A stretch of DNA of 64,000 bases from Kutzneria buriramensis (GTDB taxonomy: Bacteria > Actinomycetota > Actinomycetes > Mycobacteriales > Pseudonocardiaceae). A program made the translations under genes and the position numbers. Location of the stretch: assembly GCF_003387475.1 (NCBI RefSeq), contig NZ_QUNO01000003.1, positions 248,001 through 312,000 of the forward strand, written 5' to 3'. Shown here one piece after another: positions 1-64,000 of the stretch. Positions within the stretch are counted from its first letter, which is position 1, and each line of letters opens with the position of its first letter. The notes under the pieces were generated by a model. It was given only the letters and a program-made list of their open reading frames with translations, did no database searches and was not told the origin of the DNA.

Positions 1-3
1 GTC

Positions 4-2766
4 TTGACCAGGCAGAAGTGGCCCGCGTTCGGGGTCGTCGTCCTGCTCCTGCTCGTCGCGGCGGGCGTGTGGTGGGTCAACCGGCCGTCGCCGGAGCCCA
101 CCGTCGCCTCGCGCGACGTGCTGATCGACGTGGTGGACGGCCCGAACCACGACCAGCCGGTCGAACTGGACGCCACCTTCTACGTCCCGCAGGTCACACC
201 CGCGCCGGCGGTGCTGGTGTCGCCGGGTTTCGGCCAGACCAAGACCAACCTCGCCGACGACGCGACCGACCTCGCCCGCCGCGGCTTCGCCGTGCTGACG
301 TACTCGGCCCGCGGCTTCGGCCGCAGCACCGGCCAGATCGCGCTGAACTCGCCGGACTACGAGGTGCAGGACGCCGACCAGCTGATCTCCTGGCTGGCCC
401 GGCAGCCGGAGGTGCTCCAGGACGGCCCGGACAACCCGCGCGTCGGAGTGATGGGCGGCTCCTACGGCGGCGCGCTGGCCCTGATGCTGGCGGGCCTGGA
501 CAAGAAGAAGCGGGTCGACGCCGTCGCCTCGCTGATCACGTACAACGACCTCTCCCACGCCCTGCTGCCCAACGCCGCGAGCACCACCCCGCTGGACGGC
601 TCGACCCCGGGCACGGGCGTCGGCGGCGCGGACGGCGTGTTCAAGAAGGTCTGGGCCGGCAACCTCTTCGGCACGGCCCTGAGCAATATCGGGGGGCCCG
701 GCATCAACCCCAAGGCCCCGACCTCCTGCGGCCGGTTCCTCAAGGACGTCTGCGACGCGTACACGAAGGTCGCCACCACCGGGCGGGCCGACCAGGCGAC
801 GGTCGACCTGCTGCGGCGGAACTCGCCGGTGAGCGTCGCCGACCAGATCAGCGTGCCGACGCTGCTGGTGCAGGGCGAGCAGGACACGCTGTTCGGGCTG
901 GACCAGGCCGACGCCACGGCGAAGCAGCTGGCCAGGAACAACATCCCGGTCAAGGTGGACTGGTACCCCGGCGGCCACGACGGCGGCGCGCCCGGCGACG
1001 ACGTCCGCGGCGACGTCGCCGCCTGGTTCGCCTTCTACCTGATGAAGGGCGACGCCCCCAACCCCGGAACCGGCTTCTCCTACGAGGTCCAGGGCACGAT
1101 CCGGGCCCGCGGCGCGCCGATCACGCGGACGATCACCGCCCTGGACTACCCCGGCCTGCGCGGCGACCGCACGACCCGGCAGCGCGTGAGCCTGTCCGGC
1201 CCGCCGCAGCCGGTCGTCACACCGCCGGGCGGCAGCCCGGCGTCCATCAGCAGCCTGCCCGGCGTCGGCACGGCCCTGCTCGGCGGCTCGTCGACGGCGT
1301 CCAGCCTGGCCGGCAGCCTCGCGATCGACCTGCCCGGCCAGTCCGCGGTGTTCACGAGCGCCCCGCTGGACGCGCCGCTGATGATCGCCGGCTCCACGCT
1401 CACGACCCTGCGCATCGGCGCCGTCCCGAACGCCACCGACTCCGGCGACACCGAGCTGTTCGCCAAGTTGTACGACGTCGGCCCGGACGGCCGGCGGACG
1501 CTGCCGGGCGCGGCGGTCGCGCCGTTCCGGGTGCAGCTGCCGACCAACGGGACGGCGGTGGACGTGAACGTCAGCCTGCCGGGGATCGTCCGGCCGGTCG
1601 CTGCCGGGCACCGCCTGCAACTCGTCGTCACGACCACCGACCAGGCCTATGCCAACGCCACGACCCCATCGGTGCGGACGGTCGCGCTCTCCGGCGCGAT
1701 GTCGCTCCAGGTCCCGGTCGTCACCGGCAGCAGCGCCTCCGGCAGCGGCATCCCGGCCACGCCGGTGATCGGCATCGCGATCATCCTCGGCCTTGCGGTG
1801 CTCGTGGCCACCGTCGCCGCGCTGCGCCGCCGCGGCAGCGACGACGCCGACCCCGAGCTCGCCGACGTACCGATGGTGATCACCGGCCTGACCAAGTCTT
1901 ACCCGGGGCGGCTGACCGCCGTGAAGGAGCTGTCCTTCCGGGTGGAGCACGGCCAGGTGCTGGGCCTGCTCGGACCGAACGGCGCGGGCAAGACCACCAC
2001 CCTGCGCATGCTGATGGGCCTGGTCCGGCCCACGGCCGGCGAGATCCGGGTGTTCGGCCACAAGGTGCAGGCCGGCGCGCCGGTGCTGTCGCGGATCGGG
2101 TCGTTCGTGGAGGGCGCCGGCTTCCTGCCGCACCTGTCCGGCACCGCGAACCTGAGCCTGTACTGGGCGTCGACCGGGCGTCCGCTGGACGAGGCGCACC
2201 TGGCCGAGGCGCTGGAGATCGCCGGCCTCGGCGACGCCGTGCGGCGGCGGGTCGGCACATACAGCCAGGGCATGCGGCAACGGCTGGCGATCGCCCAGGC
2301 CATGCTGGGCCTGCCGGACCTGCTCGTGCTCGACGAGCCGACCAACGGGCTGGACCCGCCGCAGATCCACCAGATGCGCGACGTCCTCAAGCGGTACGCG
2401 GCGACCGGCCGGACCGTGGTGGTGTCCAGCCACCTGCTGTCCGAGGTCGAGCAGTCGTGCAGCCACGTCGTCGTCATGCACAAGGGCCGGCTGGTCGCGG
2501 CCGGCGAGGTGAACGACATCGTCGCCGGCGGCGGCGAGGCGACGTTCCGGGTGGACCGCGTCACCGACGCCGCCCGCGTCCTGCGCGACCTGAACGGCAC
2601 CTCGGGCGTGACGGCCGAGGGCCGGCTGGTGCACGCCGATCTGGGCACGACGTCGCGGTCGGCGGCGGTGACCGCGCTGGTCAACGCCGGGATCGCGGTC
2701 GAGCAGGCCGGGCCGCGCCGCCGGCTGGAGGACGCGTTCCTCCGGCTGGTGGAGAGCAACGACTAG
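4..2766 (+). CDS. Membrane-anchored CocE/X-Pro-dipeptidyl-peptidase-like hydrolase fused to an ABC transporter ATPase
   Basis: One 920-residue polypeptide joins two functions. An N-terminal membrane anchor (residues about 9-27) is followed by an alpha/beta hydrolase domain with nucleophile elbow GGSYGG (Ser near 153), acid in GEQDTLF (near 296) and His in GGHDGG (near 325). Then come a beta-rich X-Pro-peptidase C-domain (about 370-560), a second membrane segment (about 587-607), and an ABC ATPase with Walker A GPNGAGKTT (near 657), signature YSQGMRQR, Walker B VLDEPTNGLDP and switch VSSHLL. The topology places the hydrolase outside and the ATPase inside. The downstream permease starts 9 bases after the stop behind an AGGAGG site, so the two form one transporter. 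The TTG start lies at the window edge, so the true start may be further upstream. Transported substrate is unknown. Confidence 0.85.
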   Translation: MTRQKWPAFGVVVLLLLVAAGVWWVNRPSPEPTVASRDVLIDVVDGPNHDQPVELDATFYVPQVTPAPAVLVSPGFGQTKTNLADDATDLARRGFAVLTYSARGFGRSTGQIALNSPDYEVQDADQLISWLARQPEVLQDGPDNPRVGVMGGSYGGALALMLAGLDKKKRVDAVASLITYNDLSHALLPNAASTTPLDGSTPGTGVGGADGVFKKVWAGNLFGTALSNIGGPGINPKAPTSCGRFLKDVCDAYTKVATTGRADQATVDLLRRNSPVSVADQISVPTLLVQGEQDTLFGLDQADATAKQLARNNIPVKVDWYPGGHDGGAPGDDVRGDVAAWFAFYLMKGDAPNPGTGFSYEVQGTIRARGAPITRTITALDYPGLRGDRTTRQRVSLSGPPQPVVTPPGGSPASISSLPGVGTALLGGSSTASSLAGSLAIDLPGQSAVFTSAPLDAPLMIAGSTLTTLRIGAVPNATDSGDTELFAKLYDVGPDGRRTLPGAAVAPFRVQLPTNGTAVDVNVSLPGIVRPVAAGHRLQLVVTTTDQAYANATTPSVRTVALSGAMSLQVPVVTGSSASGSGIPATPVIGIAIILGLAVLVATVAALRRRGSDDADPELADVPMVITGLTKSYPGRLTAVKELSFRVEHGQVLGLLGPNGAGKTTTLRMLMGLVRPTAGEIRVFGHKVQAGAPVLSRIGSFVEGAGFLPHLSGTANLSLYWASTGRPLDEAHLAEALEIAGLGDAVRRRVGTYSQGMRQRLAIAQAMLGLPDLLVLDEPTNGLDPPQIHQMRDVLKRYAATGRTVVVSSHLLSEVEQSCSHVVVMHKGRLVAAGEVNDIVAGGGEATFRVDRVTDAARVLRDLNGTSGVTAEGRLVHADLGTTSRSAAVTALVNAGIAVEQAGPRRRLEDAFLRLVESND

Positions 2767-2775
2767 GAGGCGATC

Positions 2776-3714
2776 ATGACCGACGAGCACGGCGTGCACA
2801 CCGATCCGGCGGCGATCGCGGAACTGGTCGCCGTCGCCGAGAGCGAGCACGCCCAGGTCGCGGCGGACGGGTCCGTCGCCGGCTACCGCGCGTCGCGGAC
2901 GTTGAGGCTGGGCGTCGAACTACGTCGCCAACTGCGCCGCCGGCGCACCCAGTTCGCTGTCGCATTTCTCGGTGTGCTGCCGTTCCTGCTGCTGATCGCG
3001 TTCAAGGCCGCGCCCAGCAGCAACAGCGGCAGCCGGTCGGCGTCGTCGGCGTTCGTCGACCTGGCCACGTCCAGCGGCCTGAACTTCGCGATCTTCGCGC
3101 TGTTCGCCTCGGCCAGCTTCCTGCTGGTGGTGGTGATCGCGTTGTTCTTCGGCGACACCATCGCCTCCGAGGCGTCCTGGTCCAGTCTGAAGTACCTGCT
3201 CGCGATCCCCGTCCCCCGCGGCCGGCTGCTGCGCCAGAAGGCCGTCGTGTCCGGGATCCTGTCGCTGATCGGGCTGGTCGTGCTGCCGGCGATGGCCCTG
3301 GTCGTCGGCCTGATCTGGTACGGCAGCGGCGACCTGATCAGCACCACCGGCGAGTCGCTGCCGTTCGGCACCGGCCTGGCCCGGCTCGCGCTGGCCGTCG
3401 TCTACCTCGCCGTGTACCTGGTCTGGATCGCCGGCCTGGCGCTGCTGCTCTCGGTGTCCACGGACGCGCCGCTGGGCGCGGTCGGCGGCGCGGTGCTGGT
3501 GTCGATCGTGTCGCAGATCCTGGACTCGATCACCGCGCTGGGCGACCTGCGCGACTACCTGCCCTCGCACTACGCGACGGCGTGGTCCGACCTGCTCAGC
3601 GCCGACGTCGACTGGGGCGACATGACCCGCGGGGCGTTCTCCTCGCTGGCCTACGGCGCGATCTTCATGGCGCTGGCTGCCAGGCGCTTCGCGCGTAAGG
3701 ACATCACCTCTTAG
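2776..3714 (+). CDS. ABC transporter permease (ABC-2 type)
   Basis: This 312-residue integral membrane protein has a soluble N-terminal stretch of about 55 residues, then roughly six hydrophobic segments, beginning with AVAFLGVLPFLLLIAF and ending before a basic tail. It is the likely membrane partner of the upstream hydrolase-ATPase fusion: the ribosome site AGGAGG sits five bases before the ATG and the genes are nine bases apart. ABC-2 permeases paired with DrrA-like ATPases usually export drugs, lipids or peptides; the substrate here cannot be read from sequence. The 3' end overlaps the convergent EamA gene by 11 bases. Confidence 0.85.
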   Translation: MTDEHGVHTDPAAIAELVAVAESEHAQVAADGSVAGYRASRTLRLGVELRRQLRRRRTQFAVAFLGVLPFLLLIAFKAAPSSNSGSRSASSAFVDLATSSGLNFAIFALFASASFLLVVVIALFFGDTIASEASWSSLKYLLAIPVPRGRLLRQKAVVSGILSLIGLVVLPAMALVVGLIWYGSGDLISTTGESLPFGTGLARLALAVVYLAVYLVWIAGLALLLSVSTDAPLGAVGGAVLVSIVSQILDSITALGDLRDYLPSHYATAWSDLLSADVDWGDMTRGAFSSLAYGAIFMALAARRFARKDITS

Positions 3715-4600
3715 CCATCCACGTGGCGCCGGCGGAGGCCGCGACCACGCACAGGATCGCCAGCCACTGCACCGGCCGCAGGGTCTCGTGCAGGATCAGC
3801 ACCCCGGCCAGCGCGGCCACCGCCGGCTCGACACTCATCAGCACGCCGAACAGCCGCGGCGGGATCTTGCGCAGCGCCTCCAGCTCCAGCGAGTACGGGA
3901 TCACCGACGACAGCAGGGCCACCCCGAAGCCGACGATCAGGATCGTCGGGTTGAGCAGCGCCGAGCCGGCCTCGGCCACGCCGAACGGGGCGACCACCAG
4001 CGCGCCGACCGCCATGCCGATGGCCAGGCCCGAGCCGCCCGCGGTGGCCTCGCCCAGCTTGGCGCCGAGCAGGATGTACGACGCCCAGCACACCGCCGCG
4101 GCCAGCGCGAACAGAATGCCCGGCAGCGAGATGTCACCGCCGAGATCGGCCAGCAGCACCACACCCCCGCCGGCCAGCAGCGCCCACACCGCGTCCAGCC
4201 ACCGCCGGGACCCGGCCAGCGCGATGGCCAGCGGCCCGAGGAACTCGACGGTCACCGCGATGCCGAGGGGTAACCGCTGCAACGCCTCGTAGAAGGCGAG
4301 GTTCATCAGCCCCAGCACGCTGCCGTAGCCGAGCGTCACAACCCACTGGCGACGGGTCAGCCGGGTCCGGGGCCGCCAGACCGCCAGCAGCACCGCTGCC
4401 GCGAAGAACAGCCGCACGCCGGCCGAGCCGGCCGCCCCGACGAGCGGAAACAGGCCCTTGGCCAGCGCCGCGCCGAACTGGACGCTGATGATGCCGCCCA
4501 GCAGCAGGCCGGTCGGCGGCACCGACCCCAGCATGCGCCCGGCGATGTCGCCGAGACCACGCCGAGGAAGCCGTCCGGAGGTGCCGTCCACATAGACCAT
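3704..4600 (-). CDS. EamA/RhtA-family metabolite exporter
   Basis: A 298-residue transporter of the drug/metabolite superfamily with about ten hydrophobic segments in two EamA repeats. Typical pieces are RLFFAAAVLLAVW, a central YILLGAKLGEA and the conserved end of the second repeat, VIPYSLELEALRKIPPRLFG then SVEPAVAALAGVLILHE. That last signature is characteristic of RhtA-like threonine/homoserine exporters, so amino-acid export is plausible but not shown. I chose ATG 4600 because GGGGG lies at a usable distance upstream; ATG 4606 and ATG 4534 are alternatives. It is divergent from the TAP-like lipoprotein gene. Confidence 0.85.
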   Translation of the reverse strand: MVYVDGTSGRLPRRGLGDIAGRMLGSVPPTGLLLGGIISVQFGAALAKGLFPLVGAAGSAGVRLFFAAAVLLAVWRPRTRLTRRQWVVTLGYGSVLGLMNLAFYEALQRLPLGIAVTVEFLGPLAIALAGSRRWLDAVWALLAGGGVVLLADLGGDISLPGILFALAAAVCWASYILLGAKLGEATAGGSGLAIGMAVGALVVAPFGVAEAGSALLNPTILIVGFGVALLSSVIPYSLELEALRKIPPRLFGVLMSVEPAVAALAGVLILHETLRPVQWLAILCVVAASAGATWMAKR

Positions 4601-4706
4601 GACCATGCCCCCAAAATATGCGTTACCCCTGACAGTCCCGCTCACCGGAGCCTCACCCGGCCCGTGCGACGCTGGACACGACCGACCAGAGAGCGAGGAG
4701 CAGCCG

Positions 4707-6248
4707 TTGCCGCGCCATTTCCAGTCCGGCCGGACGCTCGCCGTGCTGGTTCCCGTGGTGCTGCTGGCCGCCGCCTGCGCGGTCGGCCCGTCGGTGCGCC
4801 CCGTGATCGCGGTCAACGACGGGAACCAGCCGGCCGGGAGCAGCATTCCCGCCCCGGCGGGGCAGCTGCCGCCGCTGGACAAGCCGCAGAACGCGTCGAT
4901 CAGCTGGTCGGACTGCACGACCACGACCAAGGCGCGGATGCCGGAGACGACCACCGCGCTGTCGTTCCAGTGCGCGCGGATCACCACGCCGCTGGACGCG
5001 CCCGACCAGCCCGGCGTCGGCGACGTCTCGGTGGCCGTGCTCAAGGCCGGCGAAGGCCCGATCCCGCTGGTCCTGGTGAACGACGTCACCGGCGAGCCCG
5101 GCACGCTCTACGCCGCCGACCTGGCCACCAAGCTGCCGCCGGCGCTGCTCAAGACGTTCTCGCTGATCGGCATGGACCGCCGGGGCACCGGGGCGTCCGA
5201 CCCCGCGCAGTGCATCCCGGGCGCGGCCCGCGCCCAGATCGCCAACTACGACCCGGACAGCACCGAGCTGGACGACCTGCTCGCCGCGGCCCGCCGGGCC
5301 AGCCAGGAGTGCGTGCTCGAACTCGACGACCGGCTCCAGGCCCTGGACAGCTGGCGCACCGCCGCCGACCTGGACCAGCTGCGCGGGGCGCTGGGTGTGG
5401 ACCGGCTCAACGCGGTCGGACACGGCGAGGGCTCGCGGGTGCTGACGATCTACGCCGACCGCTACGCCAAGCACACCGGCCGGCTGGTGCTGGACGGCTC
5501 GCCGGACCCGATCCTGGACGCGCCGGGCGCGGCGCAGGCCGGGGCGATGGGCGCGGAGGCCGCCTTCGGCGCGTTCGCCGACGCCTGCAAGGCCCGCAGC
5601 TGCTCGCTGGGACCGGACCCCAAGCAGGCCACGCTGGCGCTGCTGGACCAGCTGCGCCAGCACCCGAAGACCGGCGCGCTGTCGGCCGGCGAGGCCCTGC
5701 ACGCGATCCTGATCGGGCTGGCCGACCGGGCCGGCTGGCCCGCCCTGGCGGACGCGATCACGGCGGCCCGCGCCGGCAACGTCGACGCCCTCGGGGCGTA
5801 CGCGGTGCCGCTGTCGACCGTGGTGGACGGCGATCCGCCGCTGCTGGACACGCAGTTGATCACCGGCTGCAACGACATCCAGATGCGGCTGCCCCCGGAG
5901 CAGATCAGCGGCATGGTGTCGGACTGGTCGAAGAAGGCCCCGCTGTTCGGCGGCCTGTTCGCGCAGCAGCTGCTGCTGTGCAGCTCATGGCCGGTGCCGG
6001 CGCAGCAGCTGCCGACCCCGAGCGGGCACGGCGCGCCGCCGATCCTCGTGCTCAGCACGGCCGACGACCCGGTCACGCCGGAGGCCGGCACCCAGCGCAC
6101 GGCGCGCCAGCTGGCCTCGGGCGTGCTGGTCAGCTGGGAGGGCGGCGGGCACGGCGCGCTCGCGCAGTCGCCGTGCGCCACCGCCGCGGTTCAGCATTTC
6201 CTGGTCGACGCCCAGGTCCCGACGGACGGCACCGCCTGCCCGCCGTGA
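4707..6248 (+). CDS. TAP-like alpha/beta-hydrolase lipoprotein with Gly in place of the nucleophile Ser
   Basis: A 513-residue exported lipoprotein: basic N-terminus, hydrophobic core and lipobox LLAAAC at residues about 20-25. The body matches the tripeptidyl-aminopeptidase/TAP family (MDRRGTGASDPAQC oxyanion region; C-terminal TAP domain). The elbow that should read G-x-S-x-G reads GHGEGS near residue 237, while the acid (STADDPVTP, near 451) and His (GGGHG, near 480) remain. Either the protein is not a classical serine hydrolase, or the next Ser (GEGS) serves. I chose TTG 4707 because GAGGAG lies six bases upstream and the signal peptide begins there; the longer reading from 4599 has no signal at its front. 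Confidence 0.8.
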   Translation: MPRHFQSGRTLAVLVPVVLLAAACAVGPSVRPVIAVNDGNQPAGSSIPAPAGQLPPLDKPQNASISWSDCTTTTKARMPETTTALSFQCARITTPLDAPDQPGVGDVSVAVLKAGEGPIPLVLVNDVTGEPGTLYAADLATKLPPALLKTFSLIGMDRRGTGASDPAQCIPGAARAQIANYDPDSTELDDLLAAARRASQECVLELDDRLQALDSWRTAADLDQLRGALGVDRLNAVGHGEGSRVLTIYADRYAKHTGRLVLDGSPDPILDAPGAAQAGAMGAEAAFGAFADACKARSCSLGPDPKQATLALLDQLRQHPKTGALSAGEALHAILIGLADRAGWPALADAITAARAGNVDALGAYAVPLSTVVDGDPPLLDTQLITGCNDIQMRLPPEQISGMVSDWSKKAPLFGGLFAQQLLLCSSWPVPAQQLPTPSGHGAPPILVLSTADDPVTPEAGTQRTARQLASGVLVSWEGGGHGALAQSPCATAAVQHFLVDAQVPTDGTACPP

Positions 6249-6267
6249 GCATCTCCCCGTAGCGGTG

Positions 6268-6357
6268 TCAGCTACAGCTGGAGCAGCAGCCGCAGCCCGG
6301 GCCCGTGCAGCTTCCGCAGCAGCTGCATCCACCCAGCTCAGGCGTCTTGTCGTCCAT
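6268..6357 (-). CDS. 29-residue Cys-rich peptide with two CxCCxxC motifs
   Basis: This small reading frame has a canonical ribosome site (GGGGAGG at 6363-6369, five bases before ATG 6357) and a TGA at 6268. The product begins MDDKTPELGG, then carries eight Cys in 19 residues arranged as CSCCGSC-TGPG-CGCCSSC, i.e. an exact CxCCxxC repeat split by a TGPG turn. This regularity and the ribosome site argue for a real gene. The composition fits a miniature metallothionein-like metal binder or a modified-peptide precursor; the leader is only ten residues. It is convergent with the TAP-like gene, 19 bases away. I do not recognise a family. Confidence 0.6.
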   Translation of the reverse strand: MDDKTPELGGCSCCGSCTGPGCGCCSSCS

Positions 6358-6504
6358 CAGGACCTCCCCGGAATTCGAACGGACCAGCCCTGACGACGGT
6401 ATTTCCGGGGGACCGGTCGGGGACACCGCTACGCGAGCGACCGCCCTCTCACCCGAACGCGGTCCGCGATCGATTCACGTGCAGCGATACGTGACCGAAA
6501 AAGA

Positions 6505-6534
6505 AGTGGGGACCCCCCGAAAGGAATCCCCACT
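6505..6534 (-). terminator. Intrinsic terminator of the DUF6319-like gene
   Basis: AGTGGGGA (6505-6512) pairs with TCCCCACT (6527-6534) around a 14-base loop. Read on the minus strand it is followed directly by TCTTTTTC, a real U-rich tail, which is uncommon in this GC-rich window. It lies 19 bases past the stop of the minus-strand gene at 6554-7237. Confidence 0.8.
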
Positions 6535-6553
6535 CTGTGCTAATGCCGCCGAA

Positions 6554-7237
6554 TCAGCCGGCCAGCTCCTCCAGCGCCTTCTGCGCCGCCTCGAGCTCGG
6601 CGCGCAGCTGCTCGACCTTGGCGCTCTGCTGCTCGCGGGCCTGCTCCAGGATCGCCTCGATGGACTCGGCGACCTCGGGGTGCAGGGCCTTGGCGGCCTG
6701 CCCGACGACCGCCGGCGTGACCGGCAGCGCGCGCAGCGCCTTCTTCTTGGCCGCCACCACGTCCACGGTCCAGTCCCCGTCGACGCTGCCGCTGATGGTG
6801 ATCACCACGTCGGCGACGCGGGTCTTCTTCGCGGTGCTGGCCGCCGGACGGGGCTTCTTGGCAGGCGCCTCCTCCACGACGGCGTCGCCCGCAGCGACCT
6901 CCTCAGGCGCTTCGGTGGTGGTGTTCTCGATCTCCGACATTCTCTGCTCCATGGAGGGACGGGATACCGCTCGTACGTCGTTTGGCGAACGCTTGCGTCC
7001 GGGCCGTTCGAGCGTCAGCTCGCTCGGCGAGAAGGACAGCTCATCGTGCGAGCCGGCCGGGCGGACCTGGATGTAGTCGACCTCGTCCGGATCGTTGAGT
7101 GCCACGACCCTCGCCGACTTGCCCGCCTCGACCCCGACCGCCTCGGCCGTGAACCAGACGGTCGGCTCCCGGCCCCGGACGAGCTCGTCACGAAGGTGCT
7201 CGACGTCCTCGTCGGACAGCGAGCCTGGTTGCGCCAT
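6554..7237 (-). CDS. Actinobacterial DUF6319-like protein of unknown function
   Basis: A 227-residue soluble protein. The N-terminal module (residues about 1-85) starts MAQPGSLSDEDVEHLRDEL and holds TVWFTAEAVGVEAG and VDYIQVRP, which I associate with the DUF6319 family. A low-complexity acidic linker with an AAKK-type basic patch follows, then a compact segment (VVITISGSVDGDWTVDVV) and a C-terminal coiled coil rich in Glu/Ala/Gln (about 185-227). ATG 7237 has GAGGAG eight bases upstream, which settles the start. An intrinsic terminator follows the stop. Function unknown. Confidence 0.75.
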   Translation of the reverse strand: MAQPGSLSDEDVEHLRDELVRGREPTVWFTAEAVGVEAGKSARVVALNDPDEVDYIQVRPAGSHDELSFSPSELTLERPGRKRSPNDVRAVSRPSMEQRMSEIENTTTEAPEEVAAGDAVVEEAPAKKPRPAASTAKKTRVADVVITISGSVDGDWTVDVVAAKKKALRALPVTPAVVGQAAKALHPEVAESIEAILEQAREQQSAKVEQLRAELEAAQKALEELAG

Positions 7238-7406
7238 CTCAATTCTCCTCGATGCGTGCAGGGCTGGGCACCGGGGTGGCACACACCGTGACGACGCGCT
7301 GCCCGGCGTGCTACCGCCCGGCAACCTAGCAGCTGGGGGCGGGCGCCCCGCGTCGGCTCCGTCCGGCAGGCGACGCAGACATTAGCACACGTGTTCGAAG
7401 AGGCCG

Positions 7407-7601
7407 CTACGACTCGCGCAGCCGGTACTCCCAGCCGAACTGGTCGGCGTGGTGCAGGTCGTAGTGGTGCTCGATCTTGGGGCCGTCGTGCAGGTGCACG
7501 TGGGTGATCGTCTGCCGGGGCTCCTCGATCGGCTTGCTCCAGATCTCCTCGCGGCCGTCGAGCGGGCCGCCGACGAAGCGAGCCACATACGGAATCGTCA
7601 C
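7407..7601 (-). CDS. Small conserved-looking hypothetical protein
   Basis: A 64-residue protein starting at GTG 7601 with a strong ribosome site (GAGGAGGA, about six bases upstream). It begins VTIPYVARFVGGPLDGRE, a pattern (FxGGPLDGxE) that recurs in small phage and actinomycete proteins of unknown function, and ends in a His/Asp/Tyr-rich stretch (HVHLHDGPKIEHHYDLHH). The His cluster could bind metal. The 215 bases upstream to 7816 contain only a short inverted repeat (GGAACG 7724-7729 / CGTTCC 7734-7739), possibly an operator. Confidence 0.65.
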   Translation of the reverse strand: MTIPYVARFVGGPLDGREEIWSKPIEEPRQTITHVHLHDGPKIEHHYDLHHADQFGWEYRLRES

Positions 7602-7816
7602 GGCCGGTCCTCCTCGCGGCTCGACGGGTTTGTGCCCTCGCAACCATGGTAAACGGCGGACACCGGGATGCGGAGAGCGATCACACTGACGTCTCAGTAC
7701 ATTTTCCCCGCAGGTCACCGGCTGGAACGAGACCGTTCCCAACTGTCAAGAGTCGGGCCGGACATCATACGCCTTCACCGGCACATATCGTCCACAATGG
7801 AATTGCACGGTGATAT

Positions 7817-8812
7817 TCAATCGCGCCGTGCCTTGCTCGGCTGCACCCGCTTCGGCTCGCCGGCCATCTTCGGGTAATCCGGCGGATAGGGCATTTCGCC
7901 CCGCTCGTCGCCGGCGTACCAGTCCAGCAGCCGCTCGATGCCGTACGCCTCGTCGTCGATGCCCTCGAGCGCGTCGCCGTGCTCGGCAAGCCAGCCCGGC
8001 GCGGTCAGCACGTCGAAGTCGTTGGGATCGACGGTGGGCAGCTTCTCCCAGCTCAGCGGCATGGAGACGGTGGCCCGCGGCGTGCCGCGGACCGACCAGG
8101 CCGAGGCGATCGTCCGGTCCCGCGCCGCCTGGTTGTAGTCGAGGAACACGCGCTCGCCGCGCTCCTCCTTCCACCACGCGGTGGTCGCCTTGTCCGGGAT
8201 CCGCCGCTCCACCTCGCGGCCCAGCGCGATCACAGCGTGCCGAACGTCGATGAAGTCCCATTCCGGGCGGATGCGGACCAGCACGTGGATGCCGCGGCCG
8301 CCGGAGGTCTTCGGGAAGGCGCGCATCCCCAGCTCGTCCAGGACCTCCCGCAGCGTCAGCGCCACCGTCACGGCGTCCGCGAAGTCGGTGCCCGGCTGCG
8401 GGTCCAGGTCGATGCGCAGCTCGTCCGGGCGGTCGACGTCCGCGCGCCGCACCGGCCACGGGTGGAAGTCGAAGGTGCCGAGGTTCGCCGCCCAGGCCAG
8501 CACCGCCGGCTCCGTCGGGCACACCTCGTCGGCGGTGCGGCCCGAGGGGAAGGTGATGCGCGCGGTCTGCACCCAGTCCGGCGCGCCCTTGGGGATCCGC
8601 TTGGCGTAGAACGCCTCCCCGGTGACGCCGTCCACGTACCGCTTCAGGGTCGTGGGCCGGTCGCCCACGGCCCGCAGCAGCGGCTCCGCCACCGTCACGT
8701 AGTACTCGACGACCTGACGCTTGGTGATGCCCCGGTCCGGGAAGTAGACCTTGCCCGGGCTGGACACCCGGACGGTGCGCTCGCCCACCTGCAACTCGAT
8801 CGCCTCGGCCAC
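7817..8812 (-). CDS. Stand-alone LigD-type primase-polymerase domain protein
   Basis: A 331-residue archaeo-eukaryotic-primase-fold protein of the LigD polymerase family, used in bacterial non-homologous end joining and related repair to add nucleotides at DNA ends. Visible motifs are the catalytic DxD in RIDLDPQPGT (near residue 133), the TSGGRGIHVLV loop, and the third Asp in FLDYNQ. The N-terminal sequence VSSPGKVYFPDRGITK is characteristic. No Ku or ligase gene lies nearby, so it works with partners encoded elsewhere or in a ligase-independent pathway. The start at 8812 is twelve bases upstream of nothing coding; the TetR gene ends 12 bases away. Confidence 0.9.
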   Translation of the reverse strand: MAEAIELQVGERTVRVSSPGKVYFPDRGITKRQVVEYYVTVAEPLLRAVGDRPTTLKRYVDGVTGEAFYAKRIPKGAPDWVQTARITFPSGRTADEVCPTEPAVLAWAANLGTFDFHPWPVRRADVDRPDELRIDLDPQPGTDFADAVTVALTLREVLDELGMRAFPKTSGGRGIHVLVRIRPEWDFIDVRHAVIALGREVERRIPDKATTAWWKEERGERVFLDYNQAARDRTIASAWSVRGTPRATVSMPLSWEKLPTVDPNDFDVLTAPGWLAEHGDALEGIDDEAYGIERLLDWYAGDERGEMPYPPDYPKMAGEPKRVQPSKARRD

Positions 8813-8824
8813 GCCAGCACTCTT

Positions 8825-9445
8825 TCACAGCGCCGCGTGCTTCGCGTCCAATGTCGTCAGCAGCGCCTCCAGGGTCAGCTCGAAGCTGTCGTTGTCCACC
8901 TCCTCGGCGTGCTGCCGCAGCAGGTGCGCCTGGTTCAGGTGCGGGTAGCGCTCGACGTAGAGCTGGGCGTCGTCGGAGAAGCCGGCCGCGAACGAGCTGG
9001 TGGCGGCGCCGATGACGATGTACTTCACGGCCGCGCCGATCATCGTCGCCTCGCGCGGCGGCCAGCCCGCGCCGACCAGCGCGCCGTGCACGGCGTCGGC
9101 CATCCGCAGCGACGCGTCCCGCCGGGCGGGTCCACGTGCGACGAACGGAACCATGTTCGGGTGCTCGGCCAGCACGGCCCGGTACGAGCGGGCCCAGGCC
9201 GCCAGTCCCGGCCGCCAGCCGTCGGCGAAGCCCGTGACGTCGACGCGCCCGATGATCTCGTTGGCGATGTCGTTGAGCAGGTCGTCCTTGGCCGGCACGT
9301 GGCTGTAGAGGGAGGCCGCCCGGACGCCGAGCTCGGTCGCCAGCCGGCGCATCGACAGCGCCTCCAGGCCGTCGACGTCGACCAGCGCGAGCGCCGCCGC
9401 GCGGATCCGCGCCGGGCTCAGGATCGGGGTGTGTGGCCTTGGCAT
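8825..9445 (-). CDS. TetR-family transcriptional regulator
   Basis: A 206-residue TetR protein: the helix-turn-helix covers residues about 12-58 (ALALVDVDGLEALSMRRLATELGV then SLYSHVPAKDDLL), followed by a TetR_C-type ligand domain. ATG 9445 has AGGAGG five bases upstream. It is divergent from an acyl-CoA dehydrogenase gene; the 59-base gap holds a 23-base palindrome, so autoregulation and control of the dehydrogenase-hydratase operon, probably in response to an acyl-CoA, is the natural reading (inference from context). Confidence 0.88.
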   Translation of the reverse strand: MPRPHTPILSPARIRAAALALVDVDGLEALSMRRLATELGVRAASLYSHVPAKDDLLNDIANEIIGRVDVTGFADGWRPGLAAWARSYRAVLAEHPNMVPFVARGPARRDASLRMADAVHGALVGAGWPPREATMIGAAVKYIVIGAATSSFAAGFSDDAQLYVERYPHLNQAHLLRQHAEEVDNDSFELTLEALLTTLDAKHAAL

Positions 9446-9466
9446 CGGCACCTCCTGGGCGTACAT

Positions 9467-9489
9467 TAAAACTAACAGCGTTCGGTTTA
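9467..9489. promoter_or_regulatory. Candidate TetR operator in the divergent promoter
   Basis: TAAAACTAAC (9467-9476) and GTTCGGTTTA (9480-9489) are inverted repeats matching at 8 of 10 positions around a 3-base centre. The site lies midway between the starts of the TetR gene (9445) and the acyl-CoA dehydrogenase gene (9505), where a TetR dimer would block both promoters. Its AT-rich arms stand out in a window this GC-rich. Confidence 0.65.
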
Positions 9490-9504
9490 CGCCAGGGAGT
9501 GCCG

Positions 9505-10689
9505 GTGGACTTCTCACTCAGCGACGAGCAGCGGGAGATCAGGGACTGGGTGCGCACCTTCGTGCGCAAGGAGGTCATGCCGCTGGAACCCGAGGTGCTG
9601 CGGCGGGAGCGCGCCGGCCAGCGGGGCTTCACCGCCGAGGAGTCGCGGGCGCTTCAGCTCAAGGCCAAGGAGGCCGGGTTCTGGGGCGTGCTGACGCCGC
9701 AGGAGTACGGCGGCATGGGCCTGGACGCCGTCACCGCCGCCCTGATCGAGGCCGAGCTGGGCCGCTCGTTCGTGCCGTTCTACCTGGGCGGCAAGGCCGA
9801 CAACATCCTGTTCCACGCCAACGCCAAGCAGCGCGAGCGGTACCTGCTGCCGACCATCGCGGGCGACCGCAAGTCGTGCTTCGCGATCACCGAGCCGGGC
9901 GCCGGCTCGGACGCCCGCAACATCCGCACCTCCGCCCGCAAGGAGGGCACGGAGTGGGTGATCAACGGCGAGAAGACGTTCATCACCGGCGGCAACGAGG
10001 CCGACTTCGTGATGGTCTTCGCCGTGACGGACAAGGCAGCATTGAATTCTGTGGGGGCAGCCGACGGCGGCGTCACCTGCTTCCTCGCCGACCGCGACAC
10101 CGGCTGGAAGTCCGAGTACATCGACACCATGGGCGAGTGGGGCCCGGCGTCGCTGATCTTCGAGGACGTGCGGGTGCCCGAGGAGAACATCCTCGGCGAG
10201 GTCGGGCAGGGCTTCCGGCTGGCCATGCAGTGGATCGGGCAGGGCCGGTACCTGCTGCCCGCGCGGGCCATCGGCGCCACCGAGCGGCTCGTCGAGATGG
10301 CCATCGAGCAGAGCAAGACGCGGGTGACGTTCGGGCAGCCCATCGCCGAGCGTCAGGCCATCCAGTGGATGCTCGCCGACTCCGCCGTGGAGATCGAGGC
10401 GCTGCGCTGGCTCGTGCTGCACGCCGCGTGGCAGGTCGACCAGGGCGTCGATTCCCGCCAGGCGCAGTCGATGGCCAAGCTGTACGGCGGGGTCAAGGCC
10501 AACGAGATCGTCGACCGGGTGCTCCAGATCCACGGCGGCATGGGGTACACCCGGGAGCTGCCGGTCGAGCGGTGGTACCGGGAGCTGCGGCTGCTGCGGA
10601 TCTACGAGGGCACCGACGAGATCCAGCGCCGGACCATCGCGCGCAACCTGCTCAAGGGGCATGCCAAGGTCGGCGGCTACCTCGGGTGA
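9505..10689 (+). CDS. Acyl-CoA dehydrogenase
   Basis: A 394-residue FAD-dependent acyl-CoA dehydrogenase that would introduce an alpha-beta double bond into an acyl-CoA thioester. It begins VDFSLSDEQREIRDWVR, carries the substrate/FAD loop CFAITEPGAGSDA (near residue 125), and ends with the family signature RIYEGTDEIQRRTIARNLL. The near-C-terminal ILQIHGGMGYT-like stretch is typical. GTG 9505 follows CAGGGAG; the apparent upstream extension to 9433 runs through the TetR gene and operator and is unlikely. The hydratase gene overlaps its stop codon, so both are translated together. Confidence 0.9.
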   Translation: MDFSLSDEQREIRDWVRTFVRKEVMPLEPEVLRRERAGQRGFTAEESRALQLKAKEAGFWGVLTPQEYGGMGLDAVTAALIEAELGRSFVPFYLGGKADNILFHANAKQRERYLLPTIAGDRKSCFAITEPGAGSDARNIRTSARKEGTEWVINGEKTFITGGNEADFVMVFAVTDKAALNSVGAADGGVTCFLADRDTGWKSEYIDTMGEWGPASLIFEDVRVPEENILGEVGQGFRLAMQWIGQGRYLLPARAIGATERLVEMAIEQSKTRVTFGQPIAERQAIQWMLADSAVEIEALRWLVLHAAWQVDQGVDSRQAQSMAKLYGGVKANEIVDRVLQIHGGMGYTRELPVERWYRELRLLRIYEGTDEIQRRTIARNLLKGHAKVGGYLG

Positions 10690-11507
10690 TCGACTTCGGC
10701 ATCCTGGGCCGCGTCGAGGCGTGGCGCAAGTCGTGGACCCCCGACGACGTCCTGCGCTACGCCGTCGGCGTCGGCGCCGACGAACTCCCTTTCACCACGG
10801 AGAACTCCGCCGGCGTCGTGTTGCAGGCCCTGCCGACCATGGCGCTGGCGCTGACCCATTTCACCGAGCCCGCACAGGTTTTCGGCGACGTCGACACGAC
10901 CCGGGTGCTCCACGCCGAGCAGTCCCTCGTCGTGCACCGCCCTCTGCCGGTGGCCGGGGAGATCGAGGTCCGCCGCCAGGTCACGGATATTTTCGACAAG
11001 GGCACCGGCGCGTTGATCGTCAGCCGGGTCGACGCCTCGTTGTCGGGTGAGCCCGTCTTCTCCGCGGTGTCATCGGCTTTCCTCCTCGACGAGGGCGGTT
11101 TCGGCGGCTCTCGCGGCAGTTCTGTTCGCGCCGCACTGCCGTCCCGCTCCCCCGACCGTCGCCTGGAGTTCGCCACCGCTGCCAACCAGGCCCTGATCTA
11201 TCGCCTCTCCGGTGACCGCAATCCCCTGCACAGCGACCCCGCCTTCGCCGCCCGCGGCGGTTTGAAGCGGCCCATCCTGCACGGGCTCTGCACGTACGGC
11301 ATCACCTGCCGCCTGCTCGTCGGCGCCTTCTGCGCCGGCGACGCCCACCGCGTTTCGGCCATCGCCGGCCGCTTCACCGCCCCCGTCGTCCCCGGTGACG
11401 TGCTGGTGGTCGAGGCGTGGCAGGAGGATTCCGGCATCGCCTTCCGCACCAGCACCGCCGCCGGCACCGTCGTCATCGACAACGGCCGGCTCACGCTGTC
11501 CGGTTGA
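10686..11507 (+). CDS. MaoC-like enoyl-CoA hydratase (hydratase 2)
   Basis: A 273-residue double-hotdog protein. The C-terminal domain carries the hydratase 2 signature YRLSGDRNPLHSDPAFA (catalytic Asp and His) followed by RPILHGLCTYG. It should add water to a 2-enoyl-CoA, the step following the upstream dehydrogenase. The GTG start overlaps the dehydrogenase TGA by four bases (GTGA), showing translational coupling and placing it under the same TetR control. The last third uses more pyrimidine-rich codons than the dehydrogenase, but no break is visible. Confidence 0.88.
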   Translation: MIDFGILGRVEAWRKSWTPDDVLRYAVGVGADELPFTTENSAGVVLQALPTMALALTHFTEPAQVFGDVDTTRVLHAEQSLVVHRPLPVAGEIEVRRQVTDIFDKGTGALIVSRVDASLSGEPVFSAVSSAFLLDEGGFGGSRGSSVRAALPSRSPDRRLEFATAANQALIYRLSGDRNPLHSDPAFAARGGLKRPILHGLCTYGITCRLLVGAFCAGDAHRVSAIAGRFTAPVVPGDVLVVEAWQEDSGIAFRTSTAAGTVVIDNGRLTLSG

Positions 11508-11575
11508 GCATGATTTGACGTCCACGAGGTCGCACCGCGGCGCCGAGGTCCGCCGCCATCCGCAATCATCTCACG

Positions 11576-12082
11576 ATGGACACCACAGACGTCGACGAAG
11601 CCGGCGGCCGAAACGAGGAGTCGGCACACAAATCCCAGCTGGCGCAACGGGTCAGGGCTCGCCGGGTGGAGATCGACGCCTTCCTCGACCGGGCTCGTCC
11701 GCGCAATTCCCGGCTGGCGGTGACCAGTGTCGTCAGCAGCGCGCTGGCCGCCGTGCTGACCGGCGCGCCGGCCGTCGGCGGCGACGAACTGGCCGGCGCC
11801 GCGCAGAAAATGCTGGGCCTGGGCCAGGAATCGGCGATCTGGCGGACGTTGTGCCTGCTCGCGTTGGCGGCCTCGGTGATCGCGGGGGTCTGCACGAACC
11901 TGACGCGTTCGCAGAACACCGCCGCGCGGATCGGCATCGCCGAGACGGCCAACGCGGAACTGGACAACCTGGAGACTCAGCTCGAACTCGGCCAGCTGAG
12001 ACTGGACGCCGCGCTGAAGCTCTACCAGCAGAGCACCGCCAAGGTGACGTTCATCGACGAGGACCTCGCCCCTCGTCGATAG
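11576..12082 (+). CDS. Small membrane protein with two TM segments and a C-terminal coiled coil
   Basis: A 168-residue protein I do not recognise. A charged N-terminus (to about 45) precedes two hydrophobic segments (about 47-62, LAVTSVVSSALAAVL, and about 100-118, LCLLALAASVIAGVC) and a cytosolic C-terminal helix rich in Leu/Glu/Gln (ELDNLETQLELGQL). The layout resembles SLATT-type effector-associated membrane proteins, but that is a shape comparison only. No clear ribosome site precedes ATG 11576. Its 3' end overlaps the convergent acetyltransferase gene by 32 bases. Confidence 0.6.
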   Translation: MDTTDVDEAGGRNEESAHKSQLAQRVRARRVEIDAFLDRARPRNSRLAVTSVVSSALAAVLTGAPAVGGDELAGAAQKMLGLGQESAIWRTLCLLALAASVIAGVCTNLTRSQNTAARIGIAETANAELDNLETQLELGQLRLDAALKLYQQSTAKVTFIDEDLAPRR

Positions 12083-12527
12083 CCGGCTCGCGTTTGACGG
12101 GGTAGGAGTACATGACCATCTCCACGTACTTGGACACCTTGTCGTAGAAGGGCCGGGAGATCGGGTCGGACTCGGGGGTGTTCCAGTAGAACCGGCCGGC
12201 GCCCTGGTCGGCGGCGTGCCGGGCGAGCCAGTCGAGCAGTTGCCGTCCGACGCCGTGGCGCCGGATGTCCTTGTCCACGAACAGGTCGGCGAGGTAGAGG
12301 GCGGTGGACCGCCAGACGCCGACGTGGAAGTAGTAGTGGGCGATGCCGACCATGCGGCCGTCGATCCGGGCGGCGATGCCGTGGATCTCCGTGGCTGCCA
12401 GGAGACGGCCCCAGACACGGTCGTACGCGTCGTCGGGTTCGGGAGCGTTGAAGTGATCCTTGAAGGCCCGGGTCAGGGTCTCCCACTCGACACGGTCGGA
12501 CGCGACCAGGGGGCTGATCTCCACCAT
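12051..12527 (-). CDS. GNAT-family N-acetyltransferase
   Basis: A 158-residue acetyltransferase using acetyl-CoA. The acetyl-CoA loop region reads VDKDIRRHGVGRQLLDWLARHA (Q/RxxGxG/A at RRHGVG), preceded by the beta-4 strand ALYLADLFV, and the C-terminal FYDKVSKYVEMVMYSYPV is typical of single-domain GNATs. The substrate is unknown. I chose ATG 12527 (MVEISPLVASDRV) because family similarity begins there; ATG 12560 would add 11 residues. Confidence 0.85.
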   Translation of the reverse strand: MVEISPLVASDRVEWETLTRAFKDHFNAPEPDDAYDRVWGRLLAATEIHGIAARIDGRMVGIAHYYFHVGVWRSTALYLADLFVDKDIRRHGVGRQLLDWLARHAADQGAGRFYWNTPESDPISRPFYDKVSKYVEMVMYSYPVKREPAIDEGRGPRR

Positions 12528-12595
12528 GGCGGCGATCCTGCCACACGGCAAGGCATCCACACCGGAACGGGATCACTGTCCACTGAGGACTTTTG

Positions 12596-12928
12596 TCAAC
12601 GACGCGGCCGCCACCACGGTCGGCGCGGCGCCACCAGGTGATTGTTCGAGACGAGCCAAGCGCCGAAGTTGTCGGCGTCCTGGCGCGCCCGCGTGTCGTC
12701 GCGCTTGGGATGGCCGAGCGCGTACTCGGCGAACAGGGGGCCGAAGCGGTCGCCGAGTTCGTCGGCGAGGTCGGGGCGCAGGTTGCGGGTGATCCGGCCA
12801 CGCTTGGCCAGCAGCGCGCGAGCCTGCACGCGGATCCGGTCGGCGTCGAAACCGGCGGGCGTGGGACCGTCGGCGAGCAGCGCCTGGAGCAGCGAAGCCT
12901 GTTGGGCGGCAACAGCTTCCCGGGTCAT
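12596..12928 (-). CDS. Small partner protein of the DUF692/MNIO enzyme (SCO6045-like)
   Basis: A 110-residue, Arg/Ala-rich soluble protein starting [18 protein letters not shown], with [21 protein letters not shown] and [24 protein letters not shown]. In MNIO systems a small partner protein next to the DUF692 enzyme presents the peptide substrate (MbnC for MbnB); the position and coupling here suggest the same job. Its ATG overlaps the DUF692 stop by four bases (ATGA), so it is third in a fully coupled operon. I connect it with the SCO6045-like family from memory; binding function is inferred. Confidence 0.72.
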
Positions 12929-13731
12929 GACAGCACGGCCCGGATGGCGGCGAGCTCGGCGGCGAGGTCGGCGTCGCTGGGGTAGTCGTCGTCACGCTCC
13001 AGCAGCACGCCGGGCGGGTCGACGCGGGCGCAGAGGTCGCCGAGCAGGTCGAGGACGACGTCGGGCATCGCGTGGGCATGCGTGTCGTGGTACAGACCGT
13101 CCCGCTCGACGCCGCCGGCTACGTGCACGTAAGCCAGGCGCTCCAAGGGAAGCGTGGCGAGGAAGGCAGCGGGGTCGGTACCGATGTTCCGCGCGTTGGC
13201 GTGGAGATTGGCGACGTCGACCAGCAGCCGGCAGTCGGTGCGCTCGACGAGCTCGGCGAGGAACTGGCCCTCGGTGAGCTCGGCGTCGGGCCAGTCGAAC
13301 AGCGCGGCCACGTTCTCCAGGGCCAGCGGCACCGGCAGTTCCCGTTGCGCCTGCCGGACATTGGCCACCAACACGGCCAGCGCGTCACGGGTGCGCGGCA
13401 GCGGCATGAGGTGCCCGGCGTCGAGCCCGCCGGCCCGGACGAAACAGACATGGTCGCTGACCATCGGCGCGTCCAGCGCCTCGGCGACGGCGGCGAGGTG
13501 CTCGACCCGCCGCATGTCCAGCGGCTCGGCCCCGCCGAGGGAGAGGGACACGGCGTGCGGCAGCACCGGCACGCCGCGACCCCGGAGCAGCCGCAGCGAC
13601 GAAGGCAGGTCGCCGGCCATGAGGTTCTCGGCGACCACCTCCACGAAGTCCACATCGGACAGTCGCTCGACGGTCAGATCGATCTCCGGCCGCCACCCGA
13701 TGCCGACCCCGAGCCGCGGACCGGCGCTCAC
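12925..13731 (-). CDS. DUF692 / multinuclear non-heme iron oxidative enzyme (MNIO)
   Basis: A 268-residue TIM-barrel enzyme of the MbnB/TglH family, which uses two or three irons and O2 to rearrange Cys or other residues in ribosomal peptides. Candidate metal ligands are in [57 protein letters not shown] and LLERDDD, so the active site looks intact. GTG 13731 overlaps the TGA of the upstream Gly/Cys-tailed gene by four bases; ATG 13740 is an alternative. The four Cys in the upstream protein's tail are its obvious candidate substrate (inference). Length is normal for the family. Confidence 0.88.
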
Positions 13732-14621
13732 CCGCCGCATCCGCCGCATCCGCCACCTCCGCCGCCGCCACCTCCACAGCCCCCACCGCCACCGCCACCG
13801 CCACAGCCGCCCCCGCCGCCACCACCGATGAAGAAGCCGGCGGCCGCGCCGCTGCTGGTGGCCATCGTCCGTTGCCGGCGGCCCAGCACCTCGGACCTCC
13901 GCAGCGCCTCGGCGATCCGGACGTCCGGGTAGTGGCGGAGCCCGCGCAGCGCGACGGTCGTCGCGACGTCGGGCGACGGCATGCGGCGCAGCTCGCGCAG
14001 TACTCGGCGACCGGTGCCGGTGCACACGCTCCGACGACGGGTGACCACCAGCACGAACAGCAGGATGACCGTCCCGATCAGCGACAGCCACAGGAAGCCG
14101 ACGGGCCGGCTCAGCGAGATGCCGTTCACCAGACGGACGATGCCCACGATCAGCACCCCCAGCGTCGGCACCGCCGCGAGGAGACGGTTGAGCTTCTCCG
14201 CCCGTGGCGACAGCAGCAGCCCCTGTTCGGCCAGCCCGGCGCCGACCTCCCACAGCGCGGTCCGCCGACCCAGGTACTCGATGACGTCCGGGAAGCTGTG
14301 CCCGGCCTGCGTCCGCGCGAGGATGTCGGCGGTGAGCCCGTCGCGGGCCGTCACGGCGCCGGTGGACCGGAGCAGGCCGCCGCTGTCGGCGCGCAGCGCG
14401 CCGGACGCCAGCATGCCCGCGATGGCCGCCTCCACGGCCCGCCCCGGTCCGCCCGCCAGCCAACCCGCGTCGACGGCGGACGGCCGGACGCCGTGAATCG
14501 GATCACCAGCGAGTTTCGGCAGATTTCTGATCACCAGGGCGAGTACGATCGCCGCGCCGATTCCGACGAAATACCATTCCAGGAACTGCGCGCCGGTCAG
14601 TCCCCAAGGATCCGGTCCCAT
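13728..14621 (-). CDS. TIGR04222-type membrane protein with a Gly/Cys-rich C-terminal tail; candidate MNIO substrate
   Basis: A 297-residue protein. The N-terminus [17 protein letters not shown] leads into a membrane segment (about 17-35), matching the TIGR04222 domain; two more hydrophobic segments (about 150-170 and 175-198) lie mid-protein. After FFI near residue 263 the rest is almost pure glycine in the order G7-C-G8-C-G9-C-GG-C-GG-stop, giving four Cys. A repetitive Gly/Cys tail directly coupled to a DUF692 gene suggests a precursor or scaffold whose tail is modified. GGGGTGGG precedes ATG 14621. The 257 bases upstream, to the msrB stop at 14879, hold no gene. Confidence 0.85.
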
Positions 14622-14878
14622 TTCCCACCCCCGCAGGCTCGAAAAGCCCCGATCGACGCACCCTGTCGAATGCGCCGAACACCGAGGTCACCGGGTGCGG
14701 CGGCCGACCCCCAGCCGGTCGCAGCACCCGGCGACACCCCCGGTCCCGCCGACTCCTCCCCAGGTGTCGGCGGCGTTTGACGTGTCGCCCCTGTCGCCGC
14801 TGACGACTTCAGGTGCGTGTCATCGTGGGCGCGTGGAAATGCGCAGACAAGGCCTCTTGAGGAAGGCTTAGGGTGGCC

Positions 14879-15313
14879 CTATTGGGCTTCGCCCGTCTGG
14901 GGGACAAGGCGGAGGGAAATGCTGTTGATGCAATACCTCTGGTCCGTCGGCGTCGGGTAGCCCTCGCCCTCGAACACGTGCCCGAGGTGGCTGTGGCAGG
15001 TCGCGCACAGCACCTCGACGCGGACCATACCGAGCTCCCGGTCCTCGCGCAGGATCACCCGGTCGCCGGCCAGCGGCGAGAAGAACGACGGCCAGCCGCA
15101 GTGCGAGTCGAACTTGGTGTCGCTGCGGAACAGCTCCGCGCCGCAGGCGCGGCACTCGTAGACGCCGGTGGTCTTGGTGTCGGTGTACTCGCCGACCCAC
15201 GGCCGTTCGGTGGCCGCCTGGCGCAGGACGGCGTACTCATGCGGGGTGAGCTGCTCGCGCCATTCCTGCTCGGACTTGACGACCTTGGGGGTGGCTCCGA
15301 CGACTGGTTCCAT
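14879..15313 (-). CDS. msrB: Peptide-methionine (R)-S-oxide reductase
   Basis: A 144-residue MsrB, which reduces methionine-R-sulfoxide in oxidised proteins using thioredoxin. The two zinc-binding CxxC pairs (ECRACG and LCATCH) and the catalytic Cys in RYCINS are all present, with the typical HCGWPSFF and GHVFEGEG stretches. Full family length. It lies at one end of the segment that is collinear, from memory, with M. tuberculosis Rv2674 onward. Confidence 0.95.
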   Translation of the reverse strand: MEPVVGATPKVVKSEQEWREQLTPHEYAVLRQAATERPWVGEYTDTKTTGVYECRACGAELFRSDTKFDSHCGWPSFFSPLAGDRVILREDRELGMVRVEVLCATCHSHLGHVFEGEGYPTPTDQRYCINSISLRLVPQTGEAQ

Positions 15314-15335
15314 GCTTCTCAGCTTATGGATTCAG

Positions 15336-16289
15336 TCAGGCCGCGACCATTACGAAGGAAGGACGTAGCTCACCTACGCGTTGCCCGTGCCCCAGCACCG
15401 GCACGTCCGCCACCTCGGCGACGGCGTCGACGTCCACACCGAGCCGGCGCAGGGCCGCGACCAGCACGACCGGCCGGGCGCGGGTGGAGCCGTCGGCGAT
15501 CTTGACGGCCACGGCGGAACCGTCGGGCAGGCCGATCGCGTAGACGCCCTCGGCCCCGTCCTTGGCAACGGCGCCGGGCAGGCCGCGCATCAGGTCCGTG
15601 ACGTCGCGGCCGGTGCCGCCGACCCACTCGGGGTGCCGGCTCATCGCGTCGGCGACGCGACGCTCGTGGGTGCCGGCGGAGGCGGCGGCGAGCCGGCCGA
15701 AGGCTCGGGCCAGGCCGGTCAGGGAGATCGCGAACAGCGGGGCGCCGCAGCCGTCGACGCCGATCGAGCCGACGCGCTCGCCGGACAGGTCCTCCAAGGC
15801 GGCGCGGGCGGCCAACTGGAGCGGGTGGTCGACATCCAGGTAGTCCTCGGTCGACCAGCCGTTGGCGACGCAGGTGGCCAGCATGGCGGCGTGCTTGCCG
15901 GAGCAGTTCATGTAGACCGGGGCACGCCGGCCGCCGGCGGCCAGCAGGTCAGCCATCGCAGCCTCGCCGAGGGGCAGATCGGCGGTGCACTGGAGGGCGT
16001 CCTCGGTCAGGCCGGCGCCCGCGAGGATGCGGCGCACGCCCTCGATGTGGAACGGCTCGCCGGAGTGGCTCGCGCAGGCCAGCGCGAGCAGCTCGCCGTC
16101 GAGGCCGAGGCCGTTGCGGACCATGGCCAGCGCCTGGAACGGCTTGTTGGACGAGCGCGGGTAGGCCAGCGCCTCGGGCTGCCCGACGCCGAACACCAGG
16201 CGACCGTCGGCGTCGACCGCGGCGACCGTGCCGTGGTGCACGGATTCGAGGAAGTCGCCCCGCCACACCTCCGCGACGAGCTCGTGCAT
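15336..16289 (-). CDS. L-asparaginase, thermolabile/asparaginase II type (PF06089)
   Basis: A 317-residue member of the Rhizobium etli ReAV-like asparaginase family, which hydrolyses L-asparagine to aspartate and ammonia. Visible family motifs are PRSSNKPFQA, CASHSGEPFH, NCSGKHAAML (catalytic Ser-Lys) and GVDGCGAP. ATG 16289 has GGAGGAGG seven bases upstream. It is divergent from a GntR/FCD regulator, and a perfect 14-base palindrome lies between the two starts, so it is probably repressed by that regulator in response to a nitrogen or carboxylate ligand (inference). Confidence 0.9.
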   Translation of the reverse strand: MHELVAEVWRGDFLESVHHGTVAAVDADGRLVFGVGQPEALAYPRSSNKPFQALAMVRNGLGLDGELLALACASHSGEPFHIEGVRRILAGAGLTEDALQCTADLPLGEAAMADLLAAGGRRAPVYMNCSGKHAAMLATCVANGWSTEDYLDVDHPLQLAARAALEDLSGERVGSIGVDGCGAPLFAISLTGLARAFGRLAAASAGTHERRVADAMSRHPEWVGGTGRDVTDLMRGLPGAVAKDGAEGVYAIGLPDGSAVAVKIADGSTRARPVVLVAALRRLGVDVDAVAEVADVPVLGHGQRVGELRPSFVMVAA

Positions 16290-16318
16290 GATCCGGCCTC
16301 CTCCACCACGGGTTACAC

Positions 16319-16340
16319 TGCCAACTGTCGACAGTTAACA
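16319..16340. promoter_or_regulatory. Perfect palindromic operator for the GntR/FCD regulator
   Basis: AACTGTCGACAGTT (16323-16336) is a perfect 14-base palindrome, and the symmetry extends outward as TG-N2-core-N2-CA (16319-16340). The core TGTCGACA resembles operators of FCD-type GntR proteins. It sits between the asparaginase start (16289) and the regulator start (16379). Confidence 0.75.
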
Positions 16341-16378
16341 ACTTGCTCGTGGACGTTGTAAAGGCGGATGTTCGTCAC

Positions 16379-17020
16379 ATGATGGTCGACCTCGTGCACA
16401 CCGGCCTGGCCGGCCAGGCCGTGGCCGTGCTGCGGGAGCTGGTGCTGACCGGCGAGATCGCCGCCGGCGAGCGGGTGAACGAGGTCGGCGTGGCCCAGCG
16501 GCTCGGCATCAGCCGGGGCCCGCTGCGGGAGGCCATCCGGCACCTGGCCAGCGAGGGCCTGCTGGTGCTGACCCCCAACCGCGGCGCGCACGTGCCCGTC
16601 ACCGACAACGACGGCGTGCGGGCCCTGTTCGAGCTGCGCTCGGCGCTGGAGTCCGCGGCCGCGCGGCTGGCCGCCGAGCGCCGCACCGACGCCGACCTGG
16701 CCGCGATGAAGGAGGCCAGCGCCGCCTCGCGGGAGGCGTTCGCCACCGGCGAGTTCCCGTACCGGCTGGACCTGGCGTTCCACCGCACGCTGCTCGACGC
16801 CGCCCGCAGCCCCCTGGTCGCCGAGCAGGTACGGCTCGCGCAGCAGCGGGTCATCCTGCTGCGGGCCACCAAGGAGGTCGCCTTCTCGCACGAACGGGCG
16901 TCCCTGGACGACCACGACGCCCTGATCGAGGCCATCACCGCCCACGACGGCGACCGCGCGGGCCAGGTCATGGCCGCGCACCTGGCCCGAGTCCGGGACC
17001 AACTCCTCACCACCAGCTAG
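16379..17020 (+). CDS. GntR-family regulator, FCD (FadR/VanR) subfamily
   Basis: A 213-residue regulator with an N-terminal winged helix (LVLTGEIAAGERVNEVGVAQ, then LGISRGPLREAIRHLASEGL, residues about 15-68) and an all-helical FCD ligand domain whose metal-binding positions are visible as the Asp/His in RLDLAFHRTLLDA and later His residues. It probably controls the divergent asparaginase gene and itself through the palindrome at 16323-16336. ATG 16379 or 16382 is preferred over TTG 16343, which overlaps the operator side. Its 3' end overlaps the convergent CoA-transferase gene by 14 bases. Confidence 0.88.
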   Translation: MMVDLVHTGLAGQAVAVLRELVLTGEIAAGERVNEVGVAQRLGISRGPLREAIRHLASEGLLVLTPNRGAHVPVTDNDGVRALFELRSALESAAARLAAERRTDADLAAMKEASAASREAFATGEFPYRLDLAFHRTLLDAARSPLVAEQVRLAQQRVILLRATKEVAFSHERASLDDHDALIEAITAHDGDRAGQVMAAHLARVRDQLLTTS

Positions 17021-18287
17021 GAGGATCGCCGCCGGGCGTACGCGGCCCGTGCGCCCAGTACGGCGGCGCGGCGCTCAGCGCGCCGGGGACCTTGACGTGG
17101 GTGAACTCCCCCGTCGTGGCCAAGAATTCCCGAACCTCGGGCTCGGTGCCGGCCGTCTCCGTGCGGCCCAGGCTGTCCAGCCACAGCGCGGTCCGCGCCA
17201 GCGACACCGAGACCCGCCACGAGCCGCCTTCGGACGAACGCCGGCGCAGCGCGGTGATCGCGCCCCAGGCCGCCAGCCAGCCTGAGCCGTGGTCGAGGGC
17301 CTGCGCGGGCAGTGATCGCGGCGTGCCGTTGTCGTCGGCGATGCCGGAAACCATCTGCACCAGGCTGTCGAAGCCCCGCCGGCCGCCCCAGGGACCGGTC
17401 GTCCCGTACGCCGACACGTCAACGGCGATGATCCCCGGGCGCAGGGCGGCCAGTTCCTCCGGCCCGAAGCCGTACCTGGCCAAAGCGCCGGGGCGGTAGG
17501 ACTGCACGAACACATCGGCGTCGGCGACCAGGTTCCGCAGCGTCTGCCGGCCGTCCTCGGTGCGCAGATCCAGCCAACACGTCCGCTTGCCGAACGACGT
17601 GTCCCGCAGTGTCGCCGGCATCACCGGCCGGTGCTCGGCGGCGACGTGCAGGACGTCGGCACCGTGCGCGGCGAGGGTCCGCCCGCACACCGGGCCGGCG
17701 ATGACGTGCGTCAACTCCAGCACGCGCACGCCCTGCAACGGCCTTTCCGCGGTAGGCAAGGCAACTTCCGGCCCGTCGGCGAACCGTTCCAGCCGCACCA
17801 CCGGCAGCTCCTGCAACAGCCGAGCCTGCGGGTGAGCCAGCCACTGCGAACGAGTCCGCAACGCCCCGGCGGCCCCACCTGCCTGCTGCACAAGACTTTC
17901 CACGTCGATCGCCGCCATGCCACGGATCCGGTCAGCGAGGGAATCCCGGTCGGACGCCCCCAACGCCTCCAGCGCGAACCGTTGCAGGTGCGGCAGATTG
18001 CACTGCAACCGCACCCACCCGTCCGCCGCCTCGTAGTCGCCCGAAAGCGGCGACCTGTCGCTGGCGCCGACGCCGTTCACCCGCAGATACCGCTCGCTAC
18101 GAAAGGCGACCGCCGCCTCCACCATGTCCACGGCGACCGAACTGTCCACACCGGACCGTTCACGCAGCAGCGAAGCGGCGGCCAGGGTCGTCGCGCCGAC
18201 GCAGGTGGCCGCCAGCTCCCCCACCCGGAACCGCCCAGGCAGCACGGGATCCGCGCCGGTGACCGTCACGCCGGCCAGGTCGAACAT
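17007..18287 (-). CDS. CoA-transferase family III (CaiB/BaiF) with an extra truncated N-terminal module
   Basis: A 426-residue CaiB-type protein, which moves CoA between carboxylic acids. The order is unusual: residues about 1-180 resemble the latter half of a CaiB subunit (SSVAVDMVEAAVAF, YEAADGWVRLQCNL), and only near 188 does the normal family N-terminus begin (PLQGVRVLELTHVIAG), continuing to GFDSLVQMVSG with the catalytic Asp and a second WRVSVSLARTALWL. So it looks like a tandem pair with the first module truncated, or a permuted arrangement. Its ATG overlaps the patatin TGA by one base (TGATG), so the two are coupled. Confidence 0.82.
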   Translation of the reverse strand: MFDLAGVTVTGADPVLPGRFRVGELAATCVGATTLAAASLLRERSGVDSSVAVDMVEAAVAFRSERYLRVNGVGASDRSPLSGDYEAADGWVRLQCNLPHLQRFALEALGASDRDSLADRIRGMAAIDVESLVQQAGGAAGALRTRSQWLAHPQARLLQELPVVRLERFADGPEVALPTAERPLQGVRVLELTHVIAGPVCGRTLAAHGADVLHVAAEHRPVMPATLRDTSFGKRTCWLDLRTEDGRQTLRNLVADADVFVQSYRPGALARYGFGPEELAALRPGIIAVDVSAYGTTGPWGGRRGFDSLVQMVSGIADDNGTPRSLPAQALDHGSGWLAAWGAITALRRRSSEGGSWRVSVSLARTALWLDSLGRTETAGTEPEVREFLATTGEFTHVKVPGALSAAPPYWAHGPRTPGGDPPSWW

Positions 18288-19987
18288 CAGATGTCCGGGA
18301 TGATCCGCATGGCCACGGACGGCTTCGGGTCGGCTCCGTCCACAAAGGTCTCACCGCACGGCAGCCAGTTCTGGGCGTGGTCGAGCAGATGGCTGGTGGC
18401 CTCGGCCGCCTCGGCGCACCACGTGTCGCCGAGGGCCTTGCCGGCATCGGTGCCGGGGGCGCCGGCGGCCAGCCACTCCTGGTACGCCGCCGGATACGCC
18501 TCCCGCACGCTGACGTGACCGTCGTCGGGGGTGACCAGATTGCGCTGGAGCATCCGCATCCCGATCAGGTACCGCTCGATCCAGTGCTTCTGGAAGTCGA
18601 AGTCCAGCAGCGCCTTGCCGGCGGCCGTGCCCTTTTCGTCGATGGACGTGATGACCTCCGGCGGCATGGTCAGGTTGAAGCCGCCCTCGCCGTCGGTGAG
18701 CTGGATCTGCTGCACGCGCTCGCGGAAACCCGGCAGCCGCGCCTGCATGGTGTCGTGCCAGTTCAGGCCGGCGTTCAGGATCGCGCCGAGATAGCCCAGC
18801 ACCGACGGGTTCTCGCCGACCAGGTTCGGGTCGACCGGCGGCTGCTCCCCCTGCGCCGCCGGCACCTTGGGGCCGAAGTACAGGCCGAACGTCGGCCGGG
18901 TGGGCAGCCACGCGTCGAAGAACTGGATCGGGAAGTTGCTGGAGATGCCGCCGTCGGCGAACCAGTGCCGGGCCACCCGCTTGCCGTCGACCGTCCACAG
19001 TGGCACCGCGGACAGCAGGACCGGGAAGGTCAGGCTCATCCGGGTGGCCACCAGCACCGGCAGGTCGTCGGTCGGCAGCGCGCGCAGGTCGCCGGCGCCG
19101 GGATAGACCACGGAGCTGATCCGCCCGAGGTGGTCGAGCACCGCGGTCGGGAACAGCCGCCGCCACTCGTCCAGGCTGAACAGGTAGCTGACGTCGGAGT
19201 ACGACTGGTTGGGCAGCCGCACCGGCCGCCGCCCGGTGACGTCGGTGGTCATCAGCTGGAGGTTGATGCCCTTGGCCGCCAGGTCCGCGAACGTCAACGG
19301 GTCGTCGACGTCCTTGCCGGCGATGATCTGGATCTGCTTGTGCAGCCAGTCGGCCAGCGCGTCGGGATCCTGCGGACGCTGCTTGGCGCCGATGCACATG
19401 CCGTAGTAGTTGTCGGGCAGGTGGTTGACCAGCCGCACCACGGAGAACACCAGCGCGAGGGTGAGGCCCAGCCCGCCGGTGATCAGCATGCCCACGGCGA
19501 ACACGATCCAGCCGGCCACGCCGATGCCGCCGAGGCTGCCGCCGGCGCTGGACACCAGCAGCCAGCCGAGTCCGAACGCGACGGCCGCCGACACCAGCAG
19601 CGGCAGGAACAGCCAGCGCAGCACGCCCCACACGTAGCTGATCGTCCGCGCGCCGGCGGTGCGCTTGGCCTGGGCGGCGAGCAGGATCCGGAACAGCGGC
19701 TCGGCCTGCCGGCTCGGCCGGAACTGCTCGAGGATCAGCCCCGGCGCCCGCAGCTGCTGGCGTAACGCCTCCAGCCGCTCGAAGCCGCCGCTGTCGCGGG
19801 CGTACTCCGCGGCGGCGGTCACCACCGCGGCCATCGCGCCGGCCGAGGCCCCGCCGATGGAGCGGAAACGGAACTGCTTGCACAGCTCGAGCACCGCCGC
19901 CGGGTAGGCGACACCGCTGGTGATACCGCCCTGCATCACCAGGTCGCACTCGGACGGGCGCGGCGGAACAACACCGGCAGTGGTCAT
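18287..19987 (-). CDS. Patatin-like phospholipase with internal membrane segments
   Basis: A 566-residue patatin-fold acyl hydrolase. The glycine-rich oxyanion segment is MQGGITSGVAYPAA, the nucleophile elbow GGASAGA (Ser near residue 47) and the catalytic Asp lies in the DGG-type motif FADGGISSNFP (near 348), so the Ser-Asp dyad is intact. Two long hydrophobic segments (about 125-150 and 155-185) interrupt the catalytic fold, which suggests a membrane-embedded enzyme acting on lipids. I chose ATG 19987 (GCGAGG eight bases upstream); GTG 19996 is possible. The downstream CoA-transferase is translationally coupled. Confidence 0.85.
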   Translation of the reverse strand: MTTAGVVPPRPSECDLVMQGGITSGVAYPAAVLELCKQFRFRSIGGASAGAMAAVVTAAAEYARDSGGFERLEALRQQLRAPGLILEQFRPSRQAEPLFRILLAAQAKRTAGARTISYVWGVLRWLFLPLLVSAAVAFGLGWLLVSSAGGSLGGIGVAGWIVFAVGMLITGGLGLTLALVFSVVRLVNHLPDNYYGMCIGAKQRPQDPDALADWLHKQIQIIAGKDVDDPLTFADLAAKGINLQLMTTDVTGRRPVRLPNQSYSDVSYLFSLDEWRRLFPTAVLDHLGRISSVVYPGAGDLRALPTDDLPVLVATRMSLTFPVLLSAVPLWTVDGKRVARHWFADGGISSNFPIQFFDAWLPTRPTFGLYFGPKVPAAQGEQPPVDPNLVGENPSVLGYLGAILNAGLNWHDTMQARLPGFRERVQQIQLTDGEGGFNLTMPPEVITSIDEKGTAAGKALLDFDFQKHWIERYLIGMRMLQRNLVTPDDGHVSVREAYPAAYQEWLAAGAPGTDAGKALGDTWCAEAAEATSHLLDHAQNWLPCGETFVDGADPKPSVAMRIIPDI

Positions 19988-20061
19988 GACCGACACCTCG
20001 CTAAGCCGTTCGCACGAAGGCTAGTGATCTTGCGCGTCGGACAGAAGAGGGATCGGCGGTT

Positions 20062-20095
20062 GGTCTGGATACCGGTGCCTACCGGTATCCAGACC
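20062..20095. terminator. Perfect 15-bp hairpin after the heme operon
   Basis: GGTCTGGATACCGGT (20062-20076) pairs perfectly with ACCGGTATCCAGACC (20081-20095) around a 4-base GCCT loop. It lies six bases beyond the hemQ stop and before the patatin start. No U-tract follows, as is usual in high-GC actinomycetes. Confidence 0.75.
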
Positions 20096-20101
20096 GCAAC
20101 C

Positions 20102-20797
20102 TCACGGCAGGTTCGTGACCAGCTCCGCGGCCGGCACGCGGGTGCCGGTGTAGAACGGGATCTCCACGCGGACGTGCCGGCGGGCCTCGGTCTCCCGCAG
20201 GTGGCGCATCAGGTCGACGATCCGGTGCAGCTCATCGGCCTCGAAGGCGAGGATCCACTCGTAGTCGCCGAGCGCGAACGAGGCGACCGTGTTGGCCCGG
20301 ACGTCCGGGTAGTCCCGGGCCTCCTTGCCGTGGTCGGCCAGCATCTTGCGGCGCTCGTCGTCGGGCAGCAGGTACCACTCGTAGGACCGCACGAACGGGT
20401 ACACGCAGAGGTAGCCCTTCGGCTCCTCGCCGGCCAGGAAGGCCGGGATGTGGCTCTTGTTGAACTCGGCGGGCCGGTGCAGCGCGACCTGGCTCCACAC
20501 CGGAGTGGAGGCGCGGCCGACGGCGGTGCTGCGGCGGAAGTTCGAGTAGGCGGCCTGCACCTGCTCGATCTCCTCGGCGTGCCACCAGATCATGTAGTCG
20601 GCGTCGGCGCGCAGGCCGGCCAGGTCGTACACCCCGCGGACGACAACGCCCTTGCTCTCCAGGGAGTCCAGGTACTCCTGCGCCTCGGCCGCCGCCGGCC
20701 CGCGGTCCTCGCCGAGCCGTCCGGGTTCGGCGCGGAACACCGACCACATGGTGTAGCGGATGGTGTCGTTCAACTCGTTGTAGTTCAAGCGGGCCAT
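20102..20797 (-). CDS. hemQ: Coproheme decarboxylase (chlorite dismutase family)
   Basis: A 231-residue HemQ/ChdC, which oxidatively decarboxylates coproheme to heme b, the last step of the coproporphyrin-dependent pathway of Gram-positive bacteria. It starts [21 protein letters not shown] and carries the family stretches [30 protein letters not shown] and [13 protein letters not shown]. It is the third gene of a coupled hemE-hemG-hemQ operon; its start lies inside the hemG 3' end. A ferrochelatase gene is not in the window. Confidence 0.93.
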
Positions 20798-22227
20798 GCA
20801 CCCATAGTCCCACCGGACCCCCGGTGCCTGCCCAGGAGGTGTGCAGCGACACGGGCCGCGGCTGCCTGACTTGTCGCTATGCACGCCGGCACGCCCACGC
20901 CGTGCAGGCTCGCGCCGGCCACGGCGAGGCCCGGCAGGTCGGCGACGGCGGTCTCGATGGTGGTCACCCGGCTGAGGTGCCCGACGCCGTACTGCGGCAG
21001 CCCTCCGCCCCAGCGGGTGACGACGGCGTCGATCGGCGCGGTGGTGATGCCGGTGAGCTCGGCCAGGTCGGCGCGGACGGCCCGGATCAGGTCCTCGTCG
21101 TCGACCTGAAGCGCCGCGACCTCGCCGGCCTTGCCGACGGAACCCCGGATGACGAGGGTGTCGTCGCCGCCGAGGTGGGCCCATTTGCGACCGGAGTACG
21201 TGAACGCCTTCGCGGTGAACGGCGAGCCGTCGGCCCACCGGTCGTCGCCGGCGATCAGCACGCCGGAGTTCTCCGGCAACGCCACGTCGGCCGGCAGCAC
21301 GAGCGCGATGACGGCCATGGATGCCAGCTCGATGCCACCGAACGCGGCGGCGGCCACCGGGGCGACGTCGGCCAGCAACTTCGCGGCGGCCGGTGCGGGC
21401 ACGGCCAGCACCACGCCGTCCACGTCGAGGGCGTGGTCGCCGAACTCGACGGTCCAGCCGGCCTCGCGGCGGCTCAGCTTCCGCACCGGTCGGCCGTACT
21501 CGATGGTGGCGTCGGAGGCCTTGGCCAGGCGGTCGGTGAGCGAGCCGAGGCCGTCACGCAGGGTGCCGAACACGGGCGGCCGCGGCACGCCCGGCTGCGG
21601 CGGCGCCGGCACGAGCGAGGCCGCCGCGGAGACGAGCGAGCCGGCGCCGCGGTCCAGCGCCCCGGCCAGCGGCGCCATGGTCGCGCGCAGGCTGAGGCCG
21701 TCGGCGTGACCGGCGTAGACGCCGCCGAGCAGCGGATCCACCAGCCGGTTGGTCACCTCGGGCCCGAACCGCTCCCGCAGCAGCTTGCCGACGGCGATGT
21801 CCTCGCCGTCGAGGTGGACGGGCGGCAGGCCCGGCTCGTGGGCCACCCGCGCCACCGCCGCGTCGGACAGCACGCCGCGGACCGCCTCGGCGGACGCCGG
21901 CACACCCTGGAACGTGTGTCCTGGCAGCCGGTTGATCCGCCCGCCGGCCCGGACCGTCGCCGACGCCGAGGTGGGATGGACCAGGTCACCGGCCATGCCG
22001 AGCTCGGTGATCAGCTCGGTCGCCTCGCCGCGGCGGGCCAGGAAGGCCTCCGCGCCGACGTCGTAGGAGCGGCCGCCCAGCTCGATCGTGCGGAGCTTGC
22101 CGCCGACCCGGTCCGTCTGCTCGACGACGGTGATGGTGGCCAGCGGTCCGAGCAGCTTGCGCAGCCGGTAGGCCGCCGCGAGGCCGGACACGCCGCCACC
22201 GATGACGGCCACATGGGGCTCGGTCAT
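20785..22227 (-). CDS. hemG: Coproporphyrinogen III / protoporphyrinogen oxidase
   Basis: A 480-residue FAD enzyme of the HemY/CgoX family that oxidises coproporphyrinogen III to coproporphyrin III in actinobacteria. The FAD-binding dinucleotide motif [15 protein letters not shown] opens the protein, followed by [12 protein letters not shown], and the C-terminal [18 protein letters not shown] closes the FAD site. Neighbouring hemE and hemQ fix the pathway as coproporphyrin-dependent. The ATG overlaps the hemE TGA by four bases, and 13 bases of its 3' end overlap the hemQ start. Also called hemY or cgoX. Confidence 0.92.
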
Positions 22228-23297
22228 GACAACGAATGCACCAGCTCTGTGACTCGGGTGACGACCGCGGGGTCGGTCTCCGGCAGCACGCCGTGACCGA
22301 GGTTGAAGATGTGGCCGCCGGCGGCCTTGCCCTCGGCGACGATCCGGCGCACCTCGCGCTCCAGCACCGGCCAGTCCGCGAACAGCAGCGCCGGGTCCAG
22401 GTTGCCCTGCACGACCGGTGCCGGCCCGTCCGGACGGGCCGCCGTCAGCCGCCGCACCGCCTCGTCCAGCGGGATCCGCCAGTCGACGCCGACGACGTCG
22501 GCCCCGGCGTCCCGCATGGCCACCAGCAGCTCGCCGGTGCCGACCCCGAAGTGGATCCGGGGCACGCCGGCGTCGGCGACGCTCTCGAAGACCCGGGCGG
22601 AGTGCGGCAGCACGTACTCGCGGTAGTCACGCTCGGACAGCGCCCCCGCCCACGAGTCGAACTGCTGCACGGCGTCCACGCCGGCGGCGACCTGCACCCG
22701 CAGGAACTCGCTCGTGATGCCGGCCAGCTTGGCCAGCAGCGCGTGCCACACGTCCGGCTCGCTGTGCATCAGGGCCTTCGTGCGCTCGTGGTTCTTGGAC
22801 GGGCCGCCCTCGATCATGTACGAGGCCAGCGTGAACGGGGCGCCGGCGAAGCCGATCAGCGGCGTCCCGCCCAGCGCCGCGGTGAGCCGCCGGATCGTCT
22901 CGGCCACCGGCGCGACCTGCTCGGCGTCCAGGTCGGGCAGCGCGTCGACGTCGGCCTTCGTCCGCACCGGGTGGGCCACCACCGGGCCCGTGCCGGGCAC
23001 GATGTCCACGCCGACGCCGGCGGCGTACAGCGGCACCACGATGTCGCTGTACAGGATGGCCGCGTCCACGCCGTGCCGGCGCACCGGCTGCATGGTGATC
23101 TCGAAGGCCAGGTCCGGTGTGAGGCAGGACTCCAGCATCGCGTTGCCCTCGCGCACCTTGCGGTACTCGGGCAGCGACCGGCCGGCCTGCCGCATGAACC
23201 AGACGGGGGTCCGGGACGGCATGCCACCCCGGGCCGCGACCAGCAGGGGAGCGTCTGAGAGGTCGCGGCGGGCCGAGACCGGAGCAGTGTTCGTCAT
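22224..23297 (-). CDS. hemE: Uroporphyrinogen III decarboxylase
   Basis: A 357-residue HemE that decarboxylates uroporphyrinogen III to coproporphyrinogen III. Signature pieces are [16 protein letters not shown] near residue 30, [15 protein letters not shown] (substrate Asp) near 80, and [17 protein letters not shown] near 150, all intact. It leads the hemE-hemG-hemQ operon with four-base overlaps downstream. The 115 bases upstream separate it from the divergent DUF3000 gene and should hold both promoters. Confidence 0.96.
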
Positions 23298-23412
23298 GGC
23301 CGTTCCATCGTGCCACGCGGCCGGAATCGTTTGTCACGGAGTCGTCTCAGCGTCGCGGAATCCGTCGTGTCGTACGGGACTGGGCGCGGAGTTGCCCGTA
23401 AGGTCACCTGAC

Positions 23413-23979
23413 GTGACCGGGATGTCGGAGGAGCCAGCGCTGTTCCGGCAGGCAGTGGAAGCGCTCAGGTCGGTCCGTCCTCGTCCCGAGGTGGAACTGG
23501 CCGAGGTCCGTGCGCCACAGCGGTTGGCGCCGTGGTCGTTCGCCTTCAGCGCGGAAGCCGACGGGCCTGCCGACGAGGTGGCGACCGGGAAGTTGGTGCT
23601 GCTGCACGACCCGGACGCCGGCGAGGCCTGGGGCGGCGTGCTGCGGGTGGTCGCCTTCGTCCGCGCCGAGCTGGACGCGGAACTCGCGGTGGACCCGTTA
23701 CTCCCGGCCGTCGCGTGGTCGTGGCTGACGGACGCGCTCGAGGGATCCTCGGCGAAGTGGACGGCGCTCGGCGGCACCGTCACCCAGAACTCGTCGGCCC
23801 GCTTCGGCGACATCTCCGGCCCCGCTCGCACCGACGACCTGGAGCTGCGGGCGTCCTGGACGGCGCTGGACGCGGAGCTCACCGCCCACGGCGAGGCCTT
23901 CTGCGAGCTGCTGTCCAGCACCGTCGGCCTTCCCCCGGTCGGGGTCACCCTCTTCAGTCAGCGCCAGAGCTCTCTGTAA
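23413..23979 (+). CDS. DUF3000-family protein
   Basis: A 188-residue conserved actinobacterial protein of unknown function, recognisable by PWSFAFSAEADG, ATGKLVLLHDPDAGEAWGG and the ending TVTQNSSARFGDIS then LELRASWTAL. It sits divergent from hemE, as Rv2680 does in M. tuberculosis as I recall. GTG 23413 has AAGG nine bases upstream; ATG 23422 is the alternative. It is convergent with the dipeptidase gene, with a hairpin between them. Confidence 0.85.
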   Translation: MTGMSEEPALFRQAVEALRSVRPRPEVELAEVRAPQRLAPWSFAFSAEADGPADEVATGKLVLLHDPDAGEAWGGVLRVVAFVRAELDAELAVDPLLPAVAWSWLTDALEGSSAKWTALGGTVTQNSSARFGDISGPARTDDLELRASWTALDAELTAHGEAFCELLSSTVGLPPVGVTLFSQRQSSL

Positions 23980-24005
23980 TCCGGCCTTCTCGCGTGCACG
24001 TGCAG

Positions 24006-24036
24006 CGCGTACGGGCCCCTTCGGGCCCGCGACGCG
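24006..24036. terminator. Hairpin between convergent DUF3000 and dipeptidase genes
   Basis: CGGGCCC (24012-24018) pairs with GGGCCCG (24023-24029) around CTTC, with GCGCGT/ACGCGC extending the stem outward. Located between two convergent stop codons (23979 and 24057), it can serve both directions. Confidence 0.65.
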
Positions 24037-24056
24037 CCGCACTTGCCCATTTCTGA

Positions 24057-25241
24057 TCACTCGATCGAGTGAAGTTTGCGAGCGACTTCCTCGGCCTCCC
24101 GCAGCACGCGGAGCGTGTTCGCGCCGGCGAGTTTGGCGCAGTCCTCCTCGCTCCACCCCCGCTCCAGGAGCTCGGCGAACAGGCGCGGATAGGTCGAGAC
24201 GTCCTCCAGGCCGACCGGCAGCTTGTCCACGCCGTCGTAGTCGCCGCCGAGCCCGATGTGGTCTACGCCGGCGACCTCGCGGGCGTGCTCCAGGTGCGCG
24301 ACCACGTCGGCGACCGTCACCTCGGGTTTCGGCCCGGCGCCGTGCCAGGAAGCCGCGAACTCGTGCCGTTGTCCCAGGTCACGGTGGTCGGCGCCGGCCG
24401 CGGCCATGGCCTCCCGCAGCCGCGCGTCCCACTCCGCGTAGGCCTGCGACACGAAGGCCGGCACAAATGTGACCATGCACACACCGCCCTTGGCCGCCAG
24501 GTCGGCGAGCACGTCGTCGGGGACGTTGCGCGGATGGTCGGCCACCGCGCGGCAGGAGGAGTGGCTGAAGATGACCGGGGCCTCGCTGACGGCCAGCGCG
24601 TCACGCATCGTGGCCGGTGCGACGTGCGACAAGTCCACCAGCATGCCCAGCCGGTTCATCTCGCGGACCACCTCCCGGCCGAAGTCGGTGAGGCCGTTGT
24701 GCACGGGTTCGTCGGTCGCCGAGTCGGCCCAGTCGGTGTTGTTGTTGTGCGTGAGCGTCATGTACCGGACGCCGAGCCGGTACAGCGCACGCAGCGCGCC
24801 GAGCGAGTTGGCGATGCTGTGGCCGCCCTCGGCGCCCAGGAACGAGGCGATCCGGCCGTTCGCGAACGCGGTTTCCGCTTCGTCAACCGTGCGCGCCAGC
24901 TGAAGATCGTCCGGATAGCGGTTGACCAGCTCGTGGACGACCTCGATCTGCTCCAGCGTGGCCGTTACCGCACTGTGACCTTCCAGCCGGCAGGGCACGT
25001 AGACCGACCAGAACTGCAAGGTCAGCGCCCCTTCCCGCAACCGGACGAGGTCGGTGTGCAGATCTGTCCGGCGAATCGTCAGATCCGCCGAGGCCCAGTC
25101 CGCCGACCAGCCCCTTCCGCCGGCCAGTTCGCGCAGGGCCCACGGCAGGTCGTTGTGCCCATCCGCCAGTTGGACCCGCCTCAGTAGGGCGTTTGCACGT
25201 GCAGCCGCACGTCCATCTGCGCGTTCCGAGCCGATCGTCAC
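24057..25241 (-). CDS. Membrane-dipeptidase-type metallopeptidase (peptidase M19)
   Basis: A 394-residue zinc dipeptidase of the renal dipeptidase family, hydrolysing dipeptides. Zinc ligands are visible as HxD in [10 protein letters not shown] (near residue 30), Glu in [10 protein letters not shown] (near 140), and His in [11 protein letters not shown] (near 220); [13 protein letters not shown] is the conserved C-terminal motif. There is no signal peptide, so it is probably cytosolic. GTG 25241 has AAGGAG eight bases upstream. A small inverted repeat (CTTCAT 25253-25258 / ATGAAG 25265-25270) overlaps the ribosome-site region. Confidence 0.9.
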
Positions 25242-25496
25242 GAGTGCAACTCCTTCATGTCGTTATGAAGCCTTCTCGCGTTAGCCGTTCCACCAGGAGT
25301 CCCTCGATCGTGCGACAAACCTGGCCCGCGGTGACAACTCGATCGGGACAGATACCCATTTGATCGTCCCGCTGACCCGCTTGGGCGGCTACGCTGCTGC
25401 CGTCGACACCACTTTCGGTCGATCAGTGGCGCGGCTGATTGGACGAAAGTCCCGGTGCCGGTCGGGGGGCACGACCGACTCCAGGGAGGTAGTGAC

Positions 25497-26213
25497 GTGG
25501 CTGCCGTCGGCTTAGGTCAGGCCGTTCGTACCACGCCAGCCGGCTCGTTGCCGGCGAACATGGTCCCGCACCCGCGGGAAGAGCTGTTTTCAGTGCTGGT
25601 GGTTGACGACCACCCACTGTTGAGGGAGGCGATAGCCGCTCGGCTTACCCAGATGGGTGCCGGCACTGTTCATGAGGCCGCATCGGTGGCCGAGGCGAGG
25701 GCGCGAGCCCTGGCCACGGGACCCTGCGACCTGGCGATCCTTGATCTCGGGCTGCCCGACGGAAGCGGCATCGACCTGGTCACGGAACTCCGTGCTCAGG
25801 GCTGGCCGCGCATCGTGGTGCTCGCGTCCTCCGACGACCCCTATGCGGTTCGCTCGGCCTTCCAGGCAGGCGCCCAGGCGTACCTGCTGAAGTCCGCGTC
25901 GCCGATGGTGGTCACCGACGGAGTGCGCCGAGTTCTCGACGGTGGCGTCTACGCGGACCCGAGCGTGGCCCCGGTCCTCGCTGCGGGAACCCGGGTGCCC
26001 GGAACCGACAACACGCCGCGGGAGCTTTCCGCACGTGAGGTCGAGGTGCTCCAGCTGGTCGCCGATGGCCAGTCCAACAAGGAGATCGGCGAGGCTCTGA
26101 ACCTGTCCGCGCTCACGGTGAAGTCTCACCTGTCGCGGATCGGCCGGAAGCTGGGCACCGGGGATCGCGCTCAGATGGTGGCGCTGGCCATGCGGGCCGG
26201 GGTCATCCGCTGA
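25497..26213 (+). CDS. Orphan NarL/LuxR-type response regulator
   Basis: A 238-residue two-domain regulator. The receiver has the acidic pair in VVDDHPLL, the phospho-acceptor Asp in LAILDLGLPDGSG and the Lys in YLLKSAS; the C-terminal LuxR helix-turn-helix reads LSAREVEVLQLVADGQSNKEI then LTVKSHLSRI. No histidine kinase is adjacent. GTG 25497 is preceded by GGGAGGT at six bases, giving an N-terminal lead of about 30 residues before the receiver. It precedes the RNase D gene on the same strand. Roughly 250 bases upstream of the start contain no gene. Confidence 0.88.
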   Translation: MAAVGLGQAVRTTPAGSLPANMVPHPREELFSVLVVDDHPLLREAIAARLTQMGAGTVHEAASVAEARARALATGPCDLAILDLGLPDGSGIDLVTELRAQGWPRIVVLASSDDPYAVRSAFQAGAQAYLLKSASPMVVTDGVRRVLDGGVYADPSVAPVLAAGTRVPGTDNTPRELSAREVEVLQLVADGQSNKEIGEALNLSALTVKSHLSRIGRKLGTGDRAQMVALAMRAGVIR

Positions 26214-26278
26214 GCACGCACAACGGATGCGAAGTGGCACGAAGACCGAGCAGAGCGTGATCCACGCCCGCGCGGGGC

Positions 26279-27547
26279 GTGGAGGACGTAGGGTCTTCCG
26301 CCGTGGATGCACCCTGCTCTGAACCGAAGGACCCGACCGGAGAAACCCCGGTGCTGCTGACCGAACCCGCTGAGGGGGTTCCGCCAGTGGTGTCCGATCC
26401 GGCAACGCTGCGGCGCGCGGCCGCAACGCTGGCGGAGGGAACGGGTCCGGTGGCGGTGGACACCGAAAGGGCATCGGGCTACCGCTACTCGCAACGCGCC
26501 TACCTGGTGCAGTTGCGACGAGAGCAGGCAGGCACCGTGCTGGTCGATCCGGTCGCCTTGGGCGGCCGGATCGACCCGCTGGTGGACGCGCTCGCGAACA
26601 CCGAATGGGTGTTGCACGCCGCGTCCCAGGATCTGCCGTGCCTGGCCGAGCTGGGCCTGCAACCGGCGGTCCTGTTCGACACCGAGCTCGCCGGCCGGCT
26701 GGCCGGCTTCGACCGGGTCGCGCTCGGCTCGATGGTGGAGCGCCTGCTGGGCTACCACCTGGAGAAGGGTCACGGGGCGGCCGACTGGTCGCGACGCCCG
26801 CTCCCGCAGGACTGGTTGACGTACGCGGCTCTCGACGTGGAGCTGCTGGTCCCGCTGCGCGACGTGCTGGAGCACGAGCTCCGTGAGCAGGGCAAGCTGG
26901 AGTGGGCGCTCCAGGAGTTCGAGGCGGTGCGCACCGCGCCGCCGCCCAAGCCGCGGGCCGAGCCGTGGCGGCGCACGTCCGGCATCCACCGGCTGCGCAA
27001 TCCCCGCCAGCTGGCCGCCGTGCGGGCGCTGTGGGAGGCCCGGGACGGGCTCGCCCGCCAGCGTGACATCGCACCCGGTCGGGTGCTGCCGGACAGCGCG
27101 ATCATCGACGCAGCCGTGACGGATCCGGCGACCGAGTCCGACCTGCTGGCGCTGCCGGTGTTCCGCGGCCGCTCGCAGCGGCGGACCGTGAAGGTATGGG
27201 CCGACGCCCTGGCCAAGGCCCGGTCGCTGCAGCGCAAGGAGCTGCCGGAGGTCTCCCCCGCGCACGACGGGCCGCCGCCGCCCAACCGCTGGGCCGACCG
27301 CGACCCGGACGCCGCGGCCCGGCTGGCCGCCGCGCGGGCGGCGCTGACCTCCATCGCCGAGAGCCTCAAGCTGCCGGTGGAGAACCTGCTGCTGCCGGAC
27401 CTGGTGCGGCGCACCTGCTGGGAGCCGCCGGCCGACCTGGACCCGTCCGGGGTGGCCGAGGCACTGCGGGCCGGCAACGCCCGGCCGTGGCAGATCGACC
27501 TCACCGCCGAGCCGCTGAGCAAGTCCCTGAGGGCTGCGGCAGCATGA
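26279..27547 (+). CDS. rnd: Ribonuclease D-like 3'-5' exonuclease with HRDC domain
   Basis: A 422-residue RNase D homologue, trimming RNA 3' ends with two metal ions. The DEDDy residues are in VAVDTERASG (D, E), LHAASQDLPCL (D) and YAALDVELL (Y, D). An HRDC-like helical domain follows (RNPRQLAAVRALWEARDGLARQRD). The GTG at 26279 is the longest start; GTG 26303 would remove eight residues and is equally possible. In M. tuberculosis the equivalent Rv2681 lies between the DUF3000 gene and dxs, as here before the inserted block. Confidence 0.88.
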   Translation: MEDVGSSAVDAPCSEPKDPTGETPVLLTEPAEGVPPVVSDPATLRRAAATLAEGTGPVAVDTERASGYRYSQRAYLVQLRREQAGTVLVDPVALGGRIDPLVDALANTEWVLHAASQDLPCLAELGLQPAVLFDTELAGRLAGFDRVALGSMVERLLGYHLEKGHGAADWSRRPLPQDWLTYAALDVELLVPLRDVLEHELREQGKLEWALQEFEAVRTAPPPKPRAEPWRRTSGIHRLRNPRQLAAVRALWEARDGLARQRDIAPGRVLPDSAIIDAAVTDPATESDLLALPVFRGRSQRRTVKVWADALAKARSLQRKELPEVSPAHDGPPPPNRWADRDPDAAARLAAARAALTSIAESLKLPVENLLLPDLVRRTCWEPPADLDPSGVAEALRAGNARPWQIDLTAEPLSKSLRAAAA

Positions 27548-27564
27548 GTTCAGCCACCCTGCTG

Positions 27565-27611
27565 GTTACCGGCCAGTAACTCAGACTAGAGTTCGGGTTA
27601 CCGGCCGGTAG
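27565..27611. promoter_or_regulatory. Two operator-like palindromes upstream of fadA
   Basis: TTACCGGCCAGTAA (27566-27579, palindromic at all but the central C/A pair) and TTACCGGCCGGTAG (27598-27611, containing the perfect TACCGGCCGGTA) lie 32 bases centre to centre, about three helical turns apart, just after the RNase D stop and before the fadA start. Two copies on one helix face suggest a dimeric regulator, probably TetR- or GntR-type, of fatty-acid breakdown. The regulator gene is not adjacent. Confidence 0.65.
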
Positions 27612-27655
27612 TGACCCCGGTCGAACCCGTACTCAAAGCTGAGGAGGAGCACGCC

Positions 27656-28912
27656 GTGGCCGCACCAGTAGCGCCGATGACGGAACGGGCCGTGCGCAAT
27701 GTGGTCTTCGTCGACGGCGTGCGCACGCCGTTCGGCAAGGCGGGCCCGAAGGGCATCTACGCCGAGACCCGTGCCGACGACCTCGTCGTCAAGGTCATCC
27801 GCGAGCTCCTGCGCCGACACCCCGAGCTGCCGCCCGAGCGGGTGGACGAGGTCGCCATCGCGGCCACCACCCAGATCGGCGACCAGGGCCTGACCATCGG
27901 ACGGACCGCCGCGCTGCTGGCCGGCCTGCCCAAGTCGGTGCCCGGCTACGCCATCGACCGGATGTGCGCCGGCGCCATGACCGCGGTGACCACCGCGGCC
28001 AGCGGCATCGCCTTCGGCGCGTACGACGTCGTGATCGCCGGCGGCGTCGAGCACATGGGCCGCCACCCCATGGGCGAGGGCGTCGACCCGAACCCGCGGT
28101 TCCTGGCCGACCGCCTGGTCGACACGTCCGCGCTGGTCATGGGCCAGACCGCGGAGAACCTGCACGACCGGTTCCCGGGCATCACCAAGGAGCGCGCGGA
28201 CGCCTTCGCCGCCGCCTCCCAGGCCAAGTACGACGCCGCGGTGAAGGCCGGCAAGATCGGCCCCGAGTTCGTCTCGGTCGCCACCCGCTCCGCGGACAAG
28301 GGCTGGGGCCTGGCCACCGCCGACGAGCCGCCGCGCCCCGGCACGACCGTCGAGGACCTGGCCGGGCTGAAGACGCCGTTCCGCCCGCACGGCCGGGTGA
28401 CCGCCGGCAACGCCGCCGGTCTCAACGACGGCGCCACCGGCTGCCTGCTCGCCGACGAGGCCACCGCTGTGGAGCTCGGCCTGCCGATCGGCATGCGCCT
28501 GGTGGGCTACTCCTTCGCCGGCGTCGAGCCCGAGGTGATGGGCGTCGGCCCGGTGCCGGCCACCGAGAAGGCGCTGGCCCGTACGGGCCTCCGCATCTCC
28601 GACATCGGCCTGTTCGAGGTCAACGAGGCGTTCGCCGTGCAGGTGCTGGCGTTCCTCGACCACTTCGGCATCGCCGATGACGACCCCCGGGTGAACCAGT
28701 GGGGCGGCGCGATCGCCACCGGCCACCCGCTGGCCTCCTCCGGCGTGCGCCTGATGACGCAGCTGGCGCACCAGTTCGCCGAGCGGCCCGACGTCCGCTA
28801 CGGCATCACCACCATGTGCATCGGCATCGGCATGGGCGGCACCGTGATCTGGGAGAACCCGCATTACGAGCGCAGCGAGGGCTCCAACCAGCACAGCGAG
28901 GGGGACAAGTGA
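27656..28912 (+). CDS. fadA: Acetyl-CoA C-acyltransferase (thiolase), FadA-type
   Basis: A 418-residue thiolase for the last step of beta-oxidation, cleaving 3-ketoacyl-CoA. The active-site Cys is in DRMCAGAMTAV (near residue 103), the conserved NEAFAVQ (Asn-Glu) lies near 320 and GHPLASSGVR near 360, with the C-terminal CIGIGMGG supplying the second Cys. GTG 27656 follows GAGGAGGAG. Its stop overlaps the start of the multifunctional fadB gene (GTGA), forming the classic two-gene beta-oxidation operon. Confidence 0.92.
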   Translation: MAAPVAPMTERAVRNVVFVDGVRTPFGKAGPKGIYAETRADDLVVKVIRELLRRHPELPPERVDEVAIAATTQIGDQGLTIGRTAALLAGLPKSVPGYAIDRMCAGAMTAVTTAASGIAFGAYDVVIAGGVEHMGRHPMGEGVDPNPRFLADRLVDTSALVMGQTAENLHDRFPGITKERADAFAAASQAKYDAAVKAGKIGPEFVSVATRSADKGWGLATADEPPRPGTTVEDLAGLKTPFRPHGRVTAGNAAGLNDGATGCLLADEATAVELGLPIGMRLVGYSFAGVEPEVMGVGPVPATEKALARTGLRISDIGLFEVNEAFAVQVLAFLDHFGIADDDPRVNQWGGAIATGHPLASSGVRLMTQLAHQFAERPDVRYGITTMCIGIGMGGTVIWENPHYERSEGSNQHSEGDK

Positions 28913-31017
28913 CCACCACCCTTGAGCAGGCCAAGGCCGCTTTCCCCGACGAGGTCGTGACCAAGGCCGTCACTCGGCTCGTTCCCGTGCCGGGGCTGGC
29001 CAAGCCGATCGCCCTGATCACCATCGACAACGGCTTCGACCACACCCGGCCGTCGACGTTCGGGCCGCAGAGCCTGGTGAGCCTCAACGCCGCCTTCGAC
29101 GAGGCGCTGGCCGCCGAGCCGGCCGCGATCGCCGTGACCGGCAAGCCGTTCGTGTTCGCCGTCGGCGCCGACCTGTCCGGCGTGGAGCAGGTGTCCGCGC
29201 CCGAGATCGCGCGGGAGATCGCGCAGACCGGGCACGACGTGTTCCGGCGCTTCACCGAGTCGTCCATCCCGACCTTCGCCTTCGTCAACGGCGCGGTCAT
29301 GGGCGGCGGCCTGGAGCTGGCGCTGTCCTGCCACTACCGGACGCTGGTGTCCAACGCGGCCGCCATCGCGTTCCCCGAGGTGTTCCTCGGCCTGTTCCCG
29401 GGCTGGGGCGGCACGCAGCTGCTGCCGAACCTGATCGGCGCGGACGCCGCCGTCACCGTGATCATCGAGAACGCGTTGAACCAGAACAAGATGCTCAAGC
29501 CGGCGCAGGCCGCCGAGCTCGGCATCGTCGACGTGGTCTTCGACTCGGCGGACTACCTGGAGCAGTCGCTGGCGTGGCTGGCCAAGGTCGTCAACGGCGA
29601 GATCACGGTCTCCCGGCCCGAGGTCGACCGGGGCGAGGCGTGGGACGCCGCGCTGGCCCGTGGCCGGGCGTTCGTGGAGGCCAAGACGCACGGCGCCTCC
29701 CCCGGCGCCACGAAGGCCCTGGAACTGCTGGAACTGGCCCGGAAGAACGACCTGGACGCCGGGTACGCCGCCGAGACCGACGGTCTGGCCGAGCTGCTCA
29801 TGACCGACGAGCTGCGCGCCGGGCTGTACTCGTTCAACCTCGTGCAGAAGCGGGCCCGCAAGCCCGCGGGCGCGCCCGACAAGTCGCTGGCGCGGCCCGT
29901 CACCAAGGTGGGCATCGTCGGCGCCGGCCTGATGGCCAGCCAGCTCGCGCTGCTGTTCGTGCGGCAGCTCAAGGTGCCCGTGGTGCTCACCGACGTCGAC
30001 CAGGCGCGGGTGGACAAGGGCGTCGGCTACGTGCACGGCGAGATCGACAAGCTGCAGGGCCGCAAGCGCCTGTCCCCCGACGCCGCCAACCGCCTCAAGG
30101 CGCTGGTCAGCGGCTCGCTGGACAAGGCCGCCTTCGCCGACGCCGACTTCGTCATCGAGGCCGTGTTCGAGGAGCTGTCGGTCAAGCAGCAGGTGTTCGC
30201 CGAGGTCGAGGAGCACGTGTCGGCCGAGTGCGTGCTGGCCACCAACACCTCGTCGCTGTCGATCACCGAGATGGCCTCGAAGCTCTCGCACCCCGAGCGG
30301 GTCGTCGGCTTCCACTTCTTCAACCCGGTCGCCGTGCTGCCGCTGCTGGAGATCGTGCGCGGCGAGCAGACCGACGACGCCACGCTGGCCACGGCCTTCT
30401 CCGTCGGCAAGCAGCTGAAGAAGTCCAGCGTGCTCGTCAAGGACGCGCCGGCGTTCGTCGTCAACCGCCTGCTCACCCGGTTCCTGGGCGAGGTCATCCG
30501 GGCCGTCGACGAGGGCACCCCGTTCGAGGTCGCCGACAAGGCGCTGGACCCGCTGGGCCTGCCCATGAGCCCGCTGATCCTGCTCCAGCTCGTCGGCCCC
30601 GCCGTCGCGCTGCACGTGGCCGAGACCATGCACCACGCGTTCCCCGACCGGTTCGGCGTCAGCGAGAACATGAAGCGCTTCGTCGCCGCCGGCAAGACCG
30701 CCGTGTACACCTGGGACGCCACCGGCAAGCCGCAGGTCGACCCCGAGGTCGCCGCCCTGTGGCAGCCCGGCACGTCGCCGCTGACCGCGGCGGAGCTCCG
30801 GGACCGGGCCGAGGGCGCGCTGGCCGAGGAGATCCGGCTGATGCTCGACGAGGGCGTCGTCGCCGAGGCCCAGGACATCGACCTGTGCCTGATCCTGGGC
30901 GCCGGCTGGCCGTTCTGGCTCGGTGGCATCACGCCGTACCTCGACCGGGCCGGCGTGTCCGAGCGGGTGACCGGCAAGCGTTTCCTGGCCCAGGGCGTCG
31001 CCTCCGTGCCCGCCTGA
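28909..31017 (+). CDS. fadB: Multifunctional enoyl-CoA hydratase / 3-hydroxyacyl-CoA dehydrogenase, FadB/FadJ-type
   Basis: A 702-residue fused enzyme. The N-terminal crotonase domain (to about 300) has the oxyanion loop NGAVMGGGLELALSC and the catalytic Glu in FPEVFLGLFPGWGG; the NAD-binding domain starts VGIVGAGLMASQLALLF near residue 335, with TNTSSLSITEMA and VGFHFFNPVAVLPLLEIV, followed by the C-terminal helical dimer domain. It hydrates 2-enoyl-CoA and oxidises the product; fadA then cleaves it. The GTG overlaps the fadA stop by four bases. A strong hairpin 12 bases past the stop ends the operon. Confidence 0.92.
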   Translation: MTTTLEQAKAAFPDEVVTKAVTRLVPVPGLAKPIALITIDNGFDHTRPSTFGPQSLVSLNAAFDEALAAEPAAIAVTGKPFVFAVGADLSGVEQVSAPEIAREIAQTGHDVFRRFTESSIPTFAFVNGAVMGGGLELALSCHYRTLVSNAAAIAFPEVFLGLFPGWGGTQLLPNLIGADAAVTVIIENALNQNKMLKPAQAAELGIVDVVFDSADYLEQSLAWLAKVVNGEITVSRPEVDRGEAWDAALARGRAFVEAKTHGASPGATKALELLELARKNDLDAGYAAETDGLAELLMTDELRAGLYSFNLVQKRARKPAGAPDKSLARPVTKVGIVGAGLMASQLALLFVRQLKVPVVLTDVDQARVDKGVGYVHGEIDKLQGRKRLSPDAANRLKALVSGSLDKAAFADADFVIEAVFEELSVKQQVFAEVEEHVSAECVLATNTSSLSITEMASKLSHPERVVGFHFFNPVAVLPLLEIVRGEQTDDATLATAFSVGKQLKKSSVLVKDAPAFVVNRLLTRFLGEVIRAVDEGTPFEVADKALDPLGLPMSPLILLQLVGPAVALHVAETMHHAFPDRFGVSENMKRFVAAGKTAVYTWDATGKPQVDPEVAALWQPGTSPLTAAELRDRAEGALAEEIRLMLDEGVVAEAQDIDLCLILGAGWPFWLGGITPYLDRAGVSERVTGKRFLAQGVASVPA

Positions 31018-31028
31018 GGTCGTCGAAC

Positions 31029-31068
31029 CGAGAGAGCCGGTCGTCCGCGCGGGCGACCGGCTCTCTCG
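31029..31068 (+). terminator. Terminator of the fadAB operon
   Basis: A perfect 15-base stem, CGAGAGAGCCGGTCG (31029-31043) with CGACCGGCTCTCTCG (31054-31068), around a 10-base GC-rich loop, 12 bases after the fadB stop. Confidence 0.85.
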
Positions 31069-31105
31069 TCGTGCGGGGTCGCGCCGGCCGTCCCACCATG
31101 GAGTG

Positions 31106-31846
31106 ATGATCAGGATCGGCACGTCGGGCTGGAAGTACCCGGAGTGGCGGGGCGACTTCTATCCCCGGGGCCTGGTCCAGCGCCGTGAGCTCGAGTTCCT
31201 CGCCGGCCGGGTCGACACCATCGAGATCAACGGCACGTTCTACTCGCTGCGGCGGCCCGAGCACTTCCGGTCGTGGGCGGCTCAGACGCCGCCGGACTTC
31301 GTCTTCGCCGTGAAGGGCATCCGCGAGGTCACGCACGTCCGCCGGCTGCGCGGCGTCGAGGAGTCGCTACGCCGGTTCTTCGAGTCCGGCGTGCGGGAGC
31401 TCGGTCCTCGGCTCGGCCCCATCCTGTGGCAGCTGCCGTCTCGGTCGGCGTTCGATCCCACCGCCACCGCCGATTTCCTGGCCCTCCTCGATCCGTCCAT
31501 GCGGCACGCCCTCGAGGTCCGGCACGAGAGCTTCCGCTGCGACGACTTCTTCGCGCTGGCGCGGCGGCACAATGTCGCCGTCGTCTACTCCGACGGCGGC
31601 GGTCGTTGGCCCCTGTTCGACGTGACGACCGCCGACTTCAGCTACATCCGTCTGCACGGCGCGGAGGAGCTGTACATCAGCGGCTACAGCGACCACGAAC
31701 TGGCCGCCTGGGCCGACCGCGTCGCCGACCTGGACGACGTGTTCGTGTACTTCGACAACACCATGCGGGGCCGGGCCCCGCGCGACGCCATGACGCTGGC
31801 CGCCCTGGTGCGCGATCGGCGTAGGCGGCGCAAGATGAGGCCGTGA
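31106..31846 (+). CDS. DUF72-family protein (first of a tandem pair)
   Basis: A 246-residue TIM-barrel protein of the YecE/DUF72 family, function unknown. It opens MIRIGTSGWKYPEWRGDFYP and carries TIEINGTFYSLRRPEHF, DFVFAVKGIREVTH, GPILWQLPS, LEVRHESF and FSYIRLHG, the complete family core. GTG 31103 lies just before the ATG. The stop overlaps the second DUF72 gene by four bases, and the two proteins align along their length, so they arose by tandem duplication. Confidence 0.88.
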   Translation: MIRIGTSGWKYPEWRGDFYPRGLVQRRELEFLAGRVDTIEINGTFYSLRRPEHFRSWAAQTPPDFVFAVKGIREVTHVRRLRGVEESLRRFFESGVRELGPRLGPILWQLPSRSAFDPTATADFLALLDPSMRHALEVRHESFRCDDFFALARRHNVAVVYSDGGGRWPLFDVTTADFSYIRLHGAEELYISGYSDHELAAWADRVADLDDVFVYFDNTMRGRAPRDAMTLAALVRDRRRRRKMRP

Positions 31847-32652
31847 TCCGGATCGGGACGTCGGGGTGGGTGTATCCGCCGTGGCGCGGGACGTTCTACC
31901 CCAAGGGCGTCACGCAGAAGCGCGAACTGGCGTACCTGGCGGGGCGGTTGAACTCGGTGGAGATCAACGGCACGTTCTACGGGCGGCAGCGGCCGGCGAG
32001 CTTCGTGGCGTGGGCGGAGCAGGTGCCGGCGGACTTCGTGTTCGCGACGAAGGCGCCGAGGTTCATCACGCACATGAAGCGCCTGAAGGACGCCGAGACG
32101 CCAGTGGCGAACTTCCTGGCTTCAGGTGTGTTGCGCCTTGGCGCGAAGCTGGGCCCGATCCTGTGGCAGCTGCCCGGGACGTTGCAGTTCGACGCCGAGG
32201 TGCTGGCGGAGTTCCTCGCCCTGCTGCCGCACGGTGCCAAGGCCGCCGCCGAGCTCGGTGCGCGGCACGACGACCGTATCGAGGACGACGAGGGGCTGCG
32301 GATCGACGAGGACCGGCCGCTGCGGCACGCGTTGGAGCCCCGGCACCCGAGTTTCCAGGAAGAGAAGTGCCTCCGGCTGCTGCGGGATCACAACGTGGCG
32401 CTGGTGGTTGCCGACACCGCGAAGAAATGGCCGTACTTCGAGGAGTTGACCGCCGACTTCGCGTACGCGCGTCTGCACGGCGACGAGGAGCTGTACGTCA
32501 GCGGCTACACCGACGAGGCCTTGGACCGCTGGGCGAAGAAGGTCCGCGAATGGCATCGGCGTGGCGATGTGCACGTCTACTTCGACAACGACGCCAAGGT
32601 GCGGGCGCCCGTCGATGCCATCGGCCTGTCGACGAGGCTCGGCATTGGATGA
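31843..32652 (+). CDS. DUF72-family protein (second of the tandem pair)
   Basis: A 269-residue paralogue of its upstream neighbour (VIRIGTSGWVYPPWRGTFYP, SVEINGTFYGRQRPASF, GPILWQLPG, HALEPRHPSF, FAYARLHG). It differs by an acidic insertion of about 25 residues near 135-165 (HDDRIEDDEGLRIDED), absent from the first copy. The GTG overlaps the upstream TGA (GTGA). The next gene, a serine hydrolase, starts eight bases before its stop, so three genes form one coupled unit. Confidence 0.88.
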   Translation: MIRIGTSGWVYPPWRGTFYPKGVTQKRELAYLAGRLNSVEINGTFYGRQRPASFVAWAEQVPADFVFATKAPRFITHMKRLKDAETPVANFLASGVLRLGAKLGPILWQLPGTLQFDAEVLAEFLALLPHGAKAAAELGARHDDRIEDDEGLRIDEDRPLRHALEPRHPSFQEEKCLRLLRDHNVALVVADTAKKWPYFEELTADFAYARLHGDEELYVSGYTDEALDRWAKKVREWHRRGDVHVYFDNDAKVRAPVDAIGLSTRLGIG

Positions 32653-33589
32653 CCTGATCGCGGCCGCCGGCTACACCGCCGACGGCCCCGGCGTCGCGCT
32701 GGTCGTCCGCTCCCCGTCCGGGATTCTTTGCGCGGCAACGGGTCTGGCCCGGCCGGACACCCCCTTCACCGTGGGAACGCTGTCGTACCTGGGATCCGTC
32801 GCGAAGCAGATGGTCGGCGTCTGCGCCGCGATGCTCGTCGTCGAGGGTCTCCTGGACGTCGAATCCCCGCTGCGGCAATGGCTACCGTCGTTGCCCGCGT
32901 GGGCCGCGACCGTCCGTATTCGGCACTTGATCCACCACACCAGCGGCCTCCCCGGCGATCCCGAGCTCCAGGACCGCATCGTCGAGTCACGCTGGGACAG
33001 CCCTTCCGTGCTGCGGGCCCTGGCCGCTTGCCCCGATCTCCAGTTCCCGCCCGGCAGCCGGCAGGAGTACTGCAACGCCGGCTACATCTGCCTTGCCACC
33101 GTCCTCTCACGCATCGCCGACACTCCCTTCCCCGACCTCGCCCGGCAACGCCTGTTCGAGCCCTTCGGCATGGCACAGACCCGTTTCTGCCCCGACGCTC
33201 CACCGTCCGACGCCGCCATCGGCCACCCGGACGTGGCCGGCGACTGGCCCCTGCCGCTCAGCATCGGCGACGGCGGCGCTTGGTCCACCGCCGACGACCT
33301 CCGCCGCTGGAACGACGCCCTCATGCCCGGCAGCGCCCTCGACGACCGTGTCCGGGCCTTGATCGGCACCCCCGACCCGTACGGCTATGCCTGGGGCATC
33401 GCCGTGAGCCGCGTCGATGGTGCTTTGGTCCACAGCCACGGCGGCAGCTGGTCCGGCGGCTGGACCGCGCGGACCGTCCGGCTGCCGGAGCACGGCATCA
33501 CCATCGCCGCACTGTCCAACGACGGCAGCGTGTCCCGGATGGTCGACCTCACCAACCGCATCCGGCAGTCGATCGCCGGACGCCCCTAG
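32645..33589 (+). CDS. Serine beta-lactamase-like hydrolase (class C/PBP fold)
   Basis: A 314-residue beta-lactamase-family hydrolase without signal peptide. The Ser-Lys pair is in GSVAKQM (SxxK), the YxN motif is EYCNAGY near residue 142, and the HxG-type third motif is HSHGGSW near 265; HHTSGLPGDPE is typical of esterase/PBP-like members. TTG 32645 overlaps the DUF72 stop by eight bases. Because it lacks a secretion signal, a cytosolic esterase or amidase role is more likely than antibiotic resistance. Codon use shifts towards more T/C-ending forms than its neighbours. Confidence 0.82.
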   Translation: MDDLIAAAGYTADGPGVALVVRSPSGILCAATGLARPDTPFTVGTLSYLGSVAKQMVGVCAAMLVVEGLLDVESPLRQWLPSLPAWAATVRIRHLIHHTSGLPGDPELQDRIVESRWDSPSVLRALAACPDLQFPPGSRQEYCNAGYICLATVLSRIADTPFPDLARQRLFEPFGMAQTRFCPDAPPSDAAIGHPDVAGDWPLPLSIGDGGAWSTADDLRRWNDALMPGSALDDRVRALIGTPDPYGYAWGIAVSRVDGALVHSHGGSWSGGWTARTVRLPEHGITIAALSNDGSVSRMVDLTNRIRQSIAGRP

Positions 33590-33699
33590 CCACGCCGTGG
33601 CGTGGCGTGGCCGTGATCGTCGCGACCGGATCCGGCCCAAGGCGGCGTGGCACATTGCCGAACGAGCCTGGTCGGCGTCTCAGCTATGGCTCGGCACCG

Positions 33700-34190
33700 T
33701 CATCGCGGTCCGAGTTCGGCGGGCGGCGTGAACACCGGCTGCCGGTCGACGATCTCCACCGTCCACTGGCCGTGATGGATCATGCGGTGGTGCACGGAGC
33801 AGACCAGGACGAGGTTGTCCAGGCTGGTCCATCCTCCGTCGGCCCAATTCCGCGTCGAGGGCGTCGCCCCCTTCGATCTCGGCCATGCCGATCTGCTGCA
33901 GGAACTCCGTCGCGTTCATGGTGATCGCCAGATGCGGTCGCTCACCGCCCTCGTCGGGGAGTGTGTCGCTGCCGGCCGCGAGTTCGATGATGTCCGCGAA
34001 GGCATCGCCCTGCCGCTGCGGAGTGGTCCGCGTGTCGCCGGCCTCCGGCTTCGCCAGCGGGCTGATCAGATCGGCAACAGTGCGCCGGTTTCGATGTCGG
34101 TGGTGAGGGTGGGGCTGGCGAGGCGGGTAACCCAACTCGCCAAGGACGCAATCACCGTCGGCGAGCAGCGCCGGGACTCAGGTGGGGGTG
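33700..34190 (-). pseudogene. Decayed DUF222/HNH endonuclease (13E12-type) remnant
   Basis: In two different minus-strand frames there are recognisable parts of a DUF222-HNH protein: ISPLAKPEAGDTRTTPQRQ, then ADIIELAAGSD and GGERPHLAITMN (about 33850-34090), and, after a frameshift near 33850, WTSLDNLVLVCSVHHRM, IHHGQWTVEIVDRQPVF and TPPAELGPR ending in TGA at 33700. The stretch between DUF222 and the HNH His-Asn-His core is missing, so it cannot make an active nuclease. This explains most of the 735 bases between 33589 and 34325; nothing else is seen there. Confidence 0.75.
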
Positions 34191-34324
34191 GGCGGGAAAC
34201 CCACGAACACCGGGCGCGATCGCCGGTGCTGGTACTGACGGCGGGGCGGCGGGGACCGTTGGCTCAGAGGGCGAGGCCGGGAACTACCCCACCGCCCAGC
34301 CCAACCCTCAACCCGCCGGAACAA

Positions 34325-35008
34325 TCAGCCGTTGACGGCCAACCTGCACACCGGTCGCGTCGTCGGCCGGGCCTCGTAGCGGCCGGCGCCGACCAGTCCC
34401 GCGTGGCCGTCGATCTCGGCGACGATCTCGTCGGTGATCTCCACCTCGATGAGCCGCGCCACCGGCCGGGTCACGGACGTCTCGCCGTACTGCGCGGTGA
34501 CGACCATGCCCTCGATGGTGGGCTTGAGCACGAGTTCCTCGGCGTGGCGGGACGGCGCGGTGCCGTCGGACCAGGTGACGGGACCGAGCAGCCGGAGCTG
34601 GCGGACGACGACATCCTGCCCGCCGCCGTCACGGGTGACGGACACCGCCGGCTGGCGGGTGCGGACGAGACCGCCGGGACCGTCGCCGGGGACGACGGCG
34701 GGCACGTTCCAGTAGGCGGCGCAGCGCTCGGCCGCCGGCGCGAGGGCCCGGCTGGTGGCGACGACGAGGTCGGCGGCGGGCACGGTGCCCAGCTCGCCGA
34801 GACCGGGCACGGGCGTCAGGTCGATGAGGTGACCGCCGTGCTCGCGGACGACCTCGTTGATGGCGTCGCGGGTGGCCCGGCTGGTCTTGTCGAACCCACG
34901 CAGCACGGCGACCGCCCCGAAGTCCGTCATGCGCCGGATCGCCTCCACCAGCGCGCGCTGGTCACGACGGAGCTGCGGGGCGGGACGGGTCAGAAGAGTG
35001 GTTGCCAC
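34325..35008 (-). CDS. Hypothetical protein, diacylglycerol-kinase-like flavour uncertain
   Basis: A 227-residue soluble protein I cannot place firmly. It starts VATTLLTRPAPQLRRDQRALVE at GTG 35008 and contains GAVAVLRGFDKTSRATRDAINEVV, DLVVATSRALAPAAERCAAYW and a long beta-rich C-terminal half ending in VCRLAVNG. There is no signal peptide or membrane segment. The region upstream (35009-35175) separates it from a divergent secreted-protein gene. Confidence 0.6.
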   Translation of the reverse strand: MATTLLTRPAPQLRRDQRALVEAIRRMTDFGAVAVLRGFDKTSRATRDAINEVVREHGGHLIDLTPVPGLGELGTVPAADLVVATSRALAPAAERCAAYWNVPAVVPGDGPGGLVRTRQPAVSVTRDGGGQDVVVRQLRLLGPVTWSDGTAPSRHAEELVLKPTIEGMVVTAQYGETSVTRPVARLIEVEITDEIVAEIDGHAGLVGAGRYEARPTTRPVCRLAVNG

Positions 35009-35175
35009 AGCCCTGTCTTACCCCCAACTGATCTTCCTTGAACACGCAGGGGCAGTGCGCTTGCTCACGACGGTGTGCATCACCGCCACGAAGGGGTGAC
35101 GCGATCCCGTTCGCCGGACGCGGACGGCAGCCGTCACGAGGCTGCTAGCAGGCAAAACTGGGGAGAGGGGTCGTA

Positions 35176-35532
35176 GTGAAGGTCACGAAGCTGGTAGTCG
35201 CGGCAGCTCTGACGACGGCGGTGTCGCTGGCCACAGCGCCGGTCGTTCGGGCATCGCCGAGCTGCGACGCGGGCTCGTTCTGCGCCTGGGCAGCCGCGAA
35301 CTACGGCGGCAAGGCCGCCAGACTCTCGCTGGAGACGACGTTGACCAACAAGTGCGTCGCGCTGCCGGACGGCCTGGTGGCGAAGTCGTGGGCGAACCTG
35401 ATGACCAAGGACGTCACGACCTACGAGGGGGCGACCTGCTCGACGGAAGCCGAGTTCACGACCTACCCCAAGGGCGGGACCTACGTGCCGAATGCGCCAT
35501 TCGTAGTACGAGCGATCCAGGTCTGGGAGTGA
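35176..35532 (+). CDS. Secreted peptidase-inhibitor family I36-like protein
   Basis: A 118-residue exported protein with a signal peptide ([21 protein letters not shown], cleavage near residue 26). The mature part has four Cys and the I36/crystallin-like pattern [12 protein letters not shown] and [17 protein letters not shown]. Family I36 members such as SMPI inhibit metalloproteases; that activity is inferred only. GTG 35176 has GGGAGAGGGG about eight bases upstream. The FAD oxidoreductase gene follows after ten bases. Confidence 0.78.
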
Positions 35533-35542
35533 CGCACCTACC

Positions 35543-36493
35543 GTGGAGATCGTGAGCGTAGTGGTCGTGGGCGCCGGCATCGCCGGCCTGGCCTGTGCCC
35601 GGGTCCTGGTCGACGCCGGCGTCGACGTCCGAGTGCTGGAACGCGCTCCCGTGGTCGGCGGCCGCCTGGCCACGCGGCGCTACGACGGCCGCCCGGCCGA
35701 CATCGGCGCGGCCTACTTCACGGTGAGCGACCCGGAATTCGACGCCGTCGCCCGAACCTGGCAGGCGGCCGGCCTGGCCCGGGAGTGGACGGACACGCTC
35801 GTCGCCATCGAAAACGGCCACGAGGAGCCAAGGCCGGGGCCGATGCGCTGGGCGGCGCCCGGTGGCCTGCGAAGCCTGGCCGAGCACCTCGCGGACGGCC
35901 TCACGGTCAAACTCCAGCACGCGGTGACGGCCGTGGAGCCGGGCCCGATGGTGGACGGCGTGCCGGTGGACGCGGTGGTGCTGGCGATGCCCGGCCCCCA
36001 GGCGCTCGACGTGCTCGACCCGTGTTTGCAAGCGGCGAGGCGGGCCGCCGACGGCCAGGACTGGGCGCCCTCGTTCGCGGTGACGCTGCGCTACCCGGAG
36101 CGGGCCTGGCCGGACTTCCGCGGCGCCTTCGTCAACGGGCACGAGGTGCTCACCACGATCTGCGACGACGGCGATCGCCGCGGCGATCGGGCGCCGGTGC
36201 TGGTGGCGCACACGACGCCGGCCTATACGGCGGCCCGTCTCGGCGCACACGATCGGGTGATCGCCGAGGTGGAGGACGCGGTCGGGGCGGTGCTCGGCCT
36301 GCCGGCGAGGCCGGTGACCGGCTACGCGCACCAGTGGCTCCAGGCCAGTCCGGGTCGCCCGTCCGAGGAGCTGTTTCACCTGGACGAGGACAATGTGGGC
36401 GTCTGCGGCGACGCTTGGGGACCACCGCGGGTCCAGACGGCGTGGCTGTCGGGTACGGCCCTCGGACGCGCGCTGGCGAGTCGGCTCGGCTGA
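35543..36493 (+). CDS. FAD-dependent oxidoreductase, renalase/amine-oxidase-like
   Basis: A 316-residue single-FAD oxidoreductase. It opens with the dinucleotide-binding motif [17 protein letters not shown], followed by [16 protein letters not shown] and DIGAAYFTV, matching bacterial renalase-like enzymes that oxidise reduced nicotinamide isomers. The C-terminal FAD contact is [18 protein letters not shown]. The GTG at 35543 is ten bases after the I36 stop; GTG 35552 is an alternative start. No partner gene reveals the substrate. Confidence 0.85.
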
Positions 36494-36560
36494 AAACGGA
36501 TCACTCCACTCGGCGATGTCTGTTGCGTCAACCGGGTGAGCACCCGGAAGAATGATCTCG

Positions 36561-37628
36561 ATGTTCACGCCCGCCCGACTCAAGCTCGCCCGCCAGCGGC
36601 GTCAGCTGACCGCCGCGGCCCTCGCGCGTGAGCTGGGCGTGAGCCCGCGCTCGGTGTCGGACTACGAGAACGGCCGGCGAGAGCCGGCCGATCTCGCCGA
36701 ACTCGCCCGCGTGCTGGGCTTTCCGGTCGAGTTCTTCACCGCCGCCGAGCCGGCCGAGCTGACCGAGGACGTGGTGTCGTTCCGGGCGCGGGCCAAGCTG
36801 CCGGCCCGCCGCCGGGCCGGCGCGCTGGCCGCCGGCCGGCTGGCCATCGAGTTCGACGCCTTCCTGGAGCGGCGTTTCACGCTGCCCGCGGTCGACGTGC
36901 CGATCATGGACGCCGCCCCGTCCGCGGCCGCCGACGCCGTGCGCGAGCAGTGGCAGCTGGGCAGCCGGCCGGCCCCGAATCTCGTGCATCTGTTGGAGGC
37001 ACACGGGGTTCGGGTGTTCTCGCTCGGCGTCGACCACACCGACGTGGACGCGTTCTCGTTCTGGCACGAGGGCACGCCGTTCGTCTTCCTCAACACCGCC
37101 AAGTCCGCCGAGCACGGCCGCTTCGACGCCGCCCACGAACTCGGCCACCTCGTCCTGCACGGCGGCGGCCGGCCGCTCCAGCACGTGGACGTCGAGGCGG
37201 AGGCGGATACCTTTGCCAGCGCCATGTTGATGCCGGACGTCGACGTGCTGACCTACGTCCCCGACGACCCGTCCAAGGACCAGGTGCTGCGGGCCTGCCC
37301 GCGCTGGCGGGTGTCGCCGCTGGCGCTGACCCGGCGGCTGCGCGAGCTGCGGCAGGTCGGCGACGACGTCTACCGGTCGCTGTGCGCGGAACTGGCGCGC
37401 CTGGACGCCGACAGCGACCAGGCCCGGGAGTCCTCGCAGCTGCTGGCCAAGGTGTTCCGGGCGCTGCGCGAGCAGGGCGTCACCCCGCACGAGCTGGCGG
37501 CCGACCTGCGGCTGAGCACCCGCGAGTTGAACAACATCGTGTTCGGGCTGGTGGTGACGGCGCTGCCCGGCCGCCCCGGCGGCCTACGGCTGCCGGGTGG
37601 GCCCGCCGCGCACCTTCGGCTGGTGTGA
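36561..37628 (+). CDS. XRE-family regulator fused to an ImmA/IrrE metallopeptidase
   Basis: A 355-residue two-domain protein. The N-terminal XRE helix-turn-helix (residues about 4-60: RLKLARQRRQLTAAALAREL, VSPRSVSDYENGR) is followed by a zinc peptidase domain with HExxH in DAAHELGHLVLHG near residue 195 and a downstream Glu in AEADTFASAML. Such ImmA/IrrE proteases cleave a repressor on stress or phage induction. Here repressor and protease domains share one chain and no separate repressor target is adjacent. ATG 36561 has GGAAG ten bases upstream; ATG 36552 would add three residues. Confidence 0.88.
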   Translation: MFTPARLKLARQRRQLTAAALARELGVSPRSVSDYENGRREPADLAELARVLGFPVEFFTAAEPAELTEDVVSFRARAKLPARRRAGALAAGRLAIEFDAFLERRFTLPAVDVPIMDAAPSAAADAVREQWQLGSRPAPNLVHLLEAHGVRVFSLGVDHTDVDAFSFWHEGTPFVFLNTAKSAEHGRFDAAHELGHLVLHGGGRPLQHVDVEAEADTFASAMLMPDVDVLTYVPDDPSKDQVLRACPRWRVSPLALTRRLRELRQVGDDVYRSLCAELARLDADSDQARESSQLLAKVFRALREQGVTPHELAADLRLSTRELNNIVFGLVVTALPGRPGGLRLPGGPAAHLRLV

Positions 37629-37710
37629 CCACCCTCGAGGGTCTATCCGCCGGACACGGCGAGGCCTTATGGTCGAGTGATCTTGTTCAGCCGGCGGAAA
37701 AGGACGTGTC

Positions 37711-38103
37711 ATGGCCAAGTGGGCCGATCTGGTCGCCTTCGTGCGCAGCGAGTACCAGGTGGTCGACCAGACGCCGGACGAGATCAGCATCTACGTCGAG
37801 TTCGAGGACGAGCGCAGCCAGGTGATCTGGCTCAGCCACGAGGTGCTGGACGGCAAGGAGGACTGGGTGCAGATCGCCTCCCCGTGCGGGCTGGCGGCCA
37901 AGGTCAACCTGCCGGCACTGCTCAAGGAGGTCGGGCACACCACGGTCGTCGGCGGCGTCGCGATCATGGGCGAGCACGTGGTGCTGCGGCACGCGCTGCC
38001 GCTGGAGAACCTCGACATCAACGAGTTCGTCGACCCGCTGACCCTGCTGGCCGGCACCGTGGACACGCTGGAGGAGCAGTTCTCCGGCGGGGATTCGTTC
38101 TAG
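37711..38103 (+). CDS. YbjN-like small protein
   Basis: A 130-residue soluble, acidic protein. It reads MAKWADLVAFVRSEYQVVDQ, then ISIYVEFEDERSQVIWLSHEV, DWVQIASPCGLAAKV and IMGEHVVLRHALPLENLDINEF, an alternating strand-helix pattern resembling the YbjN/type III chaperone-like fold. AAAGGA lies upstream of the ATG. It is followed after ten bases by a lipoprotein gene. Function unknown; fold assignment is tentative. Confidence 0.7.
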   Translation: MAKWADLVAFVRSEYQVVDQTPDEISIYVEFEDERSQVIWLSHEVLDGKEDWVQIASPCGLAAKVNLPALLKEVGHTTVVGGVAIMGEHVVLRHALPLENLDINEFVDPLTLLAGTVDTLEEQFSGGDSF

Positions 38104-38113
38104 GCTGCACAAC

Positions 38114-38485
38114 ATGGCCAGACGCCGGCTCGTCGTTGCGATCGCGCTATCGGCGCTCGCCGCGACGAGCTGTGGCGGCCAGGCTCCCCCGACGCCGGCG
38201 ACCACCACGACGTCCACAGTGGACCCGGTGGCCACCTGCGTGACGCAACTCGTCTACTGGGCCAAGGACATTCTCGCCAACGCCAAGGACACCGGCCTGG
38301 ACTACCAGGAGATGGGGCTGGACGGCGACCAGTACGAGGCGTTGCAGAAGCTGATCGACGACGCCAGAAAGCAGCAGTCCAGCGGCGCGCTGCCGCCGGA
38401 CTGGTTGCAGGCACAGGCGAAGCCAGCCTGCGTGAAGCTGGCCGCCCGGCCGACGCCGACCTCGCACGGCAACGGCTGGCCCTGA
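38114..38485 (+). CDS. Small putative lipoprotein
   Basis: A 123-residue protein with a basic N-terminus, hydrophobic core and Cys at residue 20 (LSALAATSCGG), which reads as a weak lipobox. A Thr/Pro linker follows, then a helical, Gln/Asp/Lys-rich domain with two further Cys. No family is recognised. It is ten bases downstream of the YbjN-like gene and may be cotranscribed. A strong hairpin follows its stop. Confidence 0.65.
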   Translation: MARRRLVVAIALSALAATSCGGQAPPTPATTTTSTVDPVATCVTQLVYWAKDILANAKDTGLDYQEMGLDGDQYEALQKLIDDARKQQSSGALPPDWLQAQAKPACVKLAARPTPTSHGNGWP

Positions 38486-38506
38486 GGGCGCTCCGGGCAT
38501 CGCGCA

Positions 38507-38551
38507 CATGAGTGGCTCACTTGGCACCCGGAGCCAAGCGAGCCACTCATG
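38507..38551. terminator. Bidirectional terminator hairpin
   Basis: CATGAGTGGCTC (38507-38518) pairs with GAGCCACTCATG (38540-38551), and inside it CTTGGC pairs with GCCAAG, with one mismatch between the two stems. It lies between the convergent lipoprotein and aldo-keto reductase genes. Confidence 0.8.
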
Positions 38552-38572
38552 TCGTCGTCGGTCGTGAACCCC

Positions 38573-39397
38573 TCAGCCGAACTTGTCCGGGTCGGGGCCG
38601 GTGCGGTGGCCGCGCTCCAGGCCGGCGATCGCCGCCAGGTCGTCGCCGTCCAGCTCGAAGTCGAACACCTCGATGTTTTCCTTGATCCGCTGCGGCGTCA
38701 CCGACTTCGGGATGACGACGTTGGCCAGCTGGAGGTGCCAGCGCAGCACCACCTGGGCCGGCGTCTTGCCGTGCTTGCCGGCGATCTTGGTGATCTCCGG
38801 GGCGTCGAGCACCCCGCCCTGCGCCAGCGGGCTCCAGGCCTCGGTGGCGATGCCGTGCTCGGTGTGGAACGCCCGCAGCGTGGCCTGCTGGAGCAGCGGG
38901 TGCAGCTCGATCTGGTTGACGGCCGGCACGGTGAGGCCCTCGTCGAGCAGCCGCCGCAGGTGCGCCGGCTGGAAGTTGGAGACGCCGATCGCGCGGACGC
39001 GGCCGTCGGCGAGCAGCTTCTCGAACGCCTTCCAGGTCTCCACGAACTTGCCGGCGCGCGGCACCGGCCAGTGGATCAGGTACAGGTCCAGCTGCTCCAG
39101 CCCGAGCTTGGCCATGCTGGCGTCGAAGGCCTTCAGCGCGCTGTCGTAGCCCTGCGCGGAGTTCCACAGCTTGGTGGTGACGAACACGTCGTCACGCGGG
39201 ATGCCGGACGCCTTGATCGCCTGGCCGACGCCGGCCTCGTTGCCGTAGGCCGCGGCGGTGTCGATGCTGCGGTACCCGGCCGCCAGCGCGCGCGTGACGG
39301 CCTCCTCGGTCTCGGTGTCGGGCACCTGGAACACCCCGAACCCGAGCTGCGGGATCTCGACGCCGTTGTTCAGCTTGATGGTGGGTACGAAAGGCAT
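38573..39397 (-). CDS. Aldo/keto reductase
   Basis: A 274-residue NADPH-dependent aldo-keto reductase of the 2,5-diketo-gluconate reductase type. The catalytic tetrad is visible: Asp in SIDTAAAYGNE, Tyr in the same stretch, Lys in VTTKLW and His in LYLIHWPVP. The cofactor-binding end reads VVIPKSVTPQRIKENI. Substrate is unknown; it stands alone between a terminator and the two-component operon. Confidence 0.92.
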   Translation of the reverse strand: MPFVPTIKLNNGVEIPQLGFGVFQVPDTETEEAVTRALAAGYRSIDTAAAYGNEAGVGQAIKASGIPRDDVFVTTKLWNSAQGYDSALKAFDASMAKLGLEQLDLYLIHWPVPRAGKFVETWKAFEKLLADGRVRAIGVSNFQPAHLRRLLDEGLTVPAVNQIELHPLLQQATLRAFHTEHGIATEAWSPLAQGGVLDAPEITKIAGKHGKTPAQVVLRWHLQLANVVIPKSVTPQRIKENIEVFDFELDGDDLAAIAGLERGHRTGPDPDKFG

Positions 39398-39433
39398 GTC
39401 TCCACCCTGCGAGCCGGCTCAAGAGTTCGCAAC

Positions 39434-40597
39434 TCAGGCGCCGCGGCCGCTGGGCAGCCGCACGGTGACCGCCAGGCCCCCGCCGGGCACCGCCTCGGCG
39501 TGCACGGCCCCGCCGTGCGCGAGCACCGCCGCACGGACGATGGACAGGCCCAGGCCGGTGCCGGTGCGGGCGGTCCGGTCGACGCCGCCGCGACGGAACG
39601 GCTCGAACAGCTCGGCCACCAGCTCCGGCGCGATCAGCTGCCCGCTGGAGCTGACCCGCAGGTGTGACCACTGCGGCCCGCTGTCGGTGGCGACCTCGAT
39701 CCAGCCGCCGTCGACGTTGTGCCGCACGGCGTTCTCCAGCAGGTTGCCGGCGACGCGTTCGAGCAGCGCGGGATCGCCGACGGTCGGGGCGGGTGGCGTG
39801 GCGAAGTTGGCCCGTACGCCGCGTGCGGCCGCCTCGCGCCCGGCGGAGCGCCAGGCGCTGGCGGCGACGGCGGCGAGGTCGACGGGATCATGGACGGCGA
39901 GCCCGATGCCGTCGGTGCGGGCGAGCAGCAGCAGCGCCTCGACCAGCTGCTCGGCGCGCAGGGCCGCGGTGCCGACGACGTCGGACATCCGCCGCAGCTC
40001 CTCGACGTCGGCGTTCGGGTCGGAGAGGGTGACGTCCAGCTCGGTCCGGATCACCGCCAGCGGCGTGCGCAGCTCGTGGCTGGCGTTGGCCACGAACCGC
40101 CGCTGGGAGTCGAACGCGCCCTGGAGCCGGTCCAGCATGGCGTCGAAGGTGTCGGCCAGCTCGGCGACCTCGTCATCGGGCCCGTTGAGGGCGATGCGCT
40201 CGCCCAGGGACTCCGCCGACAGCCGCCGGGCGGTGCCGGTCACCTCGTGCAGCGGCCGCAGCGCCCGGCCGGTGAACGTCCACGCGAGCACGGCGGCGGC
40301 CACGAGCAGCAGCACGAAGGCGACGACGCCGACGCTGAGCACCTGCGTCCGGGCGTGCTCTTCGAGCACCTCACCGAGCCGGGCCGCGTCCACCTCGACG
40401 CCGTCGACGAGGATCTTGCTGCCGGCCGGCATCTGCGGCACGGCGCCCCGCGCCACCAGCCCGACCAGCAGCCAGCCCAGCCACAGCAGCAGCGCGCTGA
40501 CCGCGGCAACGATGACCACGGCGACGAAGGTGATCCGCAGCCTCAGGCCGGGACCGCGCCGCCGCGGCACGGGTCTGCCGCCGCCGGGCGCGCGCAC
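39434..40597 (-). CDS. Sensor histidine kinase (HAMP, HisKA, HATPase)
   Basis: A 387-residue membrane kinase: two membrane segments (about 20-45 and 80-105) flank a small extracytoplasmic loop of about 45 residues, then HAMP (ALRPLHEVTGTARRL), the phospho-accepting His in FVANASHELRTPLAV, the N box NLLENAVRHN and the G box GTGLGLSIV. The GTG 40597 start lies one base past the response-regulator stop, so the pair is cotranscribed. The short sensor loop suggests a membrane- or cell-envelope signal (inference). Confidence 0.9.
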   Translation of the reverse strand: MRAPGGGRPVPRRRGPGLRLRITFVAVVIVAAVSALLLWLGWLLVGLVARGAVPQMPAGSKILVDGVEVDAARLGEVLEEHARTQVLSVGVVAFVLLLVAAAVLAWTFTGRALRPLHEVTGTARRLSAESLGERIALNGPDDEVAELADTFDAMLDRLQGAFDSQRRFVANASHELRTPLAVIRTELDVTLSDPNADVEELRRMSDVVGTAALRAEQLVEALLLLARTDGIGLAVHDPVDLAAVAASAWRSAGREAAARGVRANFATPPAPTVGDPALLERVAGNLLENAVRHNVDGGWIEVATDSGPQWSHLRVSSSGQLIAPELVAELFEPFRRGGVDRTARTGTGLGLSIVRAAVLAHGGAVHAEAVPGGGLAVTVRLPSGRGA

Positions 40598-40598
40598 G

Positions 40599-41318
40599 TC
40601 AACTGTCAGCAGGTCGGGCTCCCGAGGCCGTGTCCAGTGCCGGCCCGGTGCCCCGGCCGGCGGCAGGCACACGGTAGCCCGAGCCGACGACGGTCTCGAT
40701 GATGCCCGGCTCCCCGAGCTTCTTGCGCAGCGTCATCACGGTGACCCGCACGGTCGTGGTGAACGGGTCGGCGTTCTCGTCCCAGACCCGCTCCAGCAGC
40801 TCCTCGCTGCTCACCACGGTCCCGCCGGCGGCCATCAGCACCTCGAGGACCCCGAACTCCTTGCGGGTCAGGTCCACCAGCTGGCCGGACCGGGTGACGG
40901 TGCGCTTGGCCGGATCCAGCTCCACGTCGGCGGCGACCAGCACCGGCGGCGTGGCCGGCGTCGCCCGGCGGGCCAGCGCGCGCACGCGGGCCACCAGCTC
41001 GGCGAACGCGAACGGCTTGGCGAGGTAGTCGTCGGCGCCCAGGGACAGGCCCTCGACCCGGTCCTCTATCGCCGAGCTCGCGGTGAGCATGATCACTCGG
41101 GTCAGCGCGCCCGACCGCACGATCTCCTGGCACAGCTCGTCGCCCGACATCTTCGGCAGGTCGCGGTCGAGCACGACCACGTCGTACCGGGTGACGGTGA
41201 CCTTCTCGTGGCCGGACTCGCCGTCGAAGGCGACGTCCACGGCCATACCCTCACGCCGCAGGCCCCGGGCGATCGCCTCGGCCAGCGGCTGTTCATCCTC
41301 GACTACCAGGATCCGCAC
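40599..41318 (-). CDS. OmpR/PhoB-family response regulator
   Basis: A 239-residue regulator: receiver with the acidic pair in VVEDEQPLAEA, the acceptor Asp in VVVLDRDLPKMSG, and Lys in YLAKPF, followed by a winged-helix domain (LTRKEFGVLEVLMAAGGTVV, TVRVTVMTLRKKLGE). It pairs with the downstream sensor kinase. A C-terminal tail of about 20 residues extends past the usual family end and runs up to the kinase start. Confidence 0.92.
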   Translation of the reverse strand: MRILVVEDEQPLAEAIARGLRREGMAVDVAFDGESGHEKVTVTRYDVVVLDRDLPKMSGDELCQEIVRSGALTRVIMLTASSAIEDRVEGLSLGADDYLAKPFAFAELVARVRALARRATPATPPVLVAADVELDPAKRTVTRSGQLVDLTRKEFGVLEVLMAAGGTVVSSEELLERVWDENADPFTTTVRVTVMTLRKKLGEPGIIETVVGSGYRVPAAGRGTGPALDTASGARPADS

Positions 41319-41382
41319 CTCACCACCGTGCCACAGCCCCGGGGCGGGGCACTCGTCGGGAGGTGCGGATCCCAGACACTTC

Positions 41383-43317
41383 TCAGCCGTGCTTTCGTTC
41401 CTCGGCGGCGACGTCGGCGTCGGCCGGCGTCGGCTGTCCGATCCGGCCGGCCACCCATTCGGTGACCCGGCGGGCCACGTCCTGGGCGGTCAGCCCGACC
41501 TGGGCCAGCACCTCGGACCGGGAGCCGTGCTCCAGGAACTGCTGGGGCACGGCCAGGTCGCGCATCGGCACGTCCACGCCGCCGTCGCGCAGCGCGGCGG
41601 CCAGCGCCGAGCCGAAGCCGCCGTGCCGGCCGCTGTCCTCGACAGTGACCACCAGGCGGTGGTCGGCGGCCATCTCCACCAGCTCGTGCGGCACCGGCAG
41701 CACCCAGCGCGGGTCGACGACGGTGACGCCGATGCCCTGGTCGTCCAGGCGCTGCGCGGCGGCCACGCCGAGCTCGCCGAACGCGCCGACGGCCACCAGC
41801 AGCACGTCGGAGCCGGTCGAGGCGGCGGGCTTGCTGAGCACGTCGACGGTGCCCACGCGCTCGAGCGCCGGCACGTGCTCGATGACCGCGCCCTTGGAGA
41901 ACCGCAGCGCCGACGGGCCGTCCTCGATGGCCAGCGACTCCCGGAACTCCTCACGCAGCGTGACGGCGTCGCGCGGCGCGGCGACCCGCATGCCCGGCAC
42001 GATGCCCAGGATCGACAGGTCCCACATGCCGTTGTGGCTGGGGCCGTCGGAGCCGGTGATGCCGGCCCGGTCCAGCACCAGCGTGACCGGCTGGCGGTGC
42101 AGCGCCACGTCCATCAGCACCTGGTCGAAGGCCCGGTTGAGGAACGTCGAGTAGATCGCCACCACCGGGTGCAGGCCGGCCATGGCCATGCCGGCGGCCG
42201 AGGTCACCGCGTGCTGCTCGGCGATGCCCACGTCGAAACAGCGGTCCGGGTAGGCCTTGGCGAACTTGTCCAGGCCGGTGGGGCCGAGCATGGCGGCGGT
42301 GATGGCCACCACGTCCTTGCGCTCGGCGCCCGCGCGGATCAGCTCCTCCGAGAAGATCGACGTCCAGGAGGTCGCCTTCGGGCCGAGCGGCTTGCCGGTG
42401 ACCGGGTCGATCGCGCCGGTCTGGTGCATCTGGTCGGCCGGGTCGTTCTCGGCCGGCGCGTAGCCGTTGCCCTTGCGGGTCACGGCGTGCACGATGACCG
42501 GCCCGTTGAACGCCTTGGCCCGCTTGAGGGCCGCCTCCAGCGCCACCAGGTCGTGCCCGTCGACCGGGCCCAGGTACTTCAGGCCGAGGTCCTCGAACAT
42601 CGCCTGCGGGGCCAGCGCGTCCTTGATGCCGCGCTTGGCGGCGTGCAGCGCCGCGTAGACGGCGGGGCCGACGACGGGGGTCCGCTGGAGGGTGCGCTTG
42701 CCGCTCTCCAGGGCCCGCTCGTAGCCGGGCTGGAGCCGCAGCGAGGCCAGGTGGTCGGCGAAGCCGCCGATCGTCGGCGAGTAGGAGCGGCCGTTGTCGT
42801 TCACGACGATGACCACCGGGCGGGTCTGGTCGGCGGCGATGTTGTTCAGCGCCTCCCAGCACATGCCGCCGGTGAGCGCGCCGTCGCCGACCACCGCCAC
42901 CACGTGGCGGCGGCTGCCGGCCAGCTGGAACGCCTTGGCCATGCCGTCGGCGTAGGACAGCGCCGTGGAGGCGTGGCTGTTCTCGATGAAGTCGTGCTCG
43001 CTCTCGGCGCGGCTCGGGTAGCCCGACACGCCGCCGGTCTGCTTGAGCAGGTCGAAGCCGCCGGAGCGGCCGGTGAGCATCTTGTGCACGTAGCACTGGT
43101 GGCCCACGTCGTAGAGCAGCGCGTCGCTGGGCGAGTCGAACACCCGGTGCAGCGCGAGCGTCAGCTCCACGATGCCCAGGTTGGGACCCAGGTGGCCACC
43201 CGAGCGGGCGACCTTCTCCACCAGGAAGGACCGGATCTCGGTCGCGAGCTGCTCCAGCTCCCCCTGCTCCATCCGTTTCACATCAACGGGTCCGTGCACG
43301 GATTCCAGCAGCGTCAC
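41383..43317 (-). CDS. dxs: 1-deoxy-D-xylulose-5-phosphate synthase
   Basis: A 644-residue Dxs, the thiamine-diphosphate enzyme that starts the non-mevalonate isoprenoid pathway by joining pyruvate and glyceraldehyde 3-phosphate. Motifs visible are the catalytic His in [13 protein letters not shown], the Mg/TPP motif [16 protein letters not shown], and the second-domain [10 protein letters not shown] and [12 protein letters not shown] 43317 has GAGGTGA upstream. In M. tuberculosis, dxs1 (Rv2682c) is in the same position relative to RNase D, as I recall. Confidence 0.96.
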
Positions 43318-43468
43318 CGCTTCACCTCGCCTTTGGCGCCGGGGTCGATTCGTCGCCGTGTCCTGCGGAACGTCACCGCCGGGGCGGCGCATGTCAGTCT
43401 ACGGAGATCTTGGGATTTCACCTGTCGAGCCAGTGACGCAACGTACCGTCACCGACCGGCGTCCTCGC

Positions 43469-43503
43469 CCGGCCGGCGGAGCCGGCATCCCCCCGCCGGC
43501 CGG
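43469..43503. terminator. Hairpin between the DinB-like gene and dxs
   Basis: CCGGCCGGCG (43469-43478) pairs perfectly with CGCCGGCCGG (43494-43503). It lies 92 bases past the stop of the minus-strand DinB-like gene and 150 bases before the dxs start, so it may end that transcript or be part of the dxs leader. The 278-base gap holds nothing else I can name. Confidence 0.5.
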
Positions 43504-43595
43504 TAGAGGCCCAGGTCAGGAAGACGCTCGGTGTGCCGGACGGGTTGGCAGTCTCCACAGCATCATCACATCGTTGAGGTCTTACTCACTGGCGA

Positions 43596-44153
43596 CTAGC
43601 ACCTCCGCCCTAGGTAAGCCGCCAGTCCGTCGGCCGCGGTGGCGCCGGGTGGAACCGGTTGCGGGTCGTCGAACGGCATGCCTGCCGGCCGCGCCCCGTC
43701 GCCGAGTCGGCTGCGCCACATCGCCAGCGCCGCGGCCGCCAGCTCGGGCGCGATGTCGGTGGACTGCCCGGTCGCGGCGGCGATGTCCCAGCTGTGCACC
43801 ACCAGTTCGTTGATCCGCATCGTCGCCACGAACGAGCCGGGCTGCTCGCCCAGCGGCGTGGGATAGGTCTTCTCCAGCACGCCAGGTTCGCTCAGCGCCG
43901 CCCTGACGTCGTCCAGAGCCGCGTCGAACGCCTCCAGCGGCCGGTCGCCGAGGTGGTCCGTCTGTCTGTCCGGCGGCGGGTCGCCGCGGACCACGGACAC
44001 GGCCATCAGGCTCCCCGTCACCAGGTGGCTGAGCACGCCGCGGACGTCCCACTCCGCGCACTTGGACGGCGCGCCGAGCTGATCCGGGGTGAGGGCACGC
44101 ACCACGCGACGGGCCTCGGCCGAAGCAACGTCGTAGTCATCCAGAACCGCCAT
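43596..44153 (-). CDS. Mycothiol-dependent DinB_2/TIGR03086-like protein
   Basis: A 185-residue helical-bundle protein of the actinobacterial DinB_2 family (mycothiol-dependent maleylpyruvate isomerase-like). It carries LTPDQLGAPSKCAEWDVRGVLSHLVTG, where the His after the helix is the usual metal ligand, and VVHSWDIAAATG, the second conserved His. The mycothiol link is from family knowledge; the substrate is unknown. ATG 44153 is chosen over the longer reading from 44210, which lacks conservation. It ends close to dxs on the same strand. Confidence 0.82.
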   Translation of the reverse strand: MAVLDDYDVASAEARRVVRALTPDQLGAPSKCAEWDVRGVLSHLVTGSLMAVSVVRGDPPPDRQTDHLGDRPLEAFDAALDDVRAALSEPGVLEKTYPTPLGEQPGSFVATMRINELVVHSWDIAAATGQSTDIAPELAAAALAMWRSRLGDGARPAGMPFDDPQPVPPGATAADGLAAYLGRRC

Positions 44154-44190
44154 GCCGGCATCGTGGCACCAGCCCCCGACAATTTCGGGA

Positions 44191-45378
44191 TCACCTGGCC
44201 AAAAGGCCAATGCACTCCACGTGATGCGTCATCGGGAAGGCGTCGAACGCCCGGAGGCGCTCCAGGCGGTAGCCGTGCGCGGCGAAGCCGGCGACGTCCC
44301 GGGCCAGGGCGGCGGGGTCACAGGCGACGTAAATCACACGCGACGGCTCACAGGCGGCGATGGCGTCGACGACGGCCTTGCCGGCGCCCTTGCGGGGCGG
44401 GTCGAGCACGACGACGTCGGGCCGGCCGGTGAGGGTGGTCTCCTCCACCAAGCCGGCCTTGAACCGCACCTGGGGCAGGTCCCGGAGGTTGTCACGGCCG
44501 TCGGCGACGGCTCCACGCGAGGACTCGACGACCAGCACATGGCCGTCCGGCCCCACCTGCTCGGCCAGCACGGCGGCGAACAGGCCGGCGCCGCCGTAGA
44601 GATCCCAGGCGGTGCCACCCAGGGGCGCGGCGGCCCACTCGGCGACGATCTCGGCGTACAGGTCGGCGGCCTCGGGATGCACCTGCCAGAACCCGTGCGC
44701 ATCGACGCGCCACTCCCGGCCACCGGCCCGCTCGACGGCGACGCCGTCACCGGAGACCGTGCGCGGACGTCCCCGCTGCGGCCGCTCCACGATGTGCATC
44801 TGGCCCATCGAGTCGGCGGTCAGGTCGAGCTCCGCACCCCGCGTCCAGTGCTGCTGGGCGACCTCTTCGACGAGGTCCGGGTACGCGATGGTGCACCGCC
44901 GCGCGGGCACGACCTTGTGGCTGCGGTGGGCCCGGAAACCGGCCCGTCCCTTGCCGTCGACGACCATACGCAGCCGGGTCCGCCAGTCGCCCAGGCCGCC
45001 GGGCAGGGCCTCGACCTCCACGTCCAGGTCCAGGCCGGCCAGCCGGCGCAGCTGCTCGGCGACGACGGTGGCCTTCAACGACCGCTGGGCCTCCGCCGAC
45101 GCGTGCTGCCAGTCGCAGCCGCCACAGCCACCGGGATGGGCCAGCGGGCACGGGGCCGCCACGCGATCCGGCGACGGCTCCAACACCTCGACGGCGTCGG
45201 CGCGGCAGAACGACCCGCCCTTGTCCTCGGTGACCTCGACGACCACGCGCTCACCCGGCAGCGCGTGCCGCACGAACACCACCCGCCCGTCGGCCCGGGC
45301 GACGCAGTGCCCGCCGTGGGCGACCGCGCCGACCTCGACCTCCAGCCGACGTCCGGTCCATGTCTGAGCCTGCGTCAC
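44191..45378 (-). CDS. TRAM-domain RNA m5U methyltransferase (RlmD/TrmA family)
   Basis: A 395-residue SAM-dependent uracil-C5 methyltransferase. An N-terminal TRAM/OB fold (to about 70) is followed by a cluster of four Cys in APCPLAHPGGCGGCDWQH, likely an iron-sulfur site, then the SAM motif DLYGGAGLFAAVL, the DPPRKGAG motif and the catalytic Cys in IYVACDPAALARD. It may methylate 23S rRNA U1939 or tRNA U54; the sequence does not decide. GTG 45378 overlaps the KimA-like permease stop by four bases. The equivalent in M. tuberculosis is Rv2689c, from memory. Confidence 0.9.
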   Translation of the reverse strand: MTQAQTWTGRRLEVEVGAVAHGGHCVARADGRVVFVRHALPGERVVVEVTEDKGGSFCRADAVEVLEPSPDRVAAPCPLAHPGGCGGCDWQHASAEAQRSLKATVVAEQLRRLAGLDLDVEVEALPGGLGDWRTRLRMVVDGKGRAGFRAHRSHKVVPARRCTIAYPDLVEEVAQQHWTRGAELDLTADSMGQMHIVERPQRGRPRTVSGDGVAVERAGGREWRVDAHGFWQVHPEAADLYAEIVAEWAAAPLGGTAWDLYGGAGLFAAVLAEQVGPDGHVLVVESSRGAVADGRDNLRDLPQVRFKAGLVEETTLTGRPDVVVLDPPRKGAGKAVVDAIAACEPSRVIYVACDPAALARDVAGFAAHGYRLERLRAFDAFPMTHHVECIGLLAR

Positions 45379-47405
45379 GTCCGGGTCTTCCTCTGCTCGA
45401 CGGGGGTGTCCAGGCCGCGGCGGATCTGCCCGGGCGTGACGATCCGCCGGGACTCCTCGCGCTGGTTGGCCGACTGGAGCTGCCACGGCACGCTGGTGAC
45501 CATCACGCCCGGCTGGAACAGCAGCCGGCCCTTGAGCCGCAGCGCGCTCTGGTTGTGCAGCAACTGCTCCCACCAGTGGCCGACCACGTACTCGGGCAGG
45601 AACACCGTCACCACGTCGCGCGGGTTGTCGGTGCGGACCCGCTTCACGTAGTCCAGCACCGGCTTGGTGATCTCCCGGTACGGCGACTCGATCACCTTCA
45701 GCGGCGTCCGGAAGCCCTTGCGGTCCCACTCGGCGACCAGGTCGCGGGTGTCGGCGTCGTCCACGTTGACGGTGACCGCCTCCAGCACGTCCGGCCGGGT
45801 CGCCTTGGCGTAGGACAGCGCCCGCAGCGTGGGCAGGTGCAGCTTGGACACCAGCACGATGGCGTGGTTGCGGGACGGCATGACCGACCAGTTGGCGTCC
45901 GACTTGTCCTTCTCGTCCTGAGCCATCCTCAGCTCGGCGGCGACCGTGTCGTAGTGCTTGCGGATCGCGGTCATCAGGGCGAAGATCCCGGCCATCGCGG
46001 CGATCGCGATCCAGGCGCCGGCGGCGAACTTGGTGATCAGCACGACGATCAGCACGGCGCCGGTGCAGACCAGGCCGATGGTGTTGATCACCTGCGAGCG
46101 CCGCATCCGGGCCCGCACGCTCCGGTCCTGCTCGGTGGCCAGCAGCCGGTTCCAGTGCCGGATCATGCCGGCCTGGCTGCACGTGAACGACACGAACACG
46201 CCGACGATGTAGAGCTGGATCAGCCGGGTGACCTCGGCGTCGAACGCCACGATCAGCACCACCGCCAGCGCGGCCAGGAAGATGATGCCGTTGCTGAACG
46301 CCAGCCGGTCGCCGCGGGTGTGCAGCTGGCGCGGCAGGTAGCGGTCCTGGGCCAGGATCGAGCCCAGCACCGGGAAGCCGTTGAACGCGGTGTTGGCCGC
46401 CAGCACCAGGATGATGCCGGTGACGAACGAGATGTAGTAGAAGGCCGGCGGGAAGTTGCTGAACACCGCCGCCGCGATCTGGGCCAGGATGGTCTTCTGC
46501 TGGTAGCCGGCGGGCGCGCCGACCAGCTGCGTGGCCGGGTCGTCGGCGAAGTTCACGTGCGTGAGCATCGCCAGGCCGATGATGCCGATCAGCATCACCA
46601 CCGCGACCACGCCCATCATCAGCAGCGTGGTCGCCGCGTTGCGGGACTTCGGCTTGCGGAAGGCCGGCACGCCGTTGCTGATCGCCTCCACACCGGTCAG
46701 CGCGGCGCAGCCGGAGGAGAACGAGCGCAGGATCAGGAACGCGAACGCGATGCCCGTCATGGACGTCTCGGCGTGCAGCTCGAAGCCCGCGCTCTCGGCC
46801 CGCAGGTCGGCGCCGCTGATCGCGCGCACGACCCCCCAGATCACCATGCCGATGACGCCGACCATGAAGCCGTAGGTCGGGATGGCGAAGGCGGCGCCCG
46901 ACTCGCGAATGCCTCTCAGGTTCATCGCCGTGAGCAGGCCGACCACCAGCAGGCAGAACAGCACCTTGTGGTCGCCGACGAACGGCAGCGCCGAGCCGAT
47001 GTTGGCGATGCCCGAGGCGGTGGACACCGCCACCGTCAGGATGTAGTCCACCAGCAGCGCGCTGGCCACGGTGAGGCCGAAGTAGCGGCCGAGGTTGGTG
47101 GTGGCCACCTCGTAGTCGCCGCCGCCGCTGGGATAGGCGTGCACGTTCTGCCGGTACGAGGCGACCACGACCAGCATGACCAGCGCGACCACGACGCCGA
47201 TCCACGGCGCGAAGCCGTAGGCCGACAGGCCGGCCACGCTCAGCGTCAGGAAGATCTCCTCCGGGGCGTAGGCCACCGAGGACAGCGCGTCGGACGCGAA
47301 CACCGGCAGGGCGATCCGCTTCGGCAGCAGCGTGTGGGCCAGCCGGTCGCTGCGGAAGGGTCGGCCGAGGACTAGGCGCTTGGCCGCGGTCGCAATCTTG
47401 GACAC
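45375..47405 (-). CDS. APC-superfamily permease, KimA (YdaO)-like; candidate potassium importer
   Basis: A 676-residue transporter with about twelve membrane segments and a cytosolic C-terminal domain. The N-terminus (RPFRSDRLAHTLLPKRIALPVF, then ASDALSSVAYAPEEI) matches the KimA/YdaO potassium uptake family; further hallmarks are the SGGGDYEVATTNLG and GCAALTGVEAISNG loops. KimA is a high-affinity proton-potassium symporter. Two TrkA (RCK) genes lie divergently next to it, which supports a potassium role; annotation as amino-acid permease is common but less likely here. GTG 47405. It overlaps the methyltransferase start. Confidence 0.85.
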   Translation of the reverse strand: MSKIATAAKRLVLGRPFRSDRLAHTLLPKRIALPVFASDALSSVAYAPEEIFLTLSVAGLSAYGFAPWIGVVVALVMLVVVASYRQNVHAYPSGGGDYEVATTNLGRYFGLTVASALLVDYILTVAVSTASGIANIGSALPFVGDHKVLFCLLVVGLLTAMNLRGIRESGAAFAIPTYGFMVGVIGMVIWGVVRAISGADLRAESAGFELHAETSMTGIAFAFLILRSFSSGCAALTGVEAISNGVPAFRKPKSRNAATTLLMMGVVAVVMLIGIIGLAMLTHVNFADDPATQLVGAPAGYQQKTILAQIAAAVFSNFPPAFYYISFVTGIILVLAANTAFNGFPVLGSILAQDRYLPRQLHTRGDRLAFSNGIIFLAALAVVLIVAFDAEVTRLIQLYIVGVFVSFTCSQAGMIRHWNRLLATEQDRSVRARMRRSQVINTIGLVCTGAVLIVVLITKFAAGAWIAIAAMAGIFALMTAIRKHYDTVAAELRMAQDEKDKSDANWSVMPSRNHAIVLVSKLHLPTLRALSYAKATRPDVLEAVTVNVDDADTRDLVAEWDRKGFRTPLKVIESPYREITKPVLDYVKRVRTDNPRDVVTVFLPEYVVGHWWEQLLHNQSALRLKGRLLFQPGVMVTSVPWQLQSANQREESRRIVTPGQIRRGLDTPVEQRKTRT

Positions 47406-47558
47406 AACGGCACAGCGTAGGCGAGGCGGTCACCACTTCGGAGCAGTCGTCTGTAGGTTGGGGAACAAACCGGTCCATTGGTGCATTGGGGGGTTGCGGG
47501 GGACCGCCGTCACCGCCGCCAGGTACCGTGCAGCGCGCATCGCGGAGGAGGACGATTC

Positions 47559-48224
47559 GTGCACGTGGTGGTCATGGGCTGCGGCCGCGTGGGGGCATCG
47601 CTGGCCAAGGCGCTCGAGCGTCTGGGCAACCAGGTTGCCGTCATCGACAAGAACGGCCAGGCCTTCCGCAGGCTCGGCAGCGATTTCCACGGCCAGCAGG
47701 TCGTGGGCAACGGATTCGACCGGCAGGTGCTGGTCGCCGCCGGCATCGAGCGGGCCGGCGCGCTGGCCGCCGTGTCCAGCGGCGACAACTCGAACATCAT
47801 CGCGGCCCGGGTGGCCCGCGAGACGTTCGGCGTCCAGCACGTCGTCGCCCGCATCTACGACCCCAAGCGGGCGGCCGTCTACGAGCGACTGGGCATCCCG
47901 ACGGTGGCGACGGTGCCGTGGGCCACCGACCGCTTCCTGCGCATGCTCGTGCCCGAGGGGCAGGCCGCGGCCTGGCGCGACCCGTCCGGCTCGGTGGCGG
48001 TGCTGCCGCTGCCGGTGCACGAGGGCTGGGTCGGCCGCAAGGTCGCGGAGCTCCAGGAGACGGTCGGCGCGCGGGTGGCGTTCATCATGCGCTTCGGCAC
48101 CGGCGTGCTGCCCGAGCCGAGCACCGTCGTGCAGGCCGACGACGAGATCTACGTCGCCGCCCTGTCCGGCACCATCACCGAGGTCACCGCGGCGGCGGGC
48201 CAGGCACCCGAGGAGAGCCACTGA
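47559..48224 (+). CDS. TrkA-type potassium channel/transport gating subunit (CeoB-like)
   Basis: A 221-residue RCK protein: TrkA-N nucleotide-binding domain (VVVMGCGRVGASLAKALERL at its start) and TrkA-C ligand domain from about 140. It binds NAD/NADH or ATP and gates potassium uptake. GTG 47559 has GGAGGAGGAC about eight bases upstream. It is coupled to the second RCK gene, whose ATG overlaps its stop, and is divergent from the KimA-like permease. As I recall, Rv2691/Rv2692 (ceoB/ceoC) have the same arrangement. Confidence 0.88.
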   Translation: MHVVVMGCGRVGASLAKALERLGNQVAVIDKNGQAFRRLGSDFHGQQVVGNGFDRQVLVAAGIERAGALAAVSSGDNSNIIAARVARETFGVQHVVARIYDPKRAAVYERLGIPTVATVPWATDRFLRMLVPEGQAAAWRDPSGSVAVLPLPVHEGWVGRKVAELQETVGARVAFIMRFGTGVLPEPSTVVQADDEIYVAALSGTITEVTAAAGQAPEESH

Positions 48225-48883
48225 TGCGGATCGCGATCGCGGGCGCCGGCGCCGTCGGCCGGTCCATCGCCCAGGAGCTGCTCGGCAGCAGCCACGAGGT
48301 GATGCTGATCGAGCGGGACGCGGCGCACTTCGAGCCCAGCACCGTCGAGCAGGCCGAGTGGGTGCACGCCGACGCGTGTGAGCTGTCCTCGCTGGAGGAC
48401 GCCGGCATCCAGCTGTGCGACGTGGTCATCGCCGCCACCGGCGACGACAAGGTCAACCTGGTGGTGTCGCTGCTGGCCAAGACGGAGTTCGCGGTCCGGC
48501 GCGTGGTGGCCCGGGTCAACGACCCGACCAACGAGTGGCTGTTCACCGAGGCGTGGGGCGTGGACGTGGCCGTGTCCACGCCGCGCATGCTGGCCGCCAT
48601 GGTCGAGGAGGCCGTGACCGTCGGCGACCTGGTGCGGCTGATGACGCTGCGCCAGGGCCAGGCCAACCTGGTGGAGATCACTCTGCCGCACGACACCGCG
48701 CTGGCCGGGCAGGCCGTCAGCGAGCTCGCGCTGCCCCGGGACGCGGCGCTGGTGACCATCCTGCGCGGCGGGCGGGTCATCGTGCCGCAGCCGGACGACC
48801 CGTTCGAGCAGGGCGACGAGCTGCTGTTCGTGGCGTCGGCGGACGTGGAGCAGGAGATCCGGACGGCTCTCGGCCTCGCCTGA
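48224..48883 (+). CDS. TrkA-type potassium gating subunit (CeoC-like)
   Basis: A 219-residue second RCK protein, starting MRIAIAGAGAVGRSIAQELL with the GxGxxG-type site GAGAVG and ending in a TrkA-C domain. The ATG shares its A with the upstream TGA, so both subunits are made in step and probably form a hetero-oligomer. A perfect 20-base hairpin follows the stop, ending the operon. Confidence 0.88.
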   Translation: MRIAIAGAGAVGRSIAQELLGSSHEVMLIERDAAHFEPSTVEQAEWVHADACELSSLEDAGIQLCDVVIAATGDDKVNLVVSLLAKTEFAVRRVVARVNDPTNEWLFTEAWGVDVAVSTPRMLAAMVEEAVTVGDLVRLMTLRQGQANLVEITLPHDTALAGQAVSELALPRDAALVTILRGGRVIVPQPDDPFEQGDELLFVASADVEQEIRTALGLA

Positions 48884-48894
48884 GGCTCTGTGCG

Positions 48895-48941
48895 GTGAAG
48901 GGGGCCTTCCTCGCGTTGAATGCGAGGAAGGCCCCCTTCAC
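48895..48941. terminator. Perfect 20-bp stem between ceo operon and DUF3159 gene
   Basis: The left arm GTGAAGGGGGCCTTCCTCGC (48895-48914) pairs without mismatch with 48922-48941 around a 7-base loop (GTTGAAT). It lies between convergent stops at 48883 and 48958. The AAGG-CCTT pattern recurs near 59267-59329. Confidence 0.85.
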
Positions 48942-48957
48942 GGCGTTCGGGGGCGGC

Positions 48958-49680
48958 TCAGGTGGCGGGTTCTTCCTGGGCCGGCCGTGGCGGGTGCTCC
49001 GGCTGCCCGCCAGGGGGCTGTTCGCCGGCGTTCAGCTCGGCCAGGCGCTTGTCGGCCTTGCGCACGGCCCACACCGTGACGGCGATGGCGATGGCCGTCA
49101 GCGGGTAGCCCATGGCGATGCGGGCCAGGCCCAGCAGGCCGACGTTGTTCTGGTCGTAGAGCCACTGCTGGACGACGAACTTGGAGCCGAAGACCAGGAT
49201 CCAGACCAGCGTGGCGATGTCGTAGTACAGGCGGGCGGTCTTGTCGGACCGCCACTTGAAGCCGGTGTTGTTCAGCGTGGACCAGATCACGCCGGCCAGC
49301 GGCCAGCGGACCAGCGCCGAGATCAGGAAGGCGCCGCAGTAGACCAGGCTGCTCCAGATGCCGAAGGCGAAGAAGCCCTTGGCCGAGCCGGTGCGAATGG
49401 TGATGAAGGCGGCCACGGCGATGCCGAACAGGCCCGAGATCGCCGGCTGGAGCGGCTCGCGGCGGACCAGCCGCAGCACGGCGATCGCCACCGCGACGCC
49501 GACCGCCGCCCACAGCGCGGGCTGCCAGTCGAAGATGTAGTTGACCAGCACGAAGACCACGATGGGGACCGAGGAGTAGATGAGGCCGCTGATGCCGCCC
49601 ATCTGCTCCAGCAGGGTCGGCGTCGGTTTTCCGTCGTCTTCGGCCTCGTCCCCGGACGTGGGGGCCGGCTGTTCGCTCAT
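48958..49680 (-). CDS. DUF3159-family membrane protein
   Basis: A 240-residue membrane protein of unknown function. Five to six hydrophobic segments begin with LIYSSVPIVVFVLVNYIF and include FGIAVAAFITI and LAGVIWSTLNNTGF; the core ISALVRWPLAGVIW is characteristic of DUF3159. The C-terminal tail is Pro/Gln/Glu-rich. ATG 49680 overlaps the OB-fold gene stop (ATGA). The equivalent gene in M. tuberculosis is Rv2693c, from memory. Confidence 0.85.
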   Translation of the reverse strand: MSEQPAPTSGDEAEDDGKPTPTLLEQMGGISGLIYSSVPIVVFVLVNYIFDWQPALWAAVGVAVAIAVLRLVRREPLQPAISGLFGIAVAAFITIRTGSAKGFFAFGIWSSLVYCGAFLISALVRWPLAGVIWSTLNNTGFKWRSDKTARLYYDIATLVWILVFGSKFVVQQWLYDQNNVGLLGLARIAMGYPLTAIAIAVTVWAVRKADKRLAELNAGEQPPGGQPEHPPRPAQEEPAT

Positions 49681-50054
49681 GAAGTCGTCTGCAACTCGTA
49701 GTAGGGGTTGTAGAGCACCTTGCGGCCGTCGCGGACCGCGATCCGACCCCGGGCCTTGATGGTGCGCCCAGGCTCGATGCCGGCGATCCGGCGCCGGCCG
49801 AGCCAGACTAGCGTCACGCCCTCGGTGCCGTCGTACAGCTCGGCTTCCAGCGTCGCGGCCGCGTCCCGGGGACACAGCTCCACGCTGCGCAGCCGGCCGA
49901 GGACGGTGACCTCCTCGCCGGACTGGCAGTCGCACGCCCGCTGCGCGCCGACGGCGTCGACCTCGCGCGACAGATCGTCGGCGTCCAACTCGGTGACGTC
50001 GCTGGTCAGTCGGCGTACGAGACGATTCCAGTAACCGCCCCTGGTGCTCGCCAT
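49677..50054 (-). CDS. OB-fold nucleic-acid-binding protein
   Basis: A 125-residue OB-fold protein: a short N-terminal helix with two Cys (ACDCQSGEEV), then the five-strand barrel VTVLGRLRSVEL, EAELYDGTEGVTLVWLGRRRI, TIKARGRIAV and KVLYNPYYEL. It is likely an RNA- or DNA-binding protein. Its stop overlaps the DUF3159 start, so both are made together. Rv2694c is the M. tuberculosis equivalent as I recall. Confidence 0.85.
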   Translation of the reverse strand: MASTRGGYWNRLVRRLTSDVTELDADDLSREVDAVGAQRACDCQSGEEVTVLGRLRSVELCPRDAAATLEAELYDGTEGVTLVWLGRRRIAGIEPGRTIKARGRIAVRDGRKVLYNPYYELQTTS

Positions 50055-50161
50055 CTCCCGCGCTCCTATGCGCTTTTGGCCCCCACGCCGGGCCGTTCAC
50101 TCGCCAGGGTAACCGTGCGCGGGGTCGGCGAACCGCGTCCGAACCGGCAAGATCTGGCGAT

Positions 50162-50878
50162 GTGACCGAGACGGCCGTCCTGCTGCCCGGAACCGGATCG
50201 GATGACGTTTTCATCCGTTCGGTCTTCGCCTCCCCACTGGCCGCCGCCGGTGTGGCGCTGGTCGCCCCGGAACCGGTTCCAGGGCCCGGTTTGGGCCTTT
50301 CACACCTCGCTTGCCTGGACGCCGCGTCCGCTCTGCACGGGCGGGTCCTCGCCGGCGGCATCTCCTTCGGCGCGCACCTCGCCGCCGAGTGGGCTTTGGC
50401 ACATCCGGATCACTGCGCCGGCCTGCTGCTCGCCATGCCCGGCTGGCACGGCTCCCCCGGCGACTGCCCCGCCGCCGTCGCCGCCCGCTACTCGGCTGCC
50501 GCCGTCCGCCGTGACGGCCTCGACGCCACCCTGGCCGCCATTTCCGACGTTCCTCCGTGGCTTGCCGCGGAGCTCAACCGCGCCTGGCGCCGGCACGGGG
50601 CCGGCCTCGCCGACTCCCTGCTGGCCGCCGCCGACCGTCCCGCGCCGGTCCTGTCCCGGCTGTCCGTTTTGGACATCCCCGTCGGCGTCGTCGCCGTCCG
50701 CGACGACCCCTTGCACCCCACCGCCATCGCCGCCGAGTGGGCCGCCGCCATCCCCGGCGCCGAGCTCCGCTCCCTCTCGTTCGCCGACTTCGGCGCCGAC
50801 CGCTCCGCCCTGGGCCGAGCCGCCGTCGCCGCCTGGCAGGCGTCCGCGGCTAGACGAGGGTCTCCGCCAGCTGCCTGA
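50162..50878 (+). CDS. Alpha/beta-fold hydrolase
   Basis: A 238-residue cytosolic hydrolase starting VTETAVLLPGTGSDDVFIRS at GTG 50162. The nucleophile elbow GGISFGAHLA (GxSxG) is intact near residue 66. The C-terminal part has an acid candidate in RDDPLHPTAIAAEW. It corresponds in place to Rv2695 of M. tuberculosis, from memory. Its 3' end overlaps the convergent aminoglycoside-phosphotransferase-like gene by 29 bases. The substrate is unknown. Confidence 0.78.
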   Translation: MTETAVLLPGTGSDDVFIRSVFASPLAAAGVALVAPEPVPGPGLGLSHLACLDAASALHGRVLAGGISFGAHLAAEWALAHPDHCAGLLLAMPGWHGSPGDCPAAVAARYSAAAVRRDGLDATLAAISDVPPWLAAELNRAWRRHGAGLADSLLAAADRPAPVLSRLSVLDIPVGVVAVRDDPLHPTAIAAEWAAAIPGAELRSLSFADFGADRSALGRAAVAAWQASAARRGSPPAA

Positions 50879-51686
50879 ACAGGGGCGTCTGGGCGTCGTC
50901 GATGCCGCGCCGGACATGGGACATCAGCAGGAGCACGGCCAGCGCCCGCGACCACTCGAAGGCGCGGTCCTCGTCGAGGACCCGGAGCCCGGCGACGCGG
51001 GACCGGAGCTGGTCGACGGTGGTGACGTCGAGGAACGCCCAGTCGACGACGTCCAGGTCGGGGTCGCCGAGGCAGGGCCGGGGGTCGATGGCGACGTAGC
51101 CGCGGGCGCCCAACAGGACGTTGGCGGGGTGGAGGTCGCCGTGCACCAGCCGCACGACGGAGCCGGTGTCGGCGAGGCGGCGGGCGGCGGCGTGGGAGCC
51201 GTCGAGCAGCTCGCCGGGCACACCGGGATTGCGGCGGCGGGCCAGGTCGTACATGAAGTCGACGCGGTCGGCGACGGTGGGGAAGCCGGTGGGCGGCGGC
51301 ACGTCGCGGAGCGAGGCGAGCAGGTCGGCGGCGGGCCGCCAGTCGGCCAGCGGGGTGCCGGGCTCCAGGGCCTCGATGAGCAGGGCGTTGTCCTCGTCGG
51401 CGACGTCGAGCAGCGACACGACGGCCGGCGACGAGGACCAGGCCCGCAGGGCGGCGGCCTCGGTGGCGAAGACGTCGGGGTCGGGCGTGAGCTTGAGGTA
51501 CGCGCCGGAGCCGTCGGACCGGCGGCAGCGGAACGTCACGGACGTGCCGCCGGTCATCCTGGCCGCGACCTCCAGGCCCCAGCGCGCGGACAGCCGCGCC
51601 ACCAGGGTCGGCACGCCGTCGAGCCACGGCTGGACCTCCGGCCCGAACCGGCCGCGAAGCCGGTCGACCGTCGACTGGGAGAGCAC
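50850..51686 (-). CDS. Aminoglycoside/hydroxyurea phosphotransferase-family kinase (APH(6)-like)
   Basis: A 278-residue kinase of the PF04655 type (streptomycin-6-kinase/hydroxyurea kinase family). The Brenner motif HGDLHPANVLL and the metal-binding Asp in AIDPRPCLGDPD are intact, and the N-terminal lead WLDGVPTLVARLSARWGL is typical of the family. GTG 51686 lies one base past the DUF3710 stop, so it is joined to the dut/DUF3710 transcript. It is not part of the M. tuberculosis set as I remember, so it is likely an addition. Possible self-resistance or a metabolite kinase. Confidence 0.82.
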   Translation of the reverse strand: MLSQSTVDRLRGRFGPEVQPWLDGVPTLVARLSARWGLEVAARMTGGTSVTFRCRRSDGSGAYLKLTPDPDVFATEAAALRAWSSSPAVVSLLDVADEDNALLIEALEPGTPLADWRPAADLLASLRDVPPPTGFPTVADRVDFMYDLARRRNPGVPGELLDGSHAAARRLADTGSVVRLVHGDLHPANVLLGARGYVAIDPRPCLGDPDLDVVDWAFLDVTTVDQLRSRVAGLRVLDEDRAFEWSRALAVLLLMSHVRRGIDDAQTPLFRQLAETLV

Positions 51687-51687
51687 G

Positions 51688-52332
51688 TCAGCCCTGTTGC
51701 TGGGCCTGGATGTGCTGGGCGATCGCCGGCGGCAGCTCGACGGGCAGCGGGGTCCGCACGGGCTGTGGACCGGTGCCGCGGACGACCACGGTGCCCCGGA
51801 CGACGTTGCGCAGCAGCTCGGAGGCGATGACGTTGTGCTCACCGGGCCCGGCGACGACGCCGCGCAGCATCCACCGCGGCCCGTCCACGCCGATGAACCG
51901 CAGCACGACGTTGTTGGCGGTGGCGGCGAGCTCGGTCCCCCACTCGCCGGACTCCTTGATCACCCGCGCCCCGTCGGCGCGCAGCTGGGTGACCAGCTCC
52001 TCGCAGATCTCCGGCCACAGGCCGCCGCCCCGGGGCGCGGCGTACGCGCTGACGGTGACCTGCCCGATCGGCGTCACCAGGTGCACGGCCCGGACCGGCC
52101 CGGACGGGTCCACCTCGACCTGGAGCTGGGCGCCGTCGGGCACGGGCACCCGCACGGACCCCAGGTCCAGCCGGGACAGCCCGTCCTGCGGCGCGTCCTC
52201 CTCGTCGAAGGGGCCGGTCGTCAGCGGGCCCTCGTCCTCGGGCTCCTCGGCGACGTCGTAGTTCGGTACCCCCAGGCGGCCGCTGTCCTTGCTGACATGG
52301 TGCCGCCCGCGCTTGCCGCGCTTGCCGAACAT
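51688..52332 (-). CDS. DUF3710-family protein
   Basis: A 214-residue conserved actinobacterial protein with a basic N-terminus (MFGKRGKRGRHH) and acidic linker, then VSAYAAPRGGGLWPEICEELV and the fold core RVIKESGEWGTELAA and GPRWMLRGVVAGPG. Function unknown. It is next to dut, as Rv2696c is in M. tuberculosis from memory, and 4 bases downstream of the dut stop. Confidence 0.87.
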   Translation of the reverse strand: MFGKRGKRGRHHVSKDSGRLGVPNYDVAEEPEDEGPLTTGPFDEEDAPQDGLSRLDLGSVRVPVPDGAQLQVEVDPSGPVRAVHLVTPIGQVTVSAYAAPRGGGLWPEICEELVTQLRADGARVIKESGEWGTELAATANNVVLRFIGVDGPRWMLRGVVAGPGEHNVIASELLRNVVRGTVVVRGTGPQPVRTPLPVELPPAIAQHIQAQQQG

Positions 52333-52336
52333 CCCG

Positions 52337-52831
52337 TTACTCCTTCGTCCCCTGCTGGGCCCCGGCTCCCGCCGCGGCCGCGAGCACCGCGTGCCCGCCG
52401 GTGGATCCGTAGCCGCCGGCGCCCCGCTCGGAGGCGGGCAGCTGGTCGACCTCCTCGAAGACCACGTGCTCGACGCGCTGCACGACGAGCTGCGCGATGC
52501 GGTCCCCCCGGCGCAGCTCGATCGGCTCGCGGAGGTCGTGGTTGATCAGGCACACCTTGATCTCGCCGCGGTAGCCCGCGTCGATGGTCCCGGGCGTGTT
52601 CACCACGCTGAGGCCGACCCGGGCGGCCAGGCCCGAGCGGGGGTGCACGAAGCCGGCGTAGCCGACCGGCAGCGCGATGGCCACACCGGTGCCCAGCACG
52701 GCCCGCTCGCCCGGCGCCAGGACGACGTCCGAGGTCGTCACCAGATCGACGCCCGCGTCGCCGGCCGTGGCATAGGACGGCACCGGGACGCCGGGATCGA
52801 TTCGGGAGAGGAGGACCTGCACGCTCGACAC
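52337..52831 (-). CDS. dut: dUTP diphosphatase
   Basis: A 164-residue trimeric dUTPase that converts dUTP to dUMP. Motifs 1-5 are visible: [31 protein letters not shown] (catalytic Asp), [11 protein letters not shown] and [11 protein letters not shown]. Start GTG 52831 or GTG 52822; neither has a strong ribosome site, and the 25-base gap to the divergent DUF3093 gene suggests leaderless or minimal promoters on both sides. It corresponds to Rv2697c. Confidence 0.94.
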
Positions 52832-52855
52832 GGCGCGTGACACTACCCTGGTGCC

Positions 52856-53326
52856 GTGACCGAGAGCGTGAGTGCGGTGGCAAAGACCAAGCCGGTGTTC
52901 GCCGAGCGGCTGTACGTGCCGTGGTGGGGCTGGCCGCTGCCGGTGATCGCGGCCGTGCTGATGGCGGCCGAGGTGCACATGGGCTACCCCGGCGTGCGGG
53001 CATGGCTGCCCTACCTGATCACCGTGCCGCTGGTGATCGGGGTGATGCTGTGGCTGGGCCGCGCCACCGTCAGGGTCGTCGACGACGAGCTCTGGGTGGG
53101 CGACGCCCACGTGCCGCTGCGCTTCGTGGACGAGGTCGAGGTGATCCCGGCCAAGGCCAAGCGCAAGGCGCTCGGCCCGGACCTGGATCCCGCGGCGTTC
53201 GTCGCGCACCGCGGCTGGGTCGGGCCGGTCCTCCGGGTCTACCTGAACGACCCGGCGGATCCGACCCCGTACTGGCTGTTCAGCGTCCGCAACGCGGACA
53301 AGCTGGCCGCCATACTGCACAACTGA
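52856..53326 (+). CDS. DUF3093-family membrane protein
   Basis: A 156-residue protein with two adjacent membrane segments (about 25-45, [16 protein letters not shown], and 52-72, [16 protein letters not shown]) and a C-terminal beta-rich domain ([40 protein letters not shown]). The DUF3093 match is by these motifs; function unknown. A TACCCT hexamer 7 bases before GTG 52856 fits a -10 box of a leaderless transcript. Rv2698 is the equivalent from memory. Confidence 0.85.
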
Positions 53327-53395
53327 CCCCCAGAACGCCCGAGTGCCGCGCCGGCGGCGCGAGGTGCCTCCCGCGCGCCGTCCGATCGCGCCAGC

Positions 53396-53695
53396 TCAGG
53401 CGCAGTCCCGGCAGATCAACTGCCCGTTGTGCTCCTCGGCCAGTCGACTCCGGTGGTGCACCAGGAAACAGCTGGAACAGGTGAACTCGTCAGCCTGCTT
53501 CGGCAGCACCTTGACAGTGAGTTCCTCGTTCGACAGGTCGGCACCTGGCAGCTCGAAGTTCTCATCCGGCGCATCCACATCGACGTCGACCACGCCGGAC
53601 TGCGTCTCGTTGCGCCGCGCCTTCAACTCCTCGAGGGAGTCCTCGGCCAGGTCGTCGTCCTGGCTCCGGCGCGGAGCGTCGTAGTCGGTCGCCAT
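53396..53695 (-). CDS. DUF4193-family small zinc-ribbon-like protein
   Basis: A 99-residue acidic protein with a C-terminal pair of CxxC motifs, TCSSCFLVHHRSRLA and ICRDCA, that looks like a zinc-binding knuckle. The N-terminal part reads MATDYDAPRRSQDDDLAEDS, then LEELKARRNETQSG, the DUF4193 signature. ATG 53695 has a GAAAGAAG purine stretch upstream. Rv2699c is the M. tuberculosis equivalent from memory. Function unknown. Confidence 0.88.
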   Translation of the reverse strand: MATDYDAPRRSQDDDLAEDSLEELKARRNETQSGVVDVDVDAPDENFELPGADLSNEELTVKVLPKQADEFTCSSCFLVHHRSRLAEEHNGQLICRDCA

Positions 53696-54208
53696 ACTTC
53701 TTTCACCCCTGCAGTCACAATTCAGACTGTGTTCGTGCCGCTGGTCAACGTTCCAGGGCCCCAATTTGTGCCCGCCGCCGTGAGTGACGGAGGTCTCGCT
53801 CCAGGCCGGCTGCCACCCATGATCGTCAAGCGATTCCAGCCGCACCCTCAGTGGCTCGGAGCGCGTGGATGGTAGCCCATCGCGCAAGGGTCTACGCACA
53901 CACTCACCCATCCGTGGTCCTAGCTGGCGGGATCGACCCGCACGGCGGGGGAATTCCGGCGGGAAACCCCTTGCCCCGACGGCCCGCACGTGATGCGATC
54001 GGCGCAGGTGGGACCTGACGGTGCGCGCACGGTCGATCGCGTTACGCGACGGCGGGCGGCGATCGGACACGGACCGGACACGGACGGCGGTGCCGGCCGA
54101 CGCCACTCGTCGGCAACGCCTAGGCTGATCACAGGCGACGGCCGGGGTGTCGTCGGGGTTCACCAGTCACGACGCGTCGCGTCGGTCGGGGTCGAGGAGG
54201 GCGGGGAC
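53696..54208. other. 513-base divergent intergenic region between DUF4193 and cei
   Basis: This is the longest gene-free stretch in the core segment apart from the sigA region. No gene with a ribosome site is seen. A possible -10 box TAGGCT lies at 54121-54126, about 88 bases before the cei start, without a clear -35. It should hold promoters for both flanking genes. Confidence 0.5.
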
Positions 54209-54919
54209 GTGACTGCCGTTGGCGGGGTCAGGGGGAAGGCCAAGCCGCTGTACCGGAAGCGGCGACCGTGGCCCGCCATGGTCCTGTTCGCCGTCCTGGC
54301 GGTGGTGGCCGGCTTCATCTGGGTCAAGGTCATGAACACCACCGACGACGTCGACGCCGCCGTGCACTGCAACAACCCGGGCCCGGCGCCCTCCGGCGCC
54401 ACCCCGCCGGCGACGCCCGCACCCAAGCTCGGCACCGTCCTCGCGCACGACGCCCTGGACAAGACCGCGCCCGCCCCGGCCGCCCAGGTGCAGGTGCGCG
54501 TCTACAACGCCAGCAACACCCGCAACCAGGCGTCGATCGTGAACGCCGCGGTCACCGCCGCCGGCTTCGGCACCGCCGGCGACCCGGCCAACGACCCGGT
54601 CTACGTGGCCGGCGACATGAAGTGCCGCGCCCAGATCCGGTTCGGCCCCAACGGCGTCGCCGGCGCCCGCACGCTGAGCATCGTCGAGCCGTGCGCCGAG
54701 CTGGTGCGCGACGAACGCCAGGACAGCACCGTCGACCTGGCCGTCGGCACCAAGTACGACGAGTTCAAGGTCAACTCCAGCGCGAAGCAGGTGCTCCAGC
54801 AGCTCGCCGCGTGGGCCCAGAAGCAGCCACCGGCGCAAGGTGGCCAGCTGTCGCAGCCCACCGGCCAGCCGCCCGTGAGCGCCGACCTGATCAACGCCGC
54901 CCGCGCGGTGCACTGTTAG
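54209..54919 (+). CDS. cei: Cell-envelope integrity protein Cei
   Basis: A 236-residue single-span membrane protein: a basic cytosolic N-terminus (KPLYRKRRPWP) and one membrane segment (AMVLFAVLAVVAGFIWVKV, residues about 24-42) with an extracytoplasmic LytR-C-like domain carrying VQVRVYNASNTRNQASIVNA and paired Cys (KCRAQIRFG, EPCAELV). Rv2700 (Cei) of M. tuberculosis is needed for envelope integrity. GTG 54209 has GGAGG upstream. The terminal residue is Cys. Confidence 0.85.
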   Translation: MTAVGGVRGKAKPLYRKRRPWPAMVLFAVLAVVAGFIWVKVMNTTDDVDAAVHCNNPGPAPSGATPPATPAPKLGTVLAHDALDKTAPAPAAQVQVRVYNASNTRNQASIVNAAVTAAGFGTAGDPANDPVYVAGDMKCRAQIRFGPNGVAGARTLSIVEPCAELVRDERQDSTVDLAVGTKYDEFKVNSSAKQVLQQLAAWAQKQPPAQGGQLSQPTGQPPVSADLINAARAVHC

Positions 54920-54943
54920 TTGGCGCGCTGGCGCGCGCGTGCT

Positions 54944-55072
54944 CGGCCCCTTTGGGGCCGACGCCTCGCCCTTGCTGGATTTCGATCGCCCGCATCGGCC
55001 GAGTGGTGGGGCGCGTCGGGTGGCGGGCGATCGAAATCCAGTAACCGGGCGAAGCGTCGGCGGGGCCTCGCG
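54944..55072. repeat. Long imperfect inverted repeat between convergent cei and suhB
   Basis: CTGGATTTCGATCGCCCGC (54975-54993) pairs perfectly with 55023-55041, and the symmetry runs outward through CCGACGC[C/T]TCGCCC on both sides to give arms of about 38-40 bases with a few mismatches. A smaller hairpin CGGCCCC-TTT-GGGGCCG (54944-54960) precedes it. It occupies most of the gap between two convergent genes, so it probably terminates both transcripts; its size is more than a terminator needs. Confidence 0.75.
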
Positions 55073-55107
55073 GTCTCCGGGCCTGGAGTCGGCGAGGACT
55101 TCTCCGG

Positions 55108-55914
55108 TCAGACCTTGCCGAAGCCGCTTTCGACCAGGGCCGCGCGGAGCTGGTCGGCGATGCCGGGGGCGGCGGCGAAGGTGGCCTCCTCGCCCAGACC
55201 GTCGTCGTCGGGGCCGGGGAATCGGACTACAGCGCCCGCCTCCTCGGCGATGAGGCCGCCGGCGGCCCAGTCCCAGCGGTGCAGGCCGTGCTCCACGTAC
55301 GCGTCCTCCCAGCCGGCGGCGACCGCGCACAGGTCGAGCGACGCAGCGCCGCAGCGGCGGATGTCGCGCACCCGACCGAGCATCCGGTTGACGGCGTCGG
55401 CCTGCCGCAGCCGGCGCGAGTGGTCGTAGGAGAAGCCGGTGCCGAGCAGGGACAGCTCCAGCCGAGTGGTCGCCGCGGCACGCAGCGGCTGCCCGTCAAG
55501 AAAGGCGCCGCCGCCCCGGGCGGCGGTCCAGACGCGGCCGGAGACGGGCTCCACCACCGCGCCGGCCACGGACACGCCGTCGAGCTGGGCCGCGATGGAG
55601 ACGGCGTAGAACGGCAGGCCGTAGAGATAGTTGACGGTGCCGTCGATCGGGTCGACGACCCAGACCATGCCGCCCAGCGACGTCGTGCCGCCCTCCTCCT
55701 CGCCCAGCACCGGTTCGCCGGGGCGCAGTTGGGCCAGACGGTCGCGGACCAGTTGTTCGGAAGCGCGGTCCGCGGCGGTCACCACGTCGGTTTCGCTGGA
55801 CTTGGTGTCCACCTGGGTGACAGCGTGGCTGCGTGCGTTGCGGACCAGCTCGGCGGCCTCCGTGGCGACGGTGACAGCGATCCTGACGAGTTCCTCGGAT
55901 TCTGCGGCTAGCAC
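55108..55914 (-). CDS. suhB: Inositol monophosphatase family protein
   Basis: A 268-residue Mg-dependent phosphatase with the IMPase motifs [22 protein letters not shown] (metal Asp residues) and [14 protein letters not shown]. It releases inositol from inositol phosphate, feeding phosphatidylinositol and mycothiol synthesis. GTG 55914 is chosen; GTG 55935 is possible. It is divergent from ppgK, with a 106-base gap. It corresponds to suhB (Rv2701c). Confidence 0.9.
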
Positions 55915-56020
55915 GCCGTCAACCGAACCACACACGTTAGGGTCTGCGCACACTCCCGAAGACCCGCGCGCTGGGTCGAGGACTGACAGCGGACTGAATC
56001 GAGTAGGAAGGGTCCGACGG

Positions 56021-56782
<762 letters not shown>

Positions 56783-56808
56783 GGGTACGCCGAAAAAACT
56801 GACCGAAT

Positions 56809-56839
56809 CGTGTTCCGGCGATCTACCTGCGGGAACACG
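56809..56839. terminator. Hairpin downstream of ppgK
   Basis: CGTGTTCC (56809-56816) pairs with GGAACACG (56832-56839), followed by GGAAAAGGG. It lies 27 bases past the ppgK stop and is the probable end of that transcript. Confidence 0.6.
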
Positions 56840-56850
56840 GGAAAAGGGCC

Positions 56851-56899
56851 CGACGACGGCCGTGTGGCGGCAACGCGGCGCGGCCGTCGTCGTTACAAT
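56851..56899 (+). promoter_or_regulatory. Perfect palindrome adjoining a TACAAT -10 box upstream of sigA
   Basis: CGACGACGGCC (56851-56861) and GGCCGTCGTCG (56882-56892) are perfect inverted repeats, immediately followed by TACAAT (56894-56899), which fits a housekeeping -10 box. No convincing TTGACA-like -35 exists 17 bases upstream. A GTG seven bases after the box (56906) would make an in-frame leaderless start adding 34 residues; the family N-terminus instead fits GTG 57008. Confidence 0.55.
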
Positions 56900-57007
56900 G
56901 GAACGGTGCCCACGGTCAGCAACCGCCGGGCGCTCCCCCGAAACCCCCTGGCGGCCGAGGTTCGCGCCCTCCGGCCTGCCGTGAAGGATCGTCGCGAAAG
57001 GGCGTAC

Positions 57008-58336
<1,329 letters not shown>

Positions 58337-58356
58337 CGGTCTCCGCAGAGCTACCC

Positions 58357-58398
58357 GCGGCGCCCCGTTCGGCCTTCCGGCCGGCGGGGCGCCGTCGG
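58357..58398 (+). terminator. sigA terminator
   Basis: GGCGCCCCG (58359-58367) pairs with CGGGGCGCC (58385-58393), followed by GTCGGTTTTC, a short U-run. It lies 22 bases after the sigA stop. Confidence 0.8.
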
Positions 58399-58971
58399 TT
58401 TTCGGCGGCCGTGATCGACAAGAGGTGGGGTGTTCACCTCGCCGATGGTCGTTCGTGGCCCTCAGTTGGCCCGTGGGACGCCCGTGACGCGATCGGCGGG
58501 TCGGCGATCGCGTGAGGGCCGCCGGGAGGCTCACGGGGGCCGAAACCGGGTGCCGGGGGCTTGTTCGCCAGAAGCGAATCTCACGCTCCGTGTTGTGACT
58601 CATCCCACAACTGGGGTGGTGATACGAACTCGGTCGTGGTTCTCTGACGTAGCTTGAGTACCTGAGTTCGTTGCGCAGCGTCAGGTCGGACCCGATCCGA
58701 CGACAAAACGTAACCGACTCGGCACCTGTCGACGGCTCCGGCCACGGACCATCGACAGGGTGGGATGTCACGGAGTGTGGCTTTGCTGCATCCGGGTACA
58801 TCTCACGTGACGGGAGTCGCCACGACGGTCGGGAACACCGCCGAGGCGCCGAGCGTCTGCAACAGTGATGGCAGCGAGCACCAGATGCCGACGGGCGGCG
58901 ACCCGGAGGTAGGTGGTCGCAGCTGGAGTAGGCACCGGAAGCATCTGGTGCCGGGACGGAGGGAGATTTCC
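58399..58971 (+). other. Long structured non-coding leader upstream of the DUF7455 gene
   Basis: This 573-base stretch has no gene with a ribosome site. It holds GTTGTG/CACAAC (58592-58597/58606-58611), CCTGTCGA/TCGACAGG (58725-58732/58752-58759) and a long-range perfect 11-base pair GCACCAGATGC/GCATCTGGTGC (58878-58888/58941-58951) just before the ribosome site GGAGGGAG of the next gene. The last stem brackets about 50 bases and could fold into a stable leader structure. A regulated 5' UTR is possible; I do not match it to a known riboswitch. Confidence 0.5.
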
Positions 58972-59151
58972 ATGACGACCTTGCTCACCCGCCCCGAGCT
59001 GACCGCTGTCGACCGCTGCGACCGGTGCGGCGCAGCCGCTCAGGTACGCGCCATTCTCCCGTCCGGAGGCGAGCTCCTCTTCTGCGGACACCACGCCCGC
59101 GAGCACAGCGCCAAGCTGCGTGAGCTCTCGGCCGAGATCCAGCAGGGCTGA
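58972..59151 (+). CDS. DUF7455-like small Cys-containing protein
   Basis: A 59-residue protein, MTTLLTRPELTAVDRCDRCG onward, with a zinc-ribbon-like pattern: CDRCG near residue 16 and a second site in FCGHHAREH near 37. It is short, charged and ends in a helix. A small protein of this type commonly sits downstream of the principal sigma gene in actinobacteria. ATG 58972 has GGAGGGAG upstream. Function unknown. Confidence 0.78.
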   Translation: MTTLLTRPELTAVDRCDRCGAAAQVRAILPSGGELLFCGHHAREHSAKLRELSAEIQQG

Positions 59152-59214
59152 GCCCCCCGAAGGCAATTGGCACGGGGCTCAGGGGCAGACGAAGTCCACC
59201 TTCATAGACGAGCA

Positions 59215-59245
59215 GAGGCGCGGGCCAGGTGTGGGCCCGCGCCTC
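59215..59245 (+). terminator. Terminator after the DUF7455 gene
   Basis: A perfect 12-base stem, GAGGCGCGGGCC (59215-59226) with GGCCCGCGCCTC (59234-59245), around a 7-base loop and followed by TCTACTAC. It is 63 bases after the stop. Confidence 0.75.
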
Positions 59246-59266
59246 TCTACTACCCGAACGACGTCA

Positions 59267-59329
59267 GTGACGCAGGGAAGGACGCCTTACCCTCGCTGGA
59301 TGCAGGGAAGGCGTCCTTCCCTGCATCAC
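59267..59329. terminator. Long hairpin between DUF7455 and the ROK gene
   Basis: Arms 59267-59288 and 59308-59329 pair at 21 of 22 positions (GTGA-C-GCAGGGAAGGACGCCTT with its complement), with a 19-base loop that repeats part of the arm (GATGCAGGG). It lies between convergent genes and resembles the AAGG-CCTT hairpin at 48895-48941 in composition. Confidence 0.75.
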
Positions 59330-59336
59330 GCCGGGG

Positions 59337-60506
59337 TCAGCCGGCCAGGGCCTGCTGGAAGGCGAGCTCGGCGGCGCCGATGATCTTGGCTTCCTTGCCG
59401 AGCGGGGAGGCCACGATCCGGATGCCGCCGACGGCCCGGCTGACCAGGCTGAGCTCCCGCACGGTCTCGGCGGCCTCGTCGACGACGGCCTCCGGCAGCG
59501 CGGCCAGCAGGTCGCCGAGCACGACCAGCTGCGGCCCGAGCAGGTTGACGATGTTGATCAGTCCGATGCCCAGCCAGTCGGTGAACTCCCGCAGCCGGCT
59601 CAGCGCCGCCTGCGGCTCGCCGGCCAGTGCCCGCAGCTCGCCGACGACGGCCTCCCGCGGCGAGCCCTCGGGCAGTCCCAGGGCCCGGCACAGGGCGTCC
59701 TCGCCGATCTCGGTCTCCCAGCAGCCCCGGCACCCGCAGTAGCAGGGCCGGCCGCCGGGCCGCACCACCATGTGCCCCAGCTCGCCGACGTAGCCGCCGC
59801 TGCCGCGCAGCGCGGCCCGCTCGGAGATGACCCCGCCGCCCACGCCGACGTCCACCGACACGAACACCATGTCGGCGGTGTCGCTGGCGATGCCGCGCGT
59901 GTGCTCGGCCAGCGCGCCGAGCTCGGCGTCGTTGCCGACCAGGACCGGCCGGTGCAGGGCGGCGGACAGCCGCTCCCCCACCGGCACGCCCTCCCAGTGC
60001 AGGTTGGGCGCCTCGTGCACGTACCCGTCGCGCCGGACGACGCCGGGCACGGACACCCCGACGCCGACCGGCTCGGAGCCGATGCGCTCGGCCAGCCGCC
60101 GGCAGGCGGTGCCGATCTTGGCCAGCAGGTCGTCCGGCGTGCCGGCGCCCCGGGGCAGGGTCCAGCCCCGCGTGCCCAGCACCTCGCCGCCGAAGCCGAC
60201 GGCCGCCACGGTGGTCTGCTCGACGCCGACGTCGACGGCGAGCACCCACAGCGACCGCGGCTGCGGCAGCACCAGCAGGGACGGCCGGCCGGCGCCGGTG
60301 CGCTTGGCCGAGACCTGCTCGACCACCACACCCGCGTCGGCCAGGCCGTCGACCAGAGCCTTGATCGTGCTCCGGTTCAGCCCCAGCTCGGCGGCCAGTT
60401 CCGCCCTGGTGCACGGCCCGCCGACGTGCAGCCTGCGCAGCAGGGCGGTCCGGTTGTGCCTGCGGACCTCGTCGGGACGTGTACCCGCGGTTGGCGGACC
60501 GCTCAC
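59337..60506 (-). CDS. ROK-family transcriptional regulator (XylR/NagC-like)
   Basis: A 389-residue regulator with an N-terminal winged helix (residues about 15-70; RRHNRTALLRRLHVGGPCTR, then AELAAELGLNRSTIKALVDGL) and a ROK sugar-kinase-like domain. The ROK zinc motif CYCGCRGCWETEIG and the sugar loop GVGVSVPG are intact. It is downstream of and on the same strand as the sugar permease gene (30 bases), so it probably represses the xylFGH-like operon with the sugar as inducer. Confidence 0.88.
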   Translation of the reverse strand: MSGPPTAGTRPDEVRRHNRTALLRRLHVGGPCTRAELAAELGLNRSTIKALVDGLADAGVVVEQVSAKRTGAGRPSLLVLPQPRSLWVLAVDVGVEQTTVAAVGFGGEVLGTRGWTLPRGAGTPDDLLAKIGTACRRLAERIGSEPVGVGVSVPGVVRRDGYVHEAPNLHWEGVPVGERLSAALHRPVLVGNDAELGALAEHTRGIASDTADMVFVSVDVGVGGGVISERAALRGSGGYVGELGHMVVRPGGRPCYCGCRGCWETEIGEDALCRALGLPEGSPREAVVGELRALAGEPQAALSRLREFTDWLGIGLINIVNLLGPQLVVLGDLLAALPEAVVDEAAETVRELSLVSRAVGGIRIVASPLGKEAKIIGAAELAFQQALAG

Positions 60507-60536
60507 CGCACACCCCCTCGTGCCCCTGTGGAGCTG

Positions 60537-62021
60537 CTAGTGACCGGTCGCCTTGGCCCGCCGGCGCGACAGCGCGTCGACGCTGGCGGCCAGCAGCAGG
60601 ACGGCACCGGTGACGATGCTGACCACGGCCGCGGGCGCGCCGATCAGGCCCAGGCCGTTGCTGACGATCGTGATCACGAAACCACCGATGATGGCGTTGG
60701 ACAGCCGGCCCTTGCCGCCGAACAGCGACGTGCCGCCGATGACCGCGGCGCCGACGGCGAACAGCAGCGTGTTGCCGCCACCGGCGTTCGGGTCGACGGA
60801 GCCGACCTTGGACGAGTAGACGATGGCGCCGACGGCCGAGACCGTGGAGGCGATCACGAAGACGCTCATCCGGATCTTGGGCACGTTGATGCCGGCGCGC
60901 CGCGCCGCCTCGGCGCTGCCGCCGACGGCGTAGATGTGCCGGCCGTACTTGGTGCGGTCCAGCACGAAGGTGCCGATCACCAGCAGCACCAGCACGATCG
61001 GCACCACGTAGGGCACGCCCTCGATGGTGATCCGGTCCGGGTTGGGCGAGCGGTTCAGCGTGAGCAGGTAGGTGGCCGCCGCGCCGAGCACGACCACCGC
61101 GCCGACCTTGGCCATGATCAGCACCGTCGGCTGGGCGACCAGGCCGCGACGGACCCGGCCGGCGTGGCGGGACAGCACGACCGCGGCGTAGCCGCCGGCG
61201 AAGATCAGGAACAGGATCCAGCTGCCCAGGATGTTCAGGTTGTTGTTGGCCACGCCGAACAGCACCGGGTCGTTGCTGATGGACAGCGTGCCGCCGTCGC
61301 CGATCAGCTTCAGGATCACGCCGCCCCAGGCCAGGAACAGCGCGAGGGTCACGACGAAGGACGGGATGCCGACCTTGGAGATCAGCACGCCGGTGAGGCA
61401 GCCGATGACGGAGCCGACGCAGATCGCGAGCAGCATCTCGACCCACGGGTTGGCCGGCACGCCGCTCAGGAGCAGCAGCACCGCGACCGCGGACAGCGCG
61501 GCGCCGAGCCAGATCCGCTGCCACACGGCGACGCCGATGGCCAGCACGCCGCCGACGATGAAGGCGTAGTAGACGGTGTCGCCCATGCCGCCCTGGAGAT
61601 TGCCGGCCTTGACCAGGTGCAGCGCCATGACGGAGGCGGCCACACCGGACGCGGTGCCGGCGGACAGGTCGATCTCTCCGAGCAGCAGCACGAACACCAG
61701 GCCCATCGCGATGATGGTGATGCCGGCGGCCTGCGCGAGCAGGTTGGAGAGGTTGTTCATGGTGAGGAACGTGTCCGACGCGACGGCGAACACGATGACC
61801 AGCACGATCAGGCCGGCCAGCGCCGGCAGCGAGCCCAGCTCGCCGCCGCGGACGCGGTCGACGTAGTCGCGCAGGGCCTGGCCCGTGGACCGGCTGGTGG
61901 TGTCGATGCCGAAGTCGGCGATGGCGGCGTCCTGCTTGTCCGCGGTCTTGACGGCCTCGGCGGGCGTGTCGCTGGAGGGCTTGGGGTCCGACGGCGGGGC
62001 GGCGGCAGGTGTGTCAGTCAT
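60537..62021 (-). CDS. Sugar ABC transporter permease, XylH-like
   Basis: A 494-residue permease of the ribose/xylose/galactose branch (CUT2). A Pro/Ser/Asp-rich cytosolic N-terminus of about 60 residues precedes ten or more membrane segments. The conserved permease loops AMGLVFVLLLGEIDLSAGT, LITKV-like SKVGIPSFVVTLA and the EAA-type YAVGGSAEAARRAGINVP are visible. It follows the ATPase gene by 20 bases and forms the membrane channel with the ATPase and the binding protein. Confidence 0.88.
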   Translation of the reverse strand: MTDTPAAAPPSDPKPSSDTPAEAVKTADKQDAAIADFGIDTTSRSTGQALRDYVDRVRGGELGSLPALAGLIVLVIVFAVASDTFLTMNNLSNLLAQAAGITIIAMGLVFVLLLGEIDLSAGTASGVAASVMALHLVKAGNLQGGMGDTVYYAFIVGGVLAIGVAVWQRIWLGAALSAVAVLLLLSGVPANPWVEMLLAICVGSVIGCLTGVLISKVGIPSFVVTLALFLAWGGVILKLIGDGGTLSISNDPVLFGVANNNLNILGSWILFLIFAGGYAAVVLSRHAGRVRRGLVAQPTVLIMAKVGAVVVLGAAATYLLTLNRSPNPDRITIEGVPYVVPIVLVLLVIGTFVLDRTKYGRHIYAVGGSAEAARRAGINVPKIRMSVFVIASTVSAVGAIVYSSKVGSVDPNAGGGNTLLFAVGAAVIGGTSLFGGKGRLSNAIIGGFVITIVSNGLGLIGAPAAVVSIVTGAVLLLAASVDALSRRRAKATGH

Positions 62022-62041
62022 TGGAAGCGATCCCTTGCAGT

Positions 62042-62815
62042 TCAGACCGTGGCGACTTCGGGCTTGGCCAGGCCGATGTCGCCGGACCGGCCGGCGGTGA
62101 TCAGCTCGACGACCTGGGTGTTGGTCAGGTCCTTGGTCGGCAGCTGGGCGACCATGCGGCCCAGGTAGAGGGTCGAGATGGTGTCCGCGACCTCGAAGAC
62201 GTCGTTCATGTTGTGGCTGATCAGCACTACGCCGAGGCCCTGGTCGGCCAGCCGGCGCACCAGGTCGAGCACCTGGCGGGTCTGGGCCACGCCCAGCGCG
62301 GCGGTCGGCTCGTCGAGCAGCACGACCTTGCTGTTCCACAGCACGGCCTTGGCGATGGCGACGGTCTGCCGCTGGCCGCCGGACAGCGACGCGACGAGCG
62401 TGCGCACCGACTTGACCGTGCGGACCGACAGCGACGCCAGCGTCTCGCGGGCGGCCTGCTCCATGTCCGACTCGTCGAGCAGGCCGTAGTTGCCGCGCTC
62501 GCGGCCCAGGAACATGTTCTGGACGATGTCGAGGTTGTCGCACAGCGCGAGGTCCTGGTAGACGACCTCGATGCCCAGCGCGGCGGCCTCGCTCGGGCCG
62601 TTGATGTGCACCGGCTCGCCGTTGAAGAGAACCTCGCCGGAGTCGATGCCGTGGATGCCCGCGATGCACTTGACCACCGTGGACTTGCCGGCGCCGTTGT
62701 CGCCGACGAGCGCGGTCACCTCGCCGGGCCGGACCACGAGGTCCACGTCGTGCAGGACGTGGACGGGCCCGAAGCTCTTGTTGATCCCGCGCAGTTCGAG
62801 GATCGGCTCGGTCAT
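62042..62815 (-). CDS. Sugar ABC transporter ATPase, single-domain XylG-like
   Basis: A 257-residue ABC ATPase with Walker A GDNGAGKST, signature LSGGQRQTVAIA, Walker B VVLLDEPTAALG and switch LISHNMND. CUT2 ATPases such as XylG or RbsA usually have two cassettes in about 500 residues; this one has a single cassette, so it must dimerise to power the transporter. It lies between the binding-protein and permease genes. The sugar is inferred as xylose-like from the binding-protein resemblance. Confidence 0.9.
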   Translation of the reverse strand: MTEPILELRGINKSFGPVHVLHDVDLVVRPGEVTALVGDNGAGKSTVVKCIAGIHGIDSGEVLFNGEPVHINGPSEAAALGIEVVYQDLALCDNLDIVQNMFLGRERGNYGLLDESDMEQAARETLASLSVRTVKSVRTLVASLSGGQRQTVAIAKAVLWNSKVVLLDEPTAALGVAQTRQVLDLVRRLADQGLGVVLISHNMNDVFEVADTISTLYLGRMVAQLPTKDLTNTQVVELITAGRSGDIGLAKPEVATV

Positions 62816-62878
62816 GGGGATGTACTCCAGACTGTCACTGCCCGTCCCGTCGGCGGCGGGGGTTGTCGGGCATGGGAA

Positions 62879-62925
62879 GCCGCCGCGGCCGGCCCGGGTC
62901 GGGGGTCCGGGTCGGTCGCGGCGGC
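62879..62925 (-). promoter_or_regulatory. Hairpin in the xylF-xylG gap
   Basis: GCCGCCGCG (62879-62887) pairs with CGCGGCGGC (62917-62925). In binding-protein operons such a stem between the binding-protein and ATPase genes commonly stabilises the upstream message or limits readthrough, giving more binding protein than transporter. The 135-base gap holds nothing else. Confidence 0.55.
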
Positions 62926-62950
62926 GGCCTTCGGAAGCGCCGTCAGGCGA

Positions 62951-64000
62951 TCAGTTGATGCCAGCGGCCGCGCAGAGCGGAGCCACGTCGCCGGTGCAGA
63001 CGTCGGCCTTGGCGACCGCGCCGGCCGAGATGACGTCCTTGACCTTGTCCTTGGTGATGGACTGCGGGTCGAGCAGCAGGGACGAGACCTCACGCTTGGT
63101 CTTCGGGTCCGTGACCTTCTGCGTGGCGATCTTGTCGGCGTCGGACTTGCTGTTCTTCAGCAGCGCGGTGGCGAGCTTCGCGGCGGCGTCCGCCTCCTGC
63201 TCGATCGGCTTGAACACGGTCATGTACTGGTCGCCGCGCAGGATGGCCTTGAGGCCGTCGGCGGTGGCGTCCTGGCCGGTGACCGGGACCTTGCCGTTGA
63301 GGCCGTTCTTCTTCAGCACGGCGATGACCGCGCCGGCCAGGCCGTCGTTGGCCGCGAGCACGCCGTCGACCTTGCCGCCGTTGGCGGTCAGGAAGTTCTC
63401 GAAGTTGGTGCCACCGGTCTGGTTGTCCCACTTGTCGGTGTACTGGGACTTGACGAGCTTCAGCGTGCCGGCGTCGTACAGCGGCTTCAGCACCTGCTGC
63501 TGGCCCTGGTAGAAGAGCAGCGCGTTGTTGTCGGTCGCCGCGCCCTCGATCTCGATGACCTGCGCGCCCTGCTTGCCCTTGAGCGAGTCCGCGAGGGCCT
63601 GGCCCTGGAGGGTGCCGACCTTCACGTTGTCGAACGAGACGTAGTAGTCGGCGCTGCCGCCCGCGTTGAGGCGGTCGTAGTCGATGACCGGGACGCCGGC
63701 GGCGGCGGCCTTCTTCTCCACCGCGGCACCCACGTCACCGGTGGTGGAGGCCAGGATCAGCACCTTGACGCCCTGGCTGAGCATCGAGTCGGCCAGCTGC
63801 GAGACCTTCTGGTCGTCACCCTGCGCGTTCTGGATGATCGGGTCGAAGCCCTGGTCCTTGAGCTTCTTCTCCAGCAGCGGGTGGTCGAAGCCCTCCCAGC
63901 GGGCGGAGGTGGTGGTCTCCGGCAGGATCACGCCGACCTTCGCGCCGTTGCCGGCCGAGTTGCTGCTCGACGAGCCGCCGGAGCCGCTGTTCGAGCTGTT
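62951..64000 (-). CDS. Sugar-binding protein (XylF-like), partial
   Basis: The start lies beyond the window; 350 codons are visible. The N-terminal part is a Ser/Gly/Asn-rich linker typical of lipoproteins after the acylated Cys, which is not included. The mature domain reads KVGVILPETTTSARWEGFD, then VPVIDYDRLNAGGSADYYVS, IEGAATDNNALL and DGVLAANDGLAGAVIAVL, matching periplasmic-binding-protein type I of the xylose branch (XylF), and ends in DPQSITKDKVKDVI. It captures the sugar for the transporter encoded by the next two genes. Confidence 0.88.
   Translation of the reverse strand, partial: NSSNSGSGGSSSSNSAGNGAKVGVILPETTTSARWEGFDHPLLEKKLKDQGFDPIIQNAQGDDQKVSQLADSMLSQGVKVLILASTTGDVGAAVEKKAAAAGVPVIDYDRLNAGGSADYYVSFDNVKVGTLQGQALADSLKGKQGAQVIEIEGAATDNNALLFYQGQQQVLKPLYDAGTLKLVKSQYTDKWDNQTGGTNFENFLTANGGKVDGVLAANDGLAGAVIAVLKKNGLNGKVPVTGQDATADGLKAILRGDQYMTVFKPIEQEADAAAKLATALLKNSKSDADKIATQKVTDPKTKREVSSLLLDPQSITKDKVKDVISAGAVAKADVCTGDVAPLCAAAGIN

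Follow-up and report, generated by a model that had tools for sequence, protein, structure and literature searches.

We propose that three overlapping genes in a 64,000-nucleotide stretch of the Kutzneria buriramensis genome (the window, in full) make a modified membrane protein, and we lean towards an explanation in which an MNIO and a partner of PME type 2 would oxidise the Cys residues of a glycine-rich tail on a TIGR04222 protein at the cytoplasmic face of the membrane. It is well supported that this trio is a member of a system already described but uncharacterised, with a topology that has to be revised and a tail that is modular.

The cassette type is already in print and is not new. 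Antoine et al. 2025 (PMC12452194) describe TIGR04222 proteins beside MNIOs, mainly in Actinomycetota, count more than 3,500 such proteins at below 90% identity, most of them from actinobacteria, and define the PME type 2 class of partner, with a 115-residue Saccharothrix protein as one example; their TIGR04222-MNIO-PME2 clusters have the same three components as the window. They also propose that the Cys-bearing C-termini of TIGR04222 proteins are MNIO substrates, so that what the earlier note on this DNA had offered as a new idea was anticipated, while the modification and role of TIGR04222 are left in the available text of that paper for later investigation. A TIGR04222 peptide is mentioned, too, in a predicted bacteriocin cluster in a 2016 Pseudonocardia paper (PMC5183585). 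In the literature that we searched, which covered few subscription papers, we found no experimental work on TIGR04222-MNIO modification. Beyond the available text of Antoine et al. (PMC12452194), we contribute a predicted cytoplasmic placement of the tail and single-pass carriers of it at eight MNIO-partner loci.

The three-gene cassette and the genome surveys

All three genes are read from the minus strand, each pair sharing 4 nt, and the coordinates, both overlaps and the Gly/Cys tail are confirmed as the earlier note gave them (Table 1). Such coupling recurs among relatives, with ATGA or GTGA at the gene end in 27 of the 45 MNIO-adjacent TIGR04222 homologues of the order survey.

Table 1. 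Positions in the window of the three genes, their overlaps and the segments of the TIGR04222 protein.
Feature	Position	Strand	Basis or remark
TIGR04222 membrane protein gene, 297 aa, ATG start	13728-14621	-	NCBIfam profile
MNIO gene (PF05114), 268 aa, GTG start	12925-13731	-	Pfam profile
PME-type-2-like partner gene, 110 aa, ATG start	12596-12928	-	own profile, gene order
GTGA overlap, TIGR04222 stop / MNIO GTG start	13728-13731	-	
ATGA overlap, partner ATG start / MNIO stop	12925-12928	-	
Membrane helix 1 (predicted), residues 10-37	14511-14594	-	model helix; N-terminus predicted outside
Winged-helix-like domain, residues 49-132, between helices 1 and 2	14226-14477	-	predicted cytoplasmic; model, DUF2207_C homology
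Membrane helix 2 (predicted), residues 139-169	14115-14207	-	model
Membrane helix 3 (predicted), residues 175-193, then Arg-rich stretch	14043-14099	-	model
Gly/Cys tail G7-C-G8-C-G9-C-GG-C-GG	13731-13826	-	disordered in model, pLDDT about 40

The comparisons below draw on surveys of the order (150 genomes), the phylum (246 genomes) and the class (345 genomes), and on a set of named loci that comprises the best 80 of 565 relatives of the MNIO. We call a TIGR04222 gene MNIO-adjacent if an MNIO gene on the same strand is no more than 600 nt away, and we require three or more Cys among the final 60 residues for a Cys tail. No more than 17, 11 or 8 first-look candidates per genome were scored in the TIGR04222 searches, which makes the TIGR04222 counts lower bounds. 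Of the TIGR04222 matches in the order survey that fell short of the cut-off, 16 were excluded and one at 37 bits (G076:C1:1263308) was retained; two of the 89 retained rows, one at a contig end and one with an internal stop, stand outside the tail counts. The 60 loci of the class survey were chosen by eye and read, and they serve as examples, not rates. Alignments took in 52 of 56 partner references, 44 of 79 TIGR04222 references, and 41 and 31 of 64 MNIO references.

The MNIO and its partner

The window MNIO scores 283.1 bits against PF05114 (gathering score 25), and its relatives in the PDB include 3bww (E 2.6e-57), TglH (8hci, E 5.9e-49) and MbnB (7dz9, E 6.9e-18). Ten residues, E31, H59, H94, E139, D172, N175, H203, D216, H218 and E245, are invariant in 41 aligned MNIOs, and those other than N175, D216 and H218 we take to be metal ligands. 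These three align, by way of the 3bww alignment, with N175, D242 and H244 of site 3 in HvfB (PMC13419390). The set of iron ligands appears complete, as the earlier note had it. Among the NCBIfam equivalogs tested, the enzyme scores highest against BufB (202 bits, cut-off 310) and then HvfB (174, cut-off 360), reaching neither cut-off, nor those of ApyH (114 of 400), ChrH (51 of 600) or MbnB (48.8 of 325). The closest named relative among the best 80 of 565 is that of Kutzneria sp. CA-103260, whose MNIO is 90% identical. A search of viral contigs found no relative; in a plasmid collection, 356 records match the MNIO, three at 60-80% identity and 353 below 60%. By inspection, neither the MNIO nor the partner has a signal peptide.

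The partner had been called a known component of MNIO peptide systems, a description that is supported by gene order, by homologues and by a weak structural match; neither Pfam nor NCBIfam gives the window partner a match above chance. Its gene directly follows that of the MNIO, and the DUF2063 Pfam signature is absent. The AlphaFold2 model (pLDDT 89.8) consists of four helices, without the longer C-terminus of some relatives such as that at L097. The top Foldseek match in the PDB is chain C of the MbnABC complex (7dz9_C), a weak one (E 2.5, prob 0.35), and 3dee (NGO1945) and TglI are absent from the ten matches, of which the top is itself weak; a search of PDB sequences with the partner profile gave six weak matches, with no MNIO partner among them. 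The methanobactin pair MbnBC (7dz9) resembles the window pair in having a related MNIO and, weakly, a similar partner, but the window lacks a short leader-core precursor and its MNIO falls far below the MbnB cut-off.

A profile grown from the window partner finds a partner at 44 of the 45 TIGR04222-adjacent MNIO loci of the order, G101 being the exception, whereas many clusters seem partner-less in the available text of Antoine et al. (PMC12452194). Where no TIGR04222 gene is listed beside the MNIO (order and phylum surveys), the partner is absent at G086, G008:C241, G009, G054:C23, G238, G202 and G242, and present at G084, G112, G008:C50, G073, a remnant in G000:C7, G172 and G337. Among the best 80 of 565 relatives it occurs at 79 of the 80 named loci, and at 23 of them, all labelled Streptomyces, it lies in the same frame as the MNIO; an engineered HvfB-HvfC fusion is active (PMC13419390).

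The TIGR04222 protein and the topology of its tail

The first protein of the trio scores 104.7 bits against TIGR04222 (NCBIfam cut-off 43) and does not match DUF2282, the bufferin-precursor signature; where such precursors have a Sec signal peptide, its N-terminus appears to run into a membrane helix. Its AlphaFold2 model (mean pLDDT 84.4) has no Foldseek match at E <= 0.001; the winged-helix-like domain, built in the model of helices and two strands, gives weak profile matches to CRP/FNR and MarR-type chains (best E 0.006). The final 33 residues read I-G7-C-G8-C-G9-C-GG-C-GG and are not a uniform DNA repeat, since the Gly codons are mixed (14 GGC, 7 GGT, 4 GGA and 3 GGG, with 2 TGT and 2 TGC for Cys). 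In the 45 MNIO-adjacent tails of the order survey, the exact CGG terminus is found in 41, a small residue follows 214 of the 215 Cys (175 G, 36 S, 3 A, 1 N), and a Cys spacing of 6 is the commonest (80 of 170). Both Kutzneria tails retain four Cys and differ in the lengths of their Gly runs.

The earlier note had suggested that the tail is at the cell surface, and Antoine et al. (PMC12452194), in the text available, predict a periplasmic tail. Our prediction contradicts both: we regard it as likely, from charge bias and homology, that the tail stays cytoplasmic and is neither periplasmic nor exposed at the surface. The N-terminus of the window protein runs into membrane helix 1 with no K or R ahead of it, and across 79 homologues K+R per residue rises from 0.011 ahead of helix 1 to 0.197 behind it; the values are 0.249 ahead of helix 2, 0.134 in the segment that joins helices 2 and 3, and 0.247 past helix 3. 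The tail side has more K+R in 79 of 79.

An unlikely alternative, though the strongest of those that we weighed, is a bufferin-like route, in which MNIO-PME2 would modify the tail in the cytosol and the product would go on to bind metal in the periplasm or outside. Besides the prediction of Antoine et al., it can call on the periplasmic action of bufferins (PMC12452194) and on the 41 of 79 homologues in which a lax cut-off picks out more than three hydrophobic segments. The hydrophobic stretch at residues 217-232, just before the tail, scores above 1.6 (19-residue window) in 29% of 78 homologues, and a membrane-spanning role for it would put the tail outside. The charge bias about the three main helices speaks against this route, and so does the stretch itself, whose median score is 1.38 against 2.1-2.4 for the three helices, and which in the window protein contains R226, R229 and H230 and forms in the model only an 8-residue helix (219-226).

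Homology points the same way. Weak TIGR04222 matches in long frames were DUF2207 proteins in four of four tested, and comparison of the TIGR04222 and DUF2207_C profiles gave probabilities of 94.6 and 97.1, the latter with 13 of 22 DUF2207 rows, nine having been dropped for want of the motif although some (L160, L166) looked genuine. These profile comparisons support homology between TIGR04222 and the C-terminal part of DUF2207 proteins, PF20990 (L197-L203). Proteins with PF09972 and PF20990 share with it a transmembrane segment, a winged-helix-like domain and a transmembrane hairpin, and the DUF2207 protein at L203 ends in a Gly-rich stretch like the TIGR04222 tail; they differ in carrying an extra N-terminal domain and, in seven inspected, in having no Cys tail. 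That N-terminal domain, which is of an extracellular type and follows a hydrophobic segment, would be outside, which would put the winged-helix domain and the C-terminus inside. We also considered that the winged-helix domain of the substrate replaces the missing RRE, which we do not favour; DUF2207 proteins have the same domain.

Co-occurrence of Cys tails with MNIO genes

The case for the tail as the substrate draws on its distribution. In the order survey, at least 51 of 150 genomes have a TIGR04222 protein over the cut-off and 49 have an MNIO. Forty-five of the 89 TIGR04222 matches are MNIO-adjacent (43 genomes, 17 genera), and all 45 have at least three tail Cys, against 15 of the 42 complete others. 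An MNIO is present in 44 of 44 genomes with a Cys-tailed TIGR04222 protein, including every genome that holds one of the 15 non-adjacent Cys tails, and in genomes without an MNIO Cys tails number 0 of 4. Fisher values of 4e-12 for tails and 1e-32 for genomes overstate independence because the genomes are related, and they are not true probabilities. The earlier note had staked its proposal on co-occurrence of the tail and DUF692 in other genomes; this co-occurrence is what we find, and it strengthens the tail's standing as the probable substrate. Five MNIO genomes lack a Cys tail: G084 and G112, where contigs end, G009 and G086, whose MNIOs have no partner, and G073, to which we return below.

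A point against the proposal comes from the other TIGR04222 copies of the order survey: 10 of the 20 that are clustered and 5 of the 18 that are distant bear Cys tails too, so that one enzyme would have to serve several tails. Five Lentzea loci (L216, L219, L220, L221 and L222) have 3-5 tandem TIGR04222 genes beside one MNIO-partner pair, most of them with differing Cys tails, and suggest likewise one enzyme for several tails.

In the phylum survey, at least 10 of 246 genomes have TIGR04222 over the cut-off and 14 have an MNIO; in G172 and G337 the MNIO and partner are fused and no TIGR04222 protein is listed. Every ORF of at least 50 aa was checked for a Cys tail at 20 TIGR04222 loci from class genomes without a listed MNIO (our own profile re-found TIGR04222 at 16 of these picks), and one was found, at L318, where an MNIO fragment runs off the contig start. 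Among the best 80 of 565 relatives, TIGR04222 lies on the same strand at 75 of the 80 named MNIO loci, at 64 of them with at least three Cys. Like G172 and G337, several loci count against the proposal: six Streptomyces loci with MNIO and partner at which the flank holds only Cys-less TIGR04222 (L261, L265, L272, L276, L281 and L283), two more with no TIGR04222 in the fetched flank (L259 and L277), and four loci with two tail Cys or fewer (L237, L245, L248 and L260). Taken with the chemistry of related enzymes discussed below, this distribution makes it likely, in our judgement, that the Gly/Cys tail is the MNIO substrate.

Minimal anchors and other carriers of the tail

At the MNIO-partner locus of G073 there is no TIGR04222 gene; a third gene, overlapping the partner by ATGA, encodes instead a 96-aa protein in which a membrane helix is followed by a stretch rich in Arg and by a tail of Ser, Gly and Cys. 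Twelve of 13 class MNIO loci picked by eye for having no adjoining TIGR04222 gene have a partner, and seven of these twelve encode an 83-115-aa single-pass Cys-tailed protein like that of G073. The gene order is MNIO-tail-partner in six of the seven, the tail gene sharing four bases with the MNIO in L294, L296, L297, L299 and L302; at L305 both the order and the ATGA overlap are as in G073. With start codons chosen by the analyst, as also for the L301 protein below, all eight single-pass proteins have 0-1 K+R before the helix and 6-8 after it, and are predicted by charge to be N-out/C-in, a further point against a tail that ends up in the periplasm.

These single-pass anchors stand in the place of TIGR04222, which makes the tail, and not the TIGR04222 body, the shared feature; the tail looks like the conserved target. 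The available text of Antoine et al. (PMC12452194) does not appear to contain single-pass Cys-tailed proteins of this kind, which may be the small proteins called adjamnio-V there. A possible third carrier is encoded at L301 (G636), immediately upstream of an MNIO that has a partner, in the minus-strand frame 2595-3951. This protein, apparently soluble and, its start being uncertain, 370-452 aa long, also has a Gly/Cys tail.

We tentatively extend the proposal to a Gly/Ser/His/Cys tail that is portable, riding on two or more unrelated anchors (the three-helix protein of TIGR04222/DUF2207_C type and the single-pass protein) and perhaps on the L301 protein, and that a dedicated MNIO-PME2 pair would oxidise at the inner membrane face, although we put this somewhat short of an even chance. 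If true, the portable-tail system would modify proteins to create a metal-binding surface that stays tethered on the cytosolic side, whereas characterised MNIO pathways yield peptides.

Proposed chemistry and function

In the mechanism that we favour, the MNIO and its PME2 partner would oxidise the Cys residues of the flexible TIGR04222 tail at the cytoplasmic membrane face, where both proteins would also reside, most likely to 5-thiooxazole-type heterocycles in series, each Cys losing about 4 Da, like the products of the related enzymes HvfB and FonB, and the modified tail would serve as a membrane-tethered binder of soft metals, perhaps copper, on the inner face. FonBC and HvfBC turn repeated Cys into 5-thiooxazoles (PMC13097082, PMC13419390), and FonBC favours a small residue after Cys, one Cys-Tyr substrate being modified once (PMC13097082). 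For fontiphorin, absorbance near 305 nm and trapping with iodoacetamide have been reported. The window trio resembles HvfABC and FonABC (PMC13419390, PMC13097082) in pairing an MNIO with a partner, in repeated Cys followed by a small residue, and in common ligand residues. Those systems act on EGKCG-repeat peptides with a DUF2063-RRE partner, whereas in the trio the protein that carries the Gly/Cys tail is a membrane protein and the partner is short. By this analogy, we give Cys-to-thiooxazole conversion in the tail about an even chance; copper buffering is more speculative, and we suggest it with the balance leaning against it.

It is improbable, though in keeping with some of the loci, that the tail is an accessory, either a Cys/Gly metallochaperone or a membrane dock, which would load or recruit MNIO-PME2 for action on some other peptide. 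Some MNIO-PME2 loci do lack a Cys tail in their vicinity: at L300 and L303 no Cys tail was found beside the MNIO and partner, and the partner-bearing MNIOs of G470 and G479:C1 have none nearby, with Cys-tailed TIGR04222 elsewhere in the genome (L333, L338). The several Cys-tailed paralogues per enzyme in Lentzea would also suit an accessory. Against it, of the 248 Cys-tailed ORFs rich in Gly/Ser that occur in 284 sequences, a set with some redundant loci, 244 match the TIGR04222 profile, other kinds of precursor sought in 11 loci yielded no clear candidate beyond that of G073, and FonBC accepts just such repeated Cys followed by a small residue (PMC13097082).

Should the tail be a cytosol-facing substrate, as we favour, MNIO chemistry would extend from peptides to resident membrane proteins, and the 83-115-aa single-pass versions would offer a small, tractable substrate for its study.

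Neighbouring genes and further copies

An MsrB gene lies directly upstream of the trio on the same strand (window 14879-15313, minus). Among the best 80 of 565 relatives, MsrB is near the MNIO at 46 of the 80 named loci, asparaginase II at 16, and what is presumably a HemQ-like gene at 30. The MsrB neighbourhood is probably shared synteny rather than function, though MsrB may have a redox link to the trio. The recurrent neighbours listed for these 80 loci, a listing short of full annotation, include no conspicuous gene for metal homeostasis. Past the partner gene by 35 bases begins a GNAT acetyltransferase gene on the same strand (window 12051-12560, minus), and a GNAT protein like it was found at 0 of the 80 named loci (best 80 of 565).

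Inherited gene position could in principle, together with a GC content of 70-73% and Gly-run lengths that vary between close relatives, reflect low-complexity noise, in which the Gly runs arise by GC-rich slippage, their Cys are incidental and nothing beyond synteny links them to the MNIO, but the mixed Gly codons, the four Cys retained in both Kutzneria relatives, the recurrent CGG terminus and the company that Cys tails keep with MNIOs in other gene orders and on other anchors make this very improbable.

The source genome holds two further copies. One, a remnant (L005/L144, G000:C7, around 432393-432674), joins the C-terminal third of an MNIO and a partner in one frame, behind the apparent N-terminus of what we take to be an amino-acid N-monooxygenase. 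The other (L067, G000:C19:49000-60000) is a second cassette, in which a single frame after the TIGR04222 gene encodes the MNIO and a partner domain, and the TIGR04222 tail ends in CGGGCGGGCGGGCGG.
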